The notes beneath the pieces are model-generated. The model made no database searches. It saw nothing but the letters and a program-made list of their open reading frames with translations, and was not told the origin of the DNA. A stretch of 64,000 nucleotides of DNA, taken from assembly GCA_016208495.1 (NCBI GenBank), contig JACQXX010000017.1:1-64000 (forward strand), read 5' to 3'. The first letter of the stretch is position 1. Each line of letters starts with the position of its first letter. The position numbers and the translations under genes were made by a program. Below, piece after piece: positions 1-64,000 of the stretch. Source of the stretch: Acidobacteriota bacterium. GTDB lineage: Bacteria; Acidobacteriota; Blastocatellia; Chloracidobacteriales; Chloracidobacteriaceae.

Positions 1-71
1 ATGAGTTGACTGATCCCACTCAAGATGAAGACTGGGGAACTGGCGGGTACCACTCAACGTGGAGTATCTGG

Positions 72-111
72 CCCTGAACCCTGAACCCTGAACCCTGAAC
101 CCTGAACCCTG
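72..111. repeat. CCCTGAA heptamer array
   Basis: Five to six tandem copies of the word CCCTGAA lie about 55 bp beyond the stop codon of the MoxR gene. The same word family (CCCTGAA/CCCCGAA) recurs at 1201-1378, 7557-7659, 12966-13068, 33357-33387 and 59503-59534. Nothing else is recognisable in the first 165 bases. Confidence 0.9.
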
Positions 112-165
112 GTGGTATGATATTTCCATCCGACTCCCTAACCACTAACCACCTCTTTATTCGGT

Positions 166-1200
166 TCAGGCTCGGCGAATTGAAACATCCGCCGGTAAAT
201 GTAAGCCGGTTTCATCAACCTTAGCCAGAAGCCGGTCAATCACCTGAAACACATCAACCTGATCGAACCGTGCTTTGTAATTTAAGATAAGGCGATGATT
301 GAGAACGGCTGAAACTACCTGACGAACATCTTCAAAACCAACCGTGGGCCGTCCATTGAGGAGTGCGACGGCACGGGCGGCTTCGGCAATCGCAATTGCG
401 GCACGCGGTGAGGCGCCATAGGCCACATAATTCTGGACTTCTTCGGGTGCTTCTTCGCCTTTGGGGTGTGTTGCCGCGACCAGTCGGGAAATATAACGCG
501 ACACCGGTCGCGGCAGAAAAATATGTTCCAGCACCGAAAAAATCTGTTTGAGTTCAAGTTCTGACAGGGCCCAGGTTGGAACCGGAGGCGAACCCCGACG
601 ACGGGTGGAGATGATGCGATCAATGGATTCGACATCCACCTGAGAAACCATCAGCTTGAACATAAACCGGTCAAGCTGGGCTTCAGGCAGTGGATAAGTT
701 CCTTCGAGTTCAATTGGGTTTTGTGAGGCGAGGACAAAAAACGGGTCTGGGAGCGCGCGGGTGTTGCCCAGCAGTGTGACCGCTTGTTCTTGCATGGCTT
801 CCAGGAGTGCTGATTGCGTTTTAGGCGAGGCGCGGTTGATTTCGTCAGCCAGTAGAATATTGGTAAAAATTGGGCCTTGATGAAACACCATATCCCGTGT
901 TCCATCCGCCGCATCCTGCAAAATATGCGATCCTAAAATATCACCTGGCATCAGGTCCGGCGTGAATTGCACCCGCTTGAAATTGAGATTGAGTAACTGG
1001 CCAAGCGCTTTGACCAGCGCGGTTTTTCCAACACCCGGAAGCCCTTCGAGCAAAATATGCCCCCGGCTGAAAATGCCGACCAGAACCAGGCGATGCAATT
1101 CGGTCCGGCCCAGCAAGATTTGATCGAGTTCGGAAAGAACTTTCTCCGCCAGTTTGACGGCTGGCGCCAATTCATCAGGTTGTAAGAGTGTAAAGGACAT
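166..1200 (-). CDS. MoxR family AAA+ ATPase
   Basis: 344 residues, normal for the MoxR family of AAA+ chaperone-like ATPases, which act on von Willebrand factor-domain or membrane partners. A Walker A motif GLPGVGKT lies at about residues 53-60 and a Walker B ILLADE at about 115-120, followed by the family-typical INRASPKTQSALLEAMQE. A sensor-like SQNPIELEGTYPLPEAQLDR follows near residue 160, and the C-terminal third is the lid domain. The gene follows the coiled-coil membrane gene at 1384-2841 on the same strand, and the pair is probably one transcript. The start codon sits directly against a GGTTCGG array, so the mRNA just upstream is made of CCCCGAA/CCCTGAA words with no Shine-Dalgarno sequence. 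The exact substrate is unknown; the family call is secure. Confidence 0.93.
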   Translation of the reverse strand: MSFTLLQPDELAPAVKLAEKVLSELDQILLGRTELHRLVLVGIFSRGHILLEGLPGVGKTALVKALGQLLNLNFKRVQFTPDLMPGDILGSHILQDAADGTRDMVFHQGPIFTNILLADEINRASPKTQSALLEAMQEQAVTLLGNTRALPDPFFVLASQNPIELEGTYPLPEAQLDRFMFKLMVSQVDVESIDRIISTRRRGSPPVPTWALSELELKQIFSVLEHIFLPRPVSRYISRLVAATHPKGEEAPEEVQNYVAYGASPRAAIAIAEAARAVALLNGRPTVGFEDVRQVVSAVLNHRLILNYKARFDQVDVFQVIDRLLAKVDETGLHLPADVSIRRA

Positions 1201-1378
1201 AGGTTCAGGGTTCGGGGTTCGGGGTTCAGGATGAAAACCAGGGTTCGGGGTTCGGGGTTCAGGGTTCAGGATAAAAACCAGGAGTCAGGGTTTAGAAGTT
1301 TCGTCCTTTTGGTCTTTTGTGTCCCTTGTGTCCTTTTTGTCCTTTCTAAACCCCGAACCCCGAACCCTGAACCCTCCT
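1201..1378. repeat. Inverted pair of heptamer arrays, GGTTCGG then CCGAACC
   Basis: A left block of GGTTCGG/GGTTCAG words at 1201-1270 and a right block of CCCCGAA/CCCTGAA words at about 1349-1375 are reverse complements of each other. They flank a core rich in TTTCGTCCTTTT-like nonamers. The transcript could fold into an imperfect hairpin. The element fills the space between the stop of the 1384-2841 gene and the MoxR start. The composite at 12966-13068 has the same order (array, CGTCCTTTT core, inverted array). Confidence 0.85.
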
Positions 1379-1383
1379 TGAGA

Positions 1384-2841
1384 CTACTCGTTTTTGCGCT
1401 CGAAATAGCGTTTGACCGCGCCTTTGTGGCGGGGAAGGATCTTTTGGGTGTTGGCTGAGGCATTGCCGGCATTTGAACCAGCCAGGGCGCCGCCGGTTTG
1501 TGGGCCAGCATTTTCGATTTTGGGTTCGCTGACGCTCAGACCAATCATCTGGCTGTCTTCCGGGTTGAGCGAATTGGACGGCAGCGTTTGTTCTTTAAAT
1601 TTCGCACCGTCTTCGTTGGTGCCTTCGGTCCAGGACATCGGGGCATCACCGCGTCCACGCGATGTTCCACCGCGTCCCCACTCCTTCATTGATTCCTTGA
1701 CCGATTTCCCTGAGCCGTTACCTTTCCCTTCGCCTTTATTTTTCTCCAAAAAGTCCTTTAACCCCTGACTGTTGCACTGGCCGGCTTTTTCACATTGGGA
1801 AAGGGTTTTCTGGTCAATCAGACCTGACTCTTTCAATTTTTTAAGCTGGTCAGCCAGACTTTGCTTGCTGTTTTTCAATGCTTTCGCGAGTTCTTTGAGT
1901 TCTTCCGGGGTAAGTTTGCCTGAGTCGAGGGCTTTTTTCAGGTTCTGGGAAAGTTGTTGGTTGAGCGCCTGTGATTCCGGGGCGTTTTCCCCAAGCGATT
2001 CCTTTGCCATTTCGGCCAGTTCTTCAGTGGCTTCAGCCAGCAGTTGATCATCCATCTGGCTGCCTTCCTTGGAGAGCGTTTCAGCCAGTGCTTCCTGCTG
2101 TGAAAGTCGCTCGGTTGCCTGAACATCTTTTTCGGCGGCTTCCTGGGCCGTCTTTTTCAGATTTTCATCCAGGTGGTCAATGGCTTCGAGGGTTTTCGCC
2201 GGGTCGTCACCTTTGGCTTCCTGCTGGATCTTGGAAAGTTGTTCTTCGAGAGCCTCGGCTTTGGGTTCGTCAATCAGCTTTTCTTCTTTCAAGGTTTCAA
2301 TTTGTTCATTGAGTTGAGAGACCTCTTTTCCAACGTCGAGCGACTGATTCATCCCCAGCACGGTTGAAGAAATCGGCACCAAAAAACTTGCGGCCAGAAA
2401 GACCAGTCCAATTCCACACATGGAAAGGACGCGCTGACCTTCCCAGGCAACCTGGGGCAAAGTCAGGCGGGGAACATACCCGTCCCAGCCTTCAAGTTTG
2501 GTTTCGTGCGAGGCCATCAGCAATCCGCCGCAGGCGCTTTCGCGGTCAAGCACTGCCCGGAGCTTTTCAATCGGAGGGATTTGCTTTCGGGCCGCCACTA
2601 CGGCGGCAATCAGTACGGGAATCACCCCAAGCAGCCCCCAGGCCAGCCAGGTGCGTGGCAGGTGTGACGCCGCCACCCGAATCGCCAGCACCAGAATCCC
2701 ATATCCAAAAGTCCAGATGGTCAAAAAGAGCAGGGCATATTTCAGGAAGAGAACTCGCGCAAGTTGATGCCCAAAACTGGTCAGTTCGTGCTCATAGACA
2801 GAAGGAAACAGCGAACGCTTTGGCAAAGGAGTGACAGGCAT
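1384..2841 (-). CDS. Membrane-anchored coiled-coil protein linked to MoxR
   Basis: 485 residues. The N-terminal third has two strong hydrophobic segments (about residues 30-55 and 63-85) and a third near 140-160. The middle, about residues 165-350, is highly charged and heptad-rich (Glu, Lys, Gln, Leu), typical of a long coiled coil. The C-terminus is Gly/Ser/Asn-rich and probably disordered. It resembles the large membrane proteins often found beside moxR in moxR-DUF58-type clusters, but I cannot name a family. It lies directly upstream of the MoxR ATPase on the same strand, which suggests it is a partner or substrate. The start follows a modest AAGAAAGG-type ribosome site. Confidence 0.75.
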   Translation of the reverse strand: MPVTPLPKRSLFPSVYEHELTSFGHQLARVLFLKYALLFLTIWTFGYGILVLAIRVAASHLPRTWLAWGLLGVIPVLIAAVVAARKQIPPIEKLRAVLDRESACGGLLMASHETKLEGWDGYVPRLTLPQVAWEGQRVLSMCGIGLVFLAASFLVPISSTVLGMNQSLDVGKEVSQLNEQIETLKEEKLIDEPKAEALEEQLSKIQQEAKGDDPAKTLEAIDHLDENLKKTAQEAAEKDVQATERLSQQEALAETLSKEGSQMDDQLLAEATEELAEMAKESLGENAPESQALNQQLSQNLKKALDSGKLTPEELKELAKALKNSKQSLADQLKKLKESGLIDQKTLSQCEKAGQCNSQGLKDFLEKNKGEGKGNGSGKSVKESMKEWGRGGTSRGRGDAPMSWTEGTNEDGAKFKEQTLPSNSLNPEDSQMIGLSVSEPKIENAGPQTGGALAGSNAGNASANTQKILPRHKGAVKRYFERKNE

Positions 2842-2867
2842 TACAGACGACCTTTCTTGAAGAACGT

Positions 2868-3013
2868 GGGCTGAAGACTCGCAAGCTCAAAAAACCAGGG
2901 CTGAGGGCTTGGGGCAGAAAGACTCGCAAGCTCGGGGCTGAAGAAAACGGGTTCAATACCCTGAGCCCGAAGTCTTCAGCCTGAAGTCTTCAGCCCGAAG
3001 TTTTCAGTCCCAG
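2868..3013. repeat. Inverted GGCTGAAGACT / AGTCTTCAGCC word arrays
   Basis: Repeated blocks reading GGGCTGAAGACTCGCAAGCT and GGGCTTGGGGC at 2868-2945 are followed by reverse-complement words (CCGAAGTCTTCAGCC) at 2967-3007. The word family recurs at 46845-46980 and 58197-58365. The element lies upstream of the 1384-2841 gene and could form a hairpin. Confidence 0.8.
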
Positions 3014-3582
3014 GCCCTCATGATTGGAATTGTTGCCGCATGCTGCGGTGAGCCGCAAAAAATAGCAACACTTTTCAACTCACAAAATTGACTGTTATGG
3101 GGTTAAGCTGCAGGTTGAACACTCGTTCGTTTTTCGGTAACACGGGTGTAAGAGTGTTGTAACCACTCTCCATAAGATACAGCTTCCGGTCTTGTTTCAC
3201 TTTCAATTGCCCTCTATTGACACATCAGAACTCATTTTGTTCCAGCTTTTCACTCAAGGAGTTGTTTTATCTCTAGGACAAATTTAACTGGCTACTTCAA
3301 TCAATCCAGGGATTTACAGTAACAGGTTGCACCGCTTGGGGCAGTATGTTAAAAGAGGCGGTTCGTCAAGGGATGTATTGAACCTCAAACTCTTTCCTAC
3401 ATCTCCACCTTCTATTTTCACCAACTTATTTCATTTCTTCAGGTTTCGAGAACCAACCCGACTTCGCTTCAAGGGGGCTGTACTCCTTCAGCACAGCACT
3501 CGCGAGGCCAATGTTCCCTTCATTGGCTTGACAGGGTGCTTGTGGTTCGGGGCTTGGACTTTCACGGTTTAACGGGGGAATT
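3014..3582. other. Intergenic region upstream of the secreted nuclease
   Basis: About 570 bases without a credible gene; the short open frames lack ribosome sites and family features. It must hold the promoters of the divergent genes at 2841 (minus) and 3583 (plus). I see no clear sigma70 -35/-10 pair that I would defend. A good ribosome site, GGGGGA, lies just before the ATG at 3583. Confidence 0.5.
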
Positions 3583-6500
3583 ATGCACGTTTTCAAATCG
3601 CCATATCGTCGGATATGGTCGCCAGTATTAATGTTTTTGGTATTGATGGGGCTGTATATATCGCCAAAGACCGTGTTTCAGCCCAGACTTGTAAAAGCAG
3701 CAACAACACCGGTTTTCATCAATGAAATTCACTATGACAACACTGGGACGGATGCTGGAGAAGCAATAGAAGTCGCCGGACCCGCCGGAACCGATCTGAC
3801 CGGATGGACCATTGTGCTGTACAACGGCTCAGGTGGAGTGACTTACGACACCGGGAGAAGCAATAGAAGTCGCCGGACCCGCCGGAACCGATCTGACCGG
3901 ATGGACCATTGTGCTGTACAACGGCTCAGGTGGAGTGACTTACGACACCGATGCTTTGACCGGAATGATTCCCAATCAGTCAAATGGCTTTGGAACGATT
4001 AGTTTATCTTATCCAACAAACGGGATTCAGAATGGACCACCTGATGGAATTGCATTGGTGAATCCATCAAGTGTGGTGGTGCAGTTCTTGAGTTATGAAG
4101 GATCTTTCACTGCAACCAACGGTCCAGCCAATGGCATGACCAGCGTGGATATTGGCGTGAGCGAAAATGGGTCAGAAGCAGTAGGGATGTCGCTTCAGTT
4201 AATGGGCACTGGGGTGTGCTACGAGAGCTTTACCTGGGTCAGCCCGGCGACAGCGACACCTGGCGCCGTAAACAACAGTCAGACATTCGGGTGCGGTGCA
4301 GTGAATGCGCCAATTGTGCCCACTTGCCCAACCACTGTTTCGGCTGATTTCGGGGTTGGCACGACGGCGATGGTAAGTGCCACCGACTCAGACAGTATTG
4401 TGAATGGTGCTTCGATTACAAGTACACCTGTTCCAGGAATTACACTGGGCAGCATTGTTGCTGCGGGTACAGATGGCGGCACCTTAACTGCCGTTTTGAC
4501 GGTTTCAGCCGCGACTGCCGCTGGAACTTACCCGGTAACCATCACTTACACCAACAATGAATCCCAAATGGCAACCTGTAATATCACGGTTACAGTTGTC
4601 CAGGTGATTCCAATCCACATGATTCAGGGTCCAGGGAATACATCACCGCTGACAGGTTCGGTGACGACTGAAGGCATTGTGACTGCGATCCGCTTTAACA
4701 ATGGCTTTTTCCTTCAGACCGAAGACGCTTTCATTGACGCAGATCCCGATACATCGCAAGGGATATTTGTCTTTACCAATACGGCCCCGCCGGGAACCGC
4801 TGCCGTTGGGAATAAAGTTCGGGTCACTGGAACGGTGACTGAATTTACCCCATCGGCTGACCCATTCCAGCTTTCGGTGACTCAGTTGACCAGCCCGATG
4901 GTGATGCAGCTTTCCACTGGAAACCCACTGCCAACCCCGATTGCCATTTCGTCAATCAATGGGGCGGGTCCAGTTGATCAACTGGAAAAATATGAAAGCA
5001 TGCGGGTTACATTCGCATCACTGAAAGTGTGTGCTCCAACCGCCGGGTTTTTGACTGAGTCAAATGCGACTTCGTCAACGGTGGGTTCAAGCAATACGGG
5101 CGTGTTTGCGGCTGTGATCAACGATGGGACACCACGTCCATTCCGTGAACCGGGGATCGAAGACCCAGAGCCAGCCCCACCTGGATTTACCATTCCGCCG
5201 CTTCCACGCTGGGACGGTAATCAGGAACGGATTCGGGTGGATAGTGAAGGTCAGATGGGCGCCTTGCCGCCAATCGAAGTCTGCACCGGTGCCATCGTTT
5301 CAAACCTGACCGGGCCGCTCTATTACGACTTCCGGGCATATACCCTGTTGCCTGATCCTGGTGCCCGCACCATTACCAACAATGATTGTGCGGCGATTCC
5401 AGTTCCAATTCCAGGTCCAAACGAATTGACGATTGGTTCGGCTAATCTGCAACGCTTCTTTAATGACGTGGCGGATGATGAATCTGGTGATCCGACAGGC
5501 GAAATTGATGAGCCTGTGCTGACCATGACTGCCTATCAAGGCCGGTTAAACAAACTGTCGTTGATGGTGCGCAATGTGATGAACTCGCCAGACATCATTG
5601 GCTTCCAGGAAGTCGAAAACATTGAGGTTCTGACCGACATTGCCAACAAGATCAACAGTGACCTTGACCAGCCTGGGTTGTACTCGGCGTTTCTTGAAGA
5701 AGGAAATGACGTTGGCGGCATTGACGTCGGGTTTTTGGTCAACAAATCCAAGATTGAAATTTTGAATGTGACCCAGGAAGGACTGGACGAAGTTCTGGTC
5801 AATCCTGATACCACAACGGATCCGTTAAATGACCGTCCATCACTGGTGCTGGAAGCTCGTGTAAAAGCGACCAACTATAAAATTACCGTGATCAACAATC
5901 ACCTGCGCTCCTTGAATGGAATCAACAGCACGGCAGCAGGTCCGAATGGCTGGCCAACAGGTGGTGAACGTGTCCGAGCCAAGCGCAAAGCCCAGGCTGA
6001 ATATACGGCCAATCTGGTTCAGGCGCGGATTGATGCCAATCCGGGTGAACGCATTATCCTGGTTGGCGATTTTAACGCCTTCCAGTTCAACGATGGATTT
6101 GTGGATTCAATTGGAACCATCAAGGGAACGCCGACGCCAGCCTCAATGGTGACCGCCAGCAGCCCGGATCTCGTGAACCCTGATTTGACCAACCTGATTG
6201 ATTTTGAAGATCCGGCGGAACGCTATTCCTTTGTCTTTGGCGGCCACGCTCAGACACTCGACCACGCGCTGGTAACGCCAAATCTCCTTGATGATTTTGT
6301 CCGCATCAACCATGGCCGGAACAATTCGGATTTCCCAGAAGGTCCAACCTTCCGAAACGATTTCAACCGGTCAGAACGGCTGTCAGACCACGATCCGCTC
6401 GTGGTGGCCTTTGACGCTTCAAGCGTTCAAAACGCGCTGCTGTATGTGGCCGATACCTCTAACAACCGCATCCAGAAATTTGATGGAACGACCTGGTCGG

Positions 6501-7303
6501 TGGTTGGAACCGGAGGCACCGGTTCCCTCATTGGTCAGTTCCGCCTGCCCGAGGCCGTTGCCGCCAGTCCAGACGGCCAGGCGCTCTATGTGGCCGATAC
6601 TGGAAACAACCGGATTCAATATTCGCTGGATGGTGGTGTGACCTGGATGCTTTTTGCCGGGTTCGGTACTTCGTTGAATCAGGTGAAAGGTCCACAAGGT
6701 CTGGTTTTAGACACACTGGGGAACCTGTATGTGTCGGATACTCTGAACAACCGCATTTTGCGCTTTAACGGTGGTGTTCCAGGAACAGGTGTTCCGTTAA
6801 CCGCGACCAATTTTGTCAGCAGCCCCCGTGGCCTGGCGATTGACAAAGATTTCAACCTCTTTGTCACTGATCACAACAACAGCCGGATTCTCAAGCTCAC
6901 CGGTGCCGATGCGACTCCGACCGTTTCGACTTTGGCTTCGGTTGGGTCAGGGTTGAGTCAGGTTCGCAATCCGGAAGGTGTGGCGCTGGACGATGCCGGA
7001 AACGTGTTTGTGGCCGATAAGGGCAACAACCGGATCCTGCAATTTGTCGGCGGCGTTCCAGGACCAGCCCTGGTCATGGCCTCAATTGGCTCTTCCCTGG
7101 GTCAGGTTCGAGCACCGGAAGGTGTGACGATTGCCGGGTTCAATGGTGGGCCACTCAATGGCATCGCCCTGGTTGTCAGCGACACTGCCAACAACCGCAT
7201 CGTGGCAACCGTGGATGGTGTCACCTGGGCGAAGGTTGGCGACCCATTTGGCGGCGTTGGAACCCAGATTGGGCTCTTCCGGTCACCAAGCAAGATTAAG
7301 TAA
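3583..7303 (+). pseudogene. ExeM/NucH-like secreted nuclease with NHL repeats, frameshifted by duplication
   Basis: Reading starts at 3583 with a signal peptide (hydrophobic run near residues 12-25). It enters a lamin-tail-like domain (FINEIHYDNTGTDAGEAIEV) and is then thrown out of frame by a perfect 97-bp tandem duplication at 3757-3950, stopping at 4002. The correct frame resumes after 3950 and runs to 7303. Removing one copy gives one 1207-residue protein. Downstream are an Ig-like segment (about 4320-4600), an OB-like domain (about 4667-4880), an endonuclease/exonuclease/phosphatase domain (about 5419-6417, with FQEVEN, GDFNAF and SDHDPLVV motifs), and NHL propeller repeats (about 6427-7300, with repeated VADTxNNRI). 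The family digests extracellular DNA. The rest of the gene is intact, so the lesion is recent, phase-variable or an assembly error. Confidence 0.85.
3757..3950 (+). repeat. Perfect 97-bp tandem duplication inside the nuclease gene
   Basis: Bases 3757-3853 are repeated exactly at 3854-3950. Both copies begin GGAGAAGCAATAG and end TTACGACACCG. Because 97 is not a multiple of three, the duplication shifts the frame. The absence of any mismatch between copies implies a very recent event or an assembly artefact. Confidence 0.95.
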
Positions 7304-7556
7304 TATCAGTTTGTAGTCAGTAGTTAGTAGTCAGTAGTTCACTAACTCGATTTGATTGAATTATTTGACTATTTTCTAATCTGAAGGCTCCATTGCAAAT
7401 TGGTATGATTTTCCGATTAGCCCCCAGGCAAAAGCAGGTGGTTGAGCTTCGGCTCACCACCTGTTTTCTTTTTGGGAGGGACTACAGTTTTGGATGAGAA
7501 AAAAGGACGAAAAGGACAAAAGGGATGGAAAGGACGAAAACAGAGCAAACCTTCGA

Positions 7557-7659
7557 AAACCCCGAACCCCGAACCCCGAACCCCGAACCCCGAACCCCGA
7601 ACCCCGAACCCCGAACCCCGAACCCCGAACCCCGAACCCCGAACCCCGAACCCTGAACC
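7557..7659. repeat. CCCCGAA heptamer array
   Basis: About fourteen tandem CCCCGAA words, with the last ones changing to CCCTGAA, end immediately before the stop codon of the minus-strand CHAT gene at 7660. Upstream at 7494-7545 is the purine-rich GGACGAAAA core seen beside other arrays of this family. The array is open in several frames on both strands, so it creates spurious Arg-Thr-Pro-Asn-Pro-Glu-Pro frames that are not genes. Confidence 0.93.
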
Positions 7660-10600
7660 CTAATTTTTCCGTTGCCCGGCTAAATTTGCCCATTCGCCTG
7701 ATTGGATGAACGAGGCCCAGTAGTAAGGGTGTCTTCGTTTCGGGTCAGTCAGCATTTTGAGTTGTACATTGCGCAGGGCATCGCTCCGACCTTCGCCAGC
7801 CTTGAGCCGGGTGTAATATTCGATCATCAACTCCCGCGTACCACGATCCGAAACCGACCACAGACTCATCAATTGGGCTTCACTTCCAGCCAACACCAGC
7901 GCCCGCCGCAGGCCATAGACGCCGTCACCGGTTTTGGTTTCTCCGACGGCGGTTTCACAGGCTGACAAAACGACCAGTTTGGTACCCCACAAATCAAGCT
8001 GGGCGGCTTCAAGTGCCGTCATGGTGCCATCGCCTTCAGTATTTCCTCCCCGGTTGGCACCGGCAAAAAACAGCCATGACCGCAGGAGCGGGTTTTCAAC
8101 TTTGAGTTTTTCCGCATCAAGGGGAGCCTTAGCCGTGGCTTTTCGGGGCAAGGCTTGTGGCTTGTTGTCTAAAAAACGCCCGTGGGTGGCGATATGGAGA
8201 ATCTCGGGTCGTTGCACATTTTTGAGAGCTTGTTTCGTGGCGTCATCCTGCATTTTGAGATCAGCGTCAGGGAAGAGATTTTTTAAGGACATCGCCTCCA
8301 TTTTGGTTCCAAAGAGCCGGGAGAGTGGGGCGTATTGCTTGCCCACCAGAATCGGACCCAACCCATCTGAATAATCCGGGTCAGCCATAATGAGTGGCGG
8401 TCTCCAGCTTTCAATTTTCACCGTCAGCCGCAACAAATCTCGTCCGCTGGTCAAGTAGGTGAGCCGATAACTTTCAAGCAGGTACGTTCCTTTATCATCC
8501 ACCAGGGCCGCAAACGGGATGAGACTCAATGCCCCATCCGGCGAAATGAGCAAATGGGTGGCTGCCCCGACCAGTGTTCGGACAGGCTGCATGACCAACC
8601 GGTCAAGCGCGTGGGCGACAGGCTTTATGTCGCCTCCAATTTTGGTTTTTGGTTGGCTCAGCGTCTGGCGGAACCGGGTCACAAGCTGGTCAATTGGTTT
8701 GGTTTCCCCCAAATCGGCAACATTGATGGTTCCCTGATGATTGAGGGCATAGGCCACATACCGTGGAGTTCCAAACTGTTCGGTCTTGGGGTCATAGGGC
8801 TGATACACAGCATATTCAACCAGGACCGCCTCCGGTGGGATCAACTTTTGGACTTCTTCCACGGTGATGGAGACCGTCTGCACTTGAAATTCCTTGCTTC
8901 GTTGCCCGATTTCGTTTTCCAGTGCTTCTTTTTGTTCTTCCATCGAGCGCAAGAAAGCCAGATGTTCGTCTGGTTTTTTCTTTTCAGGACCACGGAGCGT
9001 CAGAACCGAAATTTGCCCAACCAGGCCGGCGTAGTCATCCAGCAATTTCTGGGTCTGTGGATCTTGCTGGCGGCGCAAGGTTTCAATTTGGGATGTCAGT
9101 GCGTCTAGTGCCCGTCCTTTGCGCCGCAACACGACAGTCAATGCAGCCTTGAGGGCATCTGAGTTCTGTGGTGCCGACTGCACATTGAGTGAAAGCGTGA
9201 TATCGGTATTTTTTGCCGTCTGTTTGAGATAGAGCAACTTTTGGCGCTCGGATCCTGAAACGAGATTTCGGGCCAGATCGCGTTCGCTCACTTCATTGGC
9301 GCGTGATTGATACAGCACCGCCTGATTGACATCGTTTTTGATCAGAAACACACCGGCCAGGCTGGTGAAGCTTTGGGCCACATCACGGTGGTCCGATCCC
9401 AATGCCTTTTCCCGAATCATCGCCGATTTCACAAAGAGCGACTCCGCCTGGGCAAAATCGCCCTTTTTTTTGTGGAGAATCGCGAGGTTATTGAGGGTGT
9501 AGGCCACGGACCGGTGGTCGGCCCCCAATACCTTTTCATAGATTGCCAGCGCTCTGACAAACAAAGGTTCGGCCTGGGTATAGTCACCTTTGGACGTATA
9601 GACCATTCCCACATTATTCAGACTGTAAGCAACTTCCGGGTGATCGGCGCCCAGTGCCTTCTCGGAAATGGCCAGTGATCGCTCGTATAGCGGCGCCGCG
9701 CGGGCATACTCCTCTTTTTCATTGTACAGTAATGCCAGGCAGTTGAGCGTATGGGCGACATTGGGGTGATCTGCCCCCAATGTTTTCTCAAAAATTGCCA
9801 GTGCTCTCCCATAGAGCGGCTCGGCTCGCGTGTAATCACCTTTGAAATAACAGATCAACGCCAAATTGTTGAGACTATAGGCAACATAGGGGTGTTCTGG
9901 TCCTAAAGCTTTCTCAAAAATAGCAAGCGACCTCACCAACAGTGGTTCTGCCCGGGCATAGTCACCTTTGGCGCGATACAACTCAGCCAGATTGTGCAGG
10001 TTTTGAGCCACAATTGGATGGTTGGCGCCAAAGGCACTCTCAAAAATCGTCAAGGCGCGGACCGATAACGCCTCAGCCCGGACGTAATCGCCTTTATCCA
10101 GGTAGATTGTGGCCAGATTATTCAGACTGGTGGCGACATCGGGGTGAGTGGCACCGAGGGCTTTCTCATAAATTGCGACTGCTTTGACCAGCAACGGTTC
10201 AGCCCGACCATAATCCCCTTTGTCTTTATAAAGCGTCGCCAGATTATTGAGGCTGTGTGCCACATCCAGATGGTCAGGGCCTAATACAGTTTCTCTCATG
10301 GTGAGGGCTTTGATAAACAACGGCTCCGCCTGAGCCAGGTCGCCTTTGAGTTGATAGAGTACGCCTAGATTGCTGAGACTGATGGCAACTTCCGGATGCT
10401 CGGCTCCAAAAGTGGCGATATCAGGGGGAGTAGTGCCCATGGCTTTTTCATAAATTGCGACTGCTTTGACCAGCAACGGTTCAGCCCGACCATAGTCCCC
10501 TTTGTCTTTATAAAGCTTCGCCAGATTATTGAGGCTTTGTGCCACATCCAGATGGTCAGGGCCTAATACAGTTTCTCTCATAGCGAGGGCTTTGACCAAC

Positions 10601-11058
10601 AATGGCTCCGCCTGAGCCAGGTCGCCTTTGAGTTGATAGAGTACGCCTAAATTGTTAAGACTAACGGCAACTTCCGGGTGCTCGGCTCCAAAAATTGTTT
10701 CTCTGATTTTGAGCGACCTCTGGTACAAGGGTTCAGCCTGAGCGTAATCGCCTTTCCCTCGATAGATTTCAGCCAGGAGGCTGAGACTGGTCGCAAAAAG
10801 TGGATGCTCAGACCCAAGGAGTTTTTCGCTTTTTTCAACTGCGAGTTGAGCCAGTGGCAGGGCCAGGTCATATTTTCCAGCCTGGCGAAGTTGCTCAACT
10901 TGAGCAACGAGAGCTTCAATCTCCTGATCCTGAGCCGCTATCACACCGAGATGACCAGTTGTAGCCTGGTGTTGGGCCTGTACCTGACCCATAGCGTCCT
11001 GTATCAGCAGCAGACCAAGAAAAAAAAGACAAACCTGACGACAAAGACAGCTCGGCAT
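7660..11058 (-). CDS. Secreted TPR-CHAT domain protein
   Basis: 1132 residues. An N-terminal hydrophobic segment (residues 7-24) looks like a signal peptide, and a ribosome site AAGGAA precedes the ATG. Residues about 45-560 are a run of 42-residue kinesin-light-chain-type tetratricopeptide repeats (recurring SLNNLAxLY, KGDYxxAEPL and HPxVA). The C-terminal 350 residues form a CHAT caspase-like domain, with catalytic His in HIATHG and Cys in LSACET. CHAT proteases process partner proteins; TPRs usually bind the partner or ligand. No obvious partner lies beside it, although a small hypothetical is just upstream. The repeats contain an out-of-register 94-residue duplication at 10129-10692. Confidence 0.92.
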   Translation of the reverse strand: MPSCLCRQVCLFFLGLLLIQDAMGQVQAQHQATTGHLGVIAAQDQEIEALVAQVEQLRQAGKYDLALPLAQLAVEKSEKLLGSEHPLFATSLSLLAEIYRGKGDYAQAEPLYQRSLKIRETIFGAEHPEVAVSLNNLGVLYQLKGDLAQAEPLLVKALAMRETVLGPDHLDVAQSLNNLAKLYKDKGDYGRAEPLLVKAVAIYEKAMGTTPPDIATFGAEHPEVAISLSNLGVLYQLKGDLAQAEPLFIKALTMRETVLGPDHLDVAHSLNNLATLYKDKGDYGRAEPLLVKAVAIYEKALGATHPDVATSLNNLATIYLDKGDYVRAEALSVRALTIFESAFGANHPIVAQNLHNLAELYRAKGDYARAEPLLVRSLAIFEKALGPEHPYVAYSLNNLALICYFKGDYTRAEPLYGRALAIFEKTLGADHPNVAHTLNCLALLYNEKEEYARAAPLYERSLAISEKALGADHPEVAYSLNNVGMVYTSKGDYTQAEPLFVRALAIYEKVLGADHRSVAYTLNNLAILHKKKGDFAQAESLFVKSAMIREKALGSDHRDVAQSFTSLAGVFLIKNDVNQAVLYQSRANEVSERDLARNLVSGSERQKLLYLKQTAKNTDITLSLNVQSAPQNSDALKAALTVVLRRKGRALDALTSQIETLRRQQDPQTQKLLDDYAGLVGQISVLTLRGPEKKKPDEHLAFLRSMEEQKEALENEIGQRSKEFQVQTVSITVEEVQKLIPPEAVLVEYAVYQPYDPKTEQFGTPRYVAYALNHQGTINVADLGETKPIDQLVTRFRQTLSQPKTKIGGDIKPVAHALDRLVMQPVRTLVGAATHLLISPDGALSLIPFAALVDDKGTYLLESYRLTYLTSGRDLLRLTVKIESWRPPLIMADPDYSDGLGPILVGKQYAPLSRLFGTKMEAMSLKNLFPDADLKMQDDATKQALKNVQRPEILHIATHGRFLDNKPQALPRKATAKAPLDAEKLKVENPLLRSWLFFAGANRGGNTEGDGTMTALEAAQLDLWGTKLVVLSACETAVGETKTGDGVYGLRRALVLAGSEAQLMSLWSVSDRGTRELMIEYYTRLKAGEGRSDALRNVQLKMLTDPKRRHPYYWASFIQSGEWANLAGQRKN
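10129..10692 (-). repeat. 282-bp imperfect tandem duplication within the TPR array
   Basis: Two 282-bp units (10411-10692 and 10129-10410) encode near-identical 94-residue blocks starting FGAEHPEVA. Ninety-four is not a multiple of the 42-residue TPR period. The junction therefore carries ten extra residues (GTTPPDIAT region) and interrupts the repeat register. The copies have diverged at several sites, so the event is older than the 97-bp duplication in the nuclease gene. Confidence 0.88.
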
Positions 11059-11185
11059 ACACGAAATGTTCCTTAAGGATTTTTTGAGTCTCTAGTGTGG
11101 AGTGAGTGAACGAGGGAAGTATTTCAGCTTTATATTGCAATTCGATGGCGGAGGCAGAGGGGGTGGTTTTCAAACAACGAAAGAA

Positions 11186-11267
11186 GTTCAGAGTATCGTC
11201 TTCAGGCGTGAGGTTAGATGCAGGGATTTGACGGGAAACACGCTTTCCATCAGACGATACTCTGAAC
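11186..11267. repeat. 16-bp perfect inverted repeat upstream of the CHAT gene
   Basis: GTTCAGAGTATCGTCT at 11186-11201 is repeated in inverse at 11252-11267, with a 50-base loop. On the plus strand it is followed by CTTTTT. It lies between the CHAT gene and the small hypothetical, both on the minus strand. It may be a leader structure, an intercistronic terminator or a small mobile remnant. Confidence 0.8.
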
Positions 11268-11332
11268 CTTTTTCTGAAAGACGACGGTGATTGATGAGAC
11301 AAAATACTTGTCGTCTTTGCCTTAAACCTGGG

Positions 11333-11731
11333 TCAGGTGAGAGTTGATAAACAATAGAGCAGGTCTGTAACAGGTGGGAGTCCTGGAACTTTCTTTTCGA
11401 TTGAAACCGTGTTGAGCAACTGGTCTGGTTCCGGACCTGGATCTTCCTGGTCGGAATATTCCACGGTGGTTCCGGGCGGGGCGATGGGTTTGAGCTTCAC
11501 CTGAAGTTCAACTGTAATCGGAAGGGTTTCGCCAGAGTAATCAAGCGGGTCGGTCTGATCCGGTGGAATGTTGCCGATGAGGACATCATTCATATAAACC
11601 TTGATGGTTGAGACAATGTAGCCCGGATAGTTGCAAGTCAATGTACCTGATGCAGTTGTGTAACTCCCCATTTGTGGAATTGTAAATGTAAATGGGGGAG
11701 GGTCGGTATCTTGAATTGGGTGATTCGCCAT
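11333..11731 (-). CDS. Hypothetical protein, 132 residues
   Basis: Unrecognised. The ATG is preceded by a good ribosome site (CGGAGCACATTC), which supports real translation. The protein is Pro/Thr-rich and predicted mostly beta, with a motif-like GTLTCNYPGYIVSTIKVYMN and no signal peptide or membrane segment. It lies upstream of the CHAT gene on the same strand, about 270 bp away. It could be a partner or substrate of CHAT, but that is guesswork from position. Confidence 0.6.
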   Translation of the reverse strand: MANHPIQDTDPPPFTFTIPQMGSYTTASGTLTCNYPGYIVSTIKVYMNDVLIGNIPPDQTDPLDYSGETLPITVELQVKLKPIAPPGTTVEYSDQEDPGPEPDQLLNTVSIEKKVPGLPPVTDLLYCLSTLT

Positions 11732-11822
11732 GAATGTGCTCCGAGTTGTATGGGGTGGGTAACCAAAATGCTCCGCAGTACTTCGCCATATATCCTACCC
11801 GTGAGCACGAGTCAATCTTTAT

Positions 11823-11862
11823 AGTAGTTTGTCGTCAGTCGTCAGTCGTCAGTCGTTCGTTA
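11823..11862. repeat. CGTCAGT heptamer array
   Basis: Four tandem copies of a GTCGTCAGTCGTCAGT word lie beyond the 3' end of the PhaC gene. A related TAGTCAGTAGTTAG stretch lies after the nuclease stop at about 7310-7340, and another is near 28997-29015. Confidence 0.8.
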
Positions 11863-11950
11863 AGTTCATTTTATTGAATTACTTGACTTCTTCCTGGTGT
11901 GAGGATTCAATTCCAAAATGGTGTCCTCTGCTTCTTTGGGGTTCTTTGTC

Positions 11951-12964
11951 TCACTCACGGTTGGCAAGCCATTCCACGGTTTTGGGCCAGACAAGCTTGA
12001 TGGCACCCGGACCAACTGAAATCCCGTGGTGACCGCCTTTCACACGAAGTTCTTCCTTTTCCTGGCTGCCAACCAGATCCATCACCACGGTTGACGAACT
12101 GAGCGGAACGATGTCGTCATGTTCGGCCACCACATTGAGCAAGGGACAGGTCACATTTTTAAGCTTGATGAGTTTTCGGCCAAGCTTCATTTTGTTCTGG
12201 CGAAGCAGGTTTTGTTGATAGGTATCTTTGACGAACTTGCGAAATGTCTCGCCTGGAACCGCGACTGCGTCGTTGACCCAGTAGTCAAACGCCTGAAACA
12301 TTTTGACATATTCTTCATTATGAAGGTTTTCGGCCAGGTGGACATATTTGGTGACGTTCTTGGTGGGTTTGAGCATCATGAACGTGCTTTTCAGAATTTC
12401 GACCGGGGCATTGCCATGGCGGTCAATAAATTGGTCCACATCAAAATACTCGGGTTGTGCCCAGGTACTGAGCAGCGAGTCATTATGGAAATCAACCGGT
12501 GTCGCCAGCAGGATCAGGTTGTTGAGAAATTGTTGATGGAAAGCGGCATACATCAGCGCCATCGTCCCGCCCATACAGTAGCCAATCATTGAGAGTTGCT
12601 CGGCGCCAGAGTGTTGCAGAACCGCTCGCGTGATATTGACCAGATATTTATGGATATGGTCTTCGAGCGTGAGGTCGGAATCGTGGTCGTCGGGCTCACC
12701 CCAATCAATCATATAGACGCGAAATCCTTGATTGGCCAGGAACTCGACGTAACTTTTCCCTGGCATCAAATCAAGGATATAATACTTATTGATCAATGAG
12801 TTAACGATGAGAATCGGTATCGAATACGTTTTTTTGACTCGCGGCAGGTAGTAGAGGACCCGGAGCTTGTTTTCACGATACACGACTTTCGAGGGAGTTT
12901 GGGCAACCTCGGGCGGTTGTGATATCTGAGAGAGCATTTCTGAGAGTTTGAGAAAGTCAAACAT
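11951..12964 (-). CDS. phaC: Class III-type PHA synthase catalytic subunit PhaC
   Basis: 337 residues, close to the class III/IV PhaC length (about 350). It polymerises (R)-3-hydroxyacyl-CoA to polyhydroxyalkanoate on cytoplasmic granules. The lipase-like box GYCMGG places the nucleophilic Cys at residue 130. The general-acid/base residues are Asp283/284 in AEHDDIVP and His312/313 in GGHHGISVG. It is the third gene of a minus-strand run with the PhaE-like subunit (14260-14691) and a Ser-containing paralogue (13041-14267). A repeat array fills the 76-bp gap before it, so the leader just before ATG is CCCTGAACCCTCCTT, with no Shine-Dalgarno sequence. The call is secure; the exact class is inferred from length. 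Confidence 0.93.
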   Translation of the reverse strand: MFDFLKLSEMLSQISQPPEVAQTPSKVVYRENKLRVLYYLPRVKKTYSIPILIVNSLINKYYILDLMPGKSYVEFLANQGFRVYMIDWGEPDDHDSDLTLEDHIHKYLVNITRAVLQHSGAEQLSMIGYCMGGTMALMYAAFHQQFLNNLILLATPVDFHNDSLLSTWAQPEYFDVDQFIDRHGNAPVEILKSTFMMLKPTKNVTKYVHLAENLHNEEYVKMFQAFDYWVNDAVAVPGETFRKFVKDTYQQNLLRQNKMKLGRKLIKLKNVTCPLLNVVAEHDDIVPLSSSTVVMDLVGSQEKEELRVKGGHHGISVGPGAIKLVWPKTVEWLANRE

Positions 12965-12965
12965 A

Positions 12966-13068
12966 AGGAGGGTTCAGGGTTCAGGGTTCAGGGTTTTTAA
13001 ACTTTCGTCCTTTTCGTCCTTTTCGTCCTTTATTTCTTTTTTAAACCCCGAACCCTGAACCCCGATTG
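12966..13068. repeat. Inverted heptamer array pair between the phaC paralogues
   Basis: GGTTCAG words at 12968-12990, a core of TTTCGTCC/TTTTCGTCC repeats (13002-13033), then CCCCGAA/CCCTGAA words at 13045-13066. The right arm overlaps the 3' end of the upstream gene and encodes its last residues and its stop codon (13041-13043). Confidence 0.87.
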
Positions 13069-14267
13069 ACCGATTTTTCCATCAGCCAGTCAGCGGTTTT
13101 GGGCCAGACCGAGGTTTTAGCGCCGGTTCCCACTGACATCGAAAGATGGCCAAATGGAAAGACGACTTCGTGATACTCATCGCTTCCAACCAGGTCCCCC
13201 AGCACGGACGAACATTCGGGCGGCACCACCTGATCTTTGTCACCACAGACATTCAGGATCGGGCAGGTGATATTTTCGAGATTCACTGGTTGACCTTTGA
13301 ATTTGAGTTTGCCCCGAACCAGACTGTTTCGGTAATAGGTCGCTTTGACAAACTGACGGTAAAATTCACCAGGGATTGCCACACAGTCATTAAACCAGGT
13401 TTCAACCGCCAGAAGTGCCCGAAAATGCTCGGGATCAGTGACATACTGCGCAAAGTTGATCCCCAGGGTCAGGTTGCTGATGGGTTTAAGGGTGCGGAAG
13501 GAAGCCAGAATCAGTTCGCCAGGAACGTTGCCACAGGTCTCAATCAATCGGTCCAGGTTAAAAGTATCCTGGTTGATCCAGTGGTGAATCACACCAGCCT
13601 GCGAAAAATCAACCGGCGTGGCAAACAGCACCAGATTGGCAACCTGGCTTGGATAGAGCGCACTGTACATCAATGACAGCACACCGCCCATCGAATACCC
13701 CAAAATACTAACTTGCCTGGAGCCGGAACACTTTTGAACCGCCGCAACACAGTTGGGAATATACCGGCACACAAAATCTTCCAGCGTTAAGGTCCAGTCT
13801 TCATCAAGTGGAGTTCCCCAATCAATCGAATAGACATCAAATCCCAGATGGGTGAGGTATTCGATCAGGCTCCGTCCCGGTGTCAAATCGAGCAGGTAAT
13901 ACCGGTTCACCAGTGAATTGACAATGAGAAGCGGGATTCTAAATTCTTTTGGTTTGCGGGGTTGAAAGCGCAATACCCGCAACCGGTCTTCTTCATACAC
14001 GACCTGATGAGGGGTCGCCGCAATCGGGATTACCGCCCGGTTTGCCTGATTCAATGTCTGAAGCGTTGATTCCAGGAGCGACCTGGTGCCAAACAACTGC
14101 TCAGACCAGTGTCGGCTCAGGGCATAGGTTTGCAGCATCTGGTCCTGGTTGTTACGGACGGCATTGATCAGCAGCGGATTTTTCATCCACTGCTGATACA
14201 TGGCGTCGGCATGCCATTGCCAGGCTTCGAATGATTCTCTCGCGTAGCTGAATACAGCGTTAGTCAC
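13041..14267 (-). CDS. PhaC-like alpha/beta hydrolase with Ser nucleophile
   Basis: 408 residues, clearly a paralogue of the PhaC next door (shared LLIVNSLVNRYYLLDLTPG, IDWGTP, and LFATPVDF). The nucleophile box is GYSMGG with Ser192, where true synthases have Cys. The codon is TCG, two changes away from either Cys codon. The other triad residues are present (Asp343 or 345 in CGDKDQVVPP, His374 in FPFGHLSMSVG). It has an extra 70-residue helical N-terminus. The GTG start overlaps the stop of the PhaE-like gene by 8 bases, indicating translational coupling. The last residues (RGSGFGV) are encoded by a heptamer array. It could be a granule hydrolase, an esterase, or a catalytically altered synthase subunit. 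Confidence 0.85.
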   Translation of the reverse strand: MTNAVFSYARESFEAWQWHADAMYQQWMKNPLLINAVRNNQDQMLQTYALSRHWSEQLFGTRSLLESTLQTLNQANRAVIPIAATPHQVVYEEDRLRVLRFQPRKPKEFRIPLLIVNSLVNRYYLLDLTPGRSLIEYLTHLGFDVYSIDWGTPLDEDWTLTLEDFVCRYIPNCVAAVQKCSGSRQVSILGYSMGGVLSLMYSALYPSQVANLVLFATPVDFSQAGVIHHWINQDTFNLDRLIETCGNVPGELILASFRTLKPISNLTLGINFAQYVTDPEHFRALLAVETWFNDCVAIPGEFYRQFVKATYYRNSLVRGKLKFKGQPVNLENITCPILNVCGDKDQVVPPECSSVLGDLVGSDEYHEVVFPFGHLSMSVGTGAKTSVWPKTADWLMEKSVNRGSGFGV

Positions 14268-14691
14268 TGGCTTTTTTCGTCCGTCGAGCTGGAGTGGTTG
14301 CCGTTGGTTTGGCAGCGGGCTTTGGCGCAGGGGCAGGTTGCGGCGTGAGTTCGTCGAGTTTGTCGTTTAAGTCGGAAAGTTGTTCGGAAAGGGCATCCAG
14401 TCGGCGAATCACTGCCTGAATGTCGTCGCGGGTGACCATGTTCATTGATTTCATGGACTGTGAAACCAGCTCTTGAACCCGCCCAGTCAGTGCATGCGAT
14501 TGTTCCATCGCGGTTGACATCGCTGATAAAAATGCTGGATTCCGGGTCATCTGTCCCCAAAAATCCTCGGTCTGTTTCCAGATTTGTTCAGTGACTTCTT
14601 TGACCAGATGGGTTGGGTCTGGCATCGCAAGTTTTTTGCCAGGTGCTTTGGCCGCCGGTGCTGCTTCTTTGGGTGACGTTTTGCGTGGCAT
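14260..14691 (-). CDS. PhaE/phasin-like PHA synthase small subunit
   Basis: 143 residues from the MPRKTSP start; upstream is AGGAGGAAAGGG. The N-terminus is Ala/Lys/Pro-rich. The middle (about residues 25-85) is helical with a phasin/PhaE-like stretch, EQIWKQTEDFWGQMTRNPAF. A Leu-heptad coiled coil (AVIRRLDALSEQLSDLNDKL) follows, and the end is a Pro/Ala/Lys tail. Class III and IV synthases need such a helper (PhaE or PhaR subunit) to activate PhaC. It is first in the minus-strand run and is coupled to the Ser-PhaC paralogue by an 8-base overlap. I infer the synthase-subunit role from composition, length and position. Confidence 0.75.
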   Translation of the reverse strand: MPRKTSPKEAAPAAKAPGKKLAMPDPTHLVKEVTEQIWKQTEDFWGQMTRNPAFLSAMSTAMEQSHALTGRVQELVSQSMKSMNMVTRDDIQAVIRRLDALSEQLSDLNDKLDELTPQPAPAPKPAAKPTATTPARRTKKASD

Positions 14692-14737
14692 ATGAGATTC
14701 CCTTTCCTCCTCTGAAAAAGCCGAAAACAACAAACCG

Positions 14738-14845
14738 AATGAAGAATGAAGAATGAAGAATGAAGAATGAAGAAACTGATTTTAGCCGCTATGTTTCTAC
14801 ATTCTCAATTCTCAATTCTTCATTCCTGCAATTCTTCATTTTGCC
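14738..14845. repeat. Inverted GAATGAA / TTCATTC heptamer arrays
   Basis: Five or more GAATGAA words at 14738-14772 are followed, after about 35 bases, by ATTCTCA/ATTCTTCATTC words at 14800-14843. The same word family occurs at 50966-51004 and, as coding sequence, at 51383-51478. Confidence 0.88.
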
Positions 14846-14871
14846 GGCTGTCTCGGCTGTGAGTTGGGTGC

Positions 14872-15162
14872 TCAGTCCAGTGACGGCGACGCGGTGAGCA
14901 CCTTTTCCGCAATCTCCGTTGATTTTTTCATCCATTCCACCTGTGCGGAATAGACGCTGGTCAAATAGTCCTTGGCAAAGCGGTTGGCGGCTTCCTGGTT
15001 GGCCAGGCTGGCATCAATCAGGCTGCGCACCATTTTGGTGGAAGCATCCTGAGACGCGACAGTGGCCCGGAAGGTCGCCAAAGCGGCTTCGCGGGGAAGT
15101 TCAGAAAACGCATTCAGGGTTGAAAGAACTGAAGATGATTTTGATTGGGTTGCTGTAGCCAT
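14872..15162 (-). CDS. Phasin-type PHA granule protein
   Basis: 96 residues from the MATATQSK start, which has a clear GGAGGA ribosome site 8 bases upstream. It is entirely amphipathic helix with Ala/Ser-rich heptads and no signal peptide (ANQEAANRFAKDYLTSVYSA, then VEWMKKSTEIAEKVL), typical of phasins coating polyhydroxyalkanoate granules. It lies between the synthase genes and the divergent PhaR regulator. Palindromic sites in the shared promoter region suggest PhaR repression, as known for phaP in other bacteria. The homology is by pattern, not a diagnostic motif. Confidence 0.78.
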   Translation of the reverse strand: MATATQSKSSSVLSTLNAFSELPREAALATFRATVASQDASTKMVRSLIDASLANQEAANRFAKDYLTSVYSAQVEWMKKSTEIAEKVLTASPSLD

Positions 15163-15240
15163 GGTGTCAAATCCTCCGAAAAAGTAAGTTGTGATGGCCC
15201 GGAGAATAGGCACCAGAAAAGGTGTTGTCAATAGCTTTTT

Positions 15241-15254
15241 TCGCAGTTGCGAGA
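15241..15254. promoter_or_regulatory. Candidate PhaR operator, site 1
   Basis: TCGCA-GT-TGCGA is a perfect inverted repeat about 80 bp upstream of the phasin start. It matches site 2 (15355-15368) in inverse. PhaR proteins of the PHB/PHA accumulation-regulator family are known to bind TGC-rich dyads in front of phasin and phaR genes. Confidence 0.65.
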
Positions 15255-15354
15255 TAAATTTATTAAGTCATTTACTATGAGTTGTTTAATTTTTTAAAAT
15301 TTTATAAAAATGAGGATATGAGGCGAAATTCAATCGAAAAATGTCGAGAAATAG

Positions 15355-15368
15355 CTCGCAACTGCGAG
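15355..15368. promoter_or_regulatory. Candidate PhaR operator, site 2
   Basis: CTCGCA-AC-TGCGAG is a perfect inverted repeat in the phasin/phaR divergent region, 114 bp from site 1 and about 85 bp upstream of the phaR start. The arms contain the same TGCGAG word as site 3. Confidence 0.65.
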
Positions 15369-15441
15369 AAGTTTGTAAAGCACTGAAAAAGTTAGGGATC
15401 GCTGCAGTTCCCATTGACGGCATTGTTGCACCTGTACTAGA

Positions 15442-15463
15442 TTGCGAGCACTATGCCTCGCAA
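15442..15463. promoter_or_regulatory. Candidate PhaR operator, site 3, over the phaR start codon
   Basis: TTGCGAG-N8-CTCGCAA is a perfect inverted repeat whose spacer contains the phaR ATG (15453-15455). It shares CTCGCA/TGCGAG with sites 1 and 2. The position would block transcription elongation or initiation of phaR itself, or fold over the start in the mRNA, and there is no strong Shine-Dalgarno sequence there. Confidence 0.6.
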
Positions 15464-15899
15464 ACATTCTGAATCAGACCGGGTCCTCATCAAACGTTAT
15501 GGCAACCGTCGGCTCTACAACACCGAAACGGGAAGCTATGTCAATTTTCAGGATTTAATTGCATTGATTCAAAGCGGACGAGACATTCAGGTGGTGGATT
15601 CTAAAACAAAAGAAGACATCACCAAAGTGATTCTCACACAAATCATCCTCGAAGAAGAAAAAAACAACAAAAACATTCTCCCCTTGCCGTTTTTGTTCCA
15701 GCTCATCCGCTATCAGGAAAAATCCGTCCAGGATTTCTTCCAAAATTATCTTTCGGCCACCTTTGAAGCCTACTTAAAAACCAAACAGGAATTTGACCGC
15801 CGGTTCCGCGACTGGATTGAACTGAGCCCTGGTTCGCCCCAAATGTGGGAATCATTTTTTCAGCCTCCAGGGGGCAAACGCAAAGATCCCGAAGAGTAA
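15453..15899 (+). CDS. phaR: PhaR-type PHA accumulation regulator
   Basis: 148 residues. The N-terminal 65 residues are the PHB/PHA accumulation regulator DNA-binding domain ([20 protein letters not shown], then [15 protein letters not shown]). The C-terminal half ([20 protein letters not shown]) is the PHB-binding part. The protein represses phasin and its own gene and is titrated by nascent granules. It is divergent from the phasin gene with three TGCGAG dyads between and over its start. The family is recognised with confidence; regulation is inferred from the sites. Confidence 0.95.
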
Positions 15900-15905
15900 A
15901 GCCCT

Positions 15906-16104
15906 TGTCAGTACCACCTGCGTAAGCGGGTGAGTTCCAATTTTTTTCTTTCTGTAAATTTTTCCGTGATGGATTCGATGAATTGGAAACTCATGGTTTC
16001 AGCTTGTTCCAAAGAAACCCATCACGGAAAAATTTACAGAAGGATTTTTTTTCAAGCGTTGTCATCGTCCTCAAACCCACCTGCTTACACAGGTGGTACT
16101 GACA
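15906..16104. mobile_element. MITE-like palindromic element
   Basis: About 199 bp with terminal inverted repeats. TGTCAGTACCACCTGCGTAA at the left (15906-15925) pairs with the reverse complement of the right end (16085-16104) with only one or two mismatches over about 26 bases. A second inner inverted pair contains CTGTAAATTTTTCCGTGATG (left, about 15952-15971; right, about 16020-16041). It has no coding capacity. It sits between phaR and the Ser/Thr-kinase receptor, 16 bp before the receptor's ATG, so it supplies that gene's leader. No clean target duplication is visible. Confidence 0.8.
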
Positions 16105-16120
16105 AAAAGAGTTCCTGCCC

Positions 16121-19100
16121 ATGAAGCGTATTGTGATCTTTCTTCTCATCGTGTGTTTTGGCTGGCTGGTGTTTCTACCTCAGACCAGTGGATTGGCCCA
16201 GACACTCAATCGGTCTCGGGCCAAATCCCCGGTGGCGACCACCTTTGATCCATATGATCAATGCCAGATTTCTTTTCGGGTGTTTAATCACAAGAACGGG
16301 CTTTACCAAACCCAGATCAATTGTATTGAATTTGATCAACAGGGATATTTATGGGTTGGGACCACGGATGGCGCGGCACGCTACAATGGGCACTCCTGGA
16401 CGGCGGTTCATCTGCCGACCAAAACGAAGTCCAACCACATCAAGGCAATGCTGGCTGCTTCGGATGGCAGCATGTGGTTTGGCTCGACCAATGCCGGGCT
16501 TTCACGGTTGAAAAATGGCGAGTGGAAGGTATTTACAACCGAACTGGGGGTGACGTCACAAGCCATTACTGCCCTGATTGAGACAAAATCGGAATCCGGT
16601 GCCGCAACAATTTGGGTTGGAACTGCTCAAGGGTGTGCTTTTTATCAAGGCGAGCAGTGGACTGCACTCAAACCCAATACCGGGCTTCCTTCCGAAACCA
16701 TAACCAGCCTGGCGGAACTCAAATTCCTGACTGGAAAGCCAACTGTGTGGGCTGGTACAACCAGCGGGCTGGCCTATCTCGACGGCCAGACCTGGAAGCC
16801 GATTCCGAATTTTCCGCTTTCTCCACCGTTGAGCACCGTGACTGCAATGTTAGAAACCCAGGATGAAACCGGCCAGTTGGTGGTTTGGGTTGGTACGAAT
16901 GCTGGTGTCTGCCGGTTAGCCTCAGATGGAACCTGGTCAGTCTTTGGGTTAAAGGAAGGGCTTCCAAACCTTGATGTGACGGCCCTGATGAAAACCACTG
17001 AAAAAGGTGGAACCGAGGTGCTCTGGGCTGGAACCAATGGTGGCGGCATTGCCCGCTTCAGTGATGGAGTCTGGCGACTCAGAAACGAACAGATTGGCCT
17101 TCCAAGCAATGCCGTGCTGTGCCTCAAGGTCAACCCTCGCGAGCCAAATCATGCACTTTGGATTGGCTTGAACGGCGCCGGATTGACCAGCTTTGACTTT
17201 GGCAAGTGGCGGTATATAGATGCCCGGAATGGGGTACCGAATTCGAATGTTTACTCAGTTCTGACAACCGAAAACAGTCAGGGGGCAACTGTCCTCTGGG
17301 CCGGGACTTTTGGCAATGGAATTGGCGTGCTGGATCGTCAGGGGTGGTCCCGAATCACAACTGAAAATGGACTGGCTGATGATCGGGTGTTGATGCTGTA
17401 TGAAGCTCCAGCAAAATTCGGCTCAAAGGCAATCTGGGCCGGAACGGCGAATGGCATGAGCCGGATTGAAAATGGTCAGGTGACCTCATTTGGAACCAGG
17501 GAGGGCCTGCCGCATCCATCCGTTTTGAGTTTCTTGCAAACCAGCGATCCAGCCGGTGAACCGATCTTGTGGGTTGGAACTCAGCAAGGAATGGCCACGC
17601 TCCGGGGAAAAGTGATTTCACTGGTTGAGTCACTCCCGAAAACCATTGTCACGTGTTTTACCCAAACCGAAACTCCAGACGGAAAAGGTATTGCCCTGGC
17701 CGGTGTTGGTTCTGAAATTGCCATTCTGGAAAACAATGTCTGGGGATTGTTGCCACATGGGACAGGGTTCCCAGAAGGAATTGTTCAAAGTCTGGTGGTT
17801 ACCAAACGATCAGATGGACGAAAAATTTTGTGGGTTGGCACCAATTCCGGGCTTGCCTGGCGTGAGTTGGATCAGGTGCAAAGTGCCTGGCAGGTCCTCA
17901 GTGAAACATCGGAGCCAAAACTCCCCAACCACAATATCAACCAGGTGTTGATGGATGCCTATTCCCAGGTGTACCTGTGTACCAATCGGGGGGTGATCCG
18001 ATTGGAGCCACGTTCCTCCACGGCTTTTAAACCAGCAGATTTTAAAATCACCTCATTTACCACCGATGATGGGCTTCCAAGCAATGATGCCAATCAGAAT
18101 GCGGCCAGTTTTGACCAGAAAGGGCGGCTCTGGGTCGGGACTGTGGACGGTTTAGCGGCCTTGAATCCAAGGATGGAAGTTTCAACCAATCTGAAAGATC
18201 CATTGTTTCTTGAGCAGGCGAAATTCCTCCGCGATGGGAAAATGGAGAAAGCCAGTCTGCTCACGCCAGGAATGGAACTTCGGTACGTTGAAAACTCGGT
18301 TTTCTTTGAATTCGCCCTGTTGAGTTTTTTTCGTGAATCCGATTGTACCTACCAGACCCAATTGATTGGCCTCGAAGCTGAGCCGACAGTCTGGACGACC
18401 AAATATATCCGTGAGTATCCGACCTTGCCTCCAGGTTGGTACACGTTTCAGGTTTGGGGAAAAGACCATCAAGGGAATGTGAGTGGTCCGGTCAGCATTG
18501 CGTTTCGGGTAAAGCCTCCGCTCTGGCAAACGTGGTGGGCCGTTGGGTTATATGTTGTTGGCCTGGCTGGATTTGGATATACCGGGGTTCGGTTGCGGGT
18601 TCGGCAGTTGCGGCTTCGGACCGAGCAGCTTGAACGAGAAGTGGCCAAACGAACCACCCAGCTTGAGGAAAAAAATCGCGAACTCGATACCAAAAACGAG
18701 GCCATTTCGAAGGCATTGACGGAGGTTGAGAGTTCAAAACGTGAAATCGAAGCCAAAAACAAAGAGCTGGATCGTTTTGTCACTGATTTGAAACAAAAGA
18801 ACGAGGAATTGATCCGTTCTAAAGAAGAACTGATCGAATCCCATCGGCGTGCGAACCGAATCTTTTCTGCCCTGCAGGAAGCCTTACCCGGCACCGTGCT
18901 CGACAACAAATATCGGCTCGAAGACAAAATCGGCGCTGGAGGATTTGGGGCTGTCTATCGTGGTATCCATTTGGGGCTTCAAAAACCGATTGCGGTCAAA
19001 GTATTTCAACCGCTGGCTGGAAATGCCTCTGCCGAAAGCCTCGAACGGTTTCGATTGGAAGGAGTTTCCGCCTGTCGAATCAACCATCCCAATGCGGTTT

Positions 19101-20047
19101 CAGTACTGGATTCAGGGATTTCTGAAAACGGCATTGCCTACCTGGTCATGGAATTGTTGACCGGTCATACCCTGACCAAAGAATTACAAACATTGGGACG
19201 ACTTTCGCTCCTTCGATGCGCCCAAATTATTGTCCCAGTGTGTGACGTGCTGGTGGTGGCGCACGCGGCTGGGATTATCCACCGTGATATCAAACCGGAT
19301 AACATCTTTTTGCACCAGGGACCGGAAGGTGAAGCCGTCAAAGTGGTTGATTTTGGTATTGCCAAACTGGTTGGTAACAACAAAGAGGGTGATATCCAAA
19401 CTCTGACCGAAGCTGGCGGGATTATTGGAACACCAACCTACATGGCCCCTGAACGCCTGACCGGGCGGCCTTACGACGGGAAATCAGATGTGTACAGTGT
19501 CGGCGTGGTGCTCTATCAAATGTTGTGCGGACGGCCTCCGTTTCTTCACGATGGCAATTTGATGGAAGTGGTTCTGGCTCATATCAACCATCAACCACCA
19601 TCAATGCGCAAATTTGTCCCCGACCTTCCTGAAGCCGTCGAAACGGTGGTGCTCAAAGCATTAACCAAAGATCCGGGCATTCGAATTAGCGCCAGTGAGT
19701 TGGCCACCGAATTTGTCAAAGCCTTTGGGGTAGATTTGAGCCATCTGTCGAAGGGTGGTGGCCGTGGCATTCATAAAACTCCCCCAACCACCAAAACCGG
19801 AATGCCAACCATTGAGCAGTTTTCCAACCTTCCAACCGGAATATCGGTTGATGAACCTCAAACCAAACCCTTGAGTTTAGATGCTTCTGGTAGTAGTCCA
19901 ACTGTGGCTGACACTCTGCCACGGTTCCTCGCCCAAAAACCGGATGGATTTTCGGATGCCGAAACCGTTGCGGCCAATCCAGGCAATGCGGAAACTGTGG
20001 TGGACTCGGTCAAGTTACCTGACTCGGATGATACGGTGACAAGGTGA
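16121..20047 (+). CDS. Two-component-regulator-propeller receptor with Ser/Thr kinase output
   Basis: 1308 residues. Signal peptide at residues 1-26; about 40-700 are propeller blades with repeated WVGT/WAGT and FxxxxGLP motifs. A Y_Y_Y-type domain (about 730-795, ending TFQVWGKDHQGNVSGP) is followed by one membrane span near 805-830 and a charged coiled coil to about 920. A protein kinase domain occupies 930-1200, with GAGGFGAVYRG, VAK-type Lys in IAVKVF, HRDIKPDN and DFGIAK. The C-terminal tail is Thr/Pro-rich. Periplasmic ligand sensing is presumably passed to Ser/Thr phosphorylation. This sensor normally carries a histidine kinase, so the output is unusual. The last codons and the TGA stop come from a GACARGGT repeat array. 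A MITE-like element precedes the gene. Confidence 0.92.
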   Translation: MKRIVIFLLIVCFGWLVFLPQTSGLAQTLNRSRAKSPVATTFDPYDQCQISFRVFNHKNGLYQTQINCIEFDQQGYLWVGTTDGAARYNGHSWTAVHLPTKTKSNHIKAMLAASDGSMWFGSTNAGLSRLKNGEWKVFTTELGVTSQAITALIETKSESGAATIWVGTAQGCAFYQGEQWTALKPNTGLPSETITSLAELKFLTGKPTVWAGTTSGLAYLDGQTWKPIPNFPLSPPLSTVTAMLETQDETGQLVVWVGTNAGVCRLASDGTWSVFGLKEGLPNLDVTALMKTTEKGGTEVLWAGTNGGGIARFSDGVWRLRNEQIGLPSNAVLCLKVNPREPNHALWIGLNGAGLTSFDFGKWRYIDARNGVPNSNVYSVLTTENSQGATVLWAGTFGNGIGVLDRQGWSRITTENGLADDRVLMLYEAPAKFGSKAIWAGTANGMSRIENGQVTSFGTREGLPHPSVLSFLQTSDPAGEPILWVGTQQGMATLRGKVISLVESLPKTIVTCFTQTETPDGKGIALAGVGSEIAILENNVWGLLPHGTGFPEGIVQSLVVTKRSDGRKILWVGTNSGLAWRELDQVQSAWQVLSETSEPKLPNHNINQVLMDAYSQVYLCTNRGVIRLEPRSSTAFKPADFKITSFTTDDGLPSNDANQNAASFDQKGRLWVGTVDGLAALNPRMEVSTNLKDPLFLEQAKFLRDGKMEKASLLTPGMELRYVENSVFFEFALLSFFRESDCTYQTQLIGLEAEPTVWTTKYIREYPTLPPGWYTFQVWGKDHQGNVSGPVSIAFRVKPPLWQTWWAVGLYVVGLAGFGYTGVRLRVRQLRLRTEQLEREVAKRTTQLEEKNRELDTKNEAISKALTEVESSKREIEAKNKELDRFVTDLKQKNEELIRSKEELIESHRRANRIFSALQEALPGTVLDNKYRLEDKIGAGGFGAVYRGIHLGLQKPIAVKVFQPLAGNASAESLERFRLEGVSACRINHPNAVSVLDSGISENGIAYLVMELLTGHTLTKELQTLGRLSLLRCAQIIVPVCDVLVVAHAAGIIHRDIKPDNIFLHQGPEGEAVKVVDFGIAKLVGNNKEGDIQTLTEAGGIIGTPTYMAPERLTGRPYDGKSDVYSVGVVLYQMLCGRPPFLHDGNLMEVVLAHINHQPPSMRKFVPDLPEAVETVVLKALTKDPGIRISASELATEFVKAFGVDLSHLSKGGGRGIHKTPPTTKTGMPTIEQFSNLPTGISVDEPQTKPLSLDASGSSPTVADTLPRFLAQKPDGFSDAETVAANPGNAETVVDSVKLPDSDDTVTR

Positions 20048-20168
20048 CAGGGTGACAGGGTGACAAGGTGACAGGGTGACAGGGTGACAAGGTGACAGGG
20101 TGACAGGGTGACAGAGTGGCAGGATGACAAGGTGACAAAGGGACAAGGGGACAGGGTGACAAGGTGAT
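20034..20168. repeat. GACAAGGT / GACAGGGT octamer array
   Basis: About fifteen tandem octamers of the form GACARGGT run from the final codons of the kinase-receptor gene towards the aconitase gene. The first units encode Val-Thr-Arg and the TGA stop. A related but inverted pair of arrays is at 56753-57011. Confidence 0.92.
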
Positions 20169-20380
20169 ATTCTTCGAAAACCCGGAACCCGGAACCCGGA
20201 ACTTCAAAGTGTTTCCCAGGGCCCAAAAATGTGACACAATCGCCGGGCAATGTTTCCGCTTTTCCTTCATTTCAGCAGTCTGCAATCAAACCAATCAGGA
20301 AAACACTGGACCTGAGCCAGCCGGCTCGGGGTCTGTCTGTTTTTCAAACTTTTCAGCAGGGAAAACAACCACGAACGTCT

Positions 20381-23152
20381 ATGGCACATACTCTTTTTAA
20401 CTCATTGCAAGAATTCACCCTGGGCGATGGCGGCACAGGGAAATATTACTCATTACCGGCACTCGAAGCGGCTGGGGTCGGCCCCATTTCAAAATTGCCG
20501 GTTAGCATTCGGATCGTGTTGGAGTCGGTCCTGCGCAATTATGACGATCTGAAAATCAAAGAATCCGACATCCGCACGCTGGCAAACTGGCAGGCCAAAG
20601 CTGAGCGGACGGCTGAGATTCCGTTTGTTGTGGCCCGTGTGTTGTTGCAGGACTTCACGGGCGTTCCATTGCTGGTTGACCTGGCGGCCATGCGATCAGC
20701 CATGAGCCAGTTGAACAAAAATCCAAAGGCGATTGAGCCGCTGGTCCCGGTTGACCTGGTCATTGACCACTCAGTCCAGGTGGACTATACCGGTCCGACC
20801 GCCGCCCGCCGATTGAAAACGCTGACCGAAGAAAATGGGTCTGGGCTTCCCGCCACAGATGATGCCTTTCAGCTCAACATGATGCTGGAATTTGAGCGCA
20901 ATCGGGCCCGCTATCAATTCTTGAAGTGGGGCATGCAGGCGTTTGAGAGCTTCAAAGTCATTCCACCAGGAATTGGTATTTGCCATCAGGTCAATTTGGA
21001 GTATCTGGCCAAAGGTGTTCTGGAGCGCGAAGGCGTGTATTACCCGGATACGCTGGTTGGAACTGACTCGCACACCACCATGATCAATGGTTTGGGCATT
21101 GTCGGGTGGGGCGTCGGCGGGATTGAAGCCGAAGCCGGAATGCTCGGCCAGCCGGTGTACTTCCTGACGCCGGATGTGGTTGGCGTCCATCTGCACGGCA
21201 GATTGCGCGAAGGCGTTACGGCCACCGATCTGGTGCTGCATGTCACGGAAATGCTTCGCAAGGCCAAAGTGGTCGGAAAATTTGTCGAATACCACGGCGA
21301 AGGTGCGGCCAATCTCTCGCTCACCGACCGGGCCACCATCAGCAACATGGGCCCTGAATACGGTGCGACGATGGGCTACTTCCCGATTGACGAAGAAACC
21401 TGCAAGTACTTGCTAGCGACGGGACGTTCACCCGAACACGTCGAGACATTCCGCAATTACTACACCGCTCAGGGCATGTTTGGCATTCCGAAGCAGGGCG
21501 AATGTGAATATTCGGTGCTGCTTGACCTTGATCTGGCGGATATTCAACCTGGCGTGGCCGGTCCAAAGCGCCCACAAGATCGCATCAACCTGACGGATCT
21601 GAAAACCACATTCCAGAGCCTGCTGGAAAAACCAGTCAAGGAAAACGGCTTTAATGTGGCGGCTGACCGGTTGTCGGCGTCAGTTCCGGTCAACGTGGAT
21701 GCCGAAACCGAGGTCAATGTGGGGCACGGCAATGTGCTGATTGCGGCTATTACTTCCTGCACCAACACTTCAAACCCCAGCGTGATGCTGGCGGCTGGAA
21801 TTTTGGCCAAAAAAGCCGTCGAAAAAGGACTGACGGTCAACCCAGCCGTGAAAACTTCGCTGGCCCCAGGTTCACGTGTGGTTTCGGAATACCTGGAAAA
21901 GACCGGATTGCAGCCGTACCTGAATCAGGTTGGGTTTAACGTGGTTGGCTATGGCTGCACGACCTGTATTGGAAACTCGGGCCCACTCGACCAGCCTATC
22001 GAAGACGCCGTGGTGAAAAATGATCTGGTGGCCGCGAGCGTACTTTCCGGCAATCGGAACTTCGAAGCCCGCGTGCATCCCAACATCAAAGCCAATTTCC
22101 TGATGAGTCCGCCGCTGGTGGTGGCTTTTGCCCTGGCGGGCCGGGTTAATACCAATCTTTCAGAAGATCCGATTGGAAAAGGCAGCGATGGTGCGAATGT
22201 GTACCTGCGTGACATCTGGCCAACGTCTCAGGAAATCGGCGACCTGCTCAGTAGCGCCATGGACCCTGAAACCTATCGGAAGCTCTATTCAGACTTTGCC
22301 GAGCAGAATCCAATGTGGAATGACATTCCAAGTTCAGTCGGCGATGTCTATGAATGGGACACGGAATCAACCTACATTCAAGAGCCGCCATATTTTGAAA
22401 ACTTCGGCATGGACGCCGGTCAGTTTGCTGATCTGCGCGGCGCGCGACCGCTGGCCATTTTCGGTGATTCGGTCACCACGGACCACATCAGCCCGGCGGG
22501 TTCGATCAAAGCTTCATCGCCAGCCGGTGTGTATCTGCAATCCAAAGGCGTGAGCGTCGCCGATTTCAACAGCTACGGTTCACGACGCGGAAACCACGAA
22601 GTCATGATGCGCGGGACATTTGCCAACGTGCGGATTAAAAACCTGATGGTGCCTGGGGTTGAAGGCGGCGTCACGGTTTATCAACCGGAAGGCGAACGAC
22701 TGGCCATTTATGATGCGGCGGTGAAATATATGGCCGCCGGAACACCGCTTGTGGTGATTGCCGGACAGGAATACGGCACGGGAAGTTCACGCGACTGGGC
22801 GGCAAAAGGCACCCGGTTACTTGGGGTCAAAGCCGTGGTGGCGCAAAGCTTTGAACGCATCCACCGGAGCAATCTGGTTGGAATGGGTGTGTTGCCGTGC
22901 CAGTTTAAAGACGGCACCAATGCACAGTCATTACAACTCGATGGCACTGAAACCTTTGATCTGGTCGGGTTGGAAGGCGGCGTGAAACCCCAGCAGGACG
23001 TTACGCTGGTTATCCATCGCGCCAATGGTGAATCAACCGAAGTTCCTGTGACGCTTCGGATTGATACGCCAATCGAAATTGATTATTACCTGCACGGTGG
23101 GATTTTGCCGTACGTGCTGCGTCAGTTGGTTACCAACGCTGACCAGAACTAA
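20381..23152 (+). CDS. acnA: Aconitate hydratase A
   Basis: 923 residues from the MAHTLFN start, close to the AcnA/IRP1 class (about 890-910). An in-frame ATG 150 bases earlier would add 50 residues unlike the family, so I reject it. It interconverts citrate and isocitrate in the TCA cycle. The [4Fe-4S] cysteines are in [10 protein letters not shown] and in [12 protein letters not shown]. Also present are the [11 protein letters not shown] and swivel-domain [13 protein letters not shown] and [16 protein letters not shown] motifs. The gene stands alone. The Shine-Dalgarno sequence is weak, and a MITE-like element begins 3 bp after the stop codon. Confidence 0.96.
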
Positions 23153-23154
23153 GA

Positions 23155-23490
23155 GATCGTTAAAAAATAAGTTCCTGGAAGCACGAGTATCCGTTCACGT
23201 TTCGGCTTTGGGTTTTGCACCTCGAAGAGTTGCTGTTCGGATAGCCGGTCGGTTGCTCGGCTTTGCGAGCTACCACCGGAAAAGGATCAACCTCTCCCTC
23301 ATTCTCCGCGCTTCGCCTGCGCCCCTGCGGGGGCGCGGGCGAAGCGCGGAGAATGAGGGTGGCCCTGGTGACCGGTGGTAGGCCCAAAGCAGCCAACCGA
23401 CCGGCTATCCGAACAGCAGCCCTCCGGGATGCTCAATCCAAATGCCTGATTCCCAAACGAAAACGGGAAGTTGATTTTTTACAGTCCCTT
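23155..23490. mobile_element. MITE-like element, long form, with nested palindromes
   Basis: Starts CGTTAAAAAATAAGTTCCTG and ends with the complementary AACGGGAAGTTGATTTTTTA-type right terminus. Inside is a second inverted pair, GTTCGGATAGCCGGTCGGTT (from 23229) matched in inverse near 23392-23413, and then the central hairpin at 23296-23359. It begins 3 bp after the acnA stop and is followed directly by a short-form element at 23493. A related long copy is at 29020-29406. Confidence 0.75.
23296..23359. repeat. 64-base near-perfect GC-rich hairpin
   Basis: A 22-base arm starting CCCTCATTCTCCGCGCTTCG is repeated exactly in inverse at the right end. The inner arms GCGCCCC/GGGGCGC are also paired, leaving only a four-base loop. 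It would form an extremely stable stem in DNA or RNA. It is nested inside the long MITE-like element. Confidence 0.92.
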
Positions 23491-23492
23491 AG

Positions 23493-23703
23493 GGAGCGTT
23501 AAAAAACAACTTCCCGATTTTCATTTGGGTCGAAGCCATTTTCTTTTGAGTTCGGTGGCACTTTCCCTGACAAAAGCTCAGACCCATTGAAGTCTTTGGA
23601 TTTCTTTTTCGTGTATTTCGTGTATTTCGTGGTTTCCTGTTCTGAAATTGGATCTCTCCGGGTGACTTTCGATAAAAACGGGAAGTTGTATTTTTACAGT
23701 CCC
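23493..23703. mobile_element. MITE-like element, short form
   Basis: Left end GGGAGCGTTAAAAAACAACT and right end AAGTTGTATTTTTACAGTCC. The interior contains the reiterated TTTCGTGTATTTCGTG motif and a GGATCTCTCCGGGTGACTTT block. Near-identical interiors occur at 33657-33850 and, inverted, at 48069-48281. It carries no gene; the short open frame in it is a repeat artefact. Confidence 0.85.
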
Positions 23704-23835
23704 TTAGCGGACTACGGACTATGGACTGGTATTACAGTTGAAACAGGTTTAAGAATTTGGGTTTTAGAACTATGATTCACCGGAAGCTAGCACTCTTCAA
23801 TCCTTGTCTTTAACCCCGAAGAATCCGGTGAATTC

Positions 23836-24429
23836 ATGAAAGTTCTGATTGCTGATGACGATGAGGTAACCCGGACACTGGTTCAACTAAGCCTGGAACG
23901 TGCCGGGTACGAAGTGATTGTCACCTGCGACGGTGAAGAAGCCTTAGCCGCTCTGAAAGCAGATGACGCAATCCGGATTGTGGTCAGTGACTGGGAAATG
24001 CCCAGGTTAAATGGGGTTGAGTTGTGTCAAAAAGTTCGAGCTTTCCGGCAGAATGACTACACCTATTTCATTCTCCTCACGGCAGTTCACACTGACGATC
24101 ACCACTATTATCAGGCAATGGAAGACGGCGTAGATGACTTTTTGCTCAAAACCATGGCCACGAAAACCCTTCGACTCAGACTCAAAGTCGCCGAACGCAT
24201 CCTTGGATTCACCCGCCAAATCAACCAGTTGAAAGAGTTATTGCCAATTTGTTGTTATTGCAAACGCATTCGAGATGACAATGATTACTGGCAGCAGATA
24301 GATGAATATATCCACGATCAAACCGGGACTGATTTCAGCCATGGCATTTGCCCAAATTGTTATGATTCACGGGTGAAGCCGATGCTGGATCGGTTGTTAC
24401 CTCCCAAGCCTTCAGACCCTGCGCAATAA
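23836..24429 (+). CDS. Response regulator with C-terminal Cys cluster
   Basis: 197 residues. Residues 1-120 are a complete receiver domain with Asp7-9 acidic pocket, phospho-acceptor Asp52 in VVSDWEMP, Thr82 and Lys105. Instead of a DNA-binding or enzymatic domain, residues 135-178 form a Cys-rich module: CCYCKRIRDD (C139, C140, C142), then SHGICPNC (C172, C175). It looks like a small metal-binding knuckle. This motif is known at the end of many bacterial receiver and PAS proteins, but its role is unclear. The gene is monocistronic and no kinase lies beside it. Its 5' flank carries a MITE-like element. Confidence 0.92.
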   Translation: MKVLIADDDEVTRTLVQLSLERAGYEVIVTCDGEEALAALKADDAIRIVVSDWEMPRLNGVELCQKVRAFRQNDYTYFILLTAVHTDDHHYYQAMEDGVDDFLLKTMATKTLRLRLKVAERILGFTRQINQLKELLPICCYCKRIRDDNDYWQQIDEYIHDQTGTDFSHGICPNCYDSRVKPMLDRLLPPKPSDPAQ

Positions 24430-24728
24430 TCCCCACTCCAGGTTTCAATCCAGATCACTTTCAAACAAAGATGGGGAATTTCCCTGAAAACTCCCCAGGA
24501 AGTTGAACAAACCAGTGCAATCAAGTGTTTTCCCGATCCTGGTCTAACTCGCTGAAAATGAGATATTTCATAGCAAAATAAACCACTTGGAACGAATCGG
24601 AGAATCCATTGAGGAAACTCCGGGGATCCGCCAACTCATGGAATATCAATTGCAGAATAAGGAGTCAAATAGACTTGCTTGTTGCCCACAATCCGCAGGC
24701 AATTCCAACAGTGAAGGGAGGAACTGAT

Positions 24729-25616
24729 ATGACGGACCGGATGAAAGTATTGATCGCGTATGATGGTTCAGAATGTGCCGACGCCGCAATTGACGGCTTG
24801 CTCCGCGCGGGATTACCCGAAGAGGTCGAAGCCTTTATTTTAACAGTGTCAGAAATGGGCCTGGCCGTACCGCCGCCGAGCATCGGCATGGTCGAAACCA
24901 GTTTTTCCAATGCCATTCAGGATGCAACCGAGGAAGCCCTGCGGATTGCACAAACTGGATTAGATCGGGTTAAAACCCTGTTCCCAAGATGGGACGTGAC
25001 GGCTGAAGGACGCTTTGGTTCTCCGGGCCGTGAAATCCTGGAAAAAGCGGTTGAGTTTAACGCCGACTTGATCGTGATGGGCTCGCACGGACGCTCAGCC
25101 GTTGGGCGACTGGTATTTGGAAGTGTCTCAACTCAGGTTGTGACCCAGGCCCATTGCTCAGTTCACGTCGTGCGACCTGGCAAAGCTGCTGTGACCGATC
25201 CGATCAAACTGGTGATTGGGATTGACGGATCAAAAGGATCTGAAATCGCAGTTGAAACCGTTGCCACCCGCCAGTGGCCAGCGGGAACGGAAGTTCATTT
25301 AGTTACTTCCGCCGGACCATTTGATTTGTATGGCGTGGCCTATGACGAAAAGATGAGCTTTGCCAGCAAGCTCCAGACCCTGGCCCGGAGACGACTCGAA
25401 GAAGCCGGCCTTCAAACGGTTTCAGTGATTATGGAAGGCGGACCGAAAGAAGTTTTGATGGAAGAAGCCGAACAAATCGGGGCTGACTGTGTTTTCGTTG
25501 GTTCTCGCAACTTGAGCCGGTTTGACCGCTGGTTGCTTGGCAGTGTCTCGACGGCTGTGACCACCCGTGCCCATTGCACTGTGGAAGTCGTCCGCAAACA
25601 CGGTGCTGAAGAGTAG
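24729..25616 (+). CDS. Tandem universal stress protein
   Basis: 295 residues from the MTDRMKVL start, preceded by GGGAGGAA. Two UspA domains (about residues 4-145 and 155-293) each begin with a beta strand and acidic ATP-site residue (IAYDGSE, IGIDGSK). Each has the GxxGR(S)-type nucleotide loop: GSHGRSAVGRLVFGSVS, and GSRNLSRFDRWLLGSVS in the second. Both loops end in the SV(S)TxVxxxAxCxVxVVR strand. Such proteins bind ATP and act in stress survival. A second two-domain Usp is at 45585-46487. The 3' end abuts a GCGAGTA array. Confidence 0.94.
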   Translation: MTDRMKVLIAYDGSECADAAIDGLLRAGLPEEVEAFILTVSEMGLAVPPPSIGMVETSFSNAIQDATEEALRIAQTGLDRVKTLFPRWDVTAEGRFGSPGREILEKAVEFNADLIVMGSHGRSAVGRLVFGSVSTQVVTQAHCSVHVVRPGKAAVTDPIKLVIGIDGSKGSEIAVETVATRQWPAGTEVHLVTSAGPFDLYGVAYDEKMSFASKLQTLARRRLEEAGLQTVSVIMEGGPKEVLMEEAEQIGADCVFVGSRNLSRFDRWLLGSVSTAVTTRAHCTVEVVRKHGAEE

Positions 25617-25621
25617 GGAGA

Positions 25622-25866
25622 TAGCGAAATAGCGAGTAGCGAGTAGCGAGTAGCGAGTAGCGAGTAGCGAGTAGCGAGTAGCGAGTAGTCAGACAATCAA
25701 AACCTGAATTCAATTCTGATTGTTTGATTTCTCGACCGTGAGTAAACAATAAGTCAATACAAACCCATTTGAAGCATGAGGGTTTGTTTTACTACTCGCT
25801 ACTCGCTTTTTCTGCGCTACTCGCTTTTTCTGCGCTACTCGCTACTCACTTTTTCTGCGCTACTCA
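25622..25866. repeat. Inverted GCGAGTA / TACTCGC heptamer arrays
   Basis: About nine GCGAGTA words at 25628-25688 begin 6-12 bp after the Usp stop codon. About 100 bp later, a reverse-complement set, ACTCGCTxx interspersed with TTTTTCTGCG, runs at 25791-25866. The right arm ends 8 bp before the stop of the convergent DUF5666 gene, so the two genes are separated by a potential large hairpin. Confidence 0.9.
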
Positions 25867-25873
25867 CGACTTC

Positions 25874-27379
25874 CTATGAATCGCGTTTGACCTTGGTGGC
25901 GGTCACTGAACCGTCCGAGCTTTCCGATCCCTTGACTTCAACCCGAGTCCCAACCGTAATTGAGCCACCACGTTGGGAAATCGTAGTTGAGGTGGTTACC
26001 CGAACAATCCGCCCACTCACTTTCCATTCACCAACCAGATTTGAAGTCTCCGGCAGGGTTTCGACAATGCCGTGGAAAGACGAGCGTCCGTTTGAACCGG
26101 TCTTTTCCTTGATTTCGATCTTGGTTGCCGTAAATGAACCATCGGATTGGACAATTCCTTCAACTTCCGTATAGGCGCCAACCACGGCTGGACCATGTTC
26201 CCGATCAATGTAGGTACTGGCAGTGACAGTCACCGTGCGACCCGAAATCCGCCATTCTCCAAGCTGGTTGGATGATGTCGGAAGGGTCTCGATACTGCCG
26301 TAAAATTTGCTGTACTGGGTTGACCCGCCACCGGTACTTGAACTGGATTTCACTTCAATCCGGGAGGCTGTGACCACACCGGCTGAATCAACCACGCCTT
26401 TGACCTCGACGAGTGCTCCAATCTGCAAGGTTCCATTTCGGGTTTCAATGCTGGTCGAAGACGTTACCCGCACGGTCCGACCGGCGATGGTCCAGTCACC
26501 GACAAATCCTGTGCTGGCTGGTTGGGTTTCAATAACGCCATAGAATTCAAAATACGATCCGCTGCTTGACCCGCCACCGCCGCTGCTTTCAACGTGAATT
26601 TCTTTAGCCATCACAGTTCCATCGGATTGTTGTGAACCTTCGACTTCGACGAGCACACCCACCGCAAAATTGCCGCGTGACCGATCCAACTGCGTGCTGC
26701 TGGTTACCTGAACAGATCGTCCTCCGACTTGCCAGGTTCCAATGAGGTCGGCACTGGTTGGAAGGGTTTGAATCCGATCATAGAACTTAATGTACATACC
26801 ACCGCTGCCGCCACCGGTGCTGTTGTCGTCAACGTGGATGGATTTGGCGGTGACTGACCCGTCGGATTGGGCATAGCCTTCGACTTCGACCCGGACGCCG
26901 ACTGCAAAGGACCCGCGCGACTGGTCAAGCGACGTGCTGGCGGTCACCAGGACGTTTCGACCCTCAACGACCCAGTTTCCACGAAGGTCACTTGAGGTGG
27001 GAAGGCTATTGATTGCACCGTAAAATTTGACTTCCGATCCACTGCCGCCGCCACCACTTCCACGCACGACTTTGACTTCCGAGGCGAGGAAAGAACTATC
27101 TGATTGTGGTACGGCTTCGACTTCAACTTCAGCGCCAACCACCGCCTGGCCGCGCTCCTGTTCAATTTTTGTAGACGAAGTAACACGAACTGTTTTGCCC
27201 GCAACTCGCCAATCTCCAAGCAAACTTCCACTGCTCGGGAGACCTTCGATTGTTCCGACAAATTTCACATCGTCATTACCGCTGTTTGTATTAAAGGATT
27301 GTGCAAATAGAGAGGTGGGAGTGATACAAAGAGTAAATCCAAAGGTGAGAAATAACGCAAAGCTAGTCAGAGCCTTCAT
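25874..27379 (-). CDS. Secreted protein of six DUF5666 repeats
   Basis: 501 residues with a clear signal peptide (residues 1-26, cleaving after SLFAQ). The mature part is six consecutive domains of about 75 residues. Each begins with a K/E-F-x-G-x-I-E-x-L-P-x-S strand, then GxWxxxGRxVxVTxST and VGxxVEVEG, and ends with a TAxxIxV strand. This is the DUF5666 pattern, a small beta-barrel, OB-like domain of unknown function. Ser/Gly-rich linkers join the domains. I would guess a surface or periplasmic role. The gene is monocistronic; a GGAGGAAG-type ribosome site precedes the ATG. Confidence 0.85.
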   Translation of the reverse strand: MKALTSFALFLTFGFTLCITPTSLFAQSFNTNSGNDDVKFVGTIEGLPSSGSLLGDWRVAGKTVRVTSSTKIEQERGQAVVGAEVEVEAVPQSDSSFLASEVKVVRGSGGGGSGSEVKFYGAINSLPTSSDLRGNWVVEGRNVLVTASTSLDQSRGSFAVGVRVEVEGYAQSDGSVTAKSIHVDDNSTGGGSGGMYIKFYDRIQTLPTSADLIGTWQVGGRSVQVTSSTQLDRSRGNFAVGVLVEVEGSQQSDGTVMAKEIHVESSGGGGSSSGSYFEFYGVIETQPASTGFVGDWTIAGRTVRVTSSTSIETRNGTLQIGALVEVKGVVDSAGVVTASRIEVKSSSSTGGGSTQYSKFYGSIETLPTSSNQLGEWRISGRTVTVTASTYIDREHGPAVVGAYTEVEGIVQSDGSFTATKIEIKEKTGSNGRSSFHGIVETLPETSNLVGEWKVSGRIVRVTTSTTISQRGGSITVGTRVEVKGSESSDGSVTATKVKRDS

Positions 27380-27765
27380 TCGGCTTCCTCCAAAAAGGTA
27401 CTACTTAAATAACAAATCAATATTACCTGATTTGCTGGTCCACAGGCACGTTAACGTTAGGGGCAAGAACTACGTCTGGTTGTGGAAATTATTGGTGGGA
27501 TTGAGGAAGTTAATCAATTGAAACAAGAGCCTGGCTGCAGGTCTCCGATGCCGCAGAAAAAGAAGAAAACCTCAAAGCCAGGCACTGAGCGAGATCATAG
27601 AGAGTACAAGATAAACAGAAGATAAATTTCTGAAACTTTTCTCAGTTTTTCGCCAACTGTTTGCCGGAAGTGAGGTTGTGCTTGGTTATTGGGGTTTTTT
27701 CAAGTAGAGTTTGGCAACTTTTCAAACAACCCCCTTCGACATCTTTTTTATAAAGGACAACTGTT
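27380..27765. other. Divergent promoter region
   Basis: 386 bases between the DUF5666 gene (minus) and the acyl-CoA dehydrogenase (plus). It includes a GCCTGGC/GCCAGGC inverted pair near 27528-27582 that could form a stem. No open frame or RNA gene is evident. A weak ribosome site AAAGGA precedes the GTG start at 27766. Confidence 0.45.
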
Positions 27766-28968
27766 GTGGACTTTTCAATCGCTCAAGACACCCAAAAGCT
27801 ACTGGCTGAAATCCGTGAATTTATCCAGGCCGAGGTGATTCCCTTGGAACCGCAGGTTCTGGCTGGGCGCTTTCACTTGATGGATGACCAGCTTGAAGCC
27901 AAACGCGCCGAGGTTAAAGCCCGAGGCTGGTGGTCACCCTTTATCCCGAAAGAACTCGGCGGCATGGGGCTTCGCTTGATGGAGTATGCGCATATCAGCG
28001 AAGAACTTGGCCGCAGCATGATTGGTCATTATCTCTTTAACTGCCAGGCCCCTGATGTCGGGAACATGGAAGTGCTGATGCACTACGGGACGCCCGAACA
28101 AAAGCAGCAATACCTGTATCCGCTGGCCGAGGGAAAAATCCGAAGTTGCTTTTCAATGACGGAGCCAGGCTATCCCGGCTCCAATCCGGTCTGGATGGGC
28201 ACCACGGCTGAAAAAGATGGGGAAGACTATGTCATCAATGGCCGAAAGTGGTTTACTTCGTCGGCTGATGGCGCGGCTTTTGCCATTGTCATGGCGGTGA
28301 CCAACCCGGAAGCTGAAAGCCCACATCGGCGTGCCAGTCAGATTCTGGTGCCAATTGATACACCTGGGTTTAATCTGGTGCGAAATGTATCAATTATGGG
28401 TGAACCGGGCGGGGCCTGGCTCAGCCATGCTGAAATCAGTTATGAAAACTGTCGTGTCCCGCAATCAAACCGATTGGGCCCGGAAGGCGCCGGGTTTTCC
28501 ATTGCCCAGGAACGGCTCGGACCAGGGCGGATCCATCACTGTATGCGCTGGATTGGCATTTGTGAGCGGGCGTTTGATTTAATGTGCGGCTATGCAGCCA
28601 AACGTGAGCTTTCTCCTGGAAAACCACTTGGCGCCCAGCAAATTGTTCAGGCGTGGATTGCCGAAAGCCGGGCTGAAATCAATGCTTCCCGATTGATGGT
28701 TTTGCAAGCTGCCTGGAAAATTGACCAGACCGGCACCAAGTCGGCAATTGAAGAAATCTCAGTGATCAAGTTTTATGTGGCCGGAGTCTTGCTACGAGTG
28801 CTGGACCGGGCAATTCAGGTTCACGGGGCGCTTGGGATTACCGATGACACGCCGCTGGCCTTCTGGTACCGGCACGAACGCGGTGCCCGCATTTATGACG
28901 GTGCGGACGAAGTGCATAAATCTTCAGTTGCCAAGCGGGTCCTGCGTGGGTATGGGGTTAAGGTTTAG
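27766..28968 (+). CDS. Acyl-CoA dehydrogenase
   Basis: 400 residues, the usual length. It oxidises acyl-CoA to 2-enoyl-CoA with FAD, passing electrons to ETF. The N-terminal helical domain, the middle beta domain (CFSMTEPGYPGSNP, then NGRKWFTS) and the C-terminal helices (QVHGALGITDDTPLAFWYRHERGARIYDGADEVHKSSVAKRVLRGYG) are all present. The sequence is most like the ACAD10/11-type or long-chain group acting on hydroxylated or branched substrates. The GTG start at 27766 puts MDFSIAQDTQ in the family register. In many bacteria such enzymes pair with an APH-like phosphotransferase; one is at 46999-48069, not adjacent. Confidence 0.94.
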   Translation: MDFSIAQDTQKLLAEIREFIQAEVIPLEPQVLAGRFHLMDDQLEAKRAEVKARGWWSPFIPKELGGMGLRLMEYAHISEELGRSMIGHYLFNCQAPDVGNMEVLMHYGTPEQKQQYLYPLAEGKIRSCFSMTEPGYPGSNPVWMGTTAEKDGEDYVINGRKWFTSSADGAAFAIVMAVTNPEAESPHRRASQILVPIDTPGFNLVRNVSIMGEPGGAWLSHAEISYENCRVPQSNRLGPEGAGFSIAQERLGPGRIHHCMRWIGICERAFDLMCGYAAKRELSPGKPLGAQQIVQAWIAESRAEINASRLMVLQAAWKIDQTGTKSAIEEISVIKFYVAGVLLRVLDRAIQVHGALGITDDTPLAFWYRHERGARIYDGADEVHKSSVAKRVLRGYGVKV

Positions 28969-29019
28969 GTCAGAAAGAGAAAACCAGGAAATACCAGTTT
29001 GTCGTCAGTAGTTCGCTAA

Positions 29020-29406
29020 GGGGGCGTTAAAAAATAAGTTCCTGAGAGCGCTGTCACCCTTTTACCTCCAGGTTTTGGTTTTGCACCGCAAAGCGGTGCC
29101 GTTTGGATAGCCGGTCGGTTGGCCGCTTTGGGCCTACCACCGGTCACTCCGGCTATCTCGTGTTGCTCCGCGCTTCGTCTGCGCGCCGTGGGGGGCACAG
29201 GCAGCGGAGGGACAAAACCTTGTGAGCTGGGCGAAAGGACGAAAAGGACGAAAAGGACATTCATTTGAACCCGTGGAAGATCAGATGCCAGGAAAATTTT
29301 TCATCCCTCATCCTTCATCTCTCATCCCTTGTCTTTTGCCTTTCAGGATGCTCAATCCAAATACCTGTCCTCCAAACAAAAACGGGAAGTTGTTTTTTAA
29401 CGCTCC
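29020..29406. mobile_element. MITE-like element, long form
   Basis: Left terminus GGGGGCGTTAAAAAATAAGT and right terminus GGGAAGTTGTTTTTTAACGC are inverted matches of the family ends. The interior shares the GGATAGCCGGTCGGTTGGC block with the 23155-23490 element and a TTGCTCCGCGCTTCG segment. It ends 2 bp before the stop codon of the convergent histidine kinase at 29408. Confidence 0.75.
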
Positions 29407-29407
29407 T

Positions 29408-32400
29408 TTACTTTCCATCTTCCACCAGCGATTCGACCGGCTCCTGGATTTGCTGTCGGATTGGCAGCCAGACGTGGAAGCAGCTTCCCTGGTTGCGACC
29501 TTTGGAATCAACCGAGACGCGTCCGCCGTGGGCTTCGATGTAACTTCGGACAATCGCCAGCCCTAATCCAAGCCCGCGAGCCATAAATTCATACTTTCCC
29601 GATTTATGTTGGGCTGCGTCGGCCCCGGCGTAAAAGCAATCAAAAATCCGGTCGTGTTCCTCGGGGTCAATCCCAATCCCACTATCATCAACCGCCAGAT
29701 GGCAGAAATCTTCGGTTTGCTCAAGGTGCAGGTTAATGCGTCCGCCATTGGGCGTGAATTTGATGGCATTTTGAACCAGGTTCCAAATTGCCTGCCGGAT
29801 TTTGTCTGGGTCGGCATAAATTTCGCACTCACCAGCCGAAATAATGTTGATTTTGAGGCTCCGGTCAACGATGACATCGGAAAGTTCAGTCACAATGTCT
29901 TGAACCGTCAAATTCAGGTCAAAGGTGCAGTGCGAGAGGTTAAATTGCCCCTTGGTAATGCGCAGCATTTCCTGGACGTCTTCAATTGTGCTGAGCATTC
30001 GTTCGGTCATGATTCGGCAGGTTTGGAGCAATTCCCGTTGTTCAGAATTTAAAGCGCCGACCATTTGATCCAGCAGAATTTCATGCGTTCCGCTCAAGAC
30101 CGTGATTGGGGTGCGCATTTCGTGGGCGGTAATGGCCAGAAAGTTAGATTTCATCTGGTCCAATTGTTTCAGGCTGCGAGTGACCTCCTGCTCACGATGA
30201 TACAGCTTCTGGAGTTCTTTCATTGATTCGCTGATGAGCAGGTTTTTTTCTTCAAGCTCACCGTACAGTCCCGCGTTTTCAATGGCCACCGCAGCCTGAT
30301 TGGATAATGCCTCCAGAATATGGGAATCGGCTTCGGTAAACGGGGCTCGACCTTTGGGGCGACGAATATCGAGAACCCCGACCACTTTTCCCGTGCGCGA
30401 AAAGATCGGAACATTGAGCAAGCCATGAATATCAAATTTTTCAACCAGATCGGGGTAAAGCAATTCACCGCTCCCACCGGGTTCATTGATAATCACGGGT
30501 GTGCCTTGTTTGGCAACCCGGCCTGCAATTCCCTGACCGAGTGGAAAACTGACGGTGAGGTCGTCCCAATGATCACGGCACCAGACCCGGCGAAAAACCA
30601 CATTCCCACCCTCGATGAGTCCAATTCCACCTGGTTCACCATCCACCAGCCGGGCAGCTTCATCGGTGATGATTTGAAGCACGGTTGTGAGTTCAAGCTT
30701 GGAGTTGATAATTCGGGTACTTTCGAGGAGTTGCCGCAAGAACCGAACCCGCTTTTCCTGTTTTCGGCGCAGATTTGTTACCCGCCAGGTATAGCTTCCA
30801 ACCCCAGTGCCGACTAACATCACGAAATACAGCCCATATGCCCACCAGGTCTTCCACAATGACGGCTTGATGGCTATCGAAACCGAAATCGGCCCGGTGA
30901 TATTGTCAAAACTATCCTTTCCCCAAACCAGAAAGGTGTAGTTTCCGGCGGCGAGATTGGTGTAGACCGCTTTATAGTCGCGTAACCAGGCCGACGGGAT
31001 CCGATCATATCCGCTTAAGTGCATCCGGTATCGGGTGCTGTCACTTCGTTGAAAATTGAGCAGGGAAAATTCGAAGGAAAGGTTGTTCTGGTCGTGCATC
31101 AGGTTCAGGTGGGTAATATGGGGAGGCTGGACCTCGCCATTGACAGTAACCCGTTCGATATAGAGTGGTTTGAGGGTCTGGTCAAATTTCTCGGCAATAG
31201 GGGAGAAAACAGCCACGCCATTGACGGTCGCGGCCCAAATCCGTCCCAGCCGATCACAGATTGCTCCCTGGGTGCATTCATTACTGGGAAGGCCATCCTC
31301 ATCCAAAAAAGTACAGGTTGAAAACTCAGTCTGATTGGCCAGGTTTTCCGCAGGCGGAATCAAACAGGAAATGCCTTTGTTCGTCATCAAAAAGATTCGG
31401 CCCTGGCGGTCAACCTGAATTTGATGAATCGAATTATTGGGAATAGACGGTTGCGACGTATCTGAAAAAACCATCCACTGTCCTTGCGGGTCAGTGGGAT
31501 TGATCCGGATTGCCCCTCCGTTTCGAGTCCCAATCCATAAATATTGTGATGATTCATCGTTGCCGGTGGGATAAAGGTGCAAAATCTGATTATTCGGAAG
31601 CTTTGAATTCGTGGTTGAATACTGAGTCCAGTTGTTTGACCGAAAACTGACCAGCCCGGCATTGGTTCCCAGCCAAAGGGTTGGTTTTCCATCGAGATAG
31701 GTTGCGGCCAGTGAATACACGACATCGTCGGGAATTCCCGAATTTTTCGGGGTGTACATCGTCCATTCTCCATCCTGAAATCGTGCCAGTCCATCTCCTG
31801 ACGTCCCAACCCACAAGGTGGTTTTTCCACTCGCGTCAACTGTTTGCAGCAGTGAATAGATTTGAAGTTTGGGCAGGTAATTGGTCCACGTCCCACCTGA
31901 AAAACACGCCAGGCCGGTGTCGGTTCCAACCCACACGCCACTGGTGCCATCACTGAGTGGTGCTTCCATCAAACACAGGACTCGATTATTTGGAATGGAT
32001 GAATTGGAGATGTCAAAAACGGACCATTTCCCATTTTGGTACATCACTAGCCCGGAGCCATTAGTGCCAAACCACATTTGAGGCGGGCCGGTCCGACTGG
32101 TTGTTTCCAAAAGTGCCAGAACCCGGTTGGAAAAGGCTGGAACATCGGCGGCGGTGATGCTCCGCCAGCCATTATCAAACAGCCGGATGATTCCTCCTCC
32201 ATTTGATCCAACCCAAAGGGTTGTGGATCCATTGAAGCCGGGCATGACCTCGATGGCCACCAGGTTGTTGTCTGGCAATCCAGAATTTTGAGCGTCATAC
32301 ACCGTCCATTGCCGGAAATCATAGTGGACGATCCCGCCGCCATAGGTGGTGAACCAGAGGTTGGTCTTCCCATCAACGGCCTGGGTGGCGGCAATCTCAG

Positions 32401-33280
32401 GGATGCCTTTCGAGGCAAAGGGAGTTTCAGGGCCATTGATGGGCGTCCATTCACCCTTGTGGTATTTGGCCAATCCGTCGGCAAAGGTCCCGGCCCAGAG
32501 TGTTTGAGTCCCATCGGGTGAGCGGGTTTCGCACAGACTTTGAAATAAATCGCTTTGGAGTTTGGAATTCCGAGTGGTGTATTGGATCCACTGCTGGTGC
32601 TCATACCGAAAAATGCCGCCGCCATAGGTTCCAACCCAAAGGGCAGGGGTGCCATCATCCGCCATTGAGGGAAGTAAACACCCAATAACCCGGTTCAGGT
32701 CAGGATGGGTTGTTTGGTTGAAAACCGTCCACACCTCATTTTCAAAGCGGACCAGTCCGCCGCCATAGGTTCCAATCCAGATGATTGATTTTCCACTTTC
32801 AGAAGATTGTTCGACCAGACACCGAATCTGGTCGTTTGGGATCGGGCTGTTTTGGCGGGTGAAGGTCTGCCACTTCCCATTTCGCAGGATGGACAGCCCA
32901 CCACCCAGCGTTCCAAACCAGATACTGCCGTCCGAGGCTGGAAGAATGGCCCGAACATAGTTTGATGCCGTCTGGTTTGGCATATTGACGGTTGTCCACG
33001 AGCGACCATTAAAGCAGGTGGCTCCGTCCTGGGTTCCAGCCCACAGGTACCCGCGTTGATCAACTTCAAGACACATCACACTGTTTTGCGGCAGGCCATC
33101 GCGATCATTAAAACAGCGGATGGCGGGTCTGGTTTCCGGATAGGTTGGATCTCGGAATAAGGACACCCTGGTCGGCTGAACCTTGGGCGGAATCACCTGA
33201 GCGGTCAGTGGGAAAAGAAGCCCTAACCAGAAAAAACAAGCAAGCAATGGCAACTTCTTGTTCATGCCTGATTTCATCAT
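29408..33280 (-). CDS. Propeller-GAF sensor histidine kinase 1
   Basis: 1290 residues from the MMKSGMNKK start, which follows an AAAGGAAA site. The order is: signal peptide, long two-component-regulator propeller (blades with WVGT/WIGT and SGLPDN or SxIPNN), Y_Y_Y domain near TFLVWGKDSFDNITGP, and a membrane span. A GAF domain follows (LVDGEPGGIGLI, FTEADSHILEALSNQAAVAIENA), then HisKA with the phospho-His in TAHEMRTPITVLSG, then HATPase with DSGIGIDPEEHDRIFDCFYAG and GLGLGLAIV. No receiver is attached. It is paralogous to and in the same direction as the kinase at 33875-37888, suggesting tandem duplication. The partner regulator is not evident. Confidence 0.93.
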   Translation of the reverse strand: MMKSGMNKKLPLLACFFWLGLLFPLTAQVIPPKVQPTRVSLFRDPTYPETRPAIRCFNDRDGLPQNSVMCLEVDQRGYLWAGTQDGATCFNGRSWTTVNMPNQTASNYVRAILPASDGSIWFGTLGGGLSILRNGKWQTFTRQNSPIPNDQIRCLVEQSSESGKSIIWIGTYGGGLVRFENEVWTVFNQTTHPDLNRVIGCLLPSMADDGTPALWVGTYGGGIFRYEHQQWIQYTTRNSKLQSDLFQSLCETRSPDGTQTLWAGTFADGLAKYHKGEWTPINGPETPFASKGIPEIAATQAVDGKTNLWFTTYGGGIVHYDFRQWTVYDAQNSGLPDNNLVAIEVMPGFNGSTTLWVGSNGGGIIRLFDNGWRSITAADVPAFSNRVLALLETTSRTGPPQMWFGTNGSGLVMYQNGKWSVFDISNSSIPNNRVLCLMEAPLSDGTSGVWVGTDTGLACFSGGTWTNYLPKLQIYSLLQTVDASGKTTLWVGTSGDGLARFQDGEWTMYTPKNSGIPDDVVYSLAATYLDGKPTLWLGTNAGLVSFRSNNWTQYSTTNSKLPNNQILHLYPTGNDESSQYLWIGTRNGGAIRINPTDPQGQWMVFSDTSQPSIPNNSIHQIQVDRQGRIFLMTNKGISCLIPPAENLANQTEFSTCTFLDEDGLPSNECTQGAICDRLGRIWAATVNGVAVFSPIAEKFDQTLKPLYIERVTVNGEVQPPHITHLNLMHDQNNLSFEFSLLNFQRSDSTRYRMHLSGYDRIPSAWLRDYKAVYTNLAAGNYTFLVWGKDSFDNITGPISVSIAIKPSLWKTWWAYGLYFVMLVGTGVGSYTWRVTNLRRKQEKRVRFLRQLLESTRIINSKLELTTVLQIITDEAARLVDGEPGGIGLIEGGNVVFRRVWCRDHWDDLTVSFPLGQGIAGRVAKQGTPVIINEPGGSGELLYPDLVEKFDIHGLLNVPIFSRTGKVVGVLDIRRPKGRAPFTEADSHILEALSNQAAVAIENAGLYGELEEKNLLISESMKELQKLYHREQEVTRSLKQLDQMKSNFLAITAHEMRTPITVLSGTHEILLDQMVGALNSEQRELLQTCRIMTERMLSTIEDVQEMLRITKGQFNLSHCTFDLNLTVQDIVTELSDVIVDRSLKINIISAGECEIYADPDKIRQAIWNLVQNAIKFTPNGGRINLHLEQTEDFCHLAVDDSGIGIDPEEHDRIFDCFYAGADAAQHKSGKYEFMARGLGLGLAIVRSYIEAHGGRVSVDSKGRNQGSCFHVWLPIRQQIQEPVESLVEDGK

Positions 33281-33356
33281 TGGGGGTTTCCTTTGGAGGT
33301 AAGGGTGAGCAACGCCTGATAATACTAAATCGAACCACAGCAGATTGGAATACATC

Positions 33357-33387
33357 GGGTTCAGGGTTCAGGGTTCAGGGTTCAAGG
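33357..33387. repeat. GGGTTCA heptamer array
   Basis: Four GGGTTCA words lie upstream of the histidine kinase gene at 29408-33280, in one orientation only. Confidence 0.85.
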
Positions 33388-33503
33388 AAATACAATTGTT
33401 TCAATAGTTTAGTGCAAGTCCTCATAAAAAAGGATGAACGAAAATCAAATGCTTTTTCCGCCTGGAAGGCGATGAAAAGTGGCCGGTGGGCAGGGCGGCT
33501 TTG

Positions 33504-33577
33504 AGGCGCACCGACCGGTATCTTGCCGGCAATTGATCAGAAATGAACCACGTGGTGCCGGCAGGATGCCGGCGCTC
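33504..33577. repeat. REP-like palindromic repeat
   Basis: Arms CCGGTATCTTGCCGGCA (about 33514-33530) and TGCCGGCAGGATGCCGGCGC (about 33557-33576) are imperfect inverted copies around a 27-base spacer. GCCGGCAxxATGCCGGC dyads of this kind are common intergenic palindromes. Confidence 0.65.
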
Positions 33578-33656
33578 CCAGGAAATATTCATCTGAAAAG
33601 CCATGGAAAACAGTCAAGTGTTCAACCAAATAAACTGAGCGAACTACAAACCACTA

Positions 33657-33850
33657 AGGGACTGTAAAAAATCAACTTCCCGATTTTCATTTGGTCGAAG
33701 CCATTTTCTTTTGAGTTCGGTGGCACTTTCCCTGACACAAGCTCAGACCCCATTGAAGTCTTTGGATTTCTTTTTCGTGTTTTTCGTGTATTTCGTGGTT
33801 TCCTGTTCTGAAATTGGATCTCTCCGGGTGACTTATGTTTACAGTCCCTA
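33657..33850. mobile_element. MITE-like element, short form, right end trimmed
   Basis: Left terminus AGGGACTGTAAAAAATCAAC. The interior is nearly identical to 23493-23703 (TTTTCTTTTGAGTTCGGTGG, CGTGTATTTCGTGGTTTC). The right end is ATGTTTACAGTCCCTA and lacks the CGATAAAAACGGGAAG stretch of the other copy, so a small deletion has removed part of the right terminus. It lies 24 bp beyond the stop of the second histidine kinase gene (33875). Confidence 0.8.
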
Positions 33851-33874
33851 ACCACTAACCACTAACTGGCATCC

Positions 33875-36800
33875 CTACTCGCTCTGATTCACAACTCGCT
33901 CAAATGTACCGGTTCTGGTTTCAGTCGGAAGTGGGAGCGGGAACGACAGGAAAAAGCAGCTTCCCTGACCCATCCCGGCTGATTCGGCCCAGACTTTGCC
34001 CTGATGGGCTTCGACATAACTTTTCACAATCGCCAATCCCAATCCGAGTCCACGGGCCGAGAACTCAAACTTGCCGCTACGATGGTTTGAGGCATCAGGA
34101 CCGGCATAAAACCAGTCAAAGACTGACTTGAGCACCTCCGGGTCCAGCCCGATGCCTGTGTCCTGGATCGTGATCTGGATCTGGTCGTTGACGATGTCGG
34201 CCTTGATCGCGACTTCGCCGCCATCGTGGGTAAACTTAATGGCATTCTGGATGAGATTAAACAGGGAAATCCGAATCATTCGGGGATCAGCTTCAAGTTC
34301 GAGCGTCGTCGGACAATCCAGCACAAAGTTCAAATTCCGGAATTTTACGGCTTCCCGAACCTCAGTCAGGATTGACTGGAGCAAGTTGGAAATATTCAAT
34401 CGGACAGGCTGGGGATGTACCTCTCCCTGGGTGATTCTCAGCATGGCCTGGACTTTTTCGATGGTACTCGACATCCGCTCAACCATGCGGTGGCAGGTCT
34501 GAAGATTTTTCAATTGTTCCGGAGTCATTGCTCCAAACAAATTGTCCAGGAGAGCTTCGATCAGCCCGTTGAGAACCGTGATTGGAGTCCGCATTTCGTG
34601 AGCTGTCACATTCATGAAATTATTTTTCATGACGTTGAGCTGCTGCAGGGTTCGAGTGACCTCCTGTTCACGGCGATAGTGCTCTTCCAACTCTTTCATT
34701 GACTCACTGATAAACAGGTTTTTTTCTTCCAGCACCCCATAGAGTTCGGCGTTTTCGATGGCGACAGCCGCTTGATTGGCCAGCGAAGTAATCAATTGAG
34801 CATCGGCTTCGGTAAACGGGGCACGACCAGCCGGGCGTCGAATATCGAGAATTCCGACCACTTTCCCCAGCCGTGAGACAATTGGGACCTCGAGCAATCC
34901 CCGAATCTTAAATTTTTCCAGGTACAGTTTGGATCGATAGGCTTCGGGAACTTGCGACATGTCATTGACGATCAGCGGTTGGGCTTTCCGAGCCACAAAG
35001 CCAGAATAGTCCTCGTCCACTTTCAGGGTAATCGCGGTGGTTTCCCAGGCCCTTCGATTCCAGACATGGCGGTACTCAATTTCCTGACCCGTGACCAACC
35101 CAATGCCACCTGGTTCACCTTTCACAAGCCGGGCAGCTTCTTCAGCGATACTTTGCAAAACAGTATTCAAATCCAGATTTGAGTTGATAACCCGCGTGCT
35201 TTCAAGGAGCTGGCGCAAATCTCGGAGCCGCTCCTCCTGACGTTTGCGCAAGATGCTGACCCGCCACTGGTACAACCCGATTCCCGTGCCCCCGATCAGG
35301 AAAAAATACCCAAGAAACGCCCACCAGGTCAGCCAGGGGGCGGGTTGAATGATAATTTTAAGCGTGGTGGGCGCCGTGATGTTTCCAAATACATCCCGTC
35401 CAATCACCTTAAAAGTATACGTGCCCGCGCCCAGGTTGGTGTAAATCGCCTTTCGATCATGAATCCAGCCGGTGGGAGTGGCGTCATAGCCTTCGAGTTG
35501 AACTCGGAATCGAACATCGTCTTCGTGCACATAGCACAGGAGCGCAAATTCAAAGGCCAGATTGTTTTGGTCATGCTGAAGCGTCAGTTCAGAGCCGGTG
35601 ATTGGAAGGTCAAGTCCATTGGCGGAAAAGCGTTCAATGGTCAATGGTTTGGGGGTCCGATCCTGAAGTTCGCGATTCAGATCTAAATAAGCGGCGCCGG
35701 AACTGGTCCCGGCCCAAATTCTTCCCCTCCGATCAATCATGGCTGCCGTTGACAGGCTGGCGGGGATTCCATCTTCCGTGGTGTAGGTATAGAGCGAATA
35801 TTCCGCCAAACTCTCGGCGGTGGCCGCCTGCCACGTTAAACGGGCAATTCCTTTGTTGGTAAATAAATAAATCCGGTGTTGCTGGTCTTGCAGAATCTTA
35901 TGAATGACATTGCTCGGCAACCGAACGGTCTCGGAACTATCGGATAAAATCAGCCATTCATTGGTGGGGTTGAGCAGGTCAATCCGGGCGGCACCGCCAC
36001 CCTGTGTTCCCACCCAAAGAAACATCCGGCCATCGGGTTCGGTCATTCCAGCCAGACTCAGCACGGCATTATTGGGGAGTTGCGAATTTGCCGTGGTGTA
36101 TCGAGTCCATTTCCCATTGGAAAAGGCGCCTAATCCGGCCCCGCTGGTCCCAACCCAAATCGTCGTTGTCCCGTCAGGAGTCCGGGTCTGACGAACACAG
36201 TAGACAAAATTGGTCGGAATCCCAGAGTTTTCCTGGTTGTACAGGGTCCATTTTTCATGGGCGAAATGTACCAGCCCGGCTGAAGTTCCCACCCATAATT
36301 CAGGTTCACCATCCGGGCCGGTGACTTCGATAAAATGATTCACAATGTTGCTGGGAAGGCCAGAGTTGGCCATCGTAATGGCCGTCCAGTGCTGGCCGTC
36401 AAACCGGGCCAACCCACCTCCGTAGGTTGCCGCCAGGATTGTTGGGCGATCTTTGAACAGGCGCGATTCGGCCAGCCAATACACCACATTGTTGGGAAGG
36501 CCGGAATTTGAGGTGTCAAATGACTCCCACTGGCCATTGGCAAATCGCGTAACTCCTCCCCCGTCTGATCCAAACCAGTACACAGGCTGACCATCTGGAC
36601 CTTGTGTTTCAAGCAAGCTGGAAATCTTTTTATTGCGCAAGCCGGAGTTCAAACTGTCATATGAAATCCAGGCACTGTCGTCGAGTCTGACGATCCCGCT
36701 TCCATTGGTTCCAACCCAGATCATCCGGGAATGGCGAGGCAAGCGGGTGTTTTGAAGGCAAACGACATTGTTATCGGGCAACGCCGAGTTTTCAGTGGTA

Positions 36801-37888
36801 AAGGTCGTCCAGGAACCGTTTTCGAGCCGTGAAATGCCGCCGCCATAACTGCTCACCCATAAAATTGATTCACCTGATTGGCCCTGGATTTCAATGATTG
36901 AAGTGATTTCATCGGATTTCAGTTGTGAATTTTGGGGTGTATAACTCGTCCAGGTGGTGCCATCCCACCGAACCAGTCCTCCGCCCAGCGTCCCGATCCA
37001 CAAAATCCGGTTGCCGGTTGGGCTGCGGGTTTCCAGCAGACTGTGGATTTTATCATTGGAGAGACCGGAATTTTTGGAGTCAAAAACCTGCCAGGATTGA
37101 CCGTCGAAGCGAACCAACCCGCTCCCGTAGGTTCCAGCCCAGACAACTTGCTGTCCCTGCGGATCCTGGGAAACCACCAGACTGCCAATGACCTGCTTGA
37201 GCGCGGGGCAGTTTTTCACGGTAAATTGAGTCCATTTTCCCTGGTCAAACCGCATAATTCCTTTGTCGTAGGTTCCCACCCAAACGGCGTAACGGCTATC
37301 AGGTTTGGCTTCAATCGCCAAACTGCGAATCCGGTTGCTGGAAAGGCTTCCGGTTTCAACCGTGTAAGTCGTCCAAAGTCCGTTTTTTAATTGTGAAACC
37401 CCACCCCCAAGGGTGCCAAACCAGATACTTTCGTCGGGTGCCACCTCCATAGCCCGGACATAATTTGAGGCGGTTCGATTGGGCATATTGACAACTTTCC
37501 ATGCAATCCCGTTGTAATATGCCGCGCCATCCTGGGAGCCAGCCCAGAGATACCCTTTGGAGTCAATCACCAAACCCATAATCGCGTTTTGCGGGAGTCC
37601 ATCTTTGTCAGTGTAGGTGCGAATTGAAGGATGGCCGTTGGGAGGCAGGTCATTGAGAGGTAACAGGGAAGTCTGGGCCGCGGAAGGTGAAATGGGCGTT
37701 GCCCCCGTGGTTGACGATTTGAGGCCATCGGCCCCCAGAACTTGAAGGATCCAGGCCCCACTCAAAATCAAAAGCACAACCATCCCACCCCGCCAGCCCA
37801 GATGGATCCCTCTGGGATTGACAGGCGACCCCCTCCAGCCGAAACCAGTTTGAAAGACCCGGGAAAAATGGTCGTCAGCAGTGGCCAT
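33875..37888 (-). CDS. Propeller-GAF sensor histidine kinase 2
   Basis: 1337 residues, paralogous to the kinase at 29408-33280. A basic N-terminus precedes a hydrophobic segment at residues 35-55 (signal anchor). Propeller blades (about residues 85-790), a Y_Y_Y domain (FKVIGRDVFGNITAP), and a membrane span follow. Then come GAF (LVKGEPGGIGLV, FTEADAQLITSLANQAAVAIENAE), HisKA (VTAHEMRTPITVLNG) and HATPase (IQDTGIGLDPEVLKSVFDWFYAG, GLGLGLAIVKSYVEAH). The start is uncertain. The chosen ATG has only a weak ribosome site, and the Met at residue 36 would remove the basic stretch. Together with its neighbour it forms a tandem receptor pair. Confidence 0.92.
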   Translation of the reverse strand: MATADDHFSRVFQTGFGWRGSPVNPRGIHLGWRGGMVVLLILSGAWILQVLGADGLKSSTTGATPISPSAAQTSLLPLNDLPPNGHPSIRTYTDKDGLPQNAIMGLVIDSKGYLWAGSQDGAAYYNGIAWKVVNMPNRTASNYVRAMEVAPDESIWFGTLGGGVSQLKNGLWTTYTVETGSLSSNRIRSLAIEAKPDSRYAVWVGTYDKGIMRFDQGKWTQFTVKNCPALKQVIGSLVVSQDPQGQQVVWAGTYGSGLVRFDGQSWQVFDSKNSGLSNDKIHSLLETRSPTGNRILWIGTLGGGLVRWDGTTWTSYTPQNSQLKSDEITSIIEIQGQSGESILWVSSYGGGISRLENGSWTTFTTENSALPDNNVVCLQNTRLPRHSRMIWVGTNGSGIVRLDDSAWISYDSLNSGLRNKKISSLLETQGPDGQPVYWFGSDGGGVTRFANGQWESFDTSNSGLPNNVVYWLAESRLFKDRPTILAATYGGGLARFDGQHWTAITMANSGLPSNIVNHFIEVTGPDGEPELWVGTSAGLVHFAHEKWTLYNQENSGIPTNFVYCVRQTRTPDGTTTIWVGTSGAGLGAFSNGKWTRYTTANSQLPNNAVLSLAGMTEPDGRMFLWVGTQGGGAARIDLLNPTNEWLILSDSSETVRLPSNVIHKILQDQQHRIYLFTNKGIARLTWQAATAESLAEYSLYTYTTEDGIPASLSTAAMIDRRGRIWAGTSSGAAYLDLNRELQDRTPKPLTIERFSANGLDLPITGSELTLQHDQNNLAFEFALLCYVHEDDVRFRVQLEGYDATPTGWIHDRKAIYTNLGAGTYTFKVIGRDVFGNITAPTTLKIIIQPAPWLTWWAFLGYFFLIGGTGIGLYQWRVSILRKRQEERLRDLRQLLESTRVINSNLDLNTVLQSIAEEAARLVKGEPGGIGLVTGQEIEYRHVWNRRAWETTAITLKVDEDYSGFVARKAQPLIVNDMSQVPEAYRSKLYLEKFKIRGLLEVPIVSRLGKVVGILDIRRPAGRAPFTEADAQLITSLANQAAVAIENAELYGVLEEKNLFISESMKELEEHYRREQEVTRTLQQLNVMKNNFMNVTAHEMRTPITVLNGLIEALLDNLFGAMTPEQLKNLQTCHRMVERMSSTIEKVQAMLRITQGEVHPQPVRLNISNLLQSILTEVREAVKFRNLNFVLDCPTTLELEADPRMIRISLFNLIQNAIKFTHDGGEVAIKADIVNDQIQITIQDTGIGLDPEVLKSVFDWFYAGPDASNHRSGKFEFSARGLGLGLAIVKSYVEAHQGKVWAESAGMGQGSCFFLSFPLPLPTETRTGTFERVVNQSE

Positions 37889-38462
37889 GATGATTCGGTC
37901 AGGTGGTGTGGAAACCGGAAGTCAGTTGAGGTGAACCACTCTCTCCGGTTTTGAAAGTAGCTAAGAGTTGTATTGAAAACAAAGGGCTTAGCTGAATTGA
38001 GATTGTATGGGTGACCGCAAAAAGGTTCAAACGGGTGTCGTTTACACGCTTTTTGCTTGATGGGTGAGCCTGACCCGCAAAATCCAGGGGATCAGGAAAT
38101 GGAAAGTCAGGTGTTGAAAAGAGATACGCAACTTGTTTTTAGCAAGAACCAGGGGCCGGTTGCAAATTGTACCTACCCAGAGCCAGGTATTTTGGAGGCT
38201 TTTGCCGTTGAACACTGGAATTACTTCGATTTTTCCTTGACAGGTTTGGTAACATTGCCCGCCCCTTTCTTGTTCTTTGGAGTCCTGAATTCGCGGCCAG
38301 GTGCTGGTCGAAAAAGCCAGCCTCACCTTTTTCAGGAATTTCCAACCACTCATACCAGGCCGCCTGATTTTCAGGGTGTCACACAGCGGCACGCCCTGGT
38401 TTTTGATCCAGTCCGGATGATTCTCATTTCCGACATCATATTTTTAAAGTAGAGGGAACGCT
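37889..38462. other. Intergenic region with no recognised gene
   Basis: 574 bases. A minus-strand frame at 38042-38392 (116 residues) has no ribosome site or family features, and I do not call it. A weak GCAAAAAG/CTTTTTGC stem is at 38017-38056. The region must hold the promoters of the divergent kinase (37888) and metallo-hydrolase (38463) genes; I see no convincing consensus. Confidence 0.45.
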
Positions 38463-39869
38463 ATGTTTTTCAAACAGTTTTATTTAGGGTGCCTGGCGCA
38501 CGCGTCATATATGATTGGGTCTGAAGGGGAAGCGGCGGTTGTTGACCCGCAACGTGATGTTGAGATGTATCTGGCCGAGGCTCAGACCCAGGGGGGAACC
38601 CTGAAATATATTATCGAGACTCATTTGCACGCCGATTTTGTAAGTGGTCATCGGGAACTGGCCGCCCGAACCGGTGCCACCATTGTGTTTGGGCAAAAAG
38701 CCAATGCGCTGTTTCCTCATCGGGCCGTGGTTGATGGTGATGAGCTTCAGGTCGGGAAGGTCGTCCTCCGGATTTTAGAAACGCCTGGTCATACCCCGGA
38801 AGGAATTTCAATTTTGGTTACTGATACTGAAGATTCAAGCGCACCAGTAAAAGTTCTGACCGGCGATACACTTTTCATCGGCGATGTTGGACGACCGGAT
38901 CTGGTTGGATCAAAAGGGTTTTCAAGTCAGGAAATGGCCTCGATGCTCTATGACAGTTTGCATCAGAAATTATTAAAGCTGGATGATTCAGTTGAAGTGT
39001 ACCCGGCGCATGGGGCCGGGTCGCTGTGCGGGAAAAATCTTTCCAGCGAAACTTCTTCAACCATTGGGGACCAGCGACGGCTCAATTATGCGTTAAAGCC
39101 GATGCCACGGGAGCAGTTTGTGGCCATGATGACGGCTGATTTACCTGAAGTTCCGGCGTATTTTCCTCTGGACGCTGAAATCAACCGAACCGGTGCTCCA
39201 CCGCTCCTGGATCTTGGGCCAGCCAGGGAATTGACACCTGAGGAGGTCAATAAGCTGATCCAGCAGGGGTATCTGGTACTGGATACTCGTCCCGCCCCCC
39301 AGTTTGGAAGCGGGCATATCCCAGGTTCGATCAACGTTGGTCTCAAGGGCCAGTTTGCCTCGTGGGCTGGAAGTCTGATTCCCCTGACCACACCCCTCAT
39401 TTTAGTTGTTGAATCCTCTGATCAGGTTCCTGAAGCTGTCACCCGACTGGCCCGAGTTGGAATTGAAACGGTTGGCGGGTTCCTGGCTGGTGGTATTACA
39501 GCCTGGCAAGCGGCTGGATTGGCCCAAAATACAATCTCTCAACTCTCAGTTGAATCACTGAGTCAACGACTGAAAACCGAACCCAGGTTACAGGTGGTTG
39601 ATGTGCGCCGACCAACCGAATTTGTGCAGGGGCATGTTCCTACGGCTTTGAATTTTCAACTGGCCCAGTTAGAAAAAAATATTGATCACCTTGACCCAAC
39701 TCGACCAACCGCTGTCATTTGTGCTGGCGGCTATCGGTCCAGTGCTGGAGCAAGCCTGCTTTCCAGGCATGGGTTTTGCGAGTTGTTCAATGTTGTGGGC
39801 GGCACCGCCGCCTGGGTCCAGGCCGGATTGAAAGTGGAAGGTGAGTGCGAATCCGTTGCCTGTTCATAG
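38463..39869 (+). CDS. Metallo-beta-lactamase fold hydrolase with two rhodanese domains
   Basis: 468 residues. Residues 1-235 are a persulfide-dioxygenase/ETHE1-like metallo-beta-lactamase domain with THLHADFVSGH (His54, His56, Asp58, His63), TPGHTPEG and GDTLFIGDVGRPDL. Residues 260-360 are a rhodanese domain whose loop (LVVESSDQ) lacks the catalytic Cys. Residues 365-465 are a second rhodanese with Cys in VICAGGYRSS. The layout resembles BdlA/CstB-type sulfur-detoxifying proteins that oxidise persulfide and pass sulfane sulfur. It is monocistronic; the start is preceded by AGAGGGAA. Confidence 0.93.
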   Translation: MFFKQFYLGCLAHASYMIGSEGEAAVVDPQRDVEMYLAEAQTQGGTLKYIIETHLHADFVSGHRELAARTGATIVFGQKANALFPHRAVVDGDELQVGKVVLRILETPGHTPEGISILVTDTEDSSAPVKVLTGDTLFIGDVGRPDLVGSKGFSSQEMASMLYDSLHQKLLKLDDSVEVYPAHGAGSLCGKNLSSETSSTIGDQRRLNYALKPMPREQFVAMMTADLPEVPAYFPLDAEINRTGAPPLLDLGPARELTPEEVNKLIQQGYLVLDTRPAPQFGSGHIPGSINVGLKGQFASWAGSLIPLTTPLILVVESSDQVPEAVTRLARVGIETVGGFLAGGITAWQAAGLAQNTISQLSVESLSQRLKTEPRLQVVDVRRPTEFVQGHVPTALNFQLAQLEKNIDHLDPTRPTAVICAGGYRSSAGASLLSRHGFCELFNVVGGTAAWVQAGLKVEGECESVACS

Positions 39870-40189
39870 ACCCACACCTTCAAGCTGAGCTATCCCGTGC
39901 CCCTACACCGTGAGTGGCCAGATTCAGACAGGGAGACTGCCCCGCATGGCCGGAATCAAATAACTCTTTTTTGGGAACAGGCCCGACCTGAACCCACGAT
40001 TATCTCCCTGTTTTCCCCAGGTCGAATCTCTCAATCCGGTTACATCCAGGCCCTCGGCGATCTTCTGATAGAACGCCCCGGAATCAAAGCTCATGCCGCG
40101 ATTTCTATTTCCGAAAATTGATTGGGTCTGGCACATTGGTTGCAATTGTGTGTGCATCCTAAAGCTCAGTGCTCAAGAAAGATCCGTTT
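39870..40189. other. Intergenic, nothing recognised
   Basis: About 320 bases between the rhodanese gene and the ABC ATPase. No repeat array or stable stem is apparent, and the frames present are short and lack ribosome sites. Confidence 0.4.
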
Positions 40190-41110
40190 ATGCCAGTTTC
40201 TGAACGAAATCAAGTTGATACTATTGCTCCAGTGCTGGAATTTCGACATGTCGCTTTGAGTTTTGGTGACACTGAGGTCTTACGAGACGTGAGCTTTACG
40301 TTGCACCAAAATGAGTTGATTTGCCTGACGGGTACAGCGGGGACAGGGAAAACGGTTACGTTGATGTTGGCGATGGGGTTATTACAACCCGACGATGGGC
40401 AGATTTTGATCTATGGTCAAGAAATCGAGCATTTATCCGAGGAAGCATTGCTGGCACTTCGCAGTCGCCATTTAGGCATTACCTTTCAGGAAGATGCATT
40501 GTTTACCAGCCTGTCGGTTTTCGATAATGCTGCCTATCGCCTGGTGGAACAGGGGTGGCGGGAAACGGATATCCAGGCGGCGGTCACTGAAATCATAGAC
40601 CTGGTTGGATTAACCGAGGCGATGTGGAAAACCCCGGAAGAACTTTCCGGGGGGATGAAACGGAGGCTGGAAATTGCCCGGGCATTGGTTGGCTGGCCCT
40701 CGATTATGTTATTTGATGAACCCACCGCCGGGCTTGACCCGGTGAATGCCAAGAATATTCTCGATTTGATTTTGCAGGCGCGGGATCTGCATCAAACCTC
40801 AGCTATCTTTGTTTCAAAAGAACTGCATATTATTCCATACCTGGCTTCCCATCGGGCGCAAACGGATCCAGATAGTGGTGAAGTTCTGATTGTTCGAGCG
40901 AGCCCGGATAATCTGCCGAATACCCATGTGATGGTTCTGGCCGATGGGATTATGTCATTTTGGGGAACGGCGGGTGAATTTGCAGTGAGCCATGCGGCTT
41001 CGGTTCTGCCCTTAACTCACCCGGAACAAATTCCGCATGCGCCTGAAATTTATATACCGATCACGACTCAATCAATTCGGAAACCAAACGGAGATTCCGA
41101 AAATTCCTAA
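40190..41110 (+). CDS. Orphan MlaF-like ABC transporter ATPase
   Basis: 306 residues from the ATG at 40190; a GTG 21 bases earlier is an alternative. Walker A is GTAGTGKT, Q-loop FQEDALF, signature LSGGMKRRLEIARAL, Walker B IMLFDEP with catalytic Glu. The order and GLDPVNAKNILDLI resemble MlaF/Ttg2A lipid-transport ATPases, which work with MlaE permease and MCE proteins. Neither is adjacent here. A 25-30 residue insert after the H-loop region (SHRAQTDPDSGEVLIVRASP) is unlike MlaF. The gene is 29 bp upstream of the hybrid histidine kinase and probably cotranscribed with it, hinting at a sensory or resistance pairing. Confidence 0.88.
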   Translation: MPVSERNQVDTIAPVLEFRHVALSFGDTEVLRDVSFTLHQNELICLTGTAGTGKTVTLMLAMGLLQPDDGQILIYGQEIEHLSEEALLALRSRHLGITFQEDALFTSLSVFDNAAYRLVEQGWRETDIQAAVTEIIDLVGLTEAMWKTPEELSGGMKRRLEIARALVGWPSIMLFDEPTAGLDPVNAKNILDLILQARDLHQTSAIFVSKELHIIPYLASHRAQTDPDSGEVLIVRASPDNLPNTHVMVLADGIMSFWGTAGEFAVSHAASVLPLTHPEQIPHAPEIYIPITTQSIRKPNGDSENS

Positions 41111-41139
41111 CGCTTCTTGAAGTTACTCAGATAGTTTCC

Positions 41140-43974
41140 ATGGAATCAAACTCGAAGTCTTCCTTTACTGATGTAGACCAACTCACCGCCGAATTGGAAC
41201 GTTTGCGCGATGAGAACAACCGCCTGCGGGCTGAGAATTCGAAATTGCACCATCGTGAGGCTATTCTGGTCCAAAAAGCCAGGCTACTGACCTTGATTAC
41301 CAAAGCCACGCGGGTCGGTATCTGGACCTGGAATGTAAAAACCGATGACGTTCACTGGTCGGATGAATGTTATCAGTTAATGGGGTTGGAACCGGAAGAC
41401 ACTCAATTGACGATTTCGTTATGGCGAAAATGCATCCACACTGACGACCACTCGCAATTGACGGATGTTTCCACTGCTTCAGCCGAGGGGAATTCCTTTG
41501 GTGACTATGAATATCGGGTTGTCTGGCCGGATGGAACCACCCGGTGGATAAGCGAAAAGGCGCGGCTTTTTCGTGATCTGGATGGGATGCCCGGAGAAAT
41601 GCTGGGCGGAGTCATGATTGACGTTACTGATCGGAAGCTGGCGGAAGTGGCCTTACAGGAAAGTGAGCATCGGTACCGAACTATCTCTGAAATTACTTCC
41701 GATTATACCTACTCGTTGCGTGTCTGCCCTGATAAAACACTTGAGTTGGAATGGGTTACTGAGGCGATGTTTCGGATTTTGGGATACCCGAAGGAAATCA
41801 TTTCCCAACCTGAAAACTGGTGGCAATTTATCCATCCAGATGATCGGGTGTTATTTCACCAAACCGGAGAAAGCATTTGGGCCGGGCGGCCAATTGTCAG
41901 GGAACTCCGAATGGTCACGATCCAAGGCCAAATTCGATGGGTTCGCGACCACGTTCGGCCCATTCTGGATTCGAACCAGCACCTTGTCCGGATTATCGGA
42001 GCCACCCAGGACATCACGGAGCAAAAGTTTGCCATCGAAGCACTCCGTCGAAGTGAAGCCCAAATTCGTCAGATTATTGATGTTATTCCCGGAGCCGTCT
42101 TCCAGCTTCAGGAAACCGAGAACCAGCCTCCTGTTTTTTCATTTGTCAGCGCCCAGGCGTATGACCTGCTGGGATGGTCAACTCAAGAAATTCGCCAGCT
42201 CCCCATCCTTGGGCATCCCCTTATTCATGCGGATGACCTGGAACTGGCATATCGGACTTACCTTGAGGCCCGCCAGGCCAGCACGACTTTCGATCTTGAA
42301 TTTCGAATCCTGACCCGCTCCCAGGCTTATAAGTGGGTTCGAACCTGTGCCGTTCCTCTGAAGAAATCGCCCCAGGTCGTCGAATGGGTGGGGATTTCGT
42401 TTGATATTTCCCGCCAAAAAGAGAATGAGGATGACCTCCGGTATCACCGCGAACTGTTTGAAACAATTTATACCAGTTCGACGGACGCCATTTTTTTGGC
42501 CGACACTCAAACTGATTGTATTATTGATTGTAACCAGCGTGGGGTTGAGTTATTTGAATACCCAAACAAAACGGACATGATTGGGCTCCGGACACAAACC
42601 TTGCATAAAACCCCGCTCCCGGAGGTTGAGAATCTCAACCTCCGGAGTGAGATTCAGGGTGGTCAGACTGCGACATCTGAATTTGAATATGTTACCAGCT
42701 CTGGCCGGGTGTTTTGGGGGAGCCTGGCAATTAAAATGATTTCAGTTGGCGGCAAGCGGCTCAATCTGGTCCGCATCACGGATATCACAAATCGCAAGCG
42801 AATTGAGGAAGAGCAATACAAAATCGCCAAACTGGAATCGCTTGGGGTTTTGGCAGGGGGGATTGCACACGATTTTAATAATTTACTCACCGCAATTATT
42901 GGTAACGTCGAACTCGTCAGAAGTTTTGTCACCAATCCCCAAAAAGTGCTTGCCCGCCTGGATGCCGTTCAACGGGCCAGTGATCGGGCGAAAGGTCTGG
43001 CCCGGCAATTACTGACCTTTGCCAAGGGCGGTGTGCCGGTGCGGGAAATTACCAGTTTGGAGCATTTTGTTCGGGACACGATTGTGTTTTCCCTGCATGG
43101 TTCGAACATTCATGCCTCGTTTGAGTTTGACCCTAATTTATGGCTCGCCGAGATTGATCCTGGGCAAATGGGGCAGGTTTTTCAAAATCTGGCCCTCAAT
43201 GCCCGTGACGCCATGCCGATGGGTGGTGAGCTTCGGGTTCAAGGGGAAAACATCGTCCTGGCCGAAACTGGCCAGTACCCGCTCACCCCAGGGACCTATA
43301 TCAAGATTTCCGTCATTGACCATGGGATTGGAATTAACCCTGAACACTTACCCAAAATTTTTGACCCCTATTTTTCAACCAAGGAAACCGGGCATGGGTT
43401 GGGGCTGGCGATTGCTTACTTTGTGGTCAAGAAACACAATGGGTATATAACAGTTCGATCAGAGGCCGGGATTGGGACACAATTTGATATTTTTCTCCCT
43501 GCCAGCGGAAATTCAGAAAAACCTGATCCTTCTCGTTTACTCACTGACTCAACTGCACTGAAACCATTGAATTCAAAACGGATATTGATCATGGACGATG
43601 AGGAAATCGTCCGTGAAACCACGCGTGAAATGTTAGAAGCACTTGGCTATGAAATTGAGGTAACCAGGGATGGAATTGAGGCGATTGTGTGTTATGGAAA
43701 AGCACTGGAGGCTCGTCGGCCCTTTTCAGGGGTCATTTTAGACTTGACGGTTCCTGGAAGTATGGGTGGACAGGAGACGCTGGTGAAATTACGGTTGATT
43801 GACCCGCAGGTGAAAGCAATCGTGTGCAGCGGGTATTCAAATGATCCGATTCTGGCTGATTGTACCCGCTATGGGTTTAGCGGAAAACTGGTCAAGCCAT
43901 TCTCTTTGACAAGCCTTGAAGAAGCCTGCCGCGTCTTTGCGGTTCCGGATTCCAGGGGATCAGACCAGGTTTAA
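41140..43974 (+). CDS. PAS-rich hybrid histidine kinase with C-terminal receiver
   Basis: 944 residues and apparently cytoplasmic (no signal peptide or clear membrane span). A coiled coil (about 10-45) precedes four PAS domains (about 55-165, 180-300, 310-430, 445-560). An NtrB-like HisKA follows (GVLAGGIAHDFNNLLTAIIG, His near 580), then HATPase (LNARDAMPMGG, DHGIGINPEHLPKIFDPYFSTKE, GHGLGLAI). The C-terminal receiver has Asp in GVILDLTVPGS and Lys in KLVKPF. It likely reads small molecules or redox through PAS. It follows the orphan ABC ATPase and ends just before a terminator-like hairpin. Confidence 0.94.
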   Translation: MESNSKSSFTDVDQLTAELERLRDENNRLRAENSKLHHREAILVQKARLLTLITKATRVGIWTWNVKTDDVHWSDECYQLMGLEPEDTQLTISLWRKCIHTDDHSQLTDVSTASAEGNSFGDYEYRVVWPDGTTRWISEKARLFRDLDGMPGEMLGGVMIDVTDRKLAEVALQESEHRYRTISEITSDYTYSLRVCPDKTLELEWVTEAMFRILGYPKEIISQPENWWQFIHPDDRVLFHQTGESIWAGRPIVRELRMVTIQGQIRWVRDHVRPILDSNQHLVRIIGATQDITEQKFAIEALRRSEAQIRQIIDVIPGAVFQLQETENQPPVFSFVSAQAYDLLGWSTQEIRQLPILGHPLIHADDLELAYRTYLEARQASTTFDLEFRILTRSQAYKWVRTCAVPLKKSPQVVEWVGISFDISRQKENEDDLRYHRELFETIYTSSTDAIFLADTQTDCIIDCNQRGVELFEYPNKTDMIGLRTQTLHKTPLPEVENLNLRSEIQGGQTATSEFEYVTSSGRVFWGSLAIKMISVGGKRLNLVRITDITNRKRIEEEQYKIAKLESLGVLAGGIAHDFNNLLTAIIGNVELVRSFVTNPQKVLARLDAVQRASDRAKGLARQLLTFAKGGVPVREITSLEHFVRDTIVFSLHGSNIHASFEFDPNLWLAEIDPGQMGQVFQNLALNARDAMPMGGELRVQGENIVLAETGQYPLTPGTYIKISVIDHGIGINPEHLPKIFDPYFSTKETGHGLGLAIAYFVVKKHNGYITVRSEAGIGTQFDIFLPASGNSEKPDPSRLLTDSTALKPLNSKRILIMDDEEIVRETTREMLEALGYEIEVTRDGIEAIVCYGKALEARRPFSGVILDLTVPGSMGGQETLVKLRLIDPQVKAIVCSGYSNDPILADCTRYGFSGKLVKPFSLTSLEEACRVFAVPDSRGSDQV

Positions 43975-43983
43975 AAAAAGAAA

Positions 43984-44006
43984 AACCCCTGTTGAAAACA
44001 GGGGTT
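43984..44006 (-). terminator. Terminator of the secreted small-protein gene
   Basis: AACCCCTG-TTGAAAA-CAGGGGTT stem. Reading on the minus strand it is followed by TTTCTTTTTTT, the classic rho-independent form. It lies after the stop of the minus gene at 44119-44493; with weak T content on the other side it may also serve the plus-strand kinase. Confidence 0.85.
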
Positions 44007-44075
44007 AATTGAAAGTAAATTTATTCAGTTTATTGAAATTATTTCCAAAATAAATCACGAGGAAAAAGAGCAAAA

Positions 44076-44095
44076 CCCATTCCCAGTGGAATGGG
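44076..44095 (-). terminator. Second stem downstream of the 44119-44493 gene
   Basis: CCCATTCC-CAGT-GGAATGGG stem with TTTTGCTCTTTTT on the minus-strand 3' side. It lies 24 bp after the gene stop and ahead of the stronger terminator at 43984-44006. Confidence 0.7.
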
Positions 44096-44118
44096 CTTTG
44101 CGAAACAGTGAGGAGAGA

Positions 44119-44493
44119 TTACTGGCTTGGTGAAGCCGCCTGAGCGCCGTCATTGACCACCACTGTTTGATTTGCCCCGGCAAAAGTAACGCCGCTTAAA
44201 ACGGCATTGTCACCTTGTTTGCTAAAGAAGACCTCGGTTGAAGTCACTTTTCGGCCCCGGTCTTTGAGTGAGCCAGTGGTCTTTGCAAGTTCTTTGCCGC
44301 GTTTGAGAATGATGAATTCCCCGGTCTGGTCGTTGAATTTCACATCGTAGGTGCCGGCCTGGATGGTTGTTCCATTCACCACGATGTTGCGGGAAAAGGT
44401 GATTGATTCTTTCTTTTCACCAGCCAAAACCGGGAGGGTCAAGACTGCTGAAAGCGCCAAAATTGAGAATGCATGTTTGGTAAAGTTTTTCAT
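44119..44493 (-). CDS. Small secreted hypothetical protein
   Basis: 124 residues with a clear signal peptide (residues 1-24, cleavage near LPVLAGE). The mature part is a beta-rich small domain (ITFSRNIVVNGTTIQAGTYD, then VKFND). I do not recognise a named family; similar secreted proteins are frequent in Acidobacteriota. The start has a strong GAGGAGA site 7 bases upstream, and two terminators follow the gene, so it is a well-expressed single-gene unit. Confidence 0.85.
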   Translation of the reverse strand: MKNFTKHAFSILALSAVLTLPVLAGEKKESITFSRNIVVNGTTIQAGTYDVKFNDQTGEFIILKRGKELAKTTGSLKDRGRKVTSTEVFFSKQGDNAVLSGVTFAGANQTVVVNDGAQAASPSQ

Positions 44494-44852
44494 TGATCGT
44501 CTCCTCAGTATTCCAATTCAGTGTGTATTTCGGCTCGGGAGCAGCCGTTTCAGTTCGTTCGGCTATAACGGGAGACAAAAAAAAATGTTCTTTTTCACAC
44601 CGGAAAAATGAAAGTCTTTTAACCATTTTTTACAAAACTTTACATTCAAGCTTGAACCAATTTCTAAGTCATTGAAAAGAGAAGCCGCATTACGTGGTTA
44701 TGGTTTGCGCCGAAAATTGCTGGTTGAACCAGGGAGGGTGCTGAGCTTTACAGGGGTTTTACAGATAGCAAAAAAATGCACACCATCTTGTTCGATTTGA
44801 AACGGATGGTGTGCAATTGGAAGGAGAGGTGCATCAATCGAGAGAAAGCAAA
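44494..44852. other. Intergenic region upstream of the secreted protein
   Basis: 358 bases holding the promoter of the 44119-44493 gene and, at its far end, the terminator of the hibernation-factor gene (44770-44815). No gene is supported. Confidence 0.5.
44770..44815 (-). terminator. Rho-independent terminator of the HPF-CSD gene
   Basis: TGCACACCATC at 44777-44787 pairs with GATGGTGTGCA at 44805-44815. On the minus strand the stem is followed by seven T (44770-44776). It lies 38 bp beyond the stop codon at 44853. Confidence 0.88.
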
Positions 44853-45455
44853 TCAGGCAATAACTCTGACCATGGTGGCCTGGGGACCTTTTTCACCCAG
44901 TTCTTCAACAAATACCACGGGCGTCCCAACCGAAAGGGCTTCAAAATCGCCGTTGTTGAGGCTATTTCTGTGAAAATAAACCAGCTCACCGTCGAGAGTC
45001 TCAATAAAACCGTAGCCTTCGGTGACAAACAACTGACTGACCATTGCCACGGGCGTGCCGTCATGATTTTTCACATCGTGTCGTTGGCGGTGTGCAAAAT
45101 CCTGCAATTTGCGGCGCACACCTTTAAACGCGTCTCGAATCGTGGTGTACATATCCTTATGCGGACCACTGATTTCAACTTGTTTTGATGTTTTAGGGGC
45201 ACCGGTGTGCTGGAGCGAGTTATATAAGGTCGGTTCCTGCTTCACCACAATTTCACTTCCTGGCACGTGGAGATCAACCGTAACCAGGCAAGTATTGCCT
45301 TGTTGGTGATGCCGATGGGGGATTTCGACCACAACCCGACAACTGATGATCTCGTCGAAATAGGTTTGAAGTTTTTCGACTTCTTCTCGAATTCGGGTTT
45401 CAATCGCTTCCGAGGAATCCATATTGCGAAAAGTGATTTGCAGTGGAACCGTCAT
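44853..45455 (-). CDS. HPF/RaiA-type ribosome hibernation factor fused to a cold-shock domain
   Basis: 200 residues. Residues 1-115 match the HPF/RaiA ribosome-binding fold (ITFRNMDSSEAIETRIREEV, ISCRVVVEIPHRHH). Residues 137-200 are a cold-shock domain with an RNP1-like GYGFIE at 147-152 and an RNP2-like VYFHRNSL at 159-166. HPF inactivates ribosomes in stationary phase, and the CSD would add single-strand RNA contact. The fusion is known in some bacteria but is not the standard long-HPF form. The gene is monocistronic with its own terminator, close to a universal stress gene. AAAGAGAGAC precedes the ATG. Confidence 0.93.
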   Translation of the reverse strand: MTVPLQITFRNMDSSEAIETRIREEVEKLQTYFDEIISCRVVVEIPHRHHQQGNTCLVTVDLHVPGSEIVVKQEPTLYNSLQHTGAPKTSKQVEISGPHKDMYTTIRDAFKGVRRKLQDFAHRQRHDVKNHDGTPVAMVSQLFVTEGYGFIETLDGELVYFHRNSLNNGDFEALSVGTPVVFVEELGEKGPQATMVRVIA

Positions 45456-45584
45456 AAACAGTCTCTCTTTCTAGAAAATGGGTGTTAATGCCAATAAATA
45501 AGGTGCAAGTCAAAGTGAAGATAACTCCCAACCAGAAGACAACCTTCGATCCAGTGGGGTTGGGTTACCTGCAACTTGCAAGAA

Positions 45585-46487
45585 TTACCTTATTTCAGAG
45601 AGGGTACAATGCCGCACGATTTCGACTGAACAGGGGGCATGGATGGCAATCGCATCAGAGACGCTCCCGAGCCGTATTCGGTCGATTCCGCTCCAGCCAC
45701 GCGTTCCAACCACAACAATGTCGGCATTCCAATTGGCGGCTTCTTCAAGGATGGCTTCTTTGGCATACCCAACCAACACCGAACTGGAGAGTTCGTACTC
45801 ATTGCCTTCGAGACTTTTGAAGGCTGAGCGAACCGCTTCCTGAGCATGTTCCATGACCTCGGGAGAGATTTTACTCGCGAGTTCAGAAGGTTCAGCCCAA
45901 TGCGCAGCCAGTGATCGAGCTGGTTCCGCAACTGTGACGATATAGAAAAGACTTCCAGCCGGCCAGGGGTAGTTGGCCACTGAATCAATGGCCGCCTCGG
46001 CTTCTGGTGTCCCATCGGTTGCGATCATAATTCGCATGCCAACGCTTGGGGATGGTGGAGGGCTTTCAGCTCTGGGACGTGCGATCCAAATCGAGCAGGG
46101 GGCTTCGCGCAATACCGCTTTGGCCACGCTTCCCATAAAAAATTTCGGGATCTGGCTTTTTCCCAAGGCACCCATCAGGATAGTGTCAACTGACCACAAT
46201 CTGGCATATTTAATGATGACCGACCGTGGGTCGCCTTCGGCAACCAGAGTTGTCGTTTCAACTCCGTTTCGATTCAGTCGGGTGGCTGCTTCGAGCACCA
46301 GTTGATGGGCCAATTCGGTTTCCAGCTTGATTCGGGAGGGTAACTCAGCCGGGGTGACGTCAAACGATTTGGGATCAACCACGCACAGAACACCAATCAC
46401 GGTATCAATCGGCCAGGGCCTGGCACAGGCTTGCTGGAGAGCAAATTGAGCATTGGAGGAACCATCAAGGGCGAGCAGCAATTTCAT
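45585..46487 (-). CDS. Tandem universal stress protein
   Basis: 300 residues from the MKLLLALDGS start, with TGGAGTG just upstream. Two UspA domains, each with a nucleotide loop: GALGKSQIPKFFMGSVAK in the first, GTRGWSGIDRIRLGSVSD in the second. The second retains the motif that binds ATP, and the first is somewhat degenerate. It is upstream of the HPF-CSD gene on the same strand (about 130 bp) and may be coregulated in starvation. A weak CCCAACC/GGTTGGG stem lies just beyond its 3' end. Confidence 0.94.
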   Translation of the reverse strand: MKLLLALDGSSNAQFALQQACARPWPIDTVIGVLCVVDPKSFDVTPAELPSRIKLETELAHQLVLEAATRLNRNGVETTTLVAEGDPRSVIIKYARLWSVDTILMGALGKSQIPKFFMGSVAKAVLREAPCSIWIARPRAESPPPSPSVGMRIMIATDGTPEAEAAIDSVANYPWPAGSLFYIVTVAEPARSLAAHWAEPSELASKISPEVMEHAQEAVRSAFKSLEGNEYELSSSVLVGYAKEAILEEAANWNADIVVVGTRGWSGIDRIRLGSVSDAIAIHAPCSVEIVRHCTLSEIR

Positions 46488-46844
46488 AAGACACTCCAAA
46501 TAGCAACCGGTCAAAATTCAGAGAGTTCTCAATCAGCGTTGAACGTACAAAAGTTGCCCCTTTGTTACGCTGATTGGGAACCCTCGGCCTCTAGCAGTGC
46601 AACTCCTATGCCAGCGATAAATATCTTCGATTTTTTCCTGAAAAAGAATTGACCATAAGGTTTTTAATTGGATAACTCTATTAGAATCAATGCATTGGTG
46701 ATTTTCTGAAAAACTGGGCATTCTTCCTCTCGGGCGTAAAATTCCACAAACCCGTGGACTTTTGCCCGTGATTGGAATTTTCACCGTTTCCGCGAGCTGA
46801 ACTGGTTGCATAAGCCGGGAAGATTGTTGAAGATGGGATGACTG

Positions 46845-46980
46845 GGGCTGAGGGCTGAAAAAACCAGGGCTTGGGGCTGAAGAATATCGGGCTCAAAACA
46901 TCGGGTTGAAGAACTGGTTTTATTTCATCCCTCAGCCTTCATCCCTCATCCCTTCGATTGCCCCAAGCCCCAAGTACTCC
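46845..46980. repeat. Inverted GGGCTTGGGGCTGAAG / CCCCAAGCC arrays
   Basis: GGGCTGA and GGGCTTGGGGCTGAAG words at 46848-46912 are followed by TCATCCCTCA-type words and by CCCCAAGCCCCAAG at 46960-46974. They share a word family with 2868-3013 and 58197-58365. The rest of the 510-base gap (46488-46844) shows nothing I recognise. Confidence 0.75.
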
Positions 46981-46998
46981 AAAGGAGAACCCCCTTCA

Positions 46999-48069
46999 AT
47001 GAATCAGCTTTTTCTTGATCAACCACGAAAAATTCGCCAGGGTGAGGAACTCGATAGGGAAAACCTCCAGGCATTTTTGAGGAATCATATCCCTGATCTC
47101 GCCGAACCCCTTGAAATCGAACAATTTCCAAGCGGCTATTCAAACCTGACGTATTTTTTAAAGGCTGGTTCGACCGAAATGGTTCTCCGCCGACCACCGT
47201 TTGGCGCCGCGATCAAAACCGCCCACGATATGGGGCGTGAGTTTCGGATTTTGTCGAATCTGGCACGCGTGTATGGAAAAGTTCCCCACCCGGTTGCTTA
47301 TTGCGAAGACCCCGCTGTGCTTGGCGCCCCCTTTTATGTGATGGAGCGGGTGAAGGGAATTATTTTGCGTTCGCGAAAACCCAAAGGACTGGACCTTTCT
47401 CCAGAAGTCATGCACAACCTGTCAACCGCCTGCATTGACAACCTGGCTGAAATCCACGCGATTGATTACGGTGCCGCCGGACTGGCTGACCTCGGGAAGC
47501 CTGATGGATATGCCGCCCGACAGGTGCGGGGTTGGACTGAGCGATACCAGAATGCCAAAACCGATGATGTTCCGGCCATTGACCGGGCGATGGAGTGGCT
47601 TGCCAGCCACCAGCCGGACCATTCGGGTGCCGCGCTGATCCATAATGATTACAAGTATGACAATCTGGTGTTGGATCCGGACCAGATAACTCAAATTATT
47701 GCGGTTCTGGATTGGGAAATGGCGACGATTGGTGATCCTTTGATGGATCTTGGTACAACACTCGGGTATTGGGTTGATCCAGATGACCCGGATGAACTGC
47801 AACAGGCTCAATTTGGCCTGACAACGCTCCCAGGCAATTTATGCCGCCGGGAACTGGTTGACCAGTATGCTGCCACCAGTGGGCGAGATGTTCGACAAGT
47901 GGTTTTTTACTATGTGTATGCGCTTTTTAAAATCGCCGTCATTGTCCAGCAAATCTACAAACGCTTTCGGTCAGGTCATACGAAAGACGAGCGATTTGCC
48001 CATCTGGACGTGATGGTTCGGGTGTTGGGTGCCTCCGCCGTGAGAGCGATCCAGCGCAACCAGATTTAG
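46999..48069 (+). CDS. APH-like phosphotransferase family protein
   Basis: 356 residues from the MNQLFLDQP start, with AAAGGAG 12 bases upstream; I reject the earlier in-frame start because it is repeat-derived. It has the aminoglycoside-phosphotransferase/choline-kinase fold: Lys/Arg-rich strand FLKAGSTEMVLRRPP, catalytic loop LIHNDYKYDNL, and metal loop VLDWEMATIGDPLMDL. The sequence is most like the N-terminal domain of ACAD10/11, which phosphorylates 4-hydroxyacyl-CoA before dehydrogenation. That suggests a partner role for the acyl-CoA dehydrogenase at 27766. The stop codon is TAG and overlaps the left terminus of a MITE-like element. Confidence 0.92.
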   Translation: MNQLFLDQPRKIRQGEELDRENLQAFLRNHIPDLAEPLEIEQFPSGYSNLTYFLKAGSTEMVLRRPPFGAAIKTAHDMGREFRILSNLARVYGKVPHPVAYCEDPAVLGAPFYVMERVKGIILRSRKPKGLDLSPEVMHNLSTACIDNLAEIHAIDYGAAGLADLGKPDGYAARQVRGWTERYQNAKTDDVPAIDRAMEWLASHQPDHSGAALIHNDYKYDNLVLDPDQITQIIAVLDWEMATIGDPLMDLGTTLGYWVDPDDPDELQQAQFGLTTLPGNLCRRELVDQYAATSGRDVRQVVFYYVYALFKIAVIVQQIYKRFRSGHTKDERFAHLDVMVRVLGASAVRAIQRNQI

Positions 48070-48281
48070 GGAGCGTTAAAAAACAACTTCCCGTTTTTAT
48101 CGAAAGTCACCCGGAGAGATCCAATTTCAGAACAGGCAACCACGAAAAACACGAAAAACACGAAAAAGAAATCCAAGGACTTCAATGGGGTCTGAGCTTT
48201 TGTCAGGGAAAGTGCCACCGAACTCAAAAGAAAATGGCTTCGACCCAAATGAAAATCGGGAAGTTGTTTTTTAACGCTCCC
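48069..48281. mobile_element. MITE-like element with perfect terminal inverted repeats
   Basis: Left end GGGAGCGTTAAAAAACAACT and right end AGTTGTTTTTTAACGCTCCC match exactly in inverse over 25 bases. The interior is the reverse complement of the 23493-23703 element (CACGAAAAACACGAAA repeats, CCGAACTCAAAAGAAAATGG). The first base coincides with the last base of the phosphotransferase stop codon. Confidence 0.9.
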
Positions 48282-48301
48282 CTCGTCTCCCTGGCGGCGG
48301 G

Positions 48302-48712
48302 TCATTTTCCCTTGGATGGAAATACTGACTTTACTTTGGGCAACGGTTTGGTTTGTTCAGCCACGGTTGCAATCACAAACAGTAAGGCGAGCCGATATTC
48401 GCAGAGGCGGTGGTGTTGCTCAGGATTGGAATCGTGCTGATGGCCGCAATTACAGGTATTGATAGCCAGCCAGTTTGAGAGTTCTCGAACCTGAGCGGAG
48501 AGTTTGGTTTCTTCGTTCTTTACTGCTTTGAGTTCGGTTGAAACGCGGGCCAGTTGCGTTTCCAGCCGGGAAATCTGCTGACTGGACCGCTTGTGGGTAA
48601 TTTCCCAAGATTGACGGGTGTAGTGCATTCGCCGCCACAGGCGAAAAGTATATGCCCACCCACTGAGCGTCCCAATCGCCACAGCTCCGAGTACCAGGTA
48701 TTCAATCTGCAC
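48302..48712 (-). CDS. Small membrane-anchored coiled-coil protein with His/Cys cluster
   Basis: 136 residues. The N-terminal segment (residues 5-25) is a membrane anchor, followed by a basic stretch and a coiled coil (about 40-80). A CNCGHQHDSNPEQHHRLC cluster at about 87-104 could bind metal. I recognise no family. It is preceded by a GGAG-type site and faces the TPR/GGDEF-like gene divergently. The upstream intergenic stretch (48713-48948) contains no other feature I can name. Confidence 0.6.
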   Translation of the reverse strand: MQIEYLVLGAVAIGTLSGWAYTFRLWRRMHYTRQSWEITHKRSSQQISRLETQLARVSTELKAVKNEETKLSAQVRELSNWLAINTCNCGHQHDSNPEQHHRLCEYRLALLFVIATVAEQTKPLPKVKSVFPSKGK

Positions 48713-48948
48713 GACGTTTCTCCTTTTTTCAAAGTGGCTTGTCCTTGCTTATCCTTTCAGGAAAAATTCCGGACTGTGAAAAAAGGCTTGACAAGACTTC
48801 CCAAGCCTTTGACTCTATTGGGAATTGCCTGTGAATTTCCTCGCTCCCTCAACGTCCCCTCAGCAATCAGTTTTGAAATCCCACACCAGATCGGACTGCT
48901 TTTGAGCTATTGCCGCACGCGCTGGTGTTTTCAAAGGAAGGTCGCTTT

Positions 48949-50964
48949 ATGTCACTGTTTGGCACTTCTTATAGCAAAGAAAAGGTTCTGAAATCAGCCG
49001 AAAAATATGTCCAGCAAGGAAAGCTTGATGCGGCCATCAAGGAATATAAGCGAATTTTGGAAGTTGAACCCCAGGATTTAAAAGTGGTGAGTTCATTGGC
49101 TGAACTTCATTCCCGCAGCAATCAGACACGGGAAGCCGTCGCCCTGTTTTTGCGAATTGCCGAACATTATGAACGAACCAGCCAGATACCCCAGGCAATT
49201 GCTATGTACCGCCGGATTTTTAAGATGGACATCAACAATTACCCGGCGGCAGTCACCCTGGCGGAACTCTATCGCCAGCAGGGGAATCTTCCCGAGGCGG
49301 TCCAGTTTTATTTAGGAGCGGCCAGTGCCTGCCGGCGGACCAACCAGATCCCGACCGCGATCAAAATGGCTCGCGAAGCGGTGTCGCTCGATCCGGAATC
49401 TATTCGTGCCCGAGTAGAACTGGCCGGGGTGCTCCATCTTTCCGAAGAATATGACGAAGCCCACGATCTCTATGTCCAGGCGGGCCGCGAATTTTTACGC
49501 AAGGGCCAAAACAACGAAGGATTGGAGTGCTTTCGGAAGGCCATGCTGGTCAAACCAGGGTCCAAACCAGCTTTAAAAGCCCTGACTGATATTTCACTCC
49601 AAATGGGGGACGCCAAAGGTGCAGTCCGCATGGTCAAACAGTTGTTGCTCAGTAATCCCCAGGATGTGGACCTGTTGATTTTACTTGGTCGGACGTGTTT
49701 GGGAGGAAGCCTCCTGGATGATGCCGAAGAGGCATTTACGACCCTGGTTCAGCTCGACCCCCAGCGGTATGAATATTTACTTGAAGTTGGGCGGCAGTTT
49801 CTGAAAATCGGAATGTTTGATCGTACCATTCAAACGGTTCAAAAATGTGCCGAGCACGTCGTTGCCCGAGGGCAAAAGAAAAAAGCCACCGCCATTTTAA
49901 AACAAGTGATTCAGTTGGATCCAAACCACCTGACCGCCATGCAAGTCCTGGCCGATGTGTATGACGGCGCCCGTGAGAGACAACAGGCCACAATGGTGAT
50001 GCAGGCCATCAAACCTGATGAAGACTTCGAAGACGATCTGGATCAATATAATTACAGCACTGAATTGCTTGAAAGCATGGTCCAGCAAAACCCGGCCTTT
50101 GCCCAGGCCCGGATTAAAATGCTGGAGGATATGGCTGTTCAGCAACCTGATTACCTGGAGGTCTGGCAACAACTCCGGCAAAACTACCTGGATAGCCAGC
50201 TCAAGGAAAAAGCAGCCAAAGCCTGTCTGGAACTGGCCCGGATTCAATTGGCCCGAGGAAATCAGGATGCCTCGGAAGCTTCAAAAGCTGAAGCCTATGA
50301 ACTGGATCCCGGACTCCGGCCTGTCCGTCCTATGATTCAGGTTGCCGAAGGTGAAAGCATACCGCTCACCGATATTATGCCGGATGTTGGAATTGTGGCG
50401 AATGTCGTTGCCTCAGCCGACGCTGGTGTGGCTGAAGATGACCAGACCGTGGCCCTCAAGGCGCTTCCAGGTACCTTTAACCGATATCTCACGGTGGATA
50501 AATTTCAGAAACGGTATGAAAGTCTCTGGACAGACCCGATTTATTCAACCGAACCGCTCTCACTCATCAAAATTCAGGTTGATAACTTTGTCGGCGTGGT
50601 TGAAGAAAACGAGGAAATCCGAGAATCCTACCTGCAGCCCATTGCCGAAACACTTCATGACGAAGTCAAAACACCAAATGCCTATATTGCCTACTGCGGA
50701 AACGCGACGTTTTTTGCCTTTTTCCCGAAAGTCCATCCTGAAACCATTGAACACCTCGCTGAATCAATGCGAAGCCGCATCGAATCGCTCTGGTTACCCC
50801 ATCCGGCCTCTGATGATCTTGATTGGGTAACGGCTTCAATCGCCACGGTGACTGCTATTCCCAGACAAGCCTCCCCAACGGTGTTGATCTCAGTGGTGAA
50901 TAGCGGGTTGACCAACGCCACGTCCCGAGGCGGGAACGTGGTTGTGACCTATGGAAAAGCCTGA
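48949..50964 (+). CDS. TPR protein with a degenerate GGDEF-like C-terminal domain
   Basis: 671 residues from the MSLFGTSYSKEK start, with GGAAGG upstream. Residues 1-440 are about a dozen TPR motifs (YVQQGKLDAAIKEYKRILEVEP, LAELYRQQGNLPEAVQFYLG). A linker rich in acidic residues leads to a C-terminal domain (about 510-670). That domain aligns in pattern with diguanylate cyclases: FQKRYESLW, LSLIKIQVDNF, the block YCGNATFFAFFP where GGDEF normally sits, TASIATVTAI, and a closing SRGGNVVVTYG. The GG(D/E)EF and metal Asp are absent, so it cannot be an active cyclase. It may be a scaffold or a nucleotide sensor. The next gene downstream is the phosphatase receptor. Confidence 0.8.
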   Translation: MSLFGTSYSKEKVLKSAEKYVQQGKLDAAIKEYKRILEVEPQDLKVVSSLAELHSRSNQTREAVALFLRIAEHYERTSQIPQAIAMYRRIFKMDINNYPAAVTLAELYRQQGNLPEAVQFYLGAASACRRTNQIPTAIKMAREAVSLDPESIRARVELAGVLHLSEEYDEAHDLYVQAGREFLRKGQNNEGLECFRKAMLVKPGSKPALKALTDISLQMGDAKGAVRMVKQLLLSNPQDVDLLILLGRTCLGGSLLDDAEEAFTTLVQLDPQRYEYLLEVGRQFLKIGMFDRTIQTVQKCAEHVVARGQKKKATAILKQVIQLDPNHLTAMQVLADVYDGARERQQATMVMQAIKPDEDFEDDLDQYNYSTELLESMVQQNPAFAQARIKMLEDMAVQQPDYLEVWQQLRQNYLDSQLKEKAAKACLELARIQLARGNQDASEASKAEAYELDPGLRPVRPMIQVAEGESIPLTDIMPDVGIVANVVASADAGVAEDDQTVALKALPGTFNRYLTVDKFQKRYESLWTDPIYSTEPLSLIKIQVDNFVGVVEENEEIRESYLQPIAETLHDEVKTPNAYIAYCGNATFFAFFPKVHPETIEHLAESMRSRIESLWLPHPASDDLDWVTASIATVTAIPRQASPTVLISVVNSGLTNATSRGGNVVVTYGKA

Positions 50965-50965
50965 A

Positions 50966-51290
50966 GGAATGAAGAATGAAGAATTGAGAATGAAGAATTG
51001 AGAATGACCCAAATTTTGCCCAAAATAGCACCACTTTGCTGAAAGATCAGTACCGACCAGATCGAGACACACCTCGTGACCAGGAAGCGGCCAGGTCATT
51101 GAGCGGAATCGAAATTCACCGAAATTGAGCCTTCGCGAACGCGAAACTGACTTCCAGTTTGTTCTTTATGTCCGTTATGTCCGTTATGTCCTTTGGTTTT
51201 GGGTTCAATCAATCATCCAGATGACCAAAACCGAGGAAAAGATCAGTATTTTGGGCGAAATTTGGGGAATGAAGAATGAAGAAACAGGGA
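50966..51290. repeat. GAATGAA array and inverted-repeat segment
   Basis: GAATGAA/GAATTGA words run at 50966-51004. Within 51006-51271, CCCAAATTTTGCCCAAAATA at the left (about 51007-51026) is an imperfect inverse of TATTTTGGGCGAAATTTGGG at the right (about 51248-51267). Further GAATGAAGAATGAAG words follow at 51268-51284. The inverted array is the coding repeat at 51383-51478. Confidence 0.75.
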
Positions 51291-51303
51291 TGACGGGTGT
51301 GGA

Positions 51304-54300
51304 ATGTCCAAATTAACCAATTTTATCCTTAGAGTGCGGTCCTTGACTGCGAAAACAACCACGTCATCCAGTATTTGGAATTCTTTATTCTCAATTCTTC
51401 ATTCTTCATTCTCAATTCTGCATTCTTTGTTCTGCATTCTTTGTTCTACATTCTTTGTTCTGCATTCTTCATTCTTTTTGCTGGCTCAACCTCAATCCAC
51501 CGCTTTTCAAGTCGGAGAGAAGCCACCAGATATTGCCGAGTACGGGTACCCAACCTTTCGCACCTACACCGACCGGGACGGATTGCCGCAAAACACCATC
51601 AATCAAGTCACCACAGATCGCAAAGGCTATCTTTGGATTGGCACTCAAAATGGAGCGGCGTTTTTTAATGGCCATCGCTGGACGGTGGTCAACCTGCAGG
51701 GTGGAACGTTATCAAATCGGGTTCGGGCACTCCTTCAATCGGCTGATGGGAGTTACTGGTTTGGCACCGAGGACAGCGGGTTGCTGCGAAAAAATGGAGA
51801 AAACTGGATTGTCTTTTCCCGCTTGAGCGGGGCGCTTCTTTCAGATGAAGTGAAATGCATGGTGGAGACAGTCACGCCAACCACGGCCAAAAGCACACTT
51901 TGGGTTGGAACGTCAGCCGGTCTGTCGTGCTTTGAAGGTGGAAAATGGAAGCACTATACGGCTGAAGATGGAACCCTGCCCAACAACCGGGTCATGTGTT
52001 TACTCCAAACCACCGGGGCAAATGGTTCACCGATTGTTTGGGCGGGAACTGAAGGCGGGGGATTGGTCAAGTTTGAAGACGGGACGTGGACCCGGCTTGA
52101 TACCAGTGCCATCGCCAGCAATGCCGTGTTGTCATTAATGGCCACCACGTCACCCAAAACCCAAGAGCAAACACTCTGGGTGGGGACGTCGGGCGGGCTG
52201 GCACGAGTGGACCAGGGCACCTGGACTCTGTATGACATTAACAATGGATTGCCAAGTAATGTGGTTTTAAGTTTGCTTGAAACCACACTCCCAGATGGGA
52301 CGCCGACAATTTGGGTTGGAACGTATGGCGGGGGATTGGCCCGCTTTGAACAGGGTCGGTGGATTACGTTTAATACCAAAAACAGTACCTTACCCAATAA
52401 CGGAGTGCGAAGCCTGATCGAAACCAGATCTGAGACCGGAACCCGATTGTTATGGGTAGGAACCTATGGCGGGGGATTGGCCCGGTTTGAACAAAGCCAG
52501 TGGATTGGGTTCGACACCAAAACGGGTCTTCCCAATGATTTGGTGTATTCGTTTCTTGAATCGAAAACCCCGACCGGTGAATACGGGTTGTGGTTGGGAA
52601 CTGGCGCCGGGCTGGTCTATTACCTCAACGGAGAAATCGAGACCTACACGATTTCCCCTGGCAAATTAAACTCCGATGTGATTTATGCGCTTCTTGAGAC
52701 CCGGACACCGGAAGGTTCTCCCGTCTTATGGATTGGAACCTACGGCGGCGGGCTTTCCCGTTTTGATGGGAAAACCTGGCAAACCTTTACCGCTCCGGAC
52801 CTTCCCAGCAACATTATTTATTGCCTTCATGAGACCCGATCACCCGCCGGGAACTCCGTGTTGTGGGTTGGCACTGATAATGGACTGGCCAGATTTGAAG
52901 ATGGCGTCTGGCAAACATTTCAGATTGATGTGGGTCTGCCGGATAATGTGATCTATGGTTTGTTTCAAACGAAATCACCCTCCGGAGTTTCTACGCTCTG
53001 GGTGGCAACCCGCAACGGACTGGGGGCTTTTCAAAATGGGCAATGGACCAGTTTTGGTTCCGAGAATGGTCTTCCCAAAACGGCGATTTACAGTTTTCTG
53101 GAAACCAATTCATCAGGCTCGCAACCAGTTTTATGGATTGGAACTGGGGGGGCTGGGGTTTACACACTTGATCTGACGGGTTGGTACGGACCTGCCGCGC
53201 TAAAAACCATAAAACCATTGCCCGCCGAAATTCGAGGGACGGTTTTTCGAATGCTGGCAACTCGAACTGGGGCGCTGTATTTAACCACGAACACCGGTGT
53301 GGTTCGTCTGGTCCCGGCTGGTGGTGCTGCAATGGGAGGGCCGGGCTACCAGATTCAACGAGTATTTACCAATCAAGATGGGTTGCCCGGGGTTGAGTGC
53401 CTGAGAGGGGCTGCCCTGCAGGATCACAAAGGCCGGATTTGGGCCGGGACTGCTGCCGGTGCTGCTTTGTTTGATCCAGCCAAAGAGTTAAACGATACCT
53501 CCTTGAAACCGTTGATGATCGAACGCATTAGCGTCAACGGGCAAGTGATCGAACCTGCTCAAAATCCGGTTGTCTGGTCCTATGACCGGGACAATGTGGT
53601 GTTTGAATATGCACTGTTGAGTTACTTTCGCGAAACTGACACCACTTTCCAGGTTCAGTTAATCGGGTATGACAAAAAGCCGACGGCCTGGACGACCGAC
53701 GCCAAAAAGGAATACACCAACCTGGAACCAAAGCGCTATACCTTTCAGGTATGGGGCAAAGACTATGCCGGGAATATCTCTGGACCGGTTTCTTTCTCGT
53801 TTGAAATCAAACCGGCGCCGTGGAATACCTGGTATGCCTATGTTTTTTATTTGTTTGTGATTATCGGTGGGGTGTATTTAGCGGTACAAACCCGAATCAA
53901 GACGTTGCAAAACCGGGCTGAAGCCCTGGAACGAGCCGTCCAGGAGCGAACGGCGGAAGTGGTTCGCCAGAAAGATGAACTTTCCGCCCAAAATGCCGAG
54001 ATCATTCGTCAGCGCGATGAAATCACTGAAAAGAATCACGAATTGGAATTGCGCTCTCAGGAAATTCAGGAAAAAAACACCAAGATCATTGATAGCATTC
54101 TCTATGCCGAACGAATCCAACAGGCGACGTTGCCGTATCGCGAACGCATTGACCAGTCCCTGCGAGAATACTTTATCTTATTCTATCCAAAGGATATTGT
54201 GTCGGGCGACTTTTACTGGTTTCACTATGCCGACGGCATCAGCATTATTGCCTGTGCCGACTGTACAGGTCACGGCGTGCCCGGCGCCTTTATGTCCATG

Positions 54301-54876
54301 ATCGGTAACAATCTGCTCAACCAAATCGTGATCGAGAATCGAATCCACGATCCAGCCCTCATTCTTGAAACCATGCACGGAGGCATCCGGCGGGCACTCA
54401 AACAGGACTCCGCCGAGACTGAATCCCAGGATGGAATGGATGTGGCGCTCTGCCGAATTGAGCGTGAAACCGGACAGGTTGTATTTGCTGGTGCCAAACG
54501 CCCGCTCTATCTGATTGATGAGCAGGGTGAATTTATTGAAATCAAAGGGGATACCAAATCAATTGGCGGAAAGCAGAAAGAGGCTCGCCGTACCTTTACC
54601 AACCATGAAATTCAAATTGGCAAAGGGGTTACACTCTACATGGCGACCGATGGGTATGGTGATCAATCGGGTGAGATTTCACCAAAATTTGGCTCCCGCC
54701 GGTTCAAAGAATTTCTGAAATCAATTTCCTATCTCAGCATGGAAGATCAATATGTTGCTCTGATTCACGAATTAAAAAACCATCAGGGCGCCGAACCCCA
54801 ACGCGATGACATTACCGTGATCGGAATTCGGATTCCTGGAAAAAAACGGAAGGCGAGTGAACTTGTGAAGAAGTGA
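51304..54876 (+). CDS. Propeller receptor with SpoIIE-type PP2C phosphatase output
   Basis: 1190 residues. The signal peptide (residues 26-61, basic lead 3-17) is built from a 7-residue periodic repeat (ILHSSFS, ILHSLFC, ILCSTFF, VLHSSFF), encoded by an ATTCTTC/ATTCTCA heptamer array. Residues 75-720 are propeller blades (WVGT, GLPNDLVYSFL). A Y_Y_Y domain (to about 835) and a membrane span (about 845-865) come next, then a coiled coil (870-935). The SpoIIE/PPM domain (about 950-1180) has metal Asp in ACADCTGHGVPGAFMS, plus DGMDVALCRIE and ATDGYGDQSGE. It would dephosphorylate Ser/Thr, probably of an anti-anti-sigma protein. No partner kinase or sigma-factor gene is adjacent. Confidence 0.92.
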   Translation: MSKLTNFILRVRSLTAKTTTSSSIWNSLFSILHSSFSILHSLFCILCSTFFVLHSSFFLLAQPQSTAFQVGEKPPDIAEYGYPTFRTYTDRDGLPQNTINQVTTDRKGYLWIGTQNGAAFFNGHRWTVVNLQGGTLSNRVRALLQSADGSYWFGTEDSGLLRKNGENWIVFSRLSGALLSDEVKCMVETVTPTTAKSTLWVGTSAGLSCFEGGKWKHYTAEDGTLPNNRVMCLLQTTGANGSPIVWAGTEGGGLVKFEDGTWTRLDTSAIASNAVLSLMATTSPKTQEQTLWVGTSGGLARVDQGTWTLYDINNGLPSNVVLSLLETTLPDGTPTIWVGTYGGGLARFEQGRWITFNTKNSTLPNNGVRSLIETRSETGTRLLWVGTYGGGLARFEQSQWIGFDTKTGLPNDLVYSFLESKTPTGEYGLWLGTGAGLVYYLNGEIETYTISPGKLNSDVIYALLETRTPEGSPVLWIGTYGGGLSRFDGKTWQTFTAPDLPSNIIYCLHETRSPAGNSVLWVGTDNGLARFEDGVWQTFQIDVGLPDNVIYGLFQTKSPSGVSTLWVATRNGLGAFQNGQWTSFGSENGLPKTAIYSFLETNSSGSQPVLWIGTGGAGVYTLDLTGWYGPAALKTIKPLPAEIRGTVFRMLATRTGALYLTTNTGVVRLVPAGGAAMGGPGYQIQRVFTNQDGLPGVECLRGAALQDHKGRIWAGTAAGAALFDPAKELNDTSLKPLMIERISVNGQVIEPAQNPVVWSYDRDNVVFEYALLSYFRETDTTFQVQLIGYDKKPTAWTTDAKKEYTNLEPKRYTFQVWGKDYAGNISGPVSFSFEIKPAPWNTWYAYVFYLFVIIGGVYLAVQTRIKTLQNRAEALERAVQERTAEVVRQKDELSAQNAEIIRQRDEITEKNHELELRSQEIQEKNTKIIDSILYAERIQQATLPYRERIDQSLREYFILFYPKDIVSGDFYWFHYADGISIIACADCTGHGVPGAFMSMIGNNLLNQIVIENRIHDPALILETMHGGIRRALKQDSAETESQDGMDVALCRIERETGQVVFAGAKRPLYLIDEQGEFIEIKGDTKSIGGKQKEARRTFTNHEIQIGKGVTLYMATDGYGDQSGEISPKFGSRRFKEFLKSISYLSMEDQYVALIHELKNHQGAEPQRDDITVIGIRIPGKKRKASELVKK

Positions 54877-54999
54877 AATAGTCAAATAAGTACCTTACCG
54901 AAAATTTCCAGACATTTTAACCACGAAACACACGAACTACACGAAAAGAATCAAACACTTACCCAATCCAATATCTCAGGAAACTTATGACAAGGCACT

Positions 55000-55030
55000 T
55001 AGCGAAGTAGCGAAGTAGCGAAGTAGCAAA
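55000..55030. repeat. GCGAAGTA octamer array
   Basis: Three or four GCGAAGTA units lie in the gap between the phosphatase-receptor gene and the LysR gene. The adjacent ACCACGAAACACACGAACTA stretch (54920-54940) resembles the MITE interior. Confidence 0.85.
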
Positions 55031-55102
55031 TAGTAAAAACCAAAACGACTTGCTTCATGAGCGGTTAAGTAACGAAAAGAAGTGGAGTTCGTGACCTGCT
55101 GA

Positions 55103-56014
55103 CTACAGACTACTGACTCCAAACTGGTATAAGGAAGAGGCGGCTGACTGGAGGGCGGTCAGAAATTCAGTGTGGCGAGGGCGGTTTTCAACCGTGACTG
55201 CAAATACCTGAGAAACATACCCATCCAGTTTTTGGAAACCTGAAACGTGATACAGCGACTGCAAATCGCTGGCAACCAGGGCTGGCGAAACAAAGAACCC
55301 TCGCCCGGTTGATCCAAGCAGTTTAATCAGTGTGCTGTCGGAATATTCACCCACCACGACTGGTGTCACGCGATGCCTTGTCAGCCAGGCTTCCAGGGAG
55401 TGTCGAAGCTGAAATTGTGGGCCAGGTATGAAAAAGGGGGATTGATTGAGTGATTCTGGCAGGTTTGAATTCCACTTTGAGATCAAATCCGGGGTGCCAA
55501 AGAGCATCAAATCTGATTCAACCAGCAAATGATTCTGTGGCCTGACGTTTTTCAGGGTAAGTGGACTATCACTGAGCACGATATCCAGTTCATTTCCTTC
55601 AAGTTGGGTTTGTAATTCTTCCGTGCGTAGTGTGATGCAGCTCAGTTTTAAGTCCGATACCTGGTGTTGGATGTGGTCAATTAACCGACAATAGAGAAGT
55701 TTCGTTACCCCTTCGCTCATACCAAGCCGAATAGGTGAAGTCATTTTTTCGGGCAATCCCTGCAGTGTATCAGTGAGATTTTTTCCCAGCGCAAAAATTT
55801 CGGCGGCATATTCAAAGACAATATTCCCGGTTTCAGTCAGCGTTTGATGTTTGCCTTTTCGGGCAAACAGCGGTTTTCCAATGGTTGTTTCCAGCGACCG
55901 AAGTTGCGCACTGAGGGTTGGTTGGCTCAACCCAAGTGTCCGGCTGGCCTGGATGACACTCCCCTCTCGGGCAACTGTCCAAAACAAAAACAAGTGGTGG
56001 TAGTTTAATTCCAT
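55103..56014 (-). CDS. NhaR-like LysR-type transcriptional regulator
   Basis: 303 residues. The N-terminal 65 residues are the winged helix-turn-helix of LysR proteins (YHHLFLFWTVAREGSVIQAS, LGLSQPTLSAQLRSLE). The rest is the effector-binding domain. The N-terminal YHHLxxFW and LSAQLRSLE pattern is that of the NhaR subgroup, which responds to Na+/pH. The gene is divergent from the beta-barrel gene, with a TTTGTTAAA dyad in between, 36 bp and more upstream of its own start. Autoregulation and control of the neighbour are likely by family rule, but the effector is unknown. Confidence 0.93.
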   Translation of the reverse strand: MELNYHHLFLFWTVAREGSVIQASRTLGLSQPTLSAQLRSLETTIGKPLFARKGKHQTLTETGNIVFEYAAEIFALGKNLTDTLQGLPEKMTSPIRLGMSEGVTKLLYCRLIDHIQHQVSDLKLSCITLRTEELQTQLEGNELDIVLSDSPLTLKNVRPQNHLLVESDLMLFGTPDLISKWNSNLPESLNQSPFFIPGPQFQLRHSLEAWLTRHRVTPVVVGEYSDSTLIKLLGSTGRGFFVSPALVASDLQSLYHVSGFQKLDGYVSQVFAVTVENRPRHTEFLTALQSAASSLYQFGVSSL

Positions 56015-56049
56015 CTGGAAATGTTCTCGGAAATACAGATGATCGAAGA

Positions 56050-56090
56050 TTTGTTAAACTCATTATAGAAAATTTAACAAATTTAACAAG
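56050..56090. promoter_or_regulatory. Dyad and direct repeat in the LysR/beta-barrel promoter region
   Basis: TTTGTTAAA (56050-56058) and TTTAACAAA (56073-56081) form a perfect inverted repeat. TTTAACAAG (56082-56090) directly repeats the right half. LysR proteins use T-N11-A dyads close to their own start. This is the strongest candidate site in the divergent region. Confidence 0.6.
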
Positions 56091-56254
56091 CATCCTGGAA
56101 AATATTAGAATCAATCTATTGAGCATGCGTTTATGAGCAAAACTGAACTAGCGAGGTCCGACGACAATCAGTGCAACACGTAATGCACCTGCGGATAGTG
56201 GTTCAATAATCATTTGACAGACAATTGACAGAAGAAATTAGGAGAACAATCAGT

Positions 56255-56752
56255 ATGCTGAAAAAATTCTTGTTTGCGATCACATTCGTGCTGGCTACTT
56301 CATTTTCAACGCTGGCACAGGATCCGCCGGAGAACGAAGTGGTGGCCGGATATACCTATTTGCGCGGTGATGAGTTGAAGGCAAACTTAAACGGTTTCAA
56401 TTTTTCCTACACCCGGTATCTGAATGATAACTTTGGGGTTACTTCCGAAATTGGGGCTAACTTTGACTCCGGCATCAATACGTTCACGTACTTGATCGGC
56501 CCGCAAATCGCGGCCAATCGGGGGGGAAGAGTGTCACCCTTTGCTCATATTTTGGTCGGAGGCGGGCGAGTGAGTATTGAAGACTTCGGATCCAGCAATG
56601 GGTTTGCCGTTGCTCTTGGCGGAGGGGTTGATGTAAAACTGAATGATAAAGTATCCATTCGACCTATTCAGATAGATTACCTTCCGATCAGATTTAACGG
56701 AGGCACAATCCACAATGGCCGCGTCGGTGCCAGGATAAACTTCCGATTCTGA
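56255..56752 (+). CDS. Outer-membrane beta-barrel protein
   Basis: 165 residues from the MLKKFLFA start, after GGAG at 11 bases. The signal peptide (1-21) is cleaved after STLAQ. The mature part shows eight or so alternating amphipathic strands (VVAGYTYLRG, FNFSYTRYL, GVTSEIGANF, FAHILVGGGRV), ending in an aromatic Phe (RINFRF), the classic outer-membrane insertion signal. It belongs to the small OmpA/OmpX-like barrels. It is divergent from a LysR regulator. The stop codon is followed immediately by a repeat array. Confidence 0.88.
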   Translation: MLKKFLFAITFVLATSFSTLAQDPPENEVVAGYTYLRGDELKANLNGFNFSYTRYLNDNFGVTSEIGANFDSGINTFTYLIGPQIAANRGGRVSPFAHILVGGGRVSIEDFGSSNGFAVALGGGVDVKLNDKVSIRPIQIDYLPIRFNGGTIHNGRVGARINFRF

Positions 56753-57011
56753 GGTGACAAAGTGACAAGGTGACATCTGACAAGGTGACAAGGTGACATC
56801 TGACAAGGTGACAAGGTGACATCTGACAAGGTGACATCTGACAAGATGACAAGGTGACATCTGACAAGGTGACAAGGTGACAAGGTGACATCTGACCAAA
56901 TGACAACGTGACAGAATGATCTATTGTCACCTTGTCAGATGTCACCTTGTCATTCAGTCACCTTGTCATTTGTCACCCGGTCACCCTGTCATTCAGTCAC
57001 CTTGTCACCTC
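56753..57011. repeat. Inverted GGTGACAAGG / CACCTTGTC arrays
   Basis: A left block of GTGACAAGGTGACATCTGAC words (56753-56905) is followed by a right block of the reverse-complement words CACCTTGTC and GTCACCTTGTCAT (56932-57011), joined by about 27 bases. The two arms fill the whole space between the convergent beta-barrel and trans-sulfuration genes, leaving 1 bp before each stop. They would form a long hairpin in either transcript. Confidence 0.93.
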
Positions 57012-57012
57012 A

Positions 57013-58182
57013 TTACGCTTCGCGAATTTTCTTTAACGCATCTGAAAAGTCTTCAATCAGGTCTTCGGTTGCTTCCAGGCCGACCGAAAGGCGAATCAAG
57101 CCGTTGCTAATGCCAGCCTTTTGCCGATCTTCAGGTGATAGCCCTGAGTGAGATGTCTGGACAGGCCGGGTAATCAGTGATTCAACCCCACCCAGACTCG
57201 GCGCTACGACAGGCAAAGTGACGTTTTTCAGAAACTGTTCTGCCGCCCGTTCTCCGCCTTTGAGTTCAAAACTCAACACACCGCCATACCCTTTAAACAG
57301 CTCGCGTGCAATTTTATGATCTGGATGGTTTTCCAGCCCGGCATAATTCACTTTTTCAACTGCCGGATGTTCCTGGAGAAATTGTGCCAGTCGGAGTGTG
57401 CTCTGGTTTTGATATCGCACCCGCACCGCCAGGGTTTTCAGGCCACGATGGAGTAAAAATACAGCGTGGGGATCAAGACAGCCGCCCAGATGGTTGATTT
57501 TATGGGCAATAGTTCTCAGCAATGATCCTCGTCCAATAATAGCGCCGGCGACAATATCTGAATGCCCGTTAAGGTATTTGGTGCAACTATGGAGCACCAG
57601 ATCATAGCCGATTTCGATTGGGCGAAAATTGATTGGGCTGGCAAAGGTGCTGTCAATAATCGAAATCAATCCGTGAGCGCGAGCAAATTCAACCACCCTC
57701 CGATGGTCAATAACCTGGAGCAATGGATTTGTCATGGCTTCGACGTAAATGGCGCGGGTATTTGGCTTGACCAGTGATTCCCATTCTTCCGGGGTGTTTG
57801 GCTGAATAAAATCGTAGGAAAGCCCAAATTCCGCAAAATCCTCAGTGACCAGATTATGCGTTCCGCCATACAGGCAGTTTTGCGCGAGCAGATGGCCGCC
57901 GGGTGAAAGCAGCGTCAAGAGCGTGGAAGAAATTGCTGCCATCCCGCTGGCTGTCACCAGCGCGGCTTCTCCATTTTCCAATGCGGCCAATTTGGCGTGA
58001 ACCGCTGCGTGGTTGGGAGTGTTGTTGAGGCGGATGTATTTCAGATCGTGGTACGAACTCGTGCCTTCATATTCAAAGGTCGAGGATTGGAAAATGGGCA
58101 TGGCGACCGCACCTTCAATTTTGGGGTGCGGTTCTCCGGCGTGGATGAGTTTGGTTTCAATGTTTTTGTACGTTTTGGTCAT
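57013..58182 (-). CDS. Trans-sulfuration enzyme (cystathionine gamma-synthase/lyase family)
   Basis: 389 residues from the MTKTYKNIETK start, with AAAGAGAGAC just before it; the upstream in-frame extension is repeat-derived. It is a PLP-dependent Cys/Met metabolism enzyme. Lys in SCTKYLNGHSDIVAG binds PLP, YGGTHNLV and VEAMTNPLLQVID are conserved, and the C-terminus has SLGGVESLITRP and HSGLSPEDRQKAGI. Candidates are cystathionine gamma-lyase, cystathionine gamma-synthase or methionine gamma-lyase. The sequence alone does not decide among them, so no symbol is given. It is single, convergent to the beta-barrel gene. Confidence 0.93.
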   Translation of the reverse strand: MTKTYKNIETKLIHAGEPHPKIEGAVAMPIFQSSTFEYEGTSSYHDLKYIRLNNTPNHAAVHAKLAALENGEAALVTASGMAAISSTLLTLLSPGGHLLAQNCLYGGTHNLVTEDFAEFGLSYDFIQPNTPEEWESLVKPNTRAIYVEAMTNPLLQVIDHRRVVEFARAHGLISIIDSTFASPINFRPIEIGYDLVLHSCTKYLNGHSDIVAGAIIGRGSLLRTIAHKINHLGGCLDPHAVFLLHRGLKTLAVRVRYQNQSTLRLAQFLQEHPAVEKVNYAGLENHPDHKIARELFKGYGGVLSFELKGGERAAEQFLKNVTLPVVAPSLGGVESLITRPVQTSHSGLSPEDRQKAGISNGLIRLSVGLEATEDLIEDFSDALKKIREA

Positions 58183-58196
58183 GGTTGTCTCTCTTT

Positions 58197-58365
58197 TTAG
58201 GGCTGGAAAAACCAGGGCTGAAGACTCGCAAGCTCGGGGCTGAGGGCTTGGGGCTGAAAGAAAACCAGGGCTGAGGGCTTGGGGTATGAACCCCGGTTTC
58301 TTCAGCCCCAAGCCCCAAGCCCTGGTTTTCTAGCCCCAAGCCCCGAGCCCTGAGCCCCAGGTCTT
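58197..58365. repeat. Inverted GGGCTGAGGGCTTGG / CCAAGCCCC arrays
   Basis: GGGCTGAAGACTCGCAAGCT and GGGCTGAGGGCTTGGGG words at 58200-58287 are followed by CCCCAAGCCCCAAGCCCTGG words at 58304-58360. They sit between the trans-sulfuration gene and the endonuclease gene. Confidence 0.85.
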
Positions 58366-58370
58366 CCGCC

Positions 58371-59255
58371 CTACTCCTTATCCATCTTTGATTTCAGGGC
58401 TTTTTGAACATTGGCTGGCAGATTGGACAACAATTTGTACCCGGTGTCTTTTTCAATGGCGGCCACGGTGGTGCGAAATTCCTGCCAGTCGCGGGTTCTG
58501 ACGTCTTCTTCGTTTGGCATGGAAATGGCGATCACGCGGGTGTTTTCAGTGATTCGGTTCAGGTCATTGCTTCCGTTTTTCAGAACCACAATCACCTTCC
58601 AGGTTTTCTTGGGTACTGACACCTTCCCGTTGGCGATTTTTTCTTTTTCGCCGCTTCCGCCGCAGATGATATACAACTCATTTCCGTCTTCGACGAGCCG
58701 GCGAGAGTATTTTTCCAGATTGGCCCAGGGGCCCTGATTATTTCCGCCAGCTTGAGGGATGATATTGGTCATCACAAACACGGCTTCGTTGTCTTTTTCG
58801 GTTTTGTCCCGGTCGGCTGACGGGCACATATGGCCCCGATCATAGCCACTGTTGGTGTAATCCTGCGGAGTCACTTTGTACCATCCCGCCGGAAGCTCTG
58901 GATCAGCTTTAAACTGGCTGCGTTCAACATCGCCTAAATCGTTTTTGTCCAGATGCCAGGAAACCCAGTTTGGAATTCCTTTATCGCGGTTATAGCTCAT
59001 CGCAAATTGTTTGCGTTCGCTCAAGAAGTTCGCCGGGCTGGAAGTATCCGGTTTGGCATTGCTTGGGTTCCCAAGCGCCAGGTTTGAATTGGCGCCAGCT
59101 TTGGTGTTTCCACCTGAAGTGTCAGTCGAAGACTCTTTCTCCGTGCCGCCTTTTTTGTTGTCTGAAGGGGGTTCTGGTGGGAGGCAGGCGGTTAATCCAA
59201 GTGACAGGCTCAGTACAACAGCCATCAATCCAAGCTTAAAAACAGACTTTGGCAT
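58371..59255 (-). CDS. Lipoprotein DNA/RNA non-specific endonuclease
   Basis: 294 residues from the MPKSVFKLG start. The N-terminus is a lipoprotein signal with lipobox LTAC, followed by a Ser/Gly/Thr-rich linker. The C-terminal 220 residues match the NUC1/EndA family with the DRGH motif (GYDRGHMCPSADRD) and a metal-binding NIIPQAGGNNQGPWANLE. It cuts DNA and RNA without specificity, likely at the cell surface. With the 3583 gene it is the second secreted nuclease in the window, and unlike that one it is intact. Confidence 0.93.
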   Translation of the reverse strand: MPKSVFKLGLMAVVLSLSLGLTACLPPEPPSDNKKGGTEKESSTDTSGGNTKAGANSNLALGNPSNAKPDTSSPANFLSERKQFAMSYNRDKGIPNWVSWHLDKNDLGDVERSQFKADPELPAGWYKVTPQDYTNSGYDRGHMCPSADRDKTEKDNEAVFVMTNIIPQAGGNNQGPWANLEKYSRRLVEDGNELYIICGGSGEKEKIANGKVSVPKKTWKVIVVLKNGSNDLNRITENTRVIAISMPNEEDVRTRDWQEFRTTVAAIEKDTGYKLLSNLPANVQKALKSKMDKE

Positions 59256-59690
59256 AAGTGATTTCTCGATCCTGGTTGAAAAAGAGGATTTGCAGCCAGT
59301 TGGGCAGAAATGACACGGATGAGGCTGCACAGGGAATTGATTCTTCACACTCTAGCGCAAAGCACGGGTTGAGTCCAAAAATCAAAGCACTCGCCTCCAT
59401 GAGATTTGTTCCCAGTTCGTTCTTTTGGTCCTTGATGTCCCTTAAGTCCTTTTCAAACAACCAGGCGAAGTACCTGTAACTTGTTGGGAAAATTGTATTT
59501 TTTTGAACCCTGAACCCTGAACCCTGAGCCCTGATTGGCTTTCACCGGTCAACTTTATCGCGGTTTTCAATGATTTTTTGGACTGAATTGGTTTAGAGTT
59601 GGGTTAACTTGCCTATACATCGCACTGCACGTCAACCGACCTGTTTTACTCCAAAAACCAAAATCAGAAACTCAGTTGGAACCCCGATTT
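59256..59690. other. Intergenic region between endonuclease and protease
   Basis: 435 bases. It contains a TTCTTTTGGTCC/TTAAGTCC stretch near 59413-59453 similar to the cores of other arrays, and a CCCTGAA array (four units) at 59503-59534. It should hold divergent promoters of the genes at 59255 and 59691. No gene is supported. Confidence 0.5.
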
Positions 59691-62600
59691 ATGTCACCTA
59701 AGAACCAAAATCCACGCCAAACACAAACAGATAAACTTCATAAAATAAAGATTTTTCAGCGCGTACGCACCAAATCCCGATTTTTTCTCTTTCTATTGAC
59801 GAGCTGTCTCTTGCTTGCTGGAGTTCAATATCGAAACGAAGCCGCACTCCAGGCCGCAACTGGCCCCCAGGCCCGATTCGCTTCAACAAGTGCTCAAAAG
59901 AACCAGCCGACCCAAAAGATCCCAACTGCCAGCCAGGAGAGTCCGATTGCTGAATCAGCCTTACAGCAGATGCAGTGGTTGATTGAGGCCAAGGCAAAAC
60001 GAACACCAGTTCAACGGAAAATTGATTCAAATTTGCTGTTTTTGCTTGAAACGAGTCAGGGAACGAATCAAACCCGGATTCCAAATCAGATGCTGAAACC
60101 AGCGGTTCAAACTGGCACGGATGGCCGGGTTGAAGTGGAAATCTGTAGCGAACTCTCTGACACCGTGCTGCAGACAATTACGGCTGCTGGCGGACAGATC
60201 AGCTATAAATCTCCCAAATACAGAACGATCCAGGCCAGACTTCCGCTTGCCTCTTTGGAAAAGATTGCTGCATTCCCGGAAGTGTATTTTATCCAGCCCC
60301 GGCAGGAAGCTTTCACCCGGCGGGCACAATCTCCAAAATCCAGCCAGATTCAAATCCAACCGGAAACTGATGATAGTTTTGAAGCTCGATCCAAAAGAGT
60401 TCAGTCATTTTTAACCAGTGCGATTCCACAACTCGTCCAAACCCAGAACGGAGCGCTTCGTCAGCCATCGAAGGTCAACACCACCGAAGCCGATGTTGCC
60501 CATCGTGCCAGACTGGCCCGAACGACCTTTAACGCTGATGGAACGGGAATCAAAGTTGGCGTGTTGTCAGACAGCGCCAGTTTTGCCCAGTTGCGGAGCC
60601 TCCAGCGAACTGGCGATCTGCCCGCCAATGTGACCATTTTGCCGGGCCAGGAAGGCGAAGGGTCAGACGAAGGTCTGGCGATGCTTGAAATCATCCACGA
60701 CATTGTTCCTGGAGCACAGCTTTTCTTCGCCACGGCCTTTAACGGAATCACCAGTTTTGGCGATAACATCCGGGCGTTGCGGGATGCCGGCTGTGACATC
60801 ATTGTGGATGACGTGGGGTATTTTGCCGAAACCGTTTTTCAGGATGGTCAGGCGCCAAATGTCATTTCACGGACGAATGGCGGTGTTCCACTCCAGGCAG
60901 TGATTGATGTGTCGCGAGACGGCGCACTGTATTTTTCATCGGCTGGAAACTCAGGGAATAAAAATGATGGCACGTCGGGGGCCTGGGAAGGTGACTTTGT
61001 GGACGGCGGCCCCATTGGGCGACCAATCCAGGGGGCTGGTTCGCTGCATGCCTTTGCCCCAGGGAAAAACTTTAATGTCATCACCGAATTGTCTGGCGGA
61101 AGCCGTGACTTTTTCACGCTCAACTGGTCAGACCCGATGGGCGGGTCCGCCAACGACTATGACTTTTTCCTGTTGGATGCCACAGGACGAAATATTCTTG
61201 GTTTTTCCACCAACCCTCAGGATGGCAGCCCAGGAAGCGACCCTTTTGAAATTATTCCGTTTAATGGCGGTTCAACCGTGAATACCGGAATCCGGCTGGT
61301 GGTGGTGAAGCGTCCAGGGGCGGCTGTCCGGGCTCTCCATATCAGTACCAATCGCGGAGAACTTGAAATCAGCACTTCCGGTCAGATTTATGGTCACGCC
61401 TGTGCCGGTGAGGCGTATGGTGTCGCCGCCGTGAATGTCGCCACGGCACAGGGCGGTATCTTTCGCGGAGGCCCTGCCAATCCGGTTGAGACCTTCAGTA
61501 CCGATGGGCTCCGGCGGTTGTTTTTTGATGAAGCCAGTAACCCCTTGACCCCAGGAAATCTTCTGTTTGCAACCAATGGCGGCGTCAATCGCCAAAAGCC
61601 GGATATTGCCGCAGCAGACGGAGTCAGTACCGCAACAGATGGATTTAATCCATTTTTTGGTACTTCAGCGGCGGCCCCGCACGCGGCGGCGATTGCAGCG
61701 TTGATTCAATCAGCAGACAGGTCGCTCAAGCCAACTGATATCCGAACCATTTTGCAAACTTCGGCACTCGACATCGAGGAACCTGGGCCGCGTCCCGGAA
61801 CTGGCGTTGATCGGGATTCAGGGTTTGGATTGATTGACGCCTTTGTCGCACTGGCGCAGGTCAAAAAACAGGCAGTTATTCAATTAAAAAATGTGACCTT
61901 CCGCGAAGCTGCCGGCGGGAATGGAAACGGGTTTGTGGAACCCGGTGAATCGGGTGAACTCCTGGTGACGGTTGAAAATGTCGGTGGCGGTCCGGCAACG
62001 GAGGTGATGTCTTCGTTTTCGCTGGCGAGTCCTGTTCCAGGCGTGACCTTAAATGGAGGCAGTGCTATCAGTTATGGAACCGTGGCCCCATTTGAACAAA
62101 AAACGGCAACCGTGCCGGTGATTGTGACCCTGTCGCCAACTGCACCTTGCGGCGCCAATCTGGGAATCAATATTTCTGCTTCGTTTGCTGGAGGTCCCTC
62201 GCCCAGCACCGACACCATTTCACTCCAAACTGGATTTGTGGTTGCCATTGACGGAACGCTTGGAAGTCCAATGTCTTCAAGCTTATTTACCAGCACGACC
62301 GGGATTCAGGTGAAAAAACGATTGGCCAGGTCTGGGACTGAATTTTCGACCTGTGAAACGCCGAAACGCGGGCAGCTTTTTGATGATGAAAAGGGGCAAC
62401 GAAAATTTGATGCCTACACGCTCAAAAACCCAACCAGCAGCCCGATCTGTGTAACCGTTGCGTTTTCAAGCACCTGCGGGAGTTCCGACTTGTTCTCAGC
62501 CGCTTATGCTCCGGCGTACAACCCGAAAAAAGCAATTTCAAATTATCTTGGAGATGCAACGTTAAGTTCCCCGAGTCAGTCAGCGGAGCAGACCTATTCA

Positions 62601-62726
62601 TTTATGGTTCCAGCTAACTCTGATTTTGTCATTCTGGCGGTCGCGGTGAACCGGGTCGGAGACAATGACGGAACAGGCTGTCCGTACAAAATCCGGATTT
62701 TGGGCGTTGGATGTGGGGCACAATAA
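59691..62726 (+). CDS. Secreted subtilisin-like (S8) protease
   Basis: 1011 residues from the ATG at 59691; a TTG 15 bases earlier is possible. An N-terminal signal or anchor (about residues 22-45) precedes a pro-region to about 260. The S8 domain has Asp in VGVLSDS, His in IIHDIVPG (a DEGLAMLEIIHD arrangement), Asn in SSAGNSG and Ser in GTSAAAPHAAAIAAL. The C-terminal 300 residues are beta-rich domains (GNGFVEPGESGELLVTVENV). It would be exported and self-processed. Confidence 0.92.
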   Translation: MSPKNQNPRQTQTDKLHKIKIFQRVRTKSRFFLFLLTSCLLLAGVQYRNEAALQAATGPQARFASTSAQKNQPTQKIPTASQESPIAESALQQMQWLIEAKAKRTPVQRKIDSNLLFLLETSQGTNQTRIPNQMLKPAVQTGTDGRVEVEICSELSDTVLQTITAAGGQISYKSPKYRTIQARLPLASLEKIAAFPEVYFIQPRQEAFTRRAQSPKSSQIQIQPETDDSFEARSKRVQSFLTSAIPQLVQTQNGALRQPSKVNTTEADVAHRARLARTTFNADGTGIKVGVLSDSASFAQLRSLQRTGDLPANVTILPGQEGEGSDEGLAMLEIIHDIVPGAQLFFATAFNGITSFGDNIRALRDAGCDIIVDDVGYFAETVFQDGQAPNVISRTNGGVPLQAVIDVSRDGALYFSSAGNSGNKNDGTSGAWEGDFVDGGPIGRPIQGAGSLHAFAPGKNFNVITELSGGSRDFFTLNWSDPMGGSANDYDFFLLDATGRNILGFSTNPQDGSPGSDPFEIIPFNGGSTVNTGIRLVVVKRPGAAVRALHISTNRGELEISTSGQIYGHACAGEAYGVAAVNVATAQGGIFRGGPANPVETFSTDGLRRLFFDEASNPLTPGNLLFATNGGVNRQKPDIAAADGVSTATDGFNPFFGTSAAAPHAAAIAALIQSADRSLKPTDIRTILQTSALDIEEPGPRPGTGVDRDSGFGLIDAFVALAQVKKQAVIQLKNVTFREAAGGNGNGFVEPGESGELLVTVENVGGGPATEVMSSFSLASPVPGVTLNGGSAISYGTVAPFEQKTATVPVIVTLSPTAPCGANLGINISASFAGGPSPSTDTISLQTGFVVAIDGTLGSPMSSSLFTSTTGIQVKKRLARSGTEFSTCETPKRGQLFDDEKGQRKFDAYTLKNPTSSPICVTVAFSSTCGSSDLFSAAYAPAYNPKKAISNYLGDATLSSPSQSAEQTYSFMVPANSDFVILAVAVNRVGDNDGTGCPYKIRILGVGCGAQ

Positions 62727-62868
62727 TTAGTGCAACATCTTGTTTCAGAGGAGGATACAACGGGTACAGAATAATACTTGTTAATGAAAAGGAAAGAACA
62801 CTCTGTTGGCTTCAGCAAAGTCGTCATTGAGAACATTTCAATAGACGTAAATTTGATTGGAGGTCAAT

Positions 62869-63354
62869 ATGAGCCAATACATTTGGTTATCACTCGTGGC
62901 AGGGTTCCTTCTGATTCCTGTCTCCTGGTTTTCACTTCAGGAAAATACGCCTTCATTTCTGTCACCCGGTCCGATGGTGCTGGTGATCCCGTTATTTCTC
63001 GAAATACCACGATATATCATCGTGCTTATTCCCACCGTTTTGTTTTGGCTATGGAGTTTTCATTTATTGAAAGGGGAAATACAAACCCCGTTTCGCTCAC
63101 TCGTTCTTTGTATTCTCCTGATAGTGTTGAGTGGAATAGATCTGCTCTATTGCTGGCCCTATGGTGTGGCATATCAAGGGTTTCATCACACGCTTTGGAT
63201 GTGCCTTTTGAATGTATTTTTTGGGTTAATGCTCATCCTGATGGCATGCATTCAGAGTGTTAAACCTTCATTTGGCTTAAACCTGGCTTTTCACTTTTGG
63301 ATTTTTCTTTGGCTGGGTTGGTGTGCCTTTCCTTATCTGGGTGAAAGTCCATAG
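62869..63354 (+). CDS. Small polytopic membrane protein
   Basis: 161 residues from the MSQYIWLS start, with GGAGG 8 bases upstream. Four hydrophobic segments (about 5-25, 45-67, 80-100, 115-135) are joined by short loops. I recognise no family. The next gene starts 12 bp downstream with GGAGAG overlapping this gene's stop region, so the two are likely an operon. Confidence 0.75.
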   Translation: MSQYIWLSLVAGFLLIPVSWFSLQENTPSFLSPGPMVLVIPLFLEIPRYIIVLIPTVLFWLWSFHLLKGEIQTPFRSLVLCILLIVLSGIDLLYCWPYGVAYQGFHHTLWMCLLNVFFGLMLILMACIQSVKPSFGLNLAFHFWIFLWLGWCAFPYLGESP

Positions 63355-63366
63355 GAGAGATGTTGT

Positions 63367-64000
63367 ATGAGGAACCTGTTTTTTCGAACGGTTTTGTGTT
63401 TCGGGTTTTGTATCGTCCAGTTGATTCCAGCCACAGCTAAAGGAAGGGAATATCTGGTGAATTTCCCGTTTGCGGTTCTGGATGGCAGTGGTGAATTGAT
63501 TCAAACTCAAAAAAATACTCACCAGCCAAAACTGGATCTTTCAAAATTGATTTCCATCAAGTTAATTCCACCAGTCCAACCTTGTTCAATAAACAGTGCC
63601 TGCGCCGTAAAGGTTCAAATTCAGAATATCTCCGGAAAATTACTTGAAATCAATGACCCGGAAGTAACCCTTTTTTTGGATTTAGGCAGTGTGGACCAGC
63701 TTGATCAAAATGGAAATTTGCCTCCGGGAATGTGTTTGGCGCCAGTTGATTTAGGGACTGGAGAAACTATTGGACCCGCCGTAGAACAAACACCCCTGGT
63801 TTTGCGAAAAAACGAAAAAAAACAAATCGAAATGGATCTCTCACGGTTAGCCTGGAACTCTACTTACCACAGAACTAAATGGCCAAATAAACAATTTGGC
63901 GAGCTGGTTTCGACCGGAAAACACACACTTCAATTTGTTATCAGTAAATCGATTCACGACCCAATAGACAAAGATGGTCAAGTAACCTACTGGCTGGAAA
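63367..64000 (+). CDS. Secreted hypothetical protein, cut by window end
   Basis: The frame is open from ATG at 63367 to the end (over 210 residues). A ribosome site GGAGAG lies 8-9 bases upstream. A signal peptide (residues 1-24, ending IPATA) precedes a hydrophilic beta-rich segment (VNFPFAVLDGSGELI, then CAVKVQIQNISGKLLEINDPE). The family is not recognised. It is likely cotranscribed with the membrane protein before it. Confidence 0.75.
   Translation, partial: MRNLFFRTVLCFGFCIVQLIPATAKGREYLVNFPFAVLDGSGELIQTQKNTHQPKLDLSKLISIKLIPPVQPCSINSACAVKVQIQNISGKLLEINDPEVTLFLDLGSVDQLDQNGNLPPGMCLAPVDLGTGETIGPAVEQTPLVLRKNEKKQIEMDLSRLAWNSTYHRTKWPNKQFGELVSTGKHTLQFVISKSIHDPIDKDGQVTYWLE

Follow-up and report, generated by a model that had tools for sequence, protein, structure and literature searches.

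The receptor gene and the repeats at its 5' end

The window analysed here comprises 64,000 nt of contig JACQXX010000017.1, within the 8.38-Mb genome GCA_016208495.1 (177 contigs), and carries a gene for a large multidomain receptor whose features are collected in Table 1. Its Reg_prop beta-propeller resembles by PDB match that of the hybrid two-component sensor 4a2l, and a weak match to the Y_Y_Y domain was also obtained. A transmembrane (TM) helix is followed by a coiled-coil-like stretch and by a SpoIIE-type phosphatase. Only two stretches of the protein are strongly hydrophobic, namely aa 42-60, which are mostly encoded by a heptamer array, and the TM helix. The latter would put the propeller outside, in the periplasm, and the phosphatase inside, in the cytoplasm, and a receptor so arranged would need an N-terminal signal. 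The receptor belongs to a large paralogous family with 40 matches within its own genome, and an N-terminal hydrophobic stretch was found in all 15 scorable members (the receptor included), with best 12-residue Kyte-Doolittle means of 1.85-3.37. For the receptor this value is 2.67 (core LFCILCSTFFVL), and it drops to 0.38 when the protein is trimmed to residues 59 onward. The sister-gene leaders that we inspected are ordinary hydrophobic stretches that are not heptamer-coded and bear no relation to the array. A contig scan for receptor orthologues returned only distant Bacteroidetes-type relatives.

The array itself consists of ATTCTTC-type units, for which Tandem Repeats Finder gives a period of 7 and 14.0 copies (51379-51476; periods 14 and 21 are also reported). 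Across the window, ATTCTTCATTCTTC-like matches number 37 versus 8.3 +/- 2.8 in shuffled sequence, and no shuffle attained 37. Translated, the units read SLFS-ILHSSFS-ILHSLFC-ILCSTFF-VLHSSFF. The original prediction assigned residues 26-61 to heptamer units, which is correct for codons 26-58 (51380-51477), whereas the last three residues, LLA (51478-51486), are non-repeat. Its statement that the array is free of stops in the used frame holds as well, but this property is not special to that frame, as all three are open. In any tandem heptamer the same seven codons are cycled in every frame, and 134 of 144 frames of array translations proved to be without a stop; the strand opposite an ATTCTTC array carries stops (TGA). 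A pure ATTCTTC array, read as ILHSSFF, is moderately hydrophobic with a 12-residue maximum of 1.85. It is because these repeats are stop-free and give a hydrophobic cycle in all three frames that such an array is usable as a leader.

The receptor array is hydrophobic, its 12-residue maxima being 2.67 in the used frame and 2.58 and 2.40 in the other two. It is the most hydrophobic of the arrays tested for this property, and with 14 units the longest of 304 sampled arrays (median 4). Relative to pure ATTCTTC it has 16 substitutions, with no more than two identical units in a row, and includes the unit variants GTTCTGC and GTTCTAC, which are absent elsewhere among the sampled units; Cys, Thr or Leu stand at some His and Ser positions of the cycle. 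Two neutral simulations matched its hydrophobicity in 2.5-2.8% of runs (P about 0.025-0.028, for a measure chosen post hoc). We do not accept from this that selection sharpened the hydrophobic core, since the weak P value and the hydrophobicity of all three frames, which makes the effect not frame-specific, amount at most to a hint of selection.

Upstream of the array lies its reverse complement. The TPR/GGDEF-like gene upstream ends at 50964, and directly there the outer piece of an arm on the minus strand begins. An inner piece follows, of which 51267-51283 is complementary to 51395-51411 at 17 of 17 nt, and 95 nt separate the end of this inner arm (51284) from the plus-strand coding arm. 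A MITE-like dispersed element of 259 bp divides the 5' arm; about 2.76 Mb of sampled sequence contained 9 near-full copies of it, most of them with ATTCTTC heptamer arrays on both sides (besides the window, in the sampled stretches L045, L048, L051, L053, L061, L066, L089 and L108). The sequence GAATGA, itself repeat sequence, flanks the element here and in most copies. With its complementary arms the locus thus presents an inverted-repeat, dispersed structure. The reverse-complement array noted in the original prediction does exist, at 50964-51005 and, as a separate second part, at 51267-51283, but it belongs to a genome-wide family of inverted pairs and is not only a local feature.

Two further repeat structures were seen in the window: a large inverted pair of octamer-type arrays at 56752-57010 (AGGTGACA / TTGTCACC), similar in layout with an 8-nt unit, and an exact 97-bp tandem duplication at 3757-3950 (2.0 copies, 100% identical).

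Table 1. Features of the receptor locus (window coordinates) and of the heptamer inserts in the NRPS loop (coordinates of the sampled stretches named).
Feature	Position	Strand	Remarks
5' arm, outer piece	50964..51005	-	33 nt 97% complementary to 51379-51411
MITE-like dispersed element, 259 bp	51008..51266	.	20-nt inverted ends CCCAAATTTTGCCCAAAATA / TATTTTGGGCGAAATTTGGG; splits 5' arm
5' arm, inner piece	51264..51284	-	ATTCTTC on minus strand; pairs with first coding-array units
Shine-Dalgarno-like stretch AGGGATGACGGGTGTG	51286..51301	+	before ATG 51304; duplex -7.6 kcal/mol
Receptor gene	51304..54876	+	1190 aa; putative signal peptide, propeller, TM helix, phosphatase
Start codon and putative n-region MSKLTNFILRVRSLTAKTTTSSSIW	51304..51378	+	25 aa, basic; in loop between inverted heptamer arms
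ATTCTTC-type array, 14 units	51380..51477	+	in-frame codons 26-58; hydrophobic core; 3' arm of palindromic element
Putative c-region LLA, then Q	51478..51486	+	non-repeat; L at -3, A at -1
Reg_prop beta-propeller	about aa 80-700		Pfam and PDB matches
TM helix WYAYVFYLFVIIGGVYLAV	aa 843-861, 53830..53886	+	hydrophobicity
SpoIIE-type phosphatase	aa 981-1177		Pfam match; 6k4e-like by PDB match
NRPS-loop inserts	L121 4169-13057 (aa 1274-1355, 2410-2478); L128 14487-19985 (aa 640-719)

The heptamer family across the genome

A search with the (ATTCTTC)3 21-mer, allowing up to 2 mismatches, gave 508 matches in the genome that contains the receptor, 0-3 in each of 57 relatives and 0 in the nearest relative whose genome is similar in size; this family is thus a lineage-specific expansion. 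The AACCCTG heptamer, on the other hand, has 2197 matches in the same genome and 1819 in the nearest relative. As AACCCTG is abundant in both genera and ATTCTTC in this genome alone, heptamer units turn over between lineages.

The arrays were studied further in a sample of about 2.76 Mb (33% of the genome) that contained 304 of them, a density that is not a genome average because many of the sampled stretches were picked around arrays. Genes were called with a simple codon-score ORF caller; since this caller over-extends starts, cases of arrays inside genes were read by eye. In about 1.98 Mb of sampled sequence, 76% of it coding, 229 of 256 arrays were intergenic. Neighbouring arrays within 500 bp of each other showed a strict orientation, with 59 pairs in the '-+' arrangement (ATTCTTC strands pointing outward) versus 0 in the '+-' arrangement, and from this we conclude that the arrays are the arms of palindromic elements. 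The spacers between arms show more structure than do random sequences (mean fold z of -2.0 versus -0.1), and 15 of 48 of them hold a further tandem heptamer run, as opposed to 17 of 480 random stretches. Several elements are built of nested layers, for example GTGGTTA/TAACCAC within GAAGAAT/ATTCTTC. Onion-like palindromes with ATTCTTC outer arms and AACCACT inner arms were also noted in three of the sampled stretches (L052 13549-13699, L124 677-813 and L122 7024-7158), where they have in common a core like CTTCGAAAGTATTGATTTC.

Arrays also occur in frame within other genes. The gene for the apolipoprotein N-acyltransferase Lnt (L145 4682-6529) has an in-frame heptamer insert at about aa 205-262, between LNT_N and CN_hydrolase, which consists of GQGTGDRGQ... 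plus ILHSSFSILNSSFI, the latter directly before a hydrophobic helix. In NRPS adenylation domains, paired heptamer elements are inserted in frame three times in one and the same loop, from ERF/EKF to LYRTGD, so that the distance from GG to the end of YRTGD is 69-82 residues versus 38 in the uninterrupted module of L129 (roughly 30-45 residues added). In-frame inserts were likewise found in a sister propeller protein and in the N-termini of a HemW-like and a P-type-ATPase-like protein (both named by eye). Inserts such as that in Lnt suggest that these arrays are translated within real proteins of the genome, and among them the putative signal peptide of the receptor is the case in which the inserted peptide falls where a function is needed.

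In 57 cases arrays run with an open frame into downstream genes. The idea that many genes have array-coded signals was rejected nonetheless, for in nearly all of these cases the start follows the array, and one candidate, L102 935-962, proved to be an ordinary signal peptide that resembles the repeat by chance.

A putative repeat-coded signal peptide and competing explanations

That the start codon and a basic lead precede the array, as had been proposed, is upheld by the Shine-Dalgarno (SD) evidence. ATG 51304 has the best SD duplex of the possible starts, and 88% of 110 unambiguous starts and 98% of random stretches have one that is weaker or equal. The alternatives GTG 51334 (+2.8 kcal/mol), TTG 51427 and TTG 51478 (+1.4 kcal/mol each) have no SD, and TTG 51343 is intermediate at -4.4 kcal/mol. 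Between the array and the propeller TTG 51478 is the sole start, and its use would leave no hydrophobic segment. A true start after the array had been named beforehand as evidence against a repeat-coded signal, and no credible one exists there; SD evidence and signal evidence thus agree in placing the receptor start 5' of the array. The other counter-evidence named, a relative with the same leader peptide in non-repeat codons, was sought by homologue searches in this genome and in others and was not found.

Judged by rule, the leader has the tripartite layout of a Sec-type (signal peptidase I) signal, with basic residues at K3, R10, R12 and K17 of the n-region, although it has a long n-region and, at -3, the less common residue L. 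Leaders of other family members end in A-Q too (VFAQ, GLAQ, VSAQ), and the LLA c-region is probably a leftover of the native signal peptide. The n-region has a slightly non-coding codon score of -0.08 per codon, as expected for recruited DNA and equally for untranslated DNA. No other copy of the loop that holds the start and n-region was found in the sampled genome (about 2.76 Mb). The RNA of 51250-51490 is predicted to fold strongly (z = -4.3), with the inner arm pairing to the first coding-array units, and both the SD stretch and ATG 51304 sit inside the predicted hairpin, i.e. the start region would be base-paired.

We consider it likely, with a probability of roughly 0.77, that the gene has a palindromic heptamer element over its 5' end and takes from it the start, the n-region and the h-region of a putative signal peptide. 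Under this model an element of inverted ATTCTTC arrays would overlie the 5' end of the receptor gene, and translation would begin at ATG 51304 in the loop of the element to give the basic n-region. The 14-unit 3' arm would then be read as the hydrophobic h-region, and the short c-region, HSSFFLLA/Q, would offer a possible signal peptidase I cut. The element would have replaced a native leader, of which LLA/Q would be the remnant. Translation, export and cleavage of the leader are what we infer from the sequence.

The original prediction spoke of a selfish repeat recruited as an export signal. The leader core is indeed written in a dispersed heptamer, but an equally good reading is that growth or insertion carried the element over the native start and that this was tolerated, its outward strand being stop-free and hydrophobic. 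In-frame inserts, which this genome tolerates at several places that are not signals, favour tolerance first and use second. On this evidence the repeat invasion is one that the gene tolerates and probably employs as a Sec signal.

It is unlikely that the element instead destroyed the native leader and left a broken or mislocalised copy of the gene whose open frame is accidental. Such a fate would fit the many places at which arrays, being stop-free in every frame, run open into downstream genes, and the loss of one member could be tolerable in a genome with so many family matches. However, in nearly all the other open-frame cases a credible start follows the array, whereas at that place the receptor has only the SD-less TTG 51478, and here the ATG before the array comes with a strong SD, a basic n-region and the right frame of three. 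The 1132 codons 3' of the array are moreover open and coding-like, which also speaks against a broken gene. Very unlikely is an internal start at TTG 51427 or 51478, which would turn most or all of the array into untranslated leader RNA folded onto the upstream arm; the strong predicted hairpin and the other genes of this genome that begin just past such arrays agree with it, yet both codons lack an SD, TTG 51478 leaves no signal, and with TTG 51427 the h-region would still consist of repeat codons while the basic n-region would be lost.

Two other prospects concern the unit number. A phase-variation switch, in which the gain or loss of units shifts the frame and the receptor is made only at a fitting unit number, appears quite improbable, even though a 7-nt unit in a 5' coding region fits a contingency locus in both unit and place. 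Upstream of the array, one of the two alternative frames offers no start at all and the other just TTG 51375, which is not a good one; gaining or losing one or two units would therefore silence the receptor, whereas three heptamers equal one heptapeptide, and a three-unit change would add or remove one heptapeptide with the frame kept. Against a switch stands the impurity of the array described above, by which slippage would be slowed. Distinctly unlikely, if slightly less so, is the more elaborate proposal that the whole leader (SD, start, n-region and h-region) derives from one palindromic element whose tandem arm would continue to serve as a switch of frame or as a gate formed by RNA structure, with unit number tuning the arrival of the sensor at the envelope.

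Related systems and significance

The nearest parallel to a signal peptide drawn from a palindromic element is YPO1552 of Yersinia, part of whose predicted signal peptide comes from the palindromic repeat RU-2/YAPL (Delihas 2007, PMC2759123; PMC2229807) and whose relatives have unrelated ordinary signals (Delihas 2007, PMC2759123). The receptor resembles it on both counts. In contrast to the tandem heptamer array found here, RU-2 is a single 168-bp mobile element, and it gives residues 1-30 of the 41-residue YPO1552 signal, whereas here the units make up nearly all of the hydrophobic core in the leader of a large receptor with several domains.

Heptamer arrays have also been described before. 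As MacGregor 2015 (PMC4679880) describes, TAACTGA direct repeats are mostly intergenic in Beggiatoaceae, Cyanobacteria and Bacteroidetes, often near start codons, with some within ORFs, mostly at protein ends; the sections consulted describe no signal-peptide use of them. Both families form mainly intergenic arrays of 7 nt in which one strand has stops in all frames and the other an open cycle (LSVISYQ in TAACTGA). The unit here is ATTCTTC with its variants, which sets it outside the TAACTGA family, and the MacGregor genome contains a single indirect repeat beside 169 direct sets, in contrast to the common inverted pairs and the several coexisting, nested unit families seen here. Palindromic dispersed repeats in frame within protein-coding genes are likewise known from Rickettsia as hairpins of 105-146 bp (Ogata et al. 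2000, cited in PMC2229807); these are not tandem heptamer arrays, and the text consulted gives them no signal-peptide role. Thymine-rich non-coding DNA is reported (PMC7005711) to encode hydrophobic segments readily and to be a source of new membrane proteins, although that work concerns de novo emerging sequences in yeast and not a leader for export carried by an old gene. We found no report of such a case in the present lineage in the open-access literature. Repeat-derived signals, heptamer arrays in ORFs and palindromic elements within genes are already known; the receptor brings them together, with tandem heptamer arms as the putative h-region of a large protein.

The receptor leader would be a clean example in which tandem repeats of non-coding origin have turned into a segment that an old protein needs, in a family of repeats that is confined to one species among the genomes compared. 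That every frame on one strand of an ATTCTTC array is both open and hydrophobic indicates how easy such a step may be. With dozens of array arms abutting gene starts and several in-frame inserts, both the frequency and the cost of repeat invasion become measurable in this genome. A whole-genome scan also returned long open frames through ILHSSFF-like arrays at C148:44809, C116:145556, C83:63973 and C51:11511, which we list as candidates.
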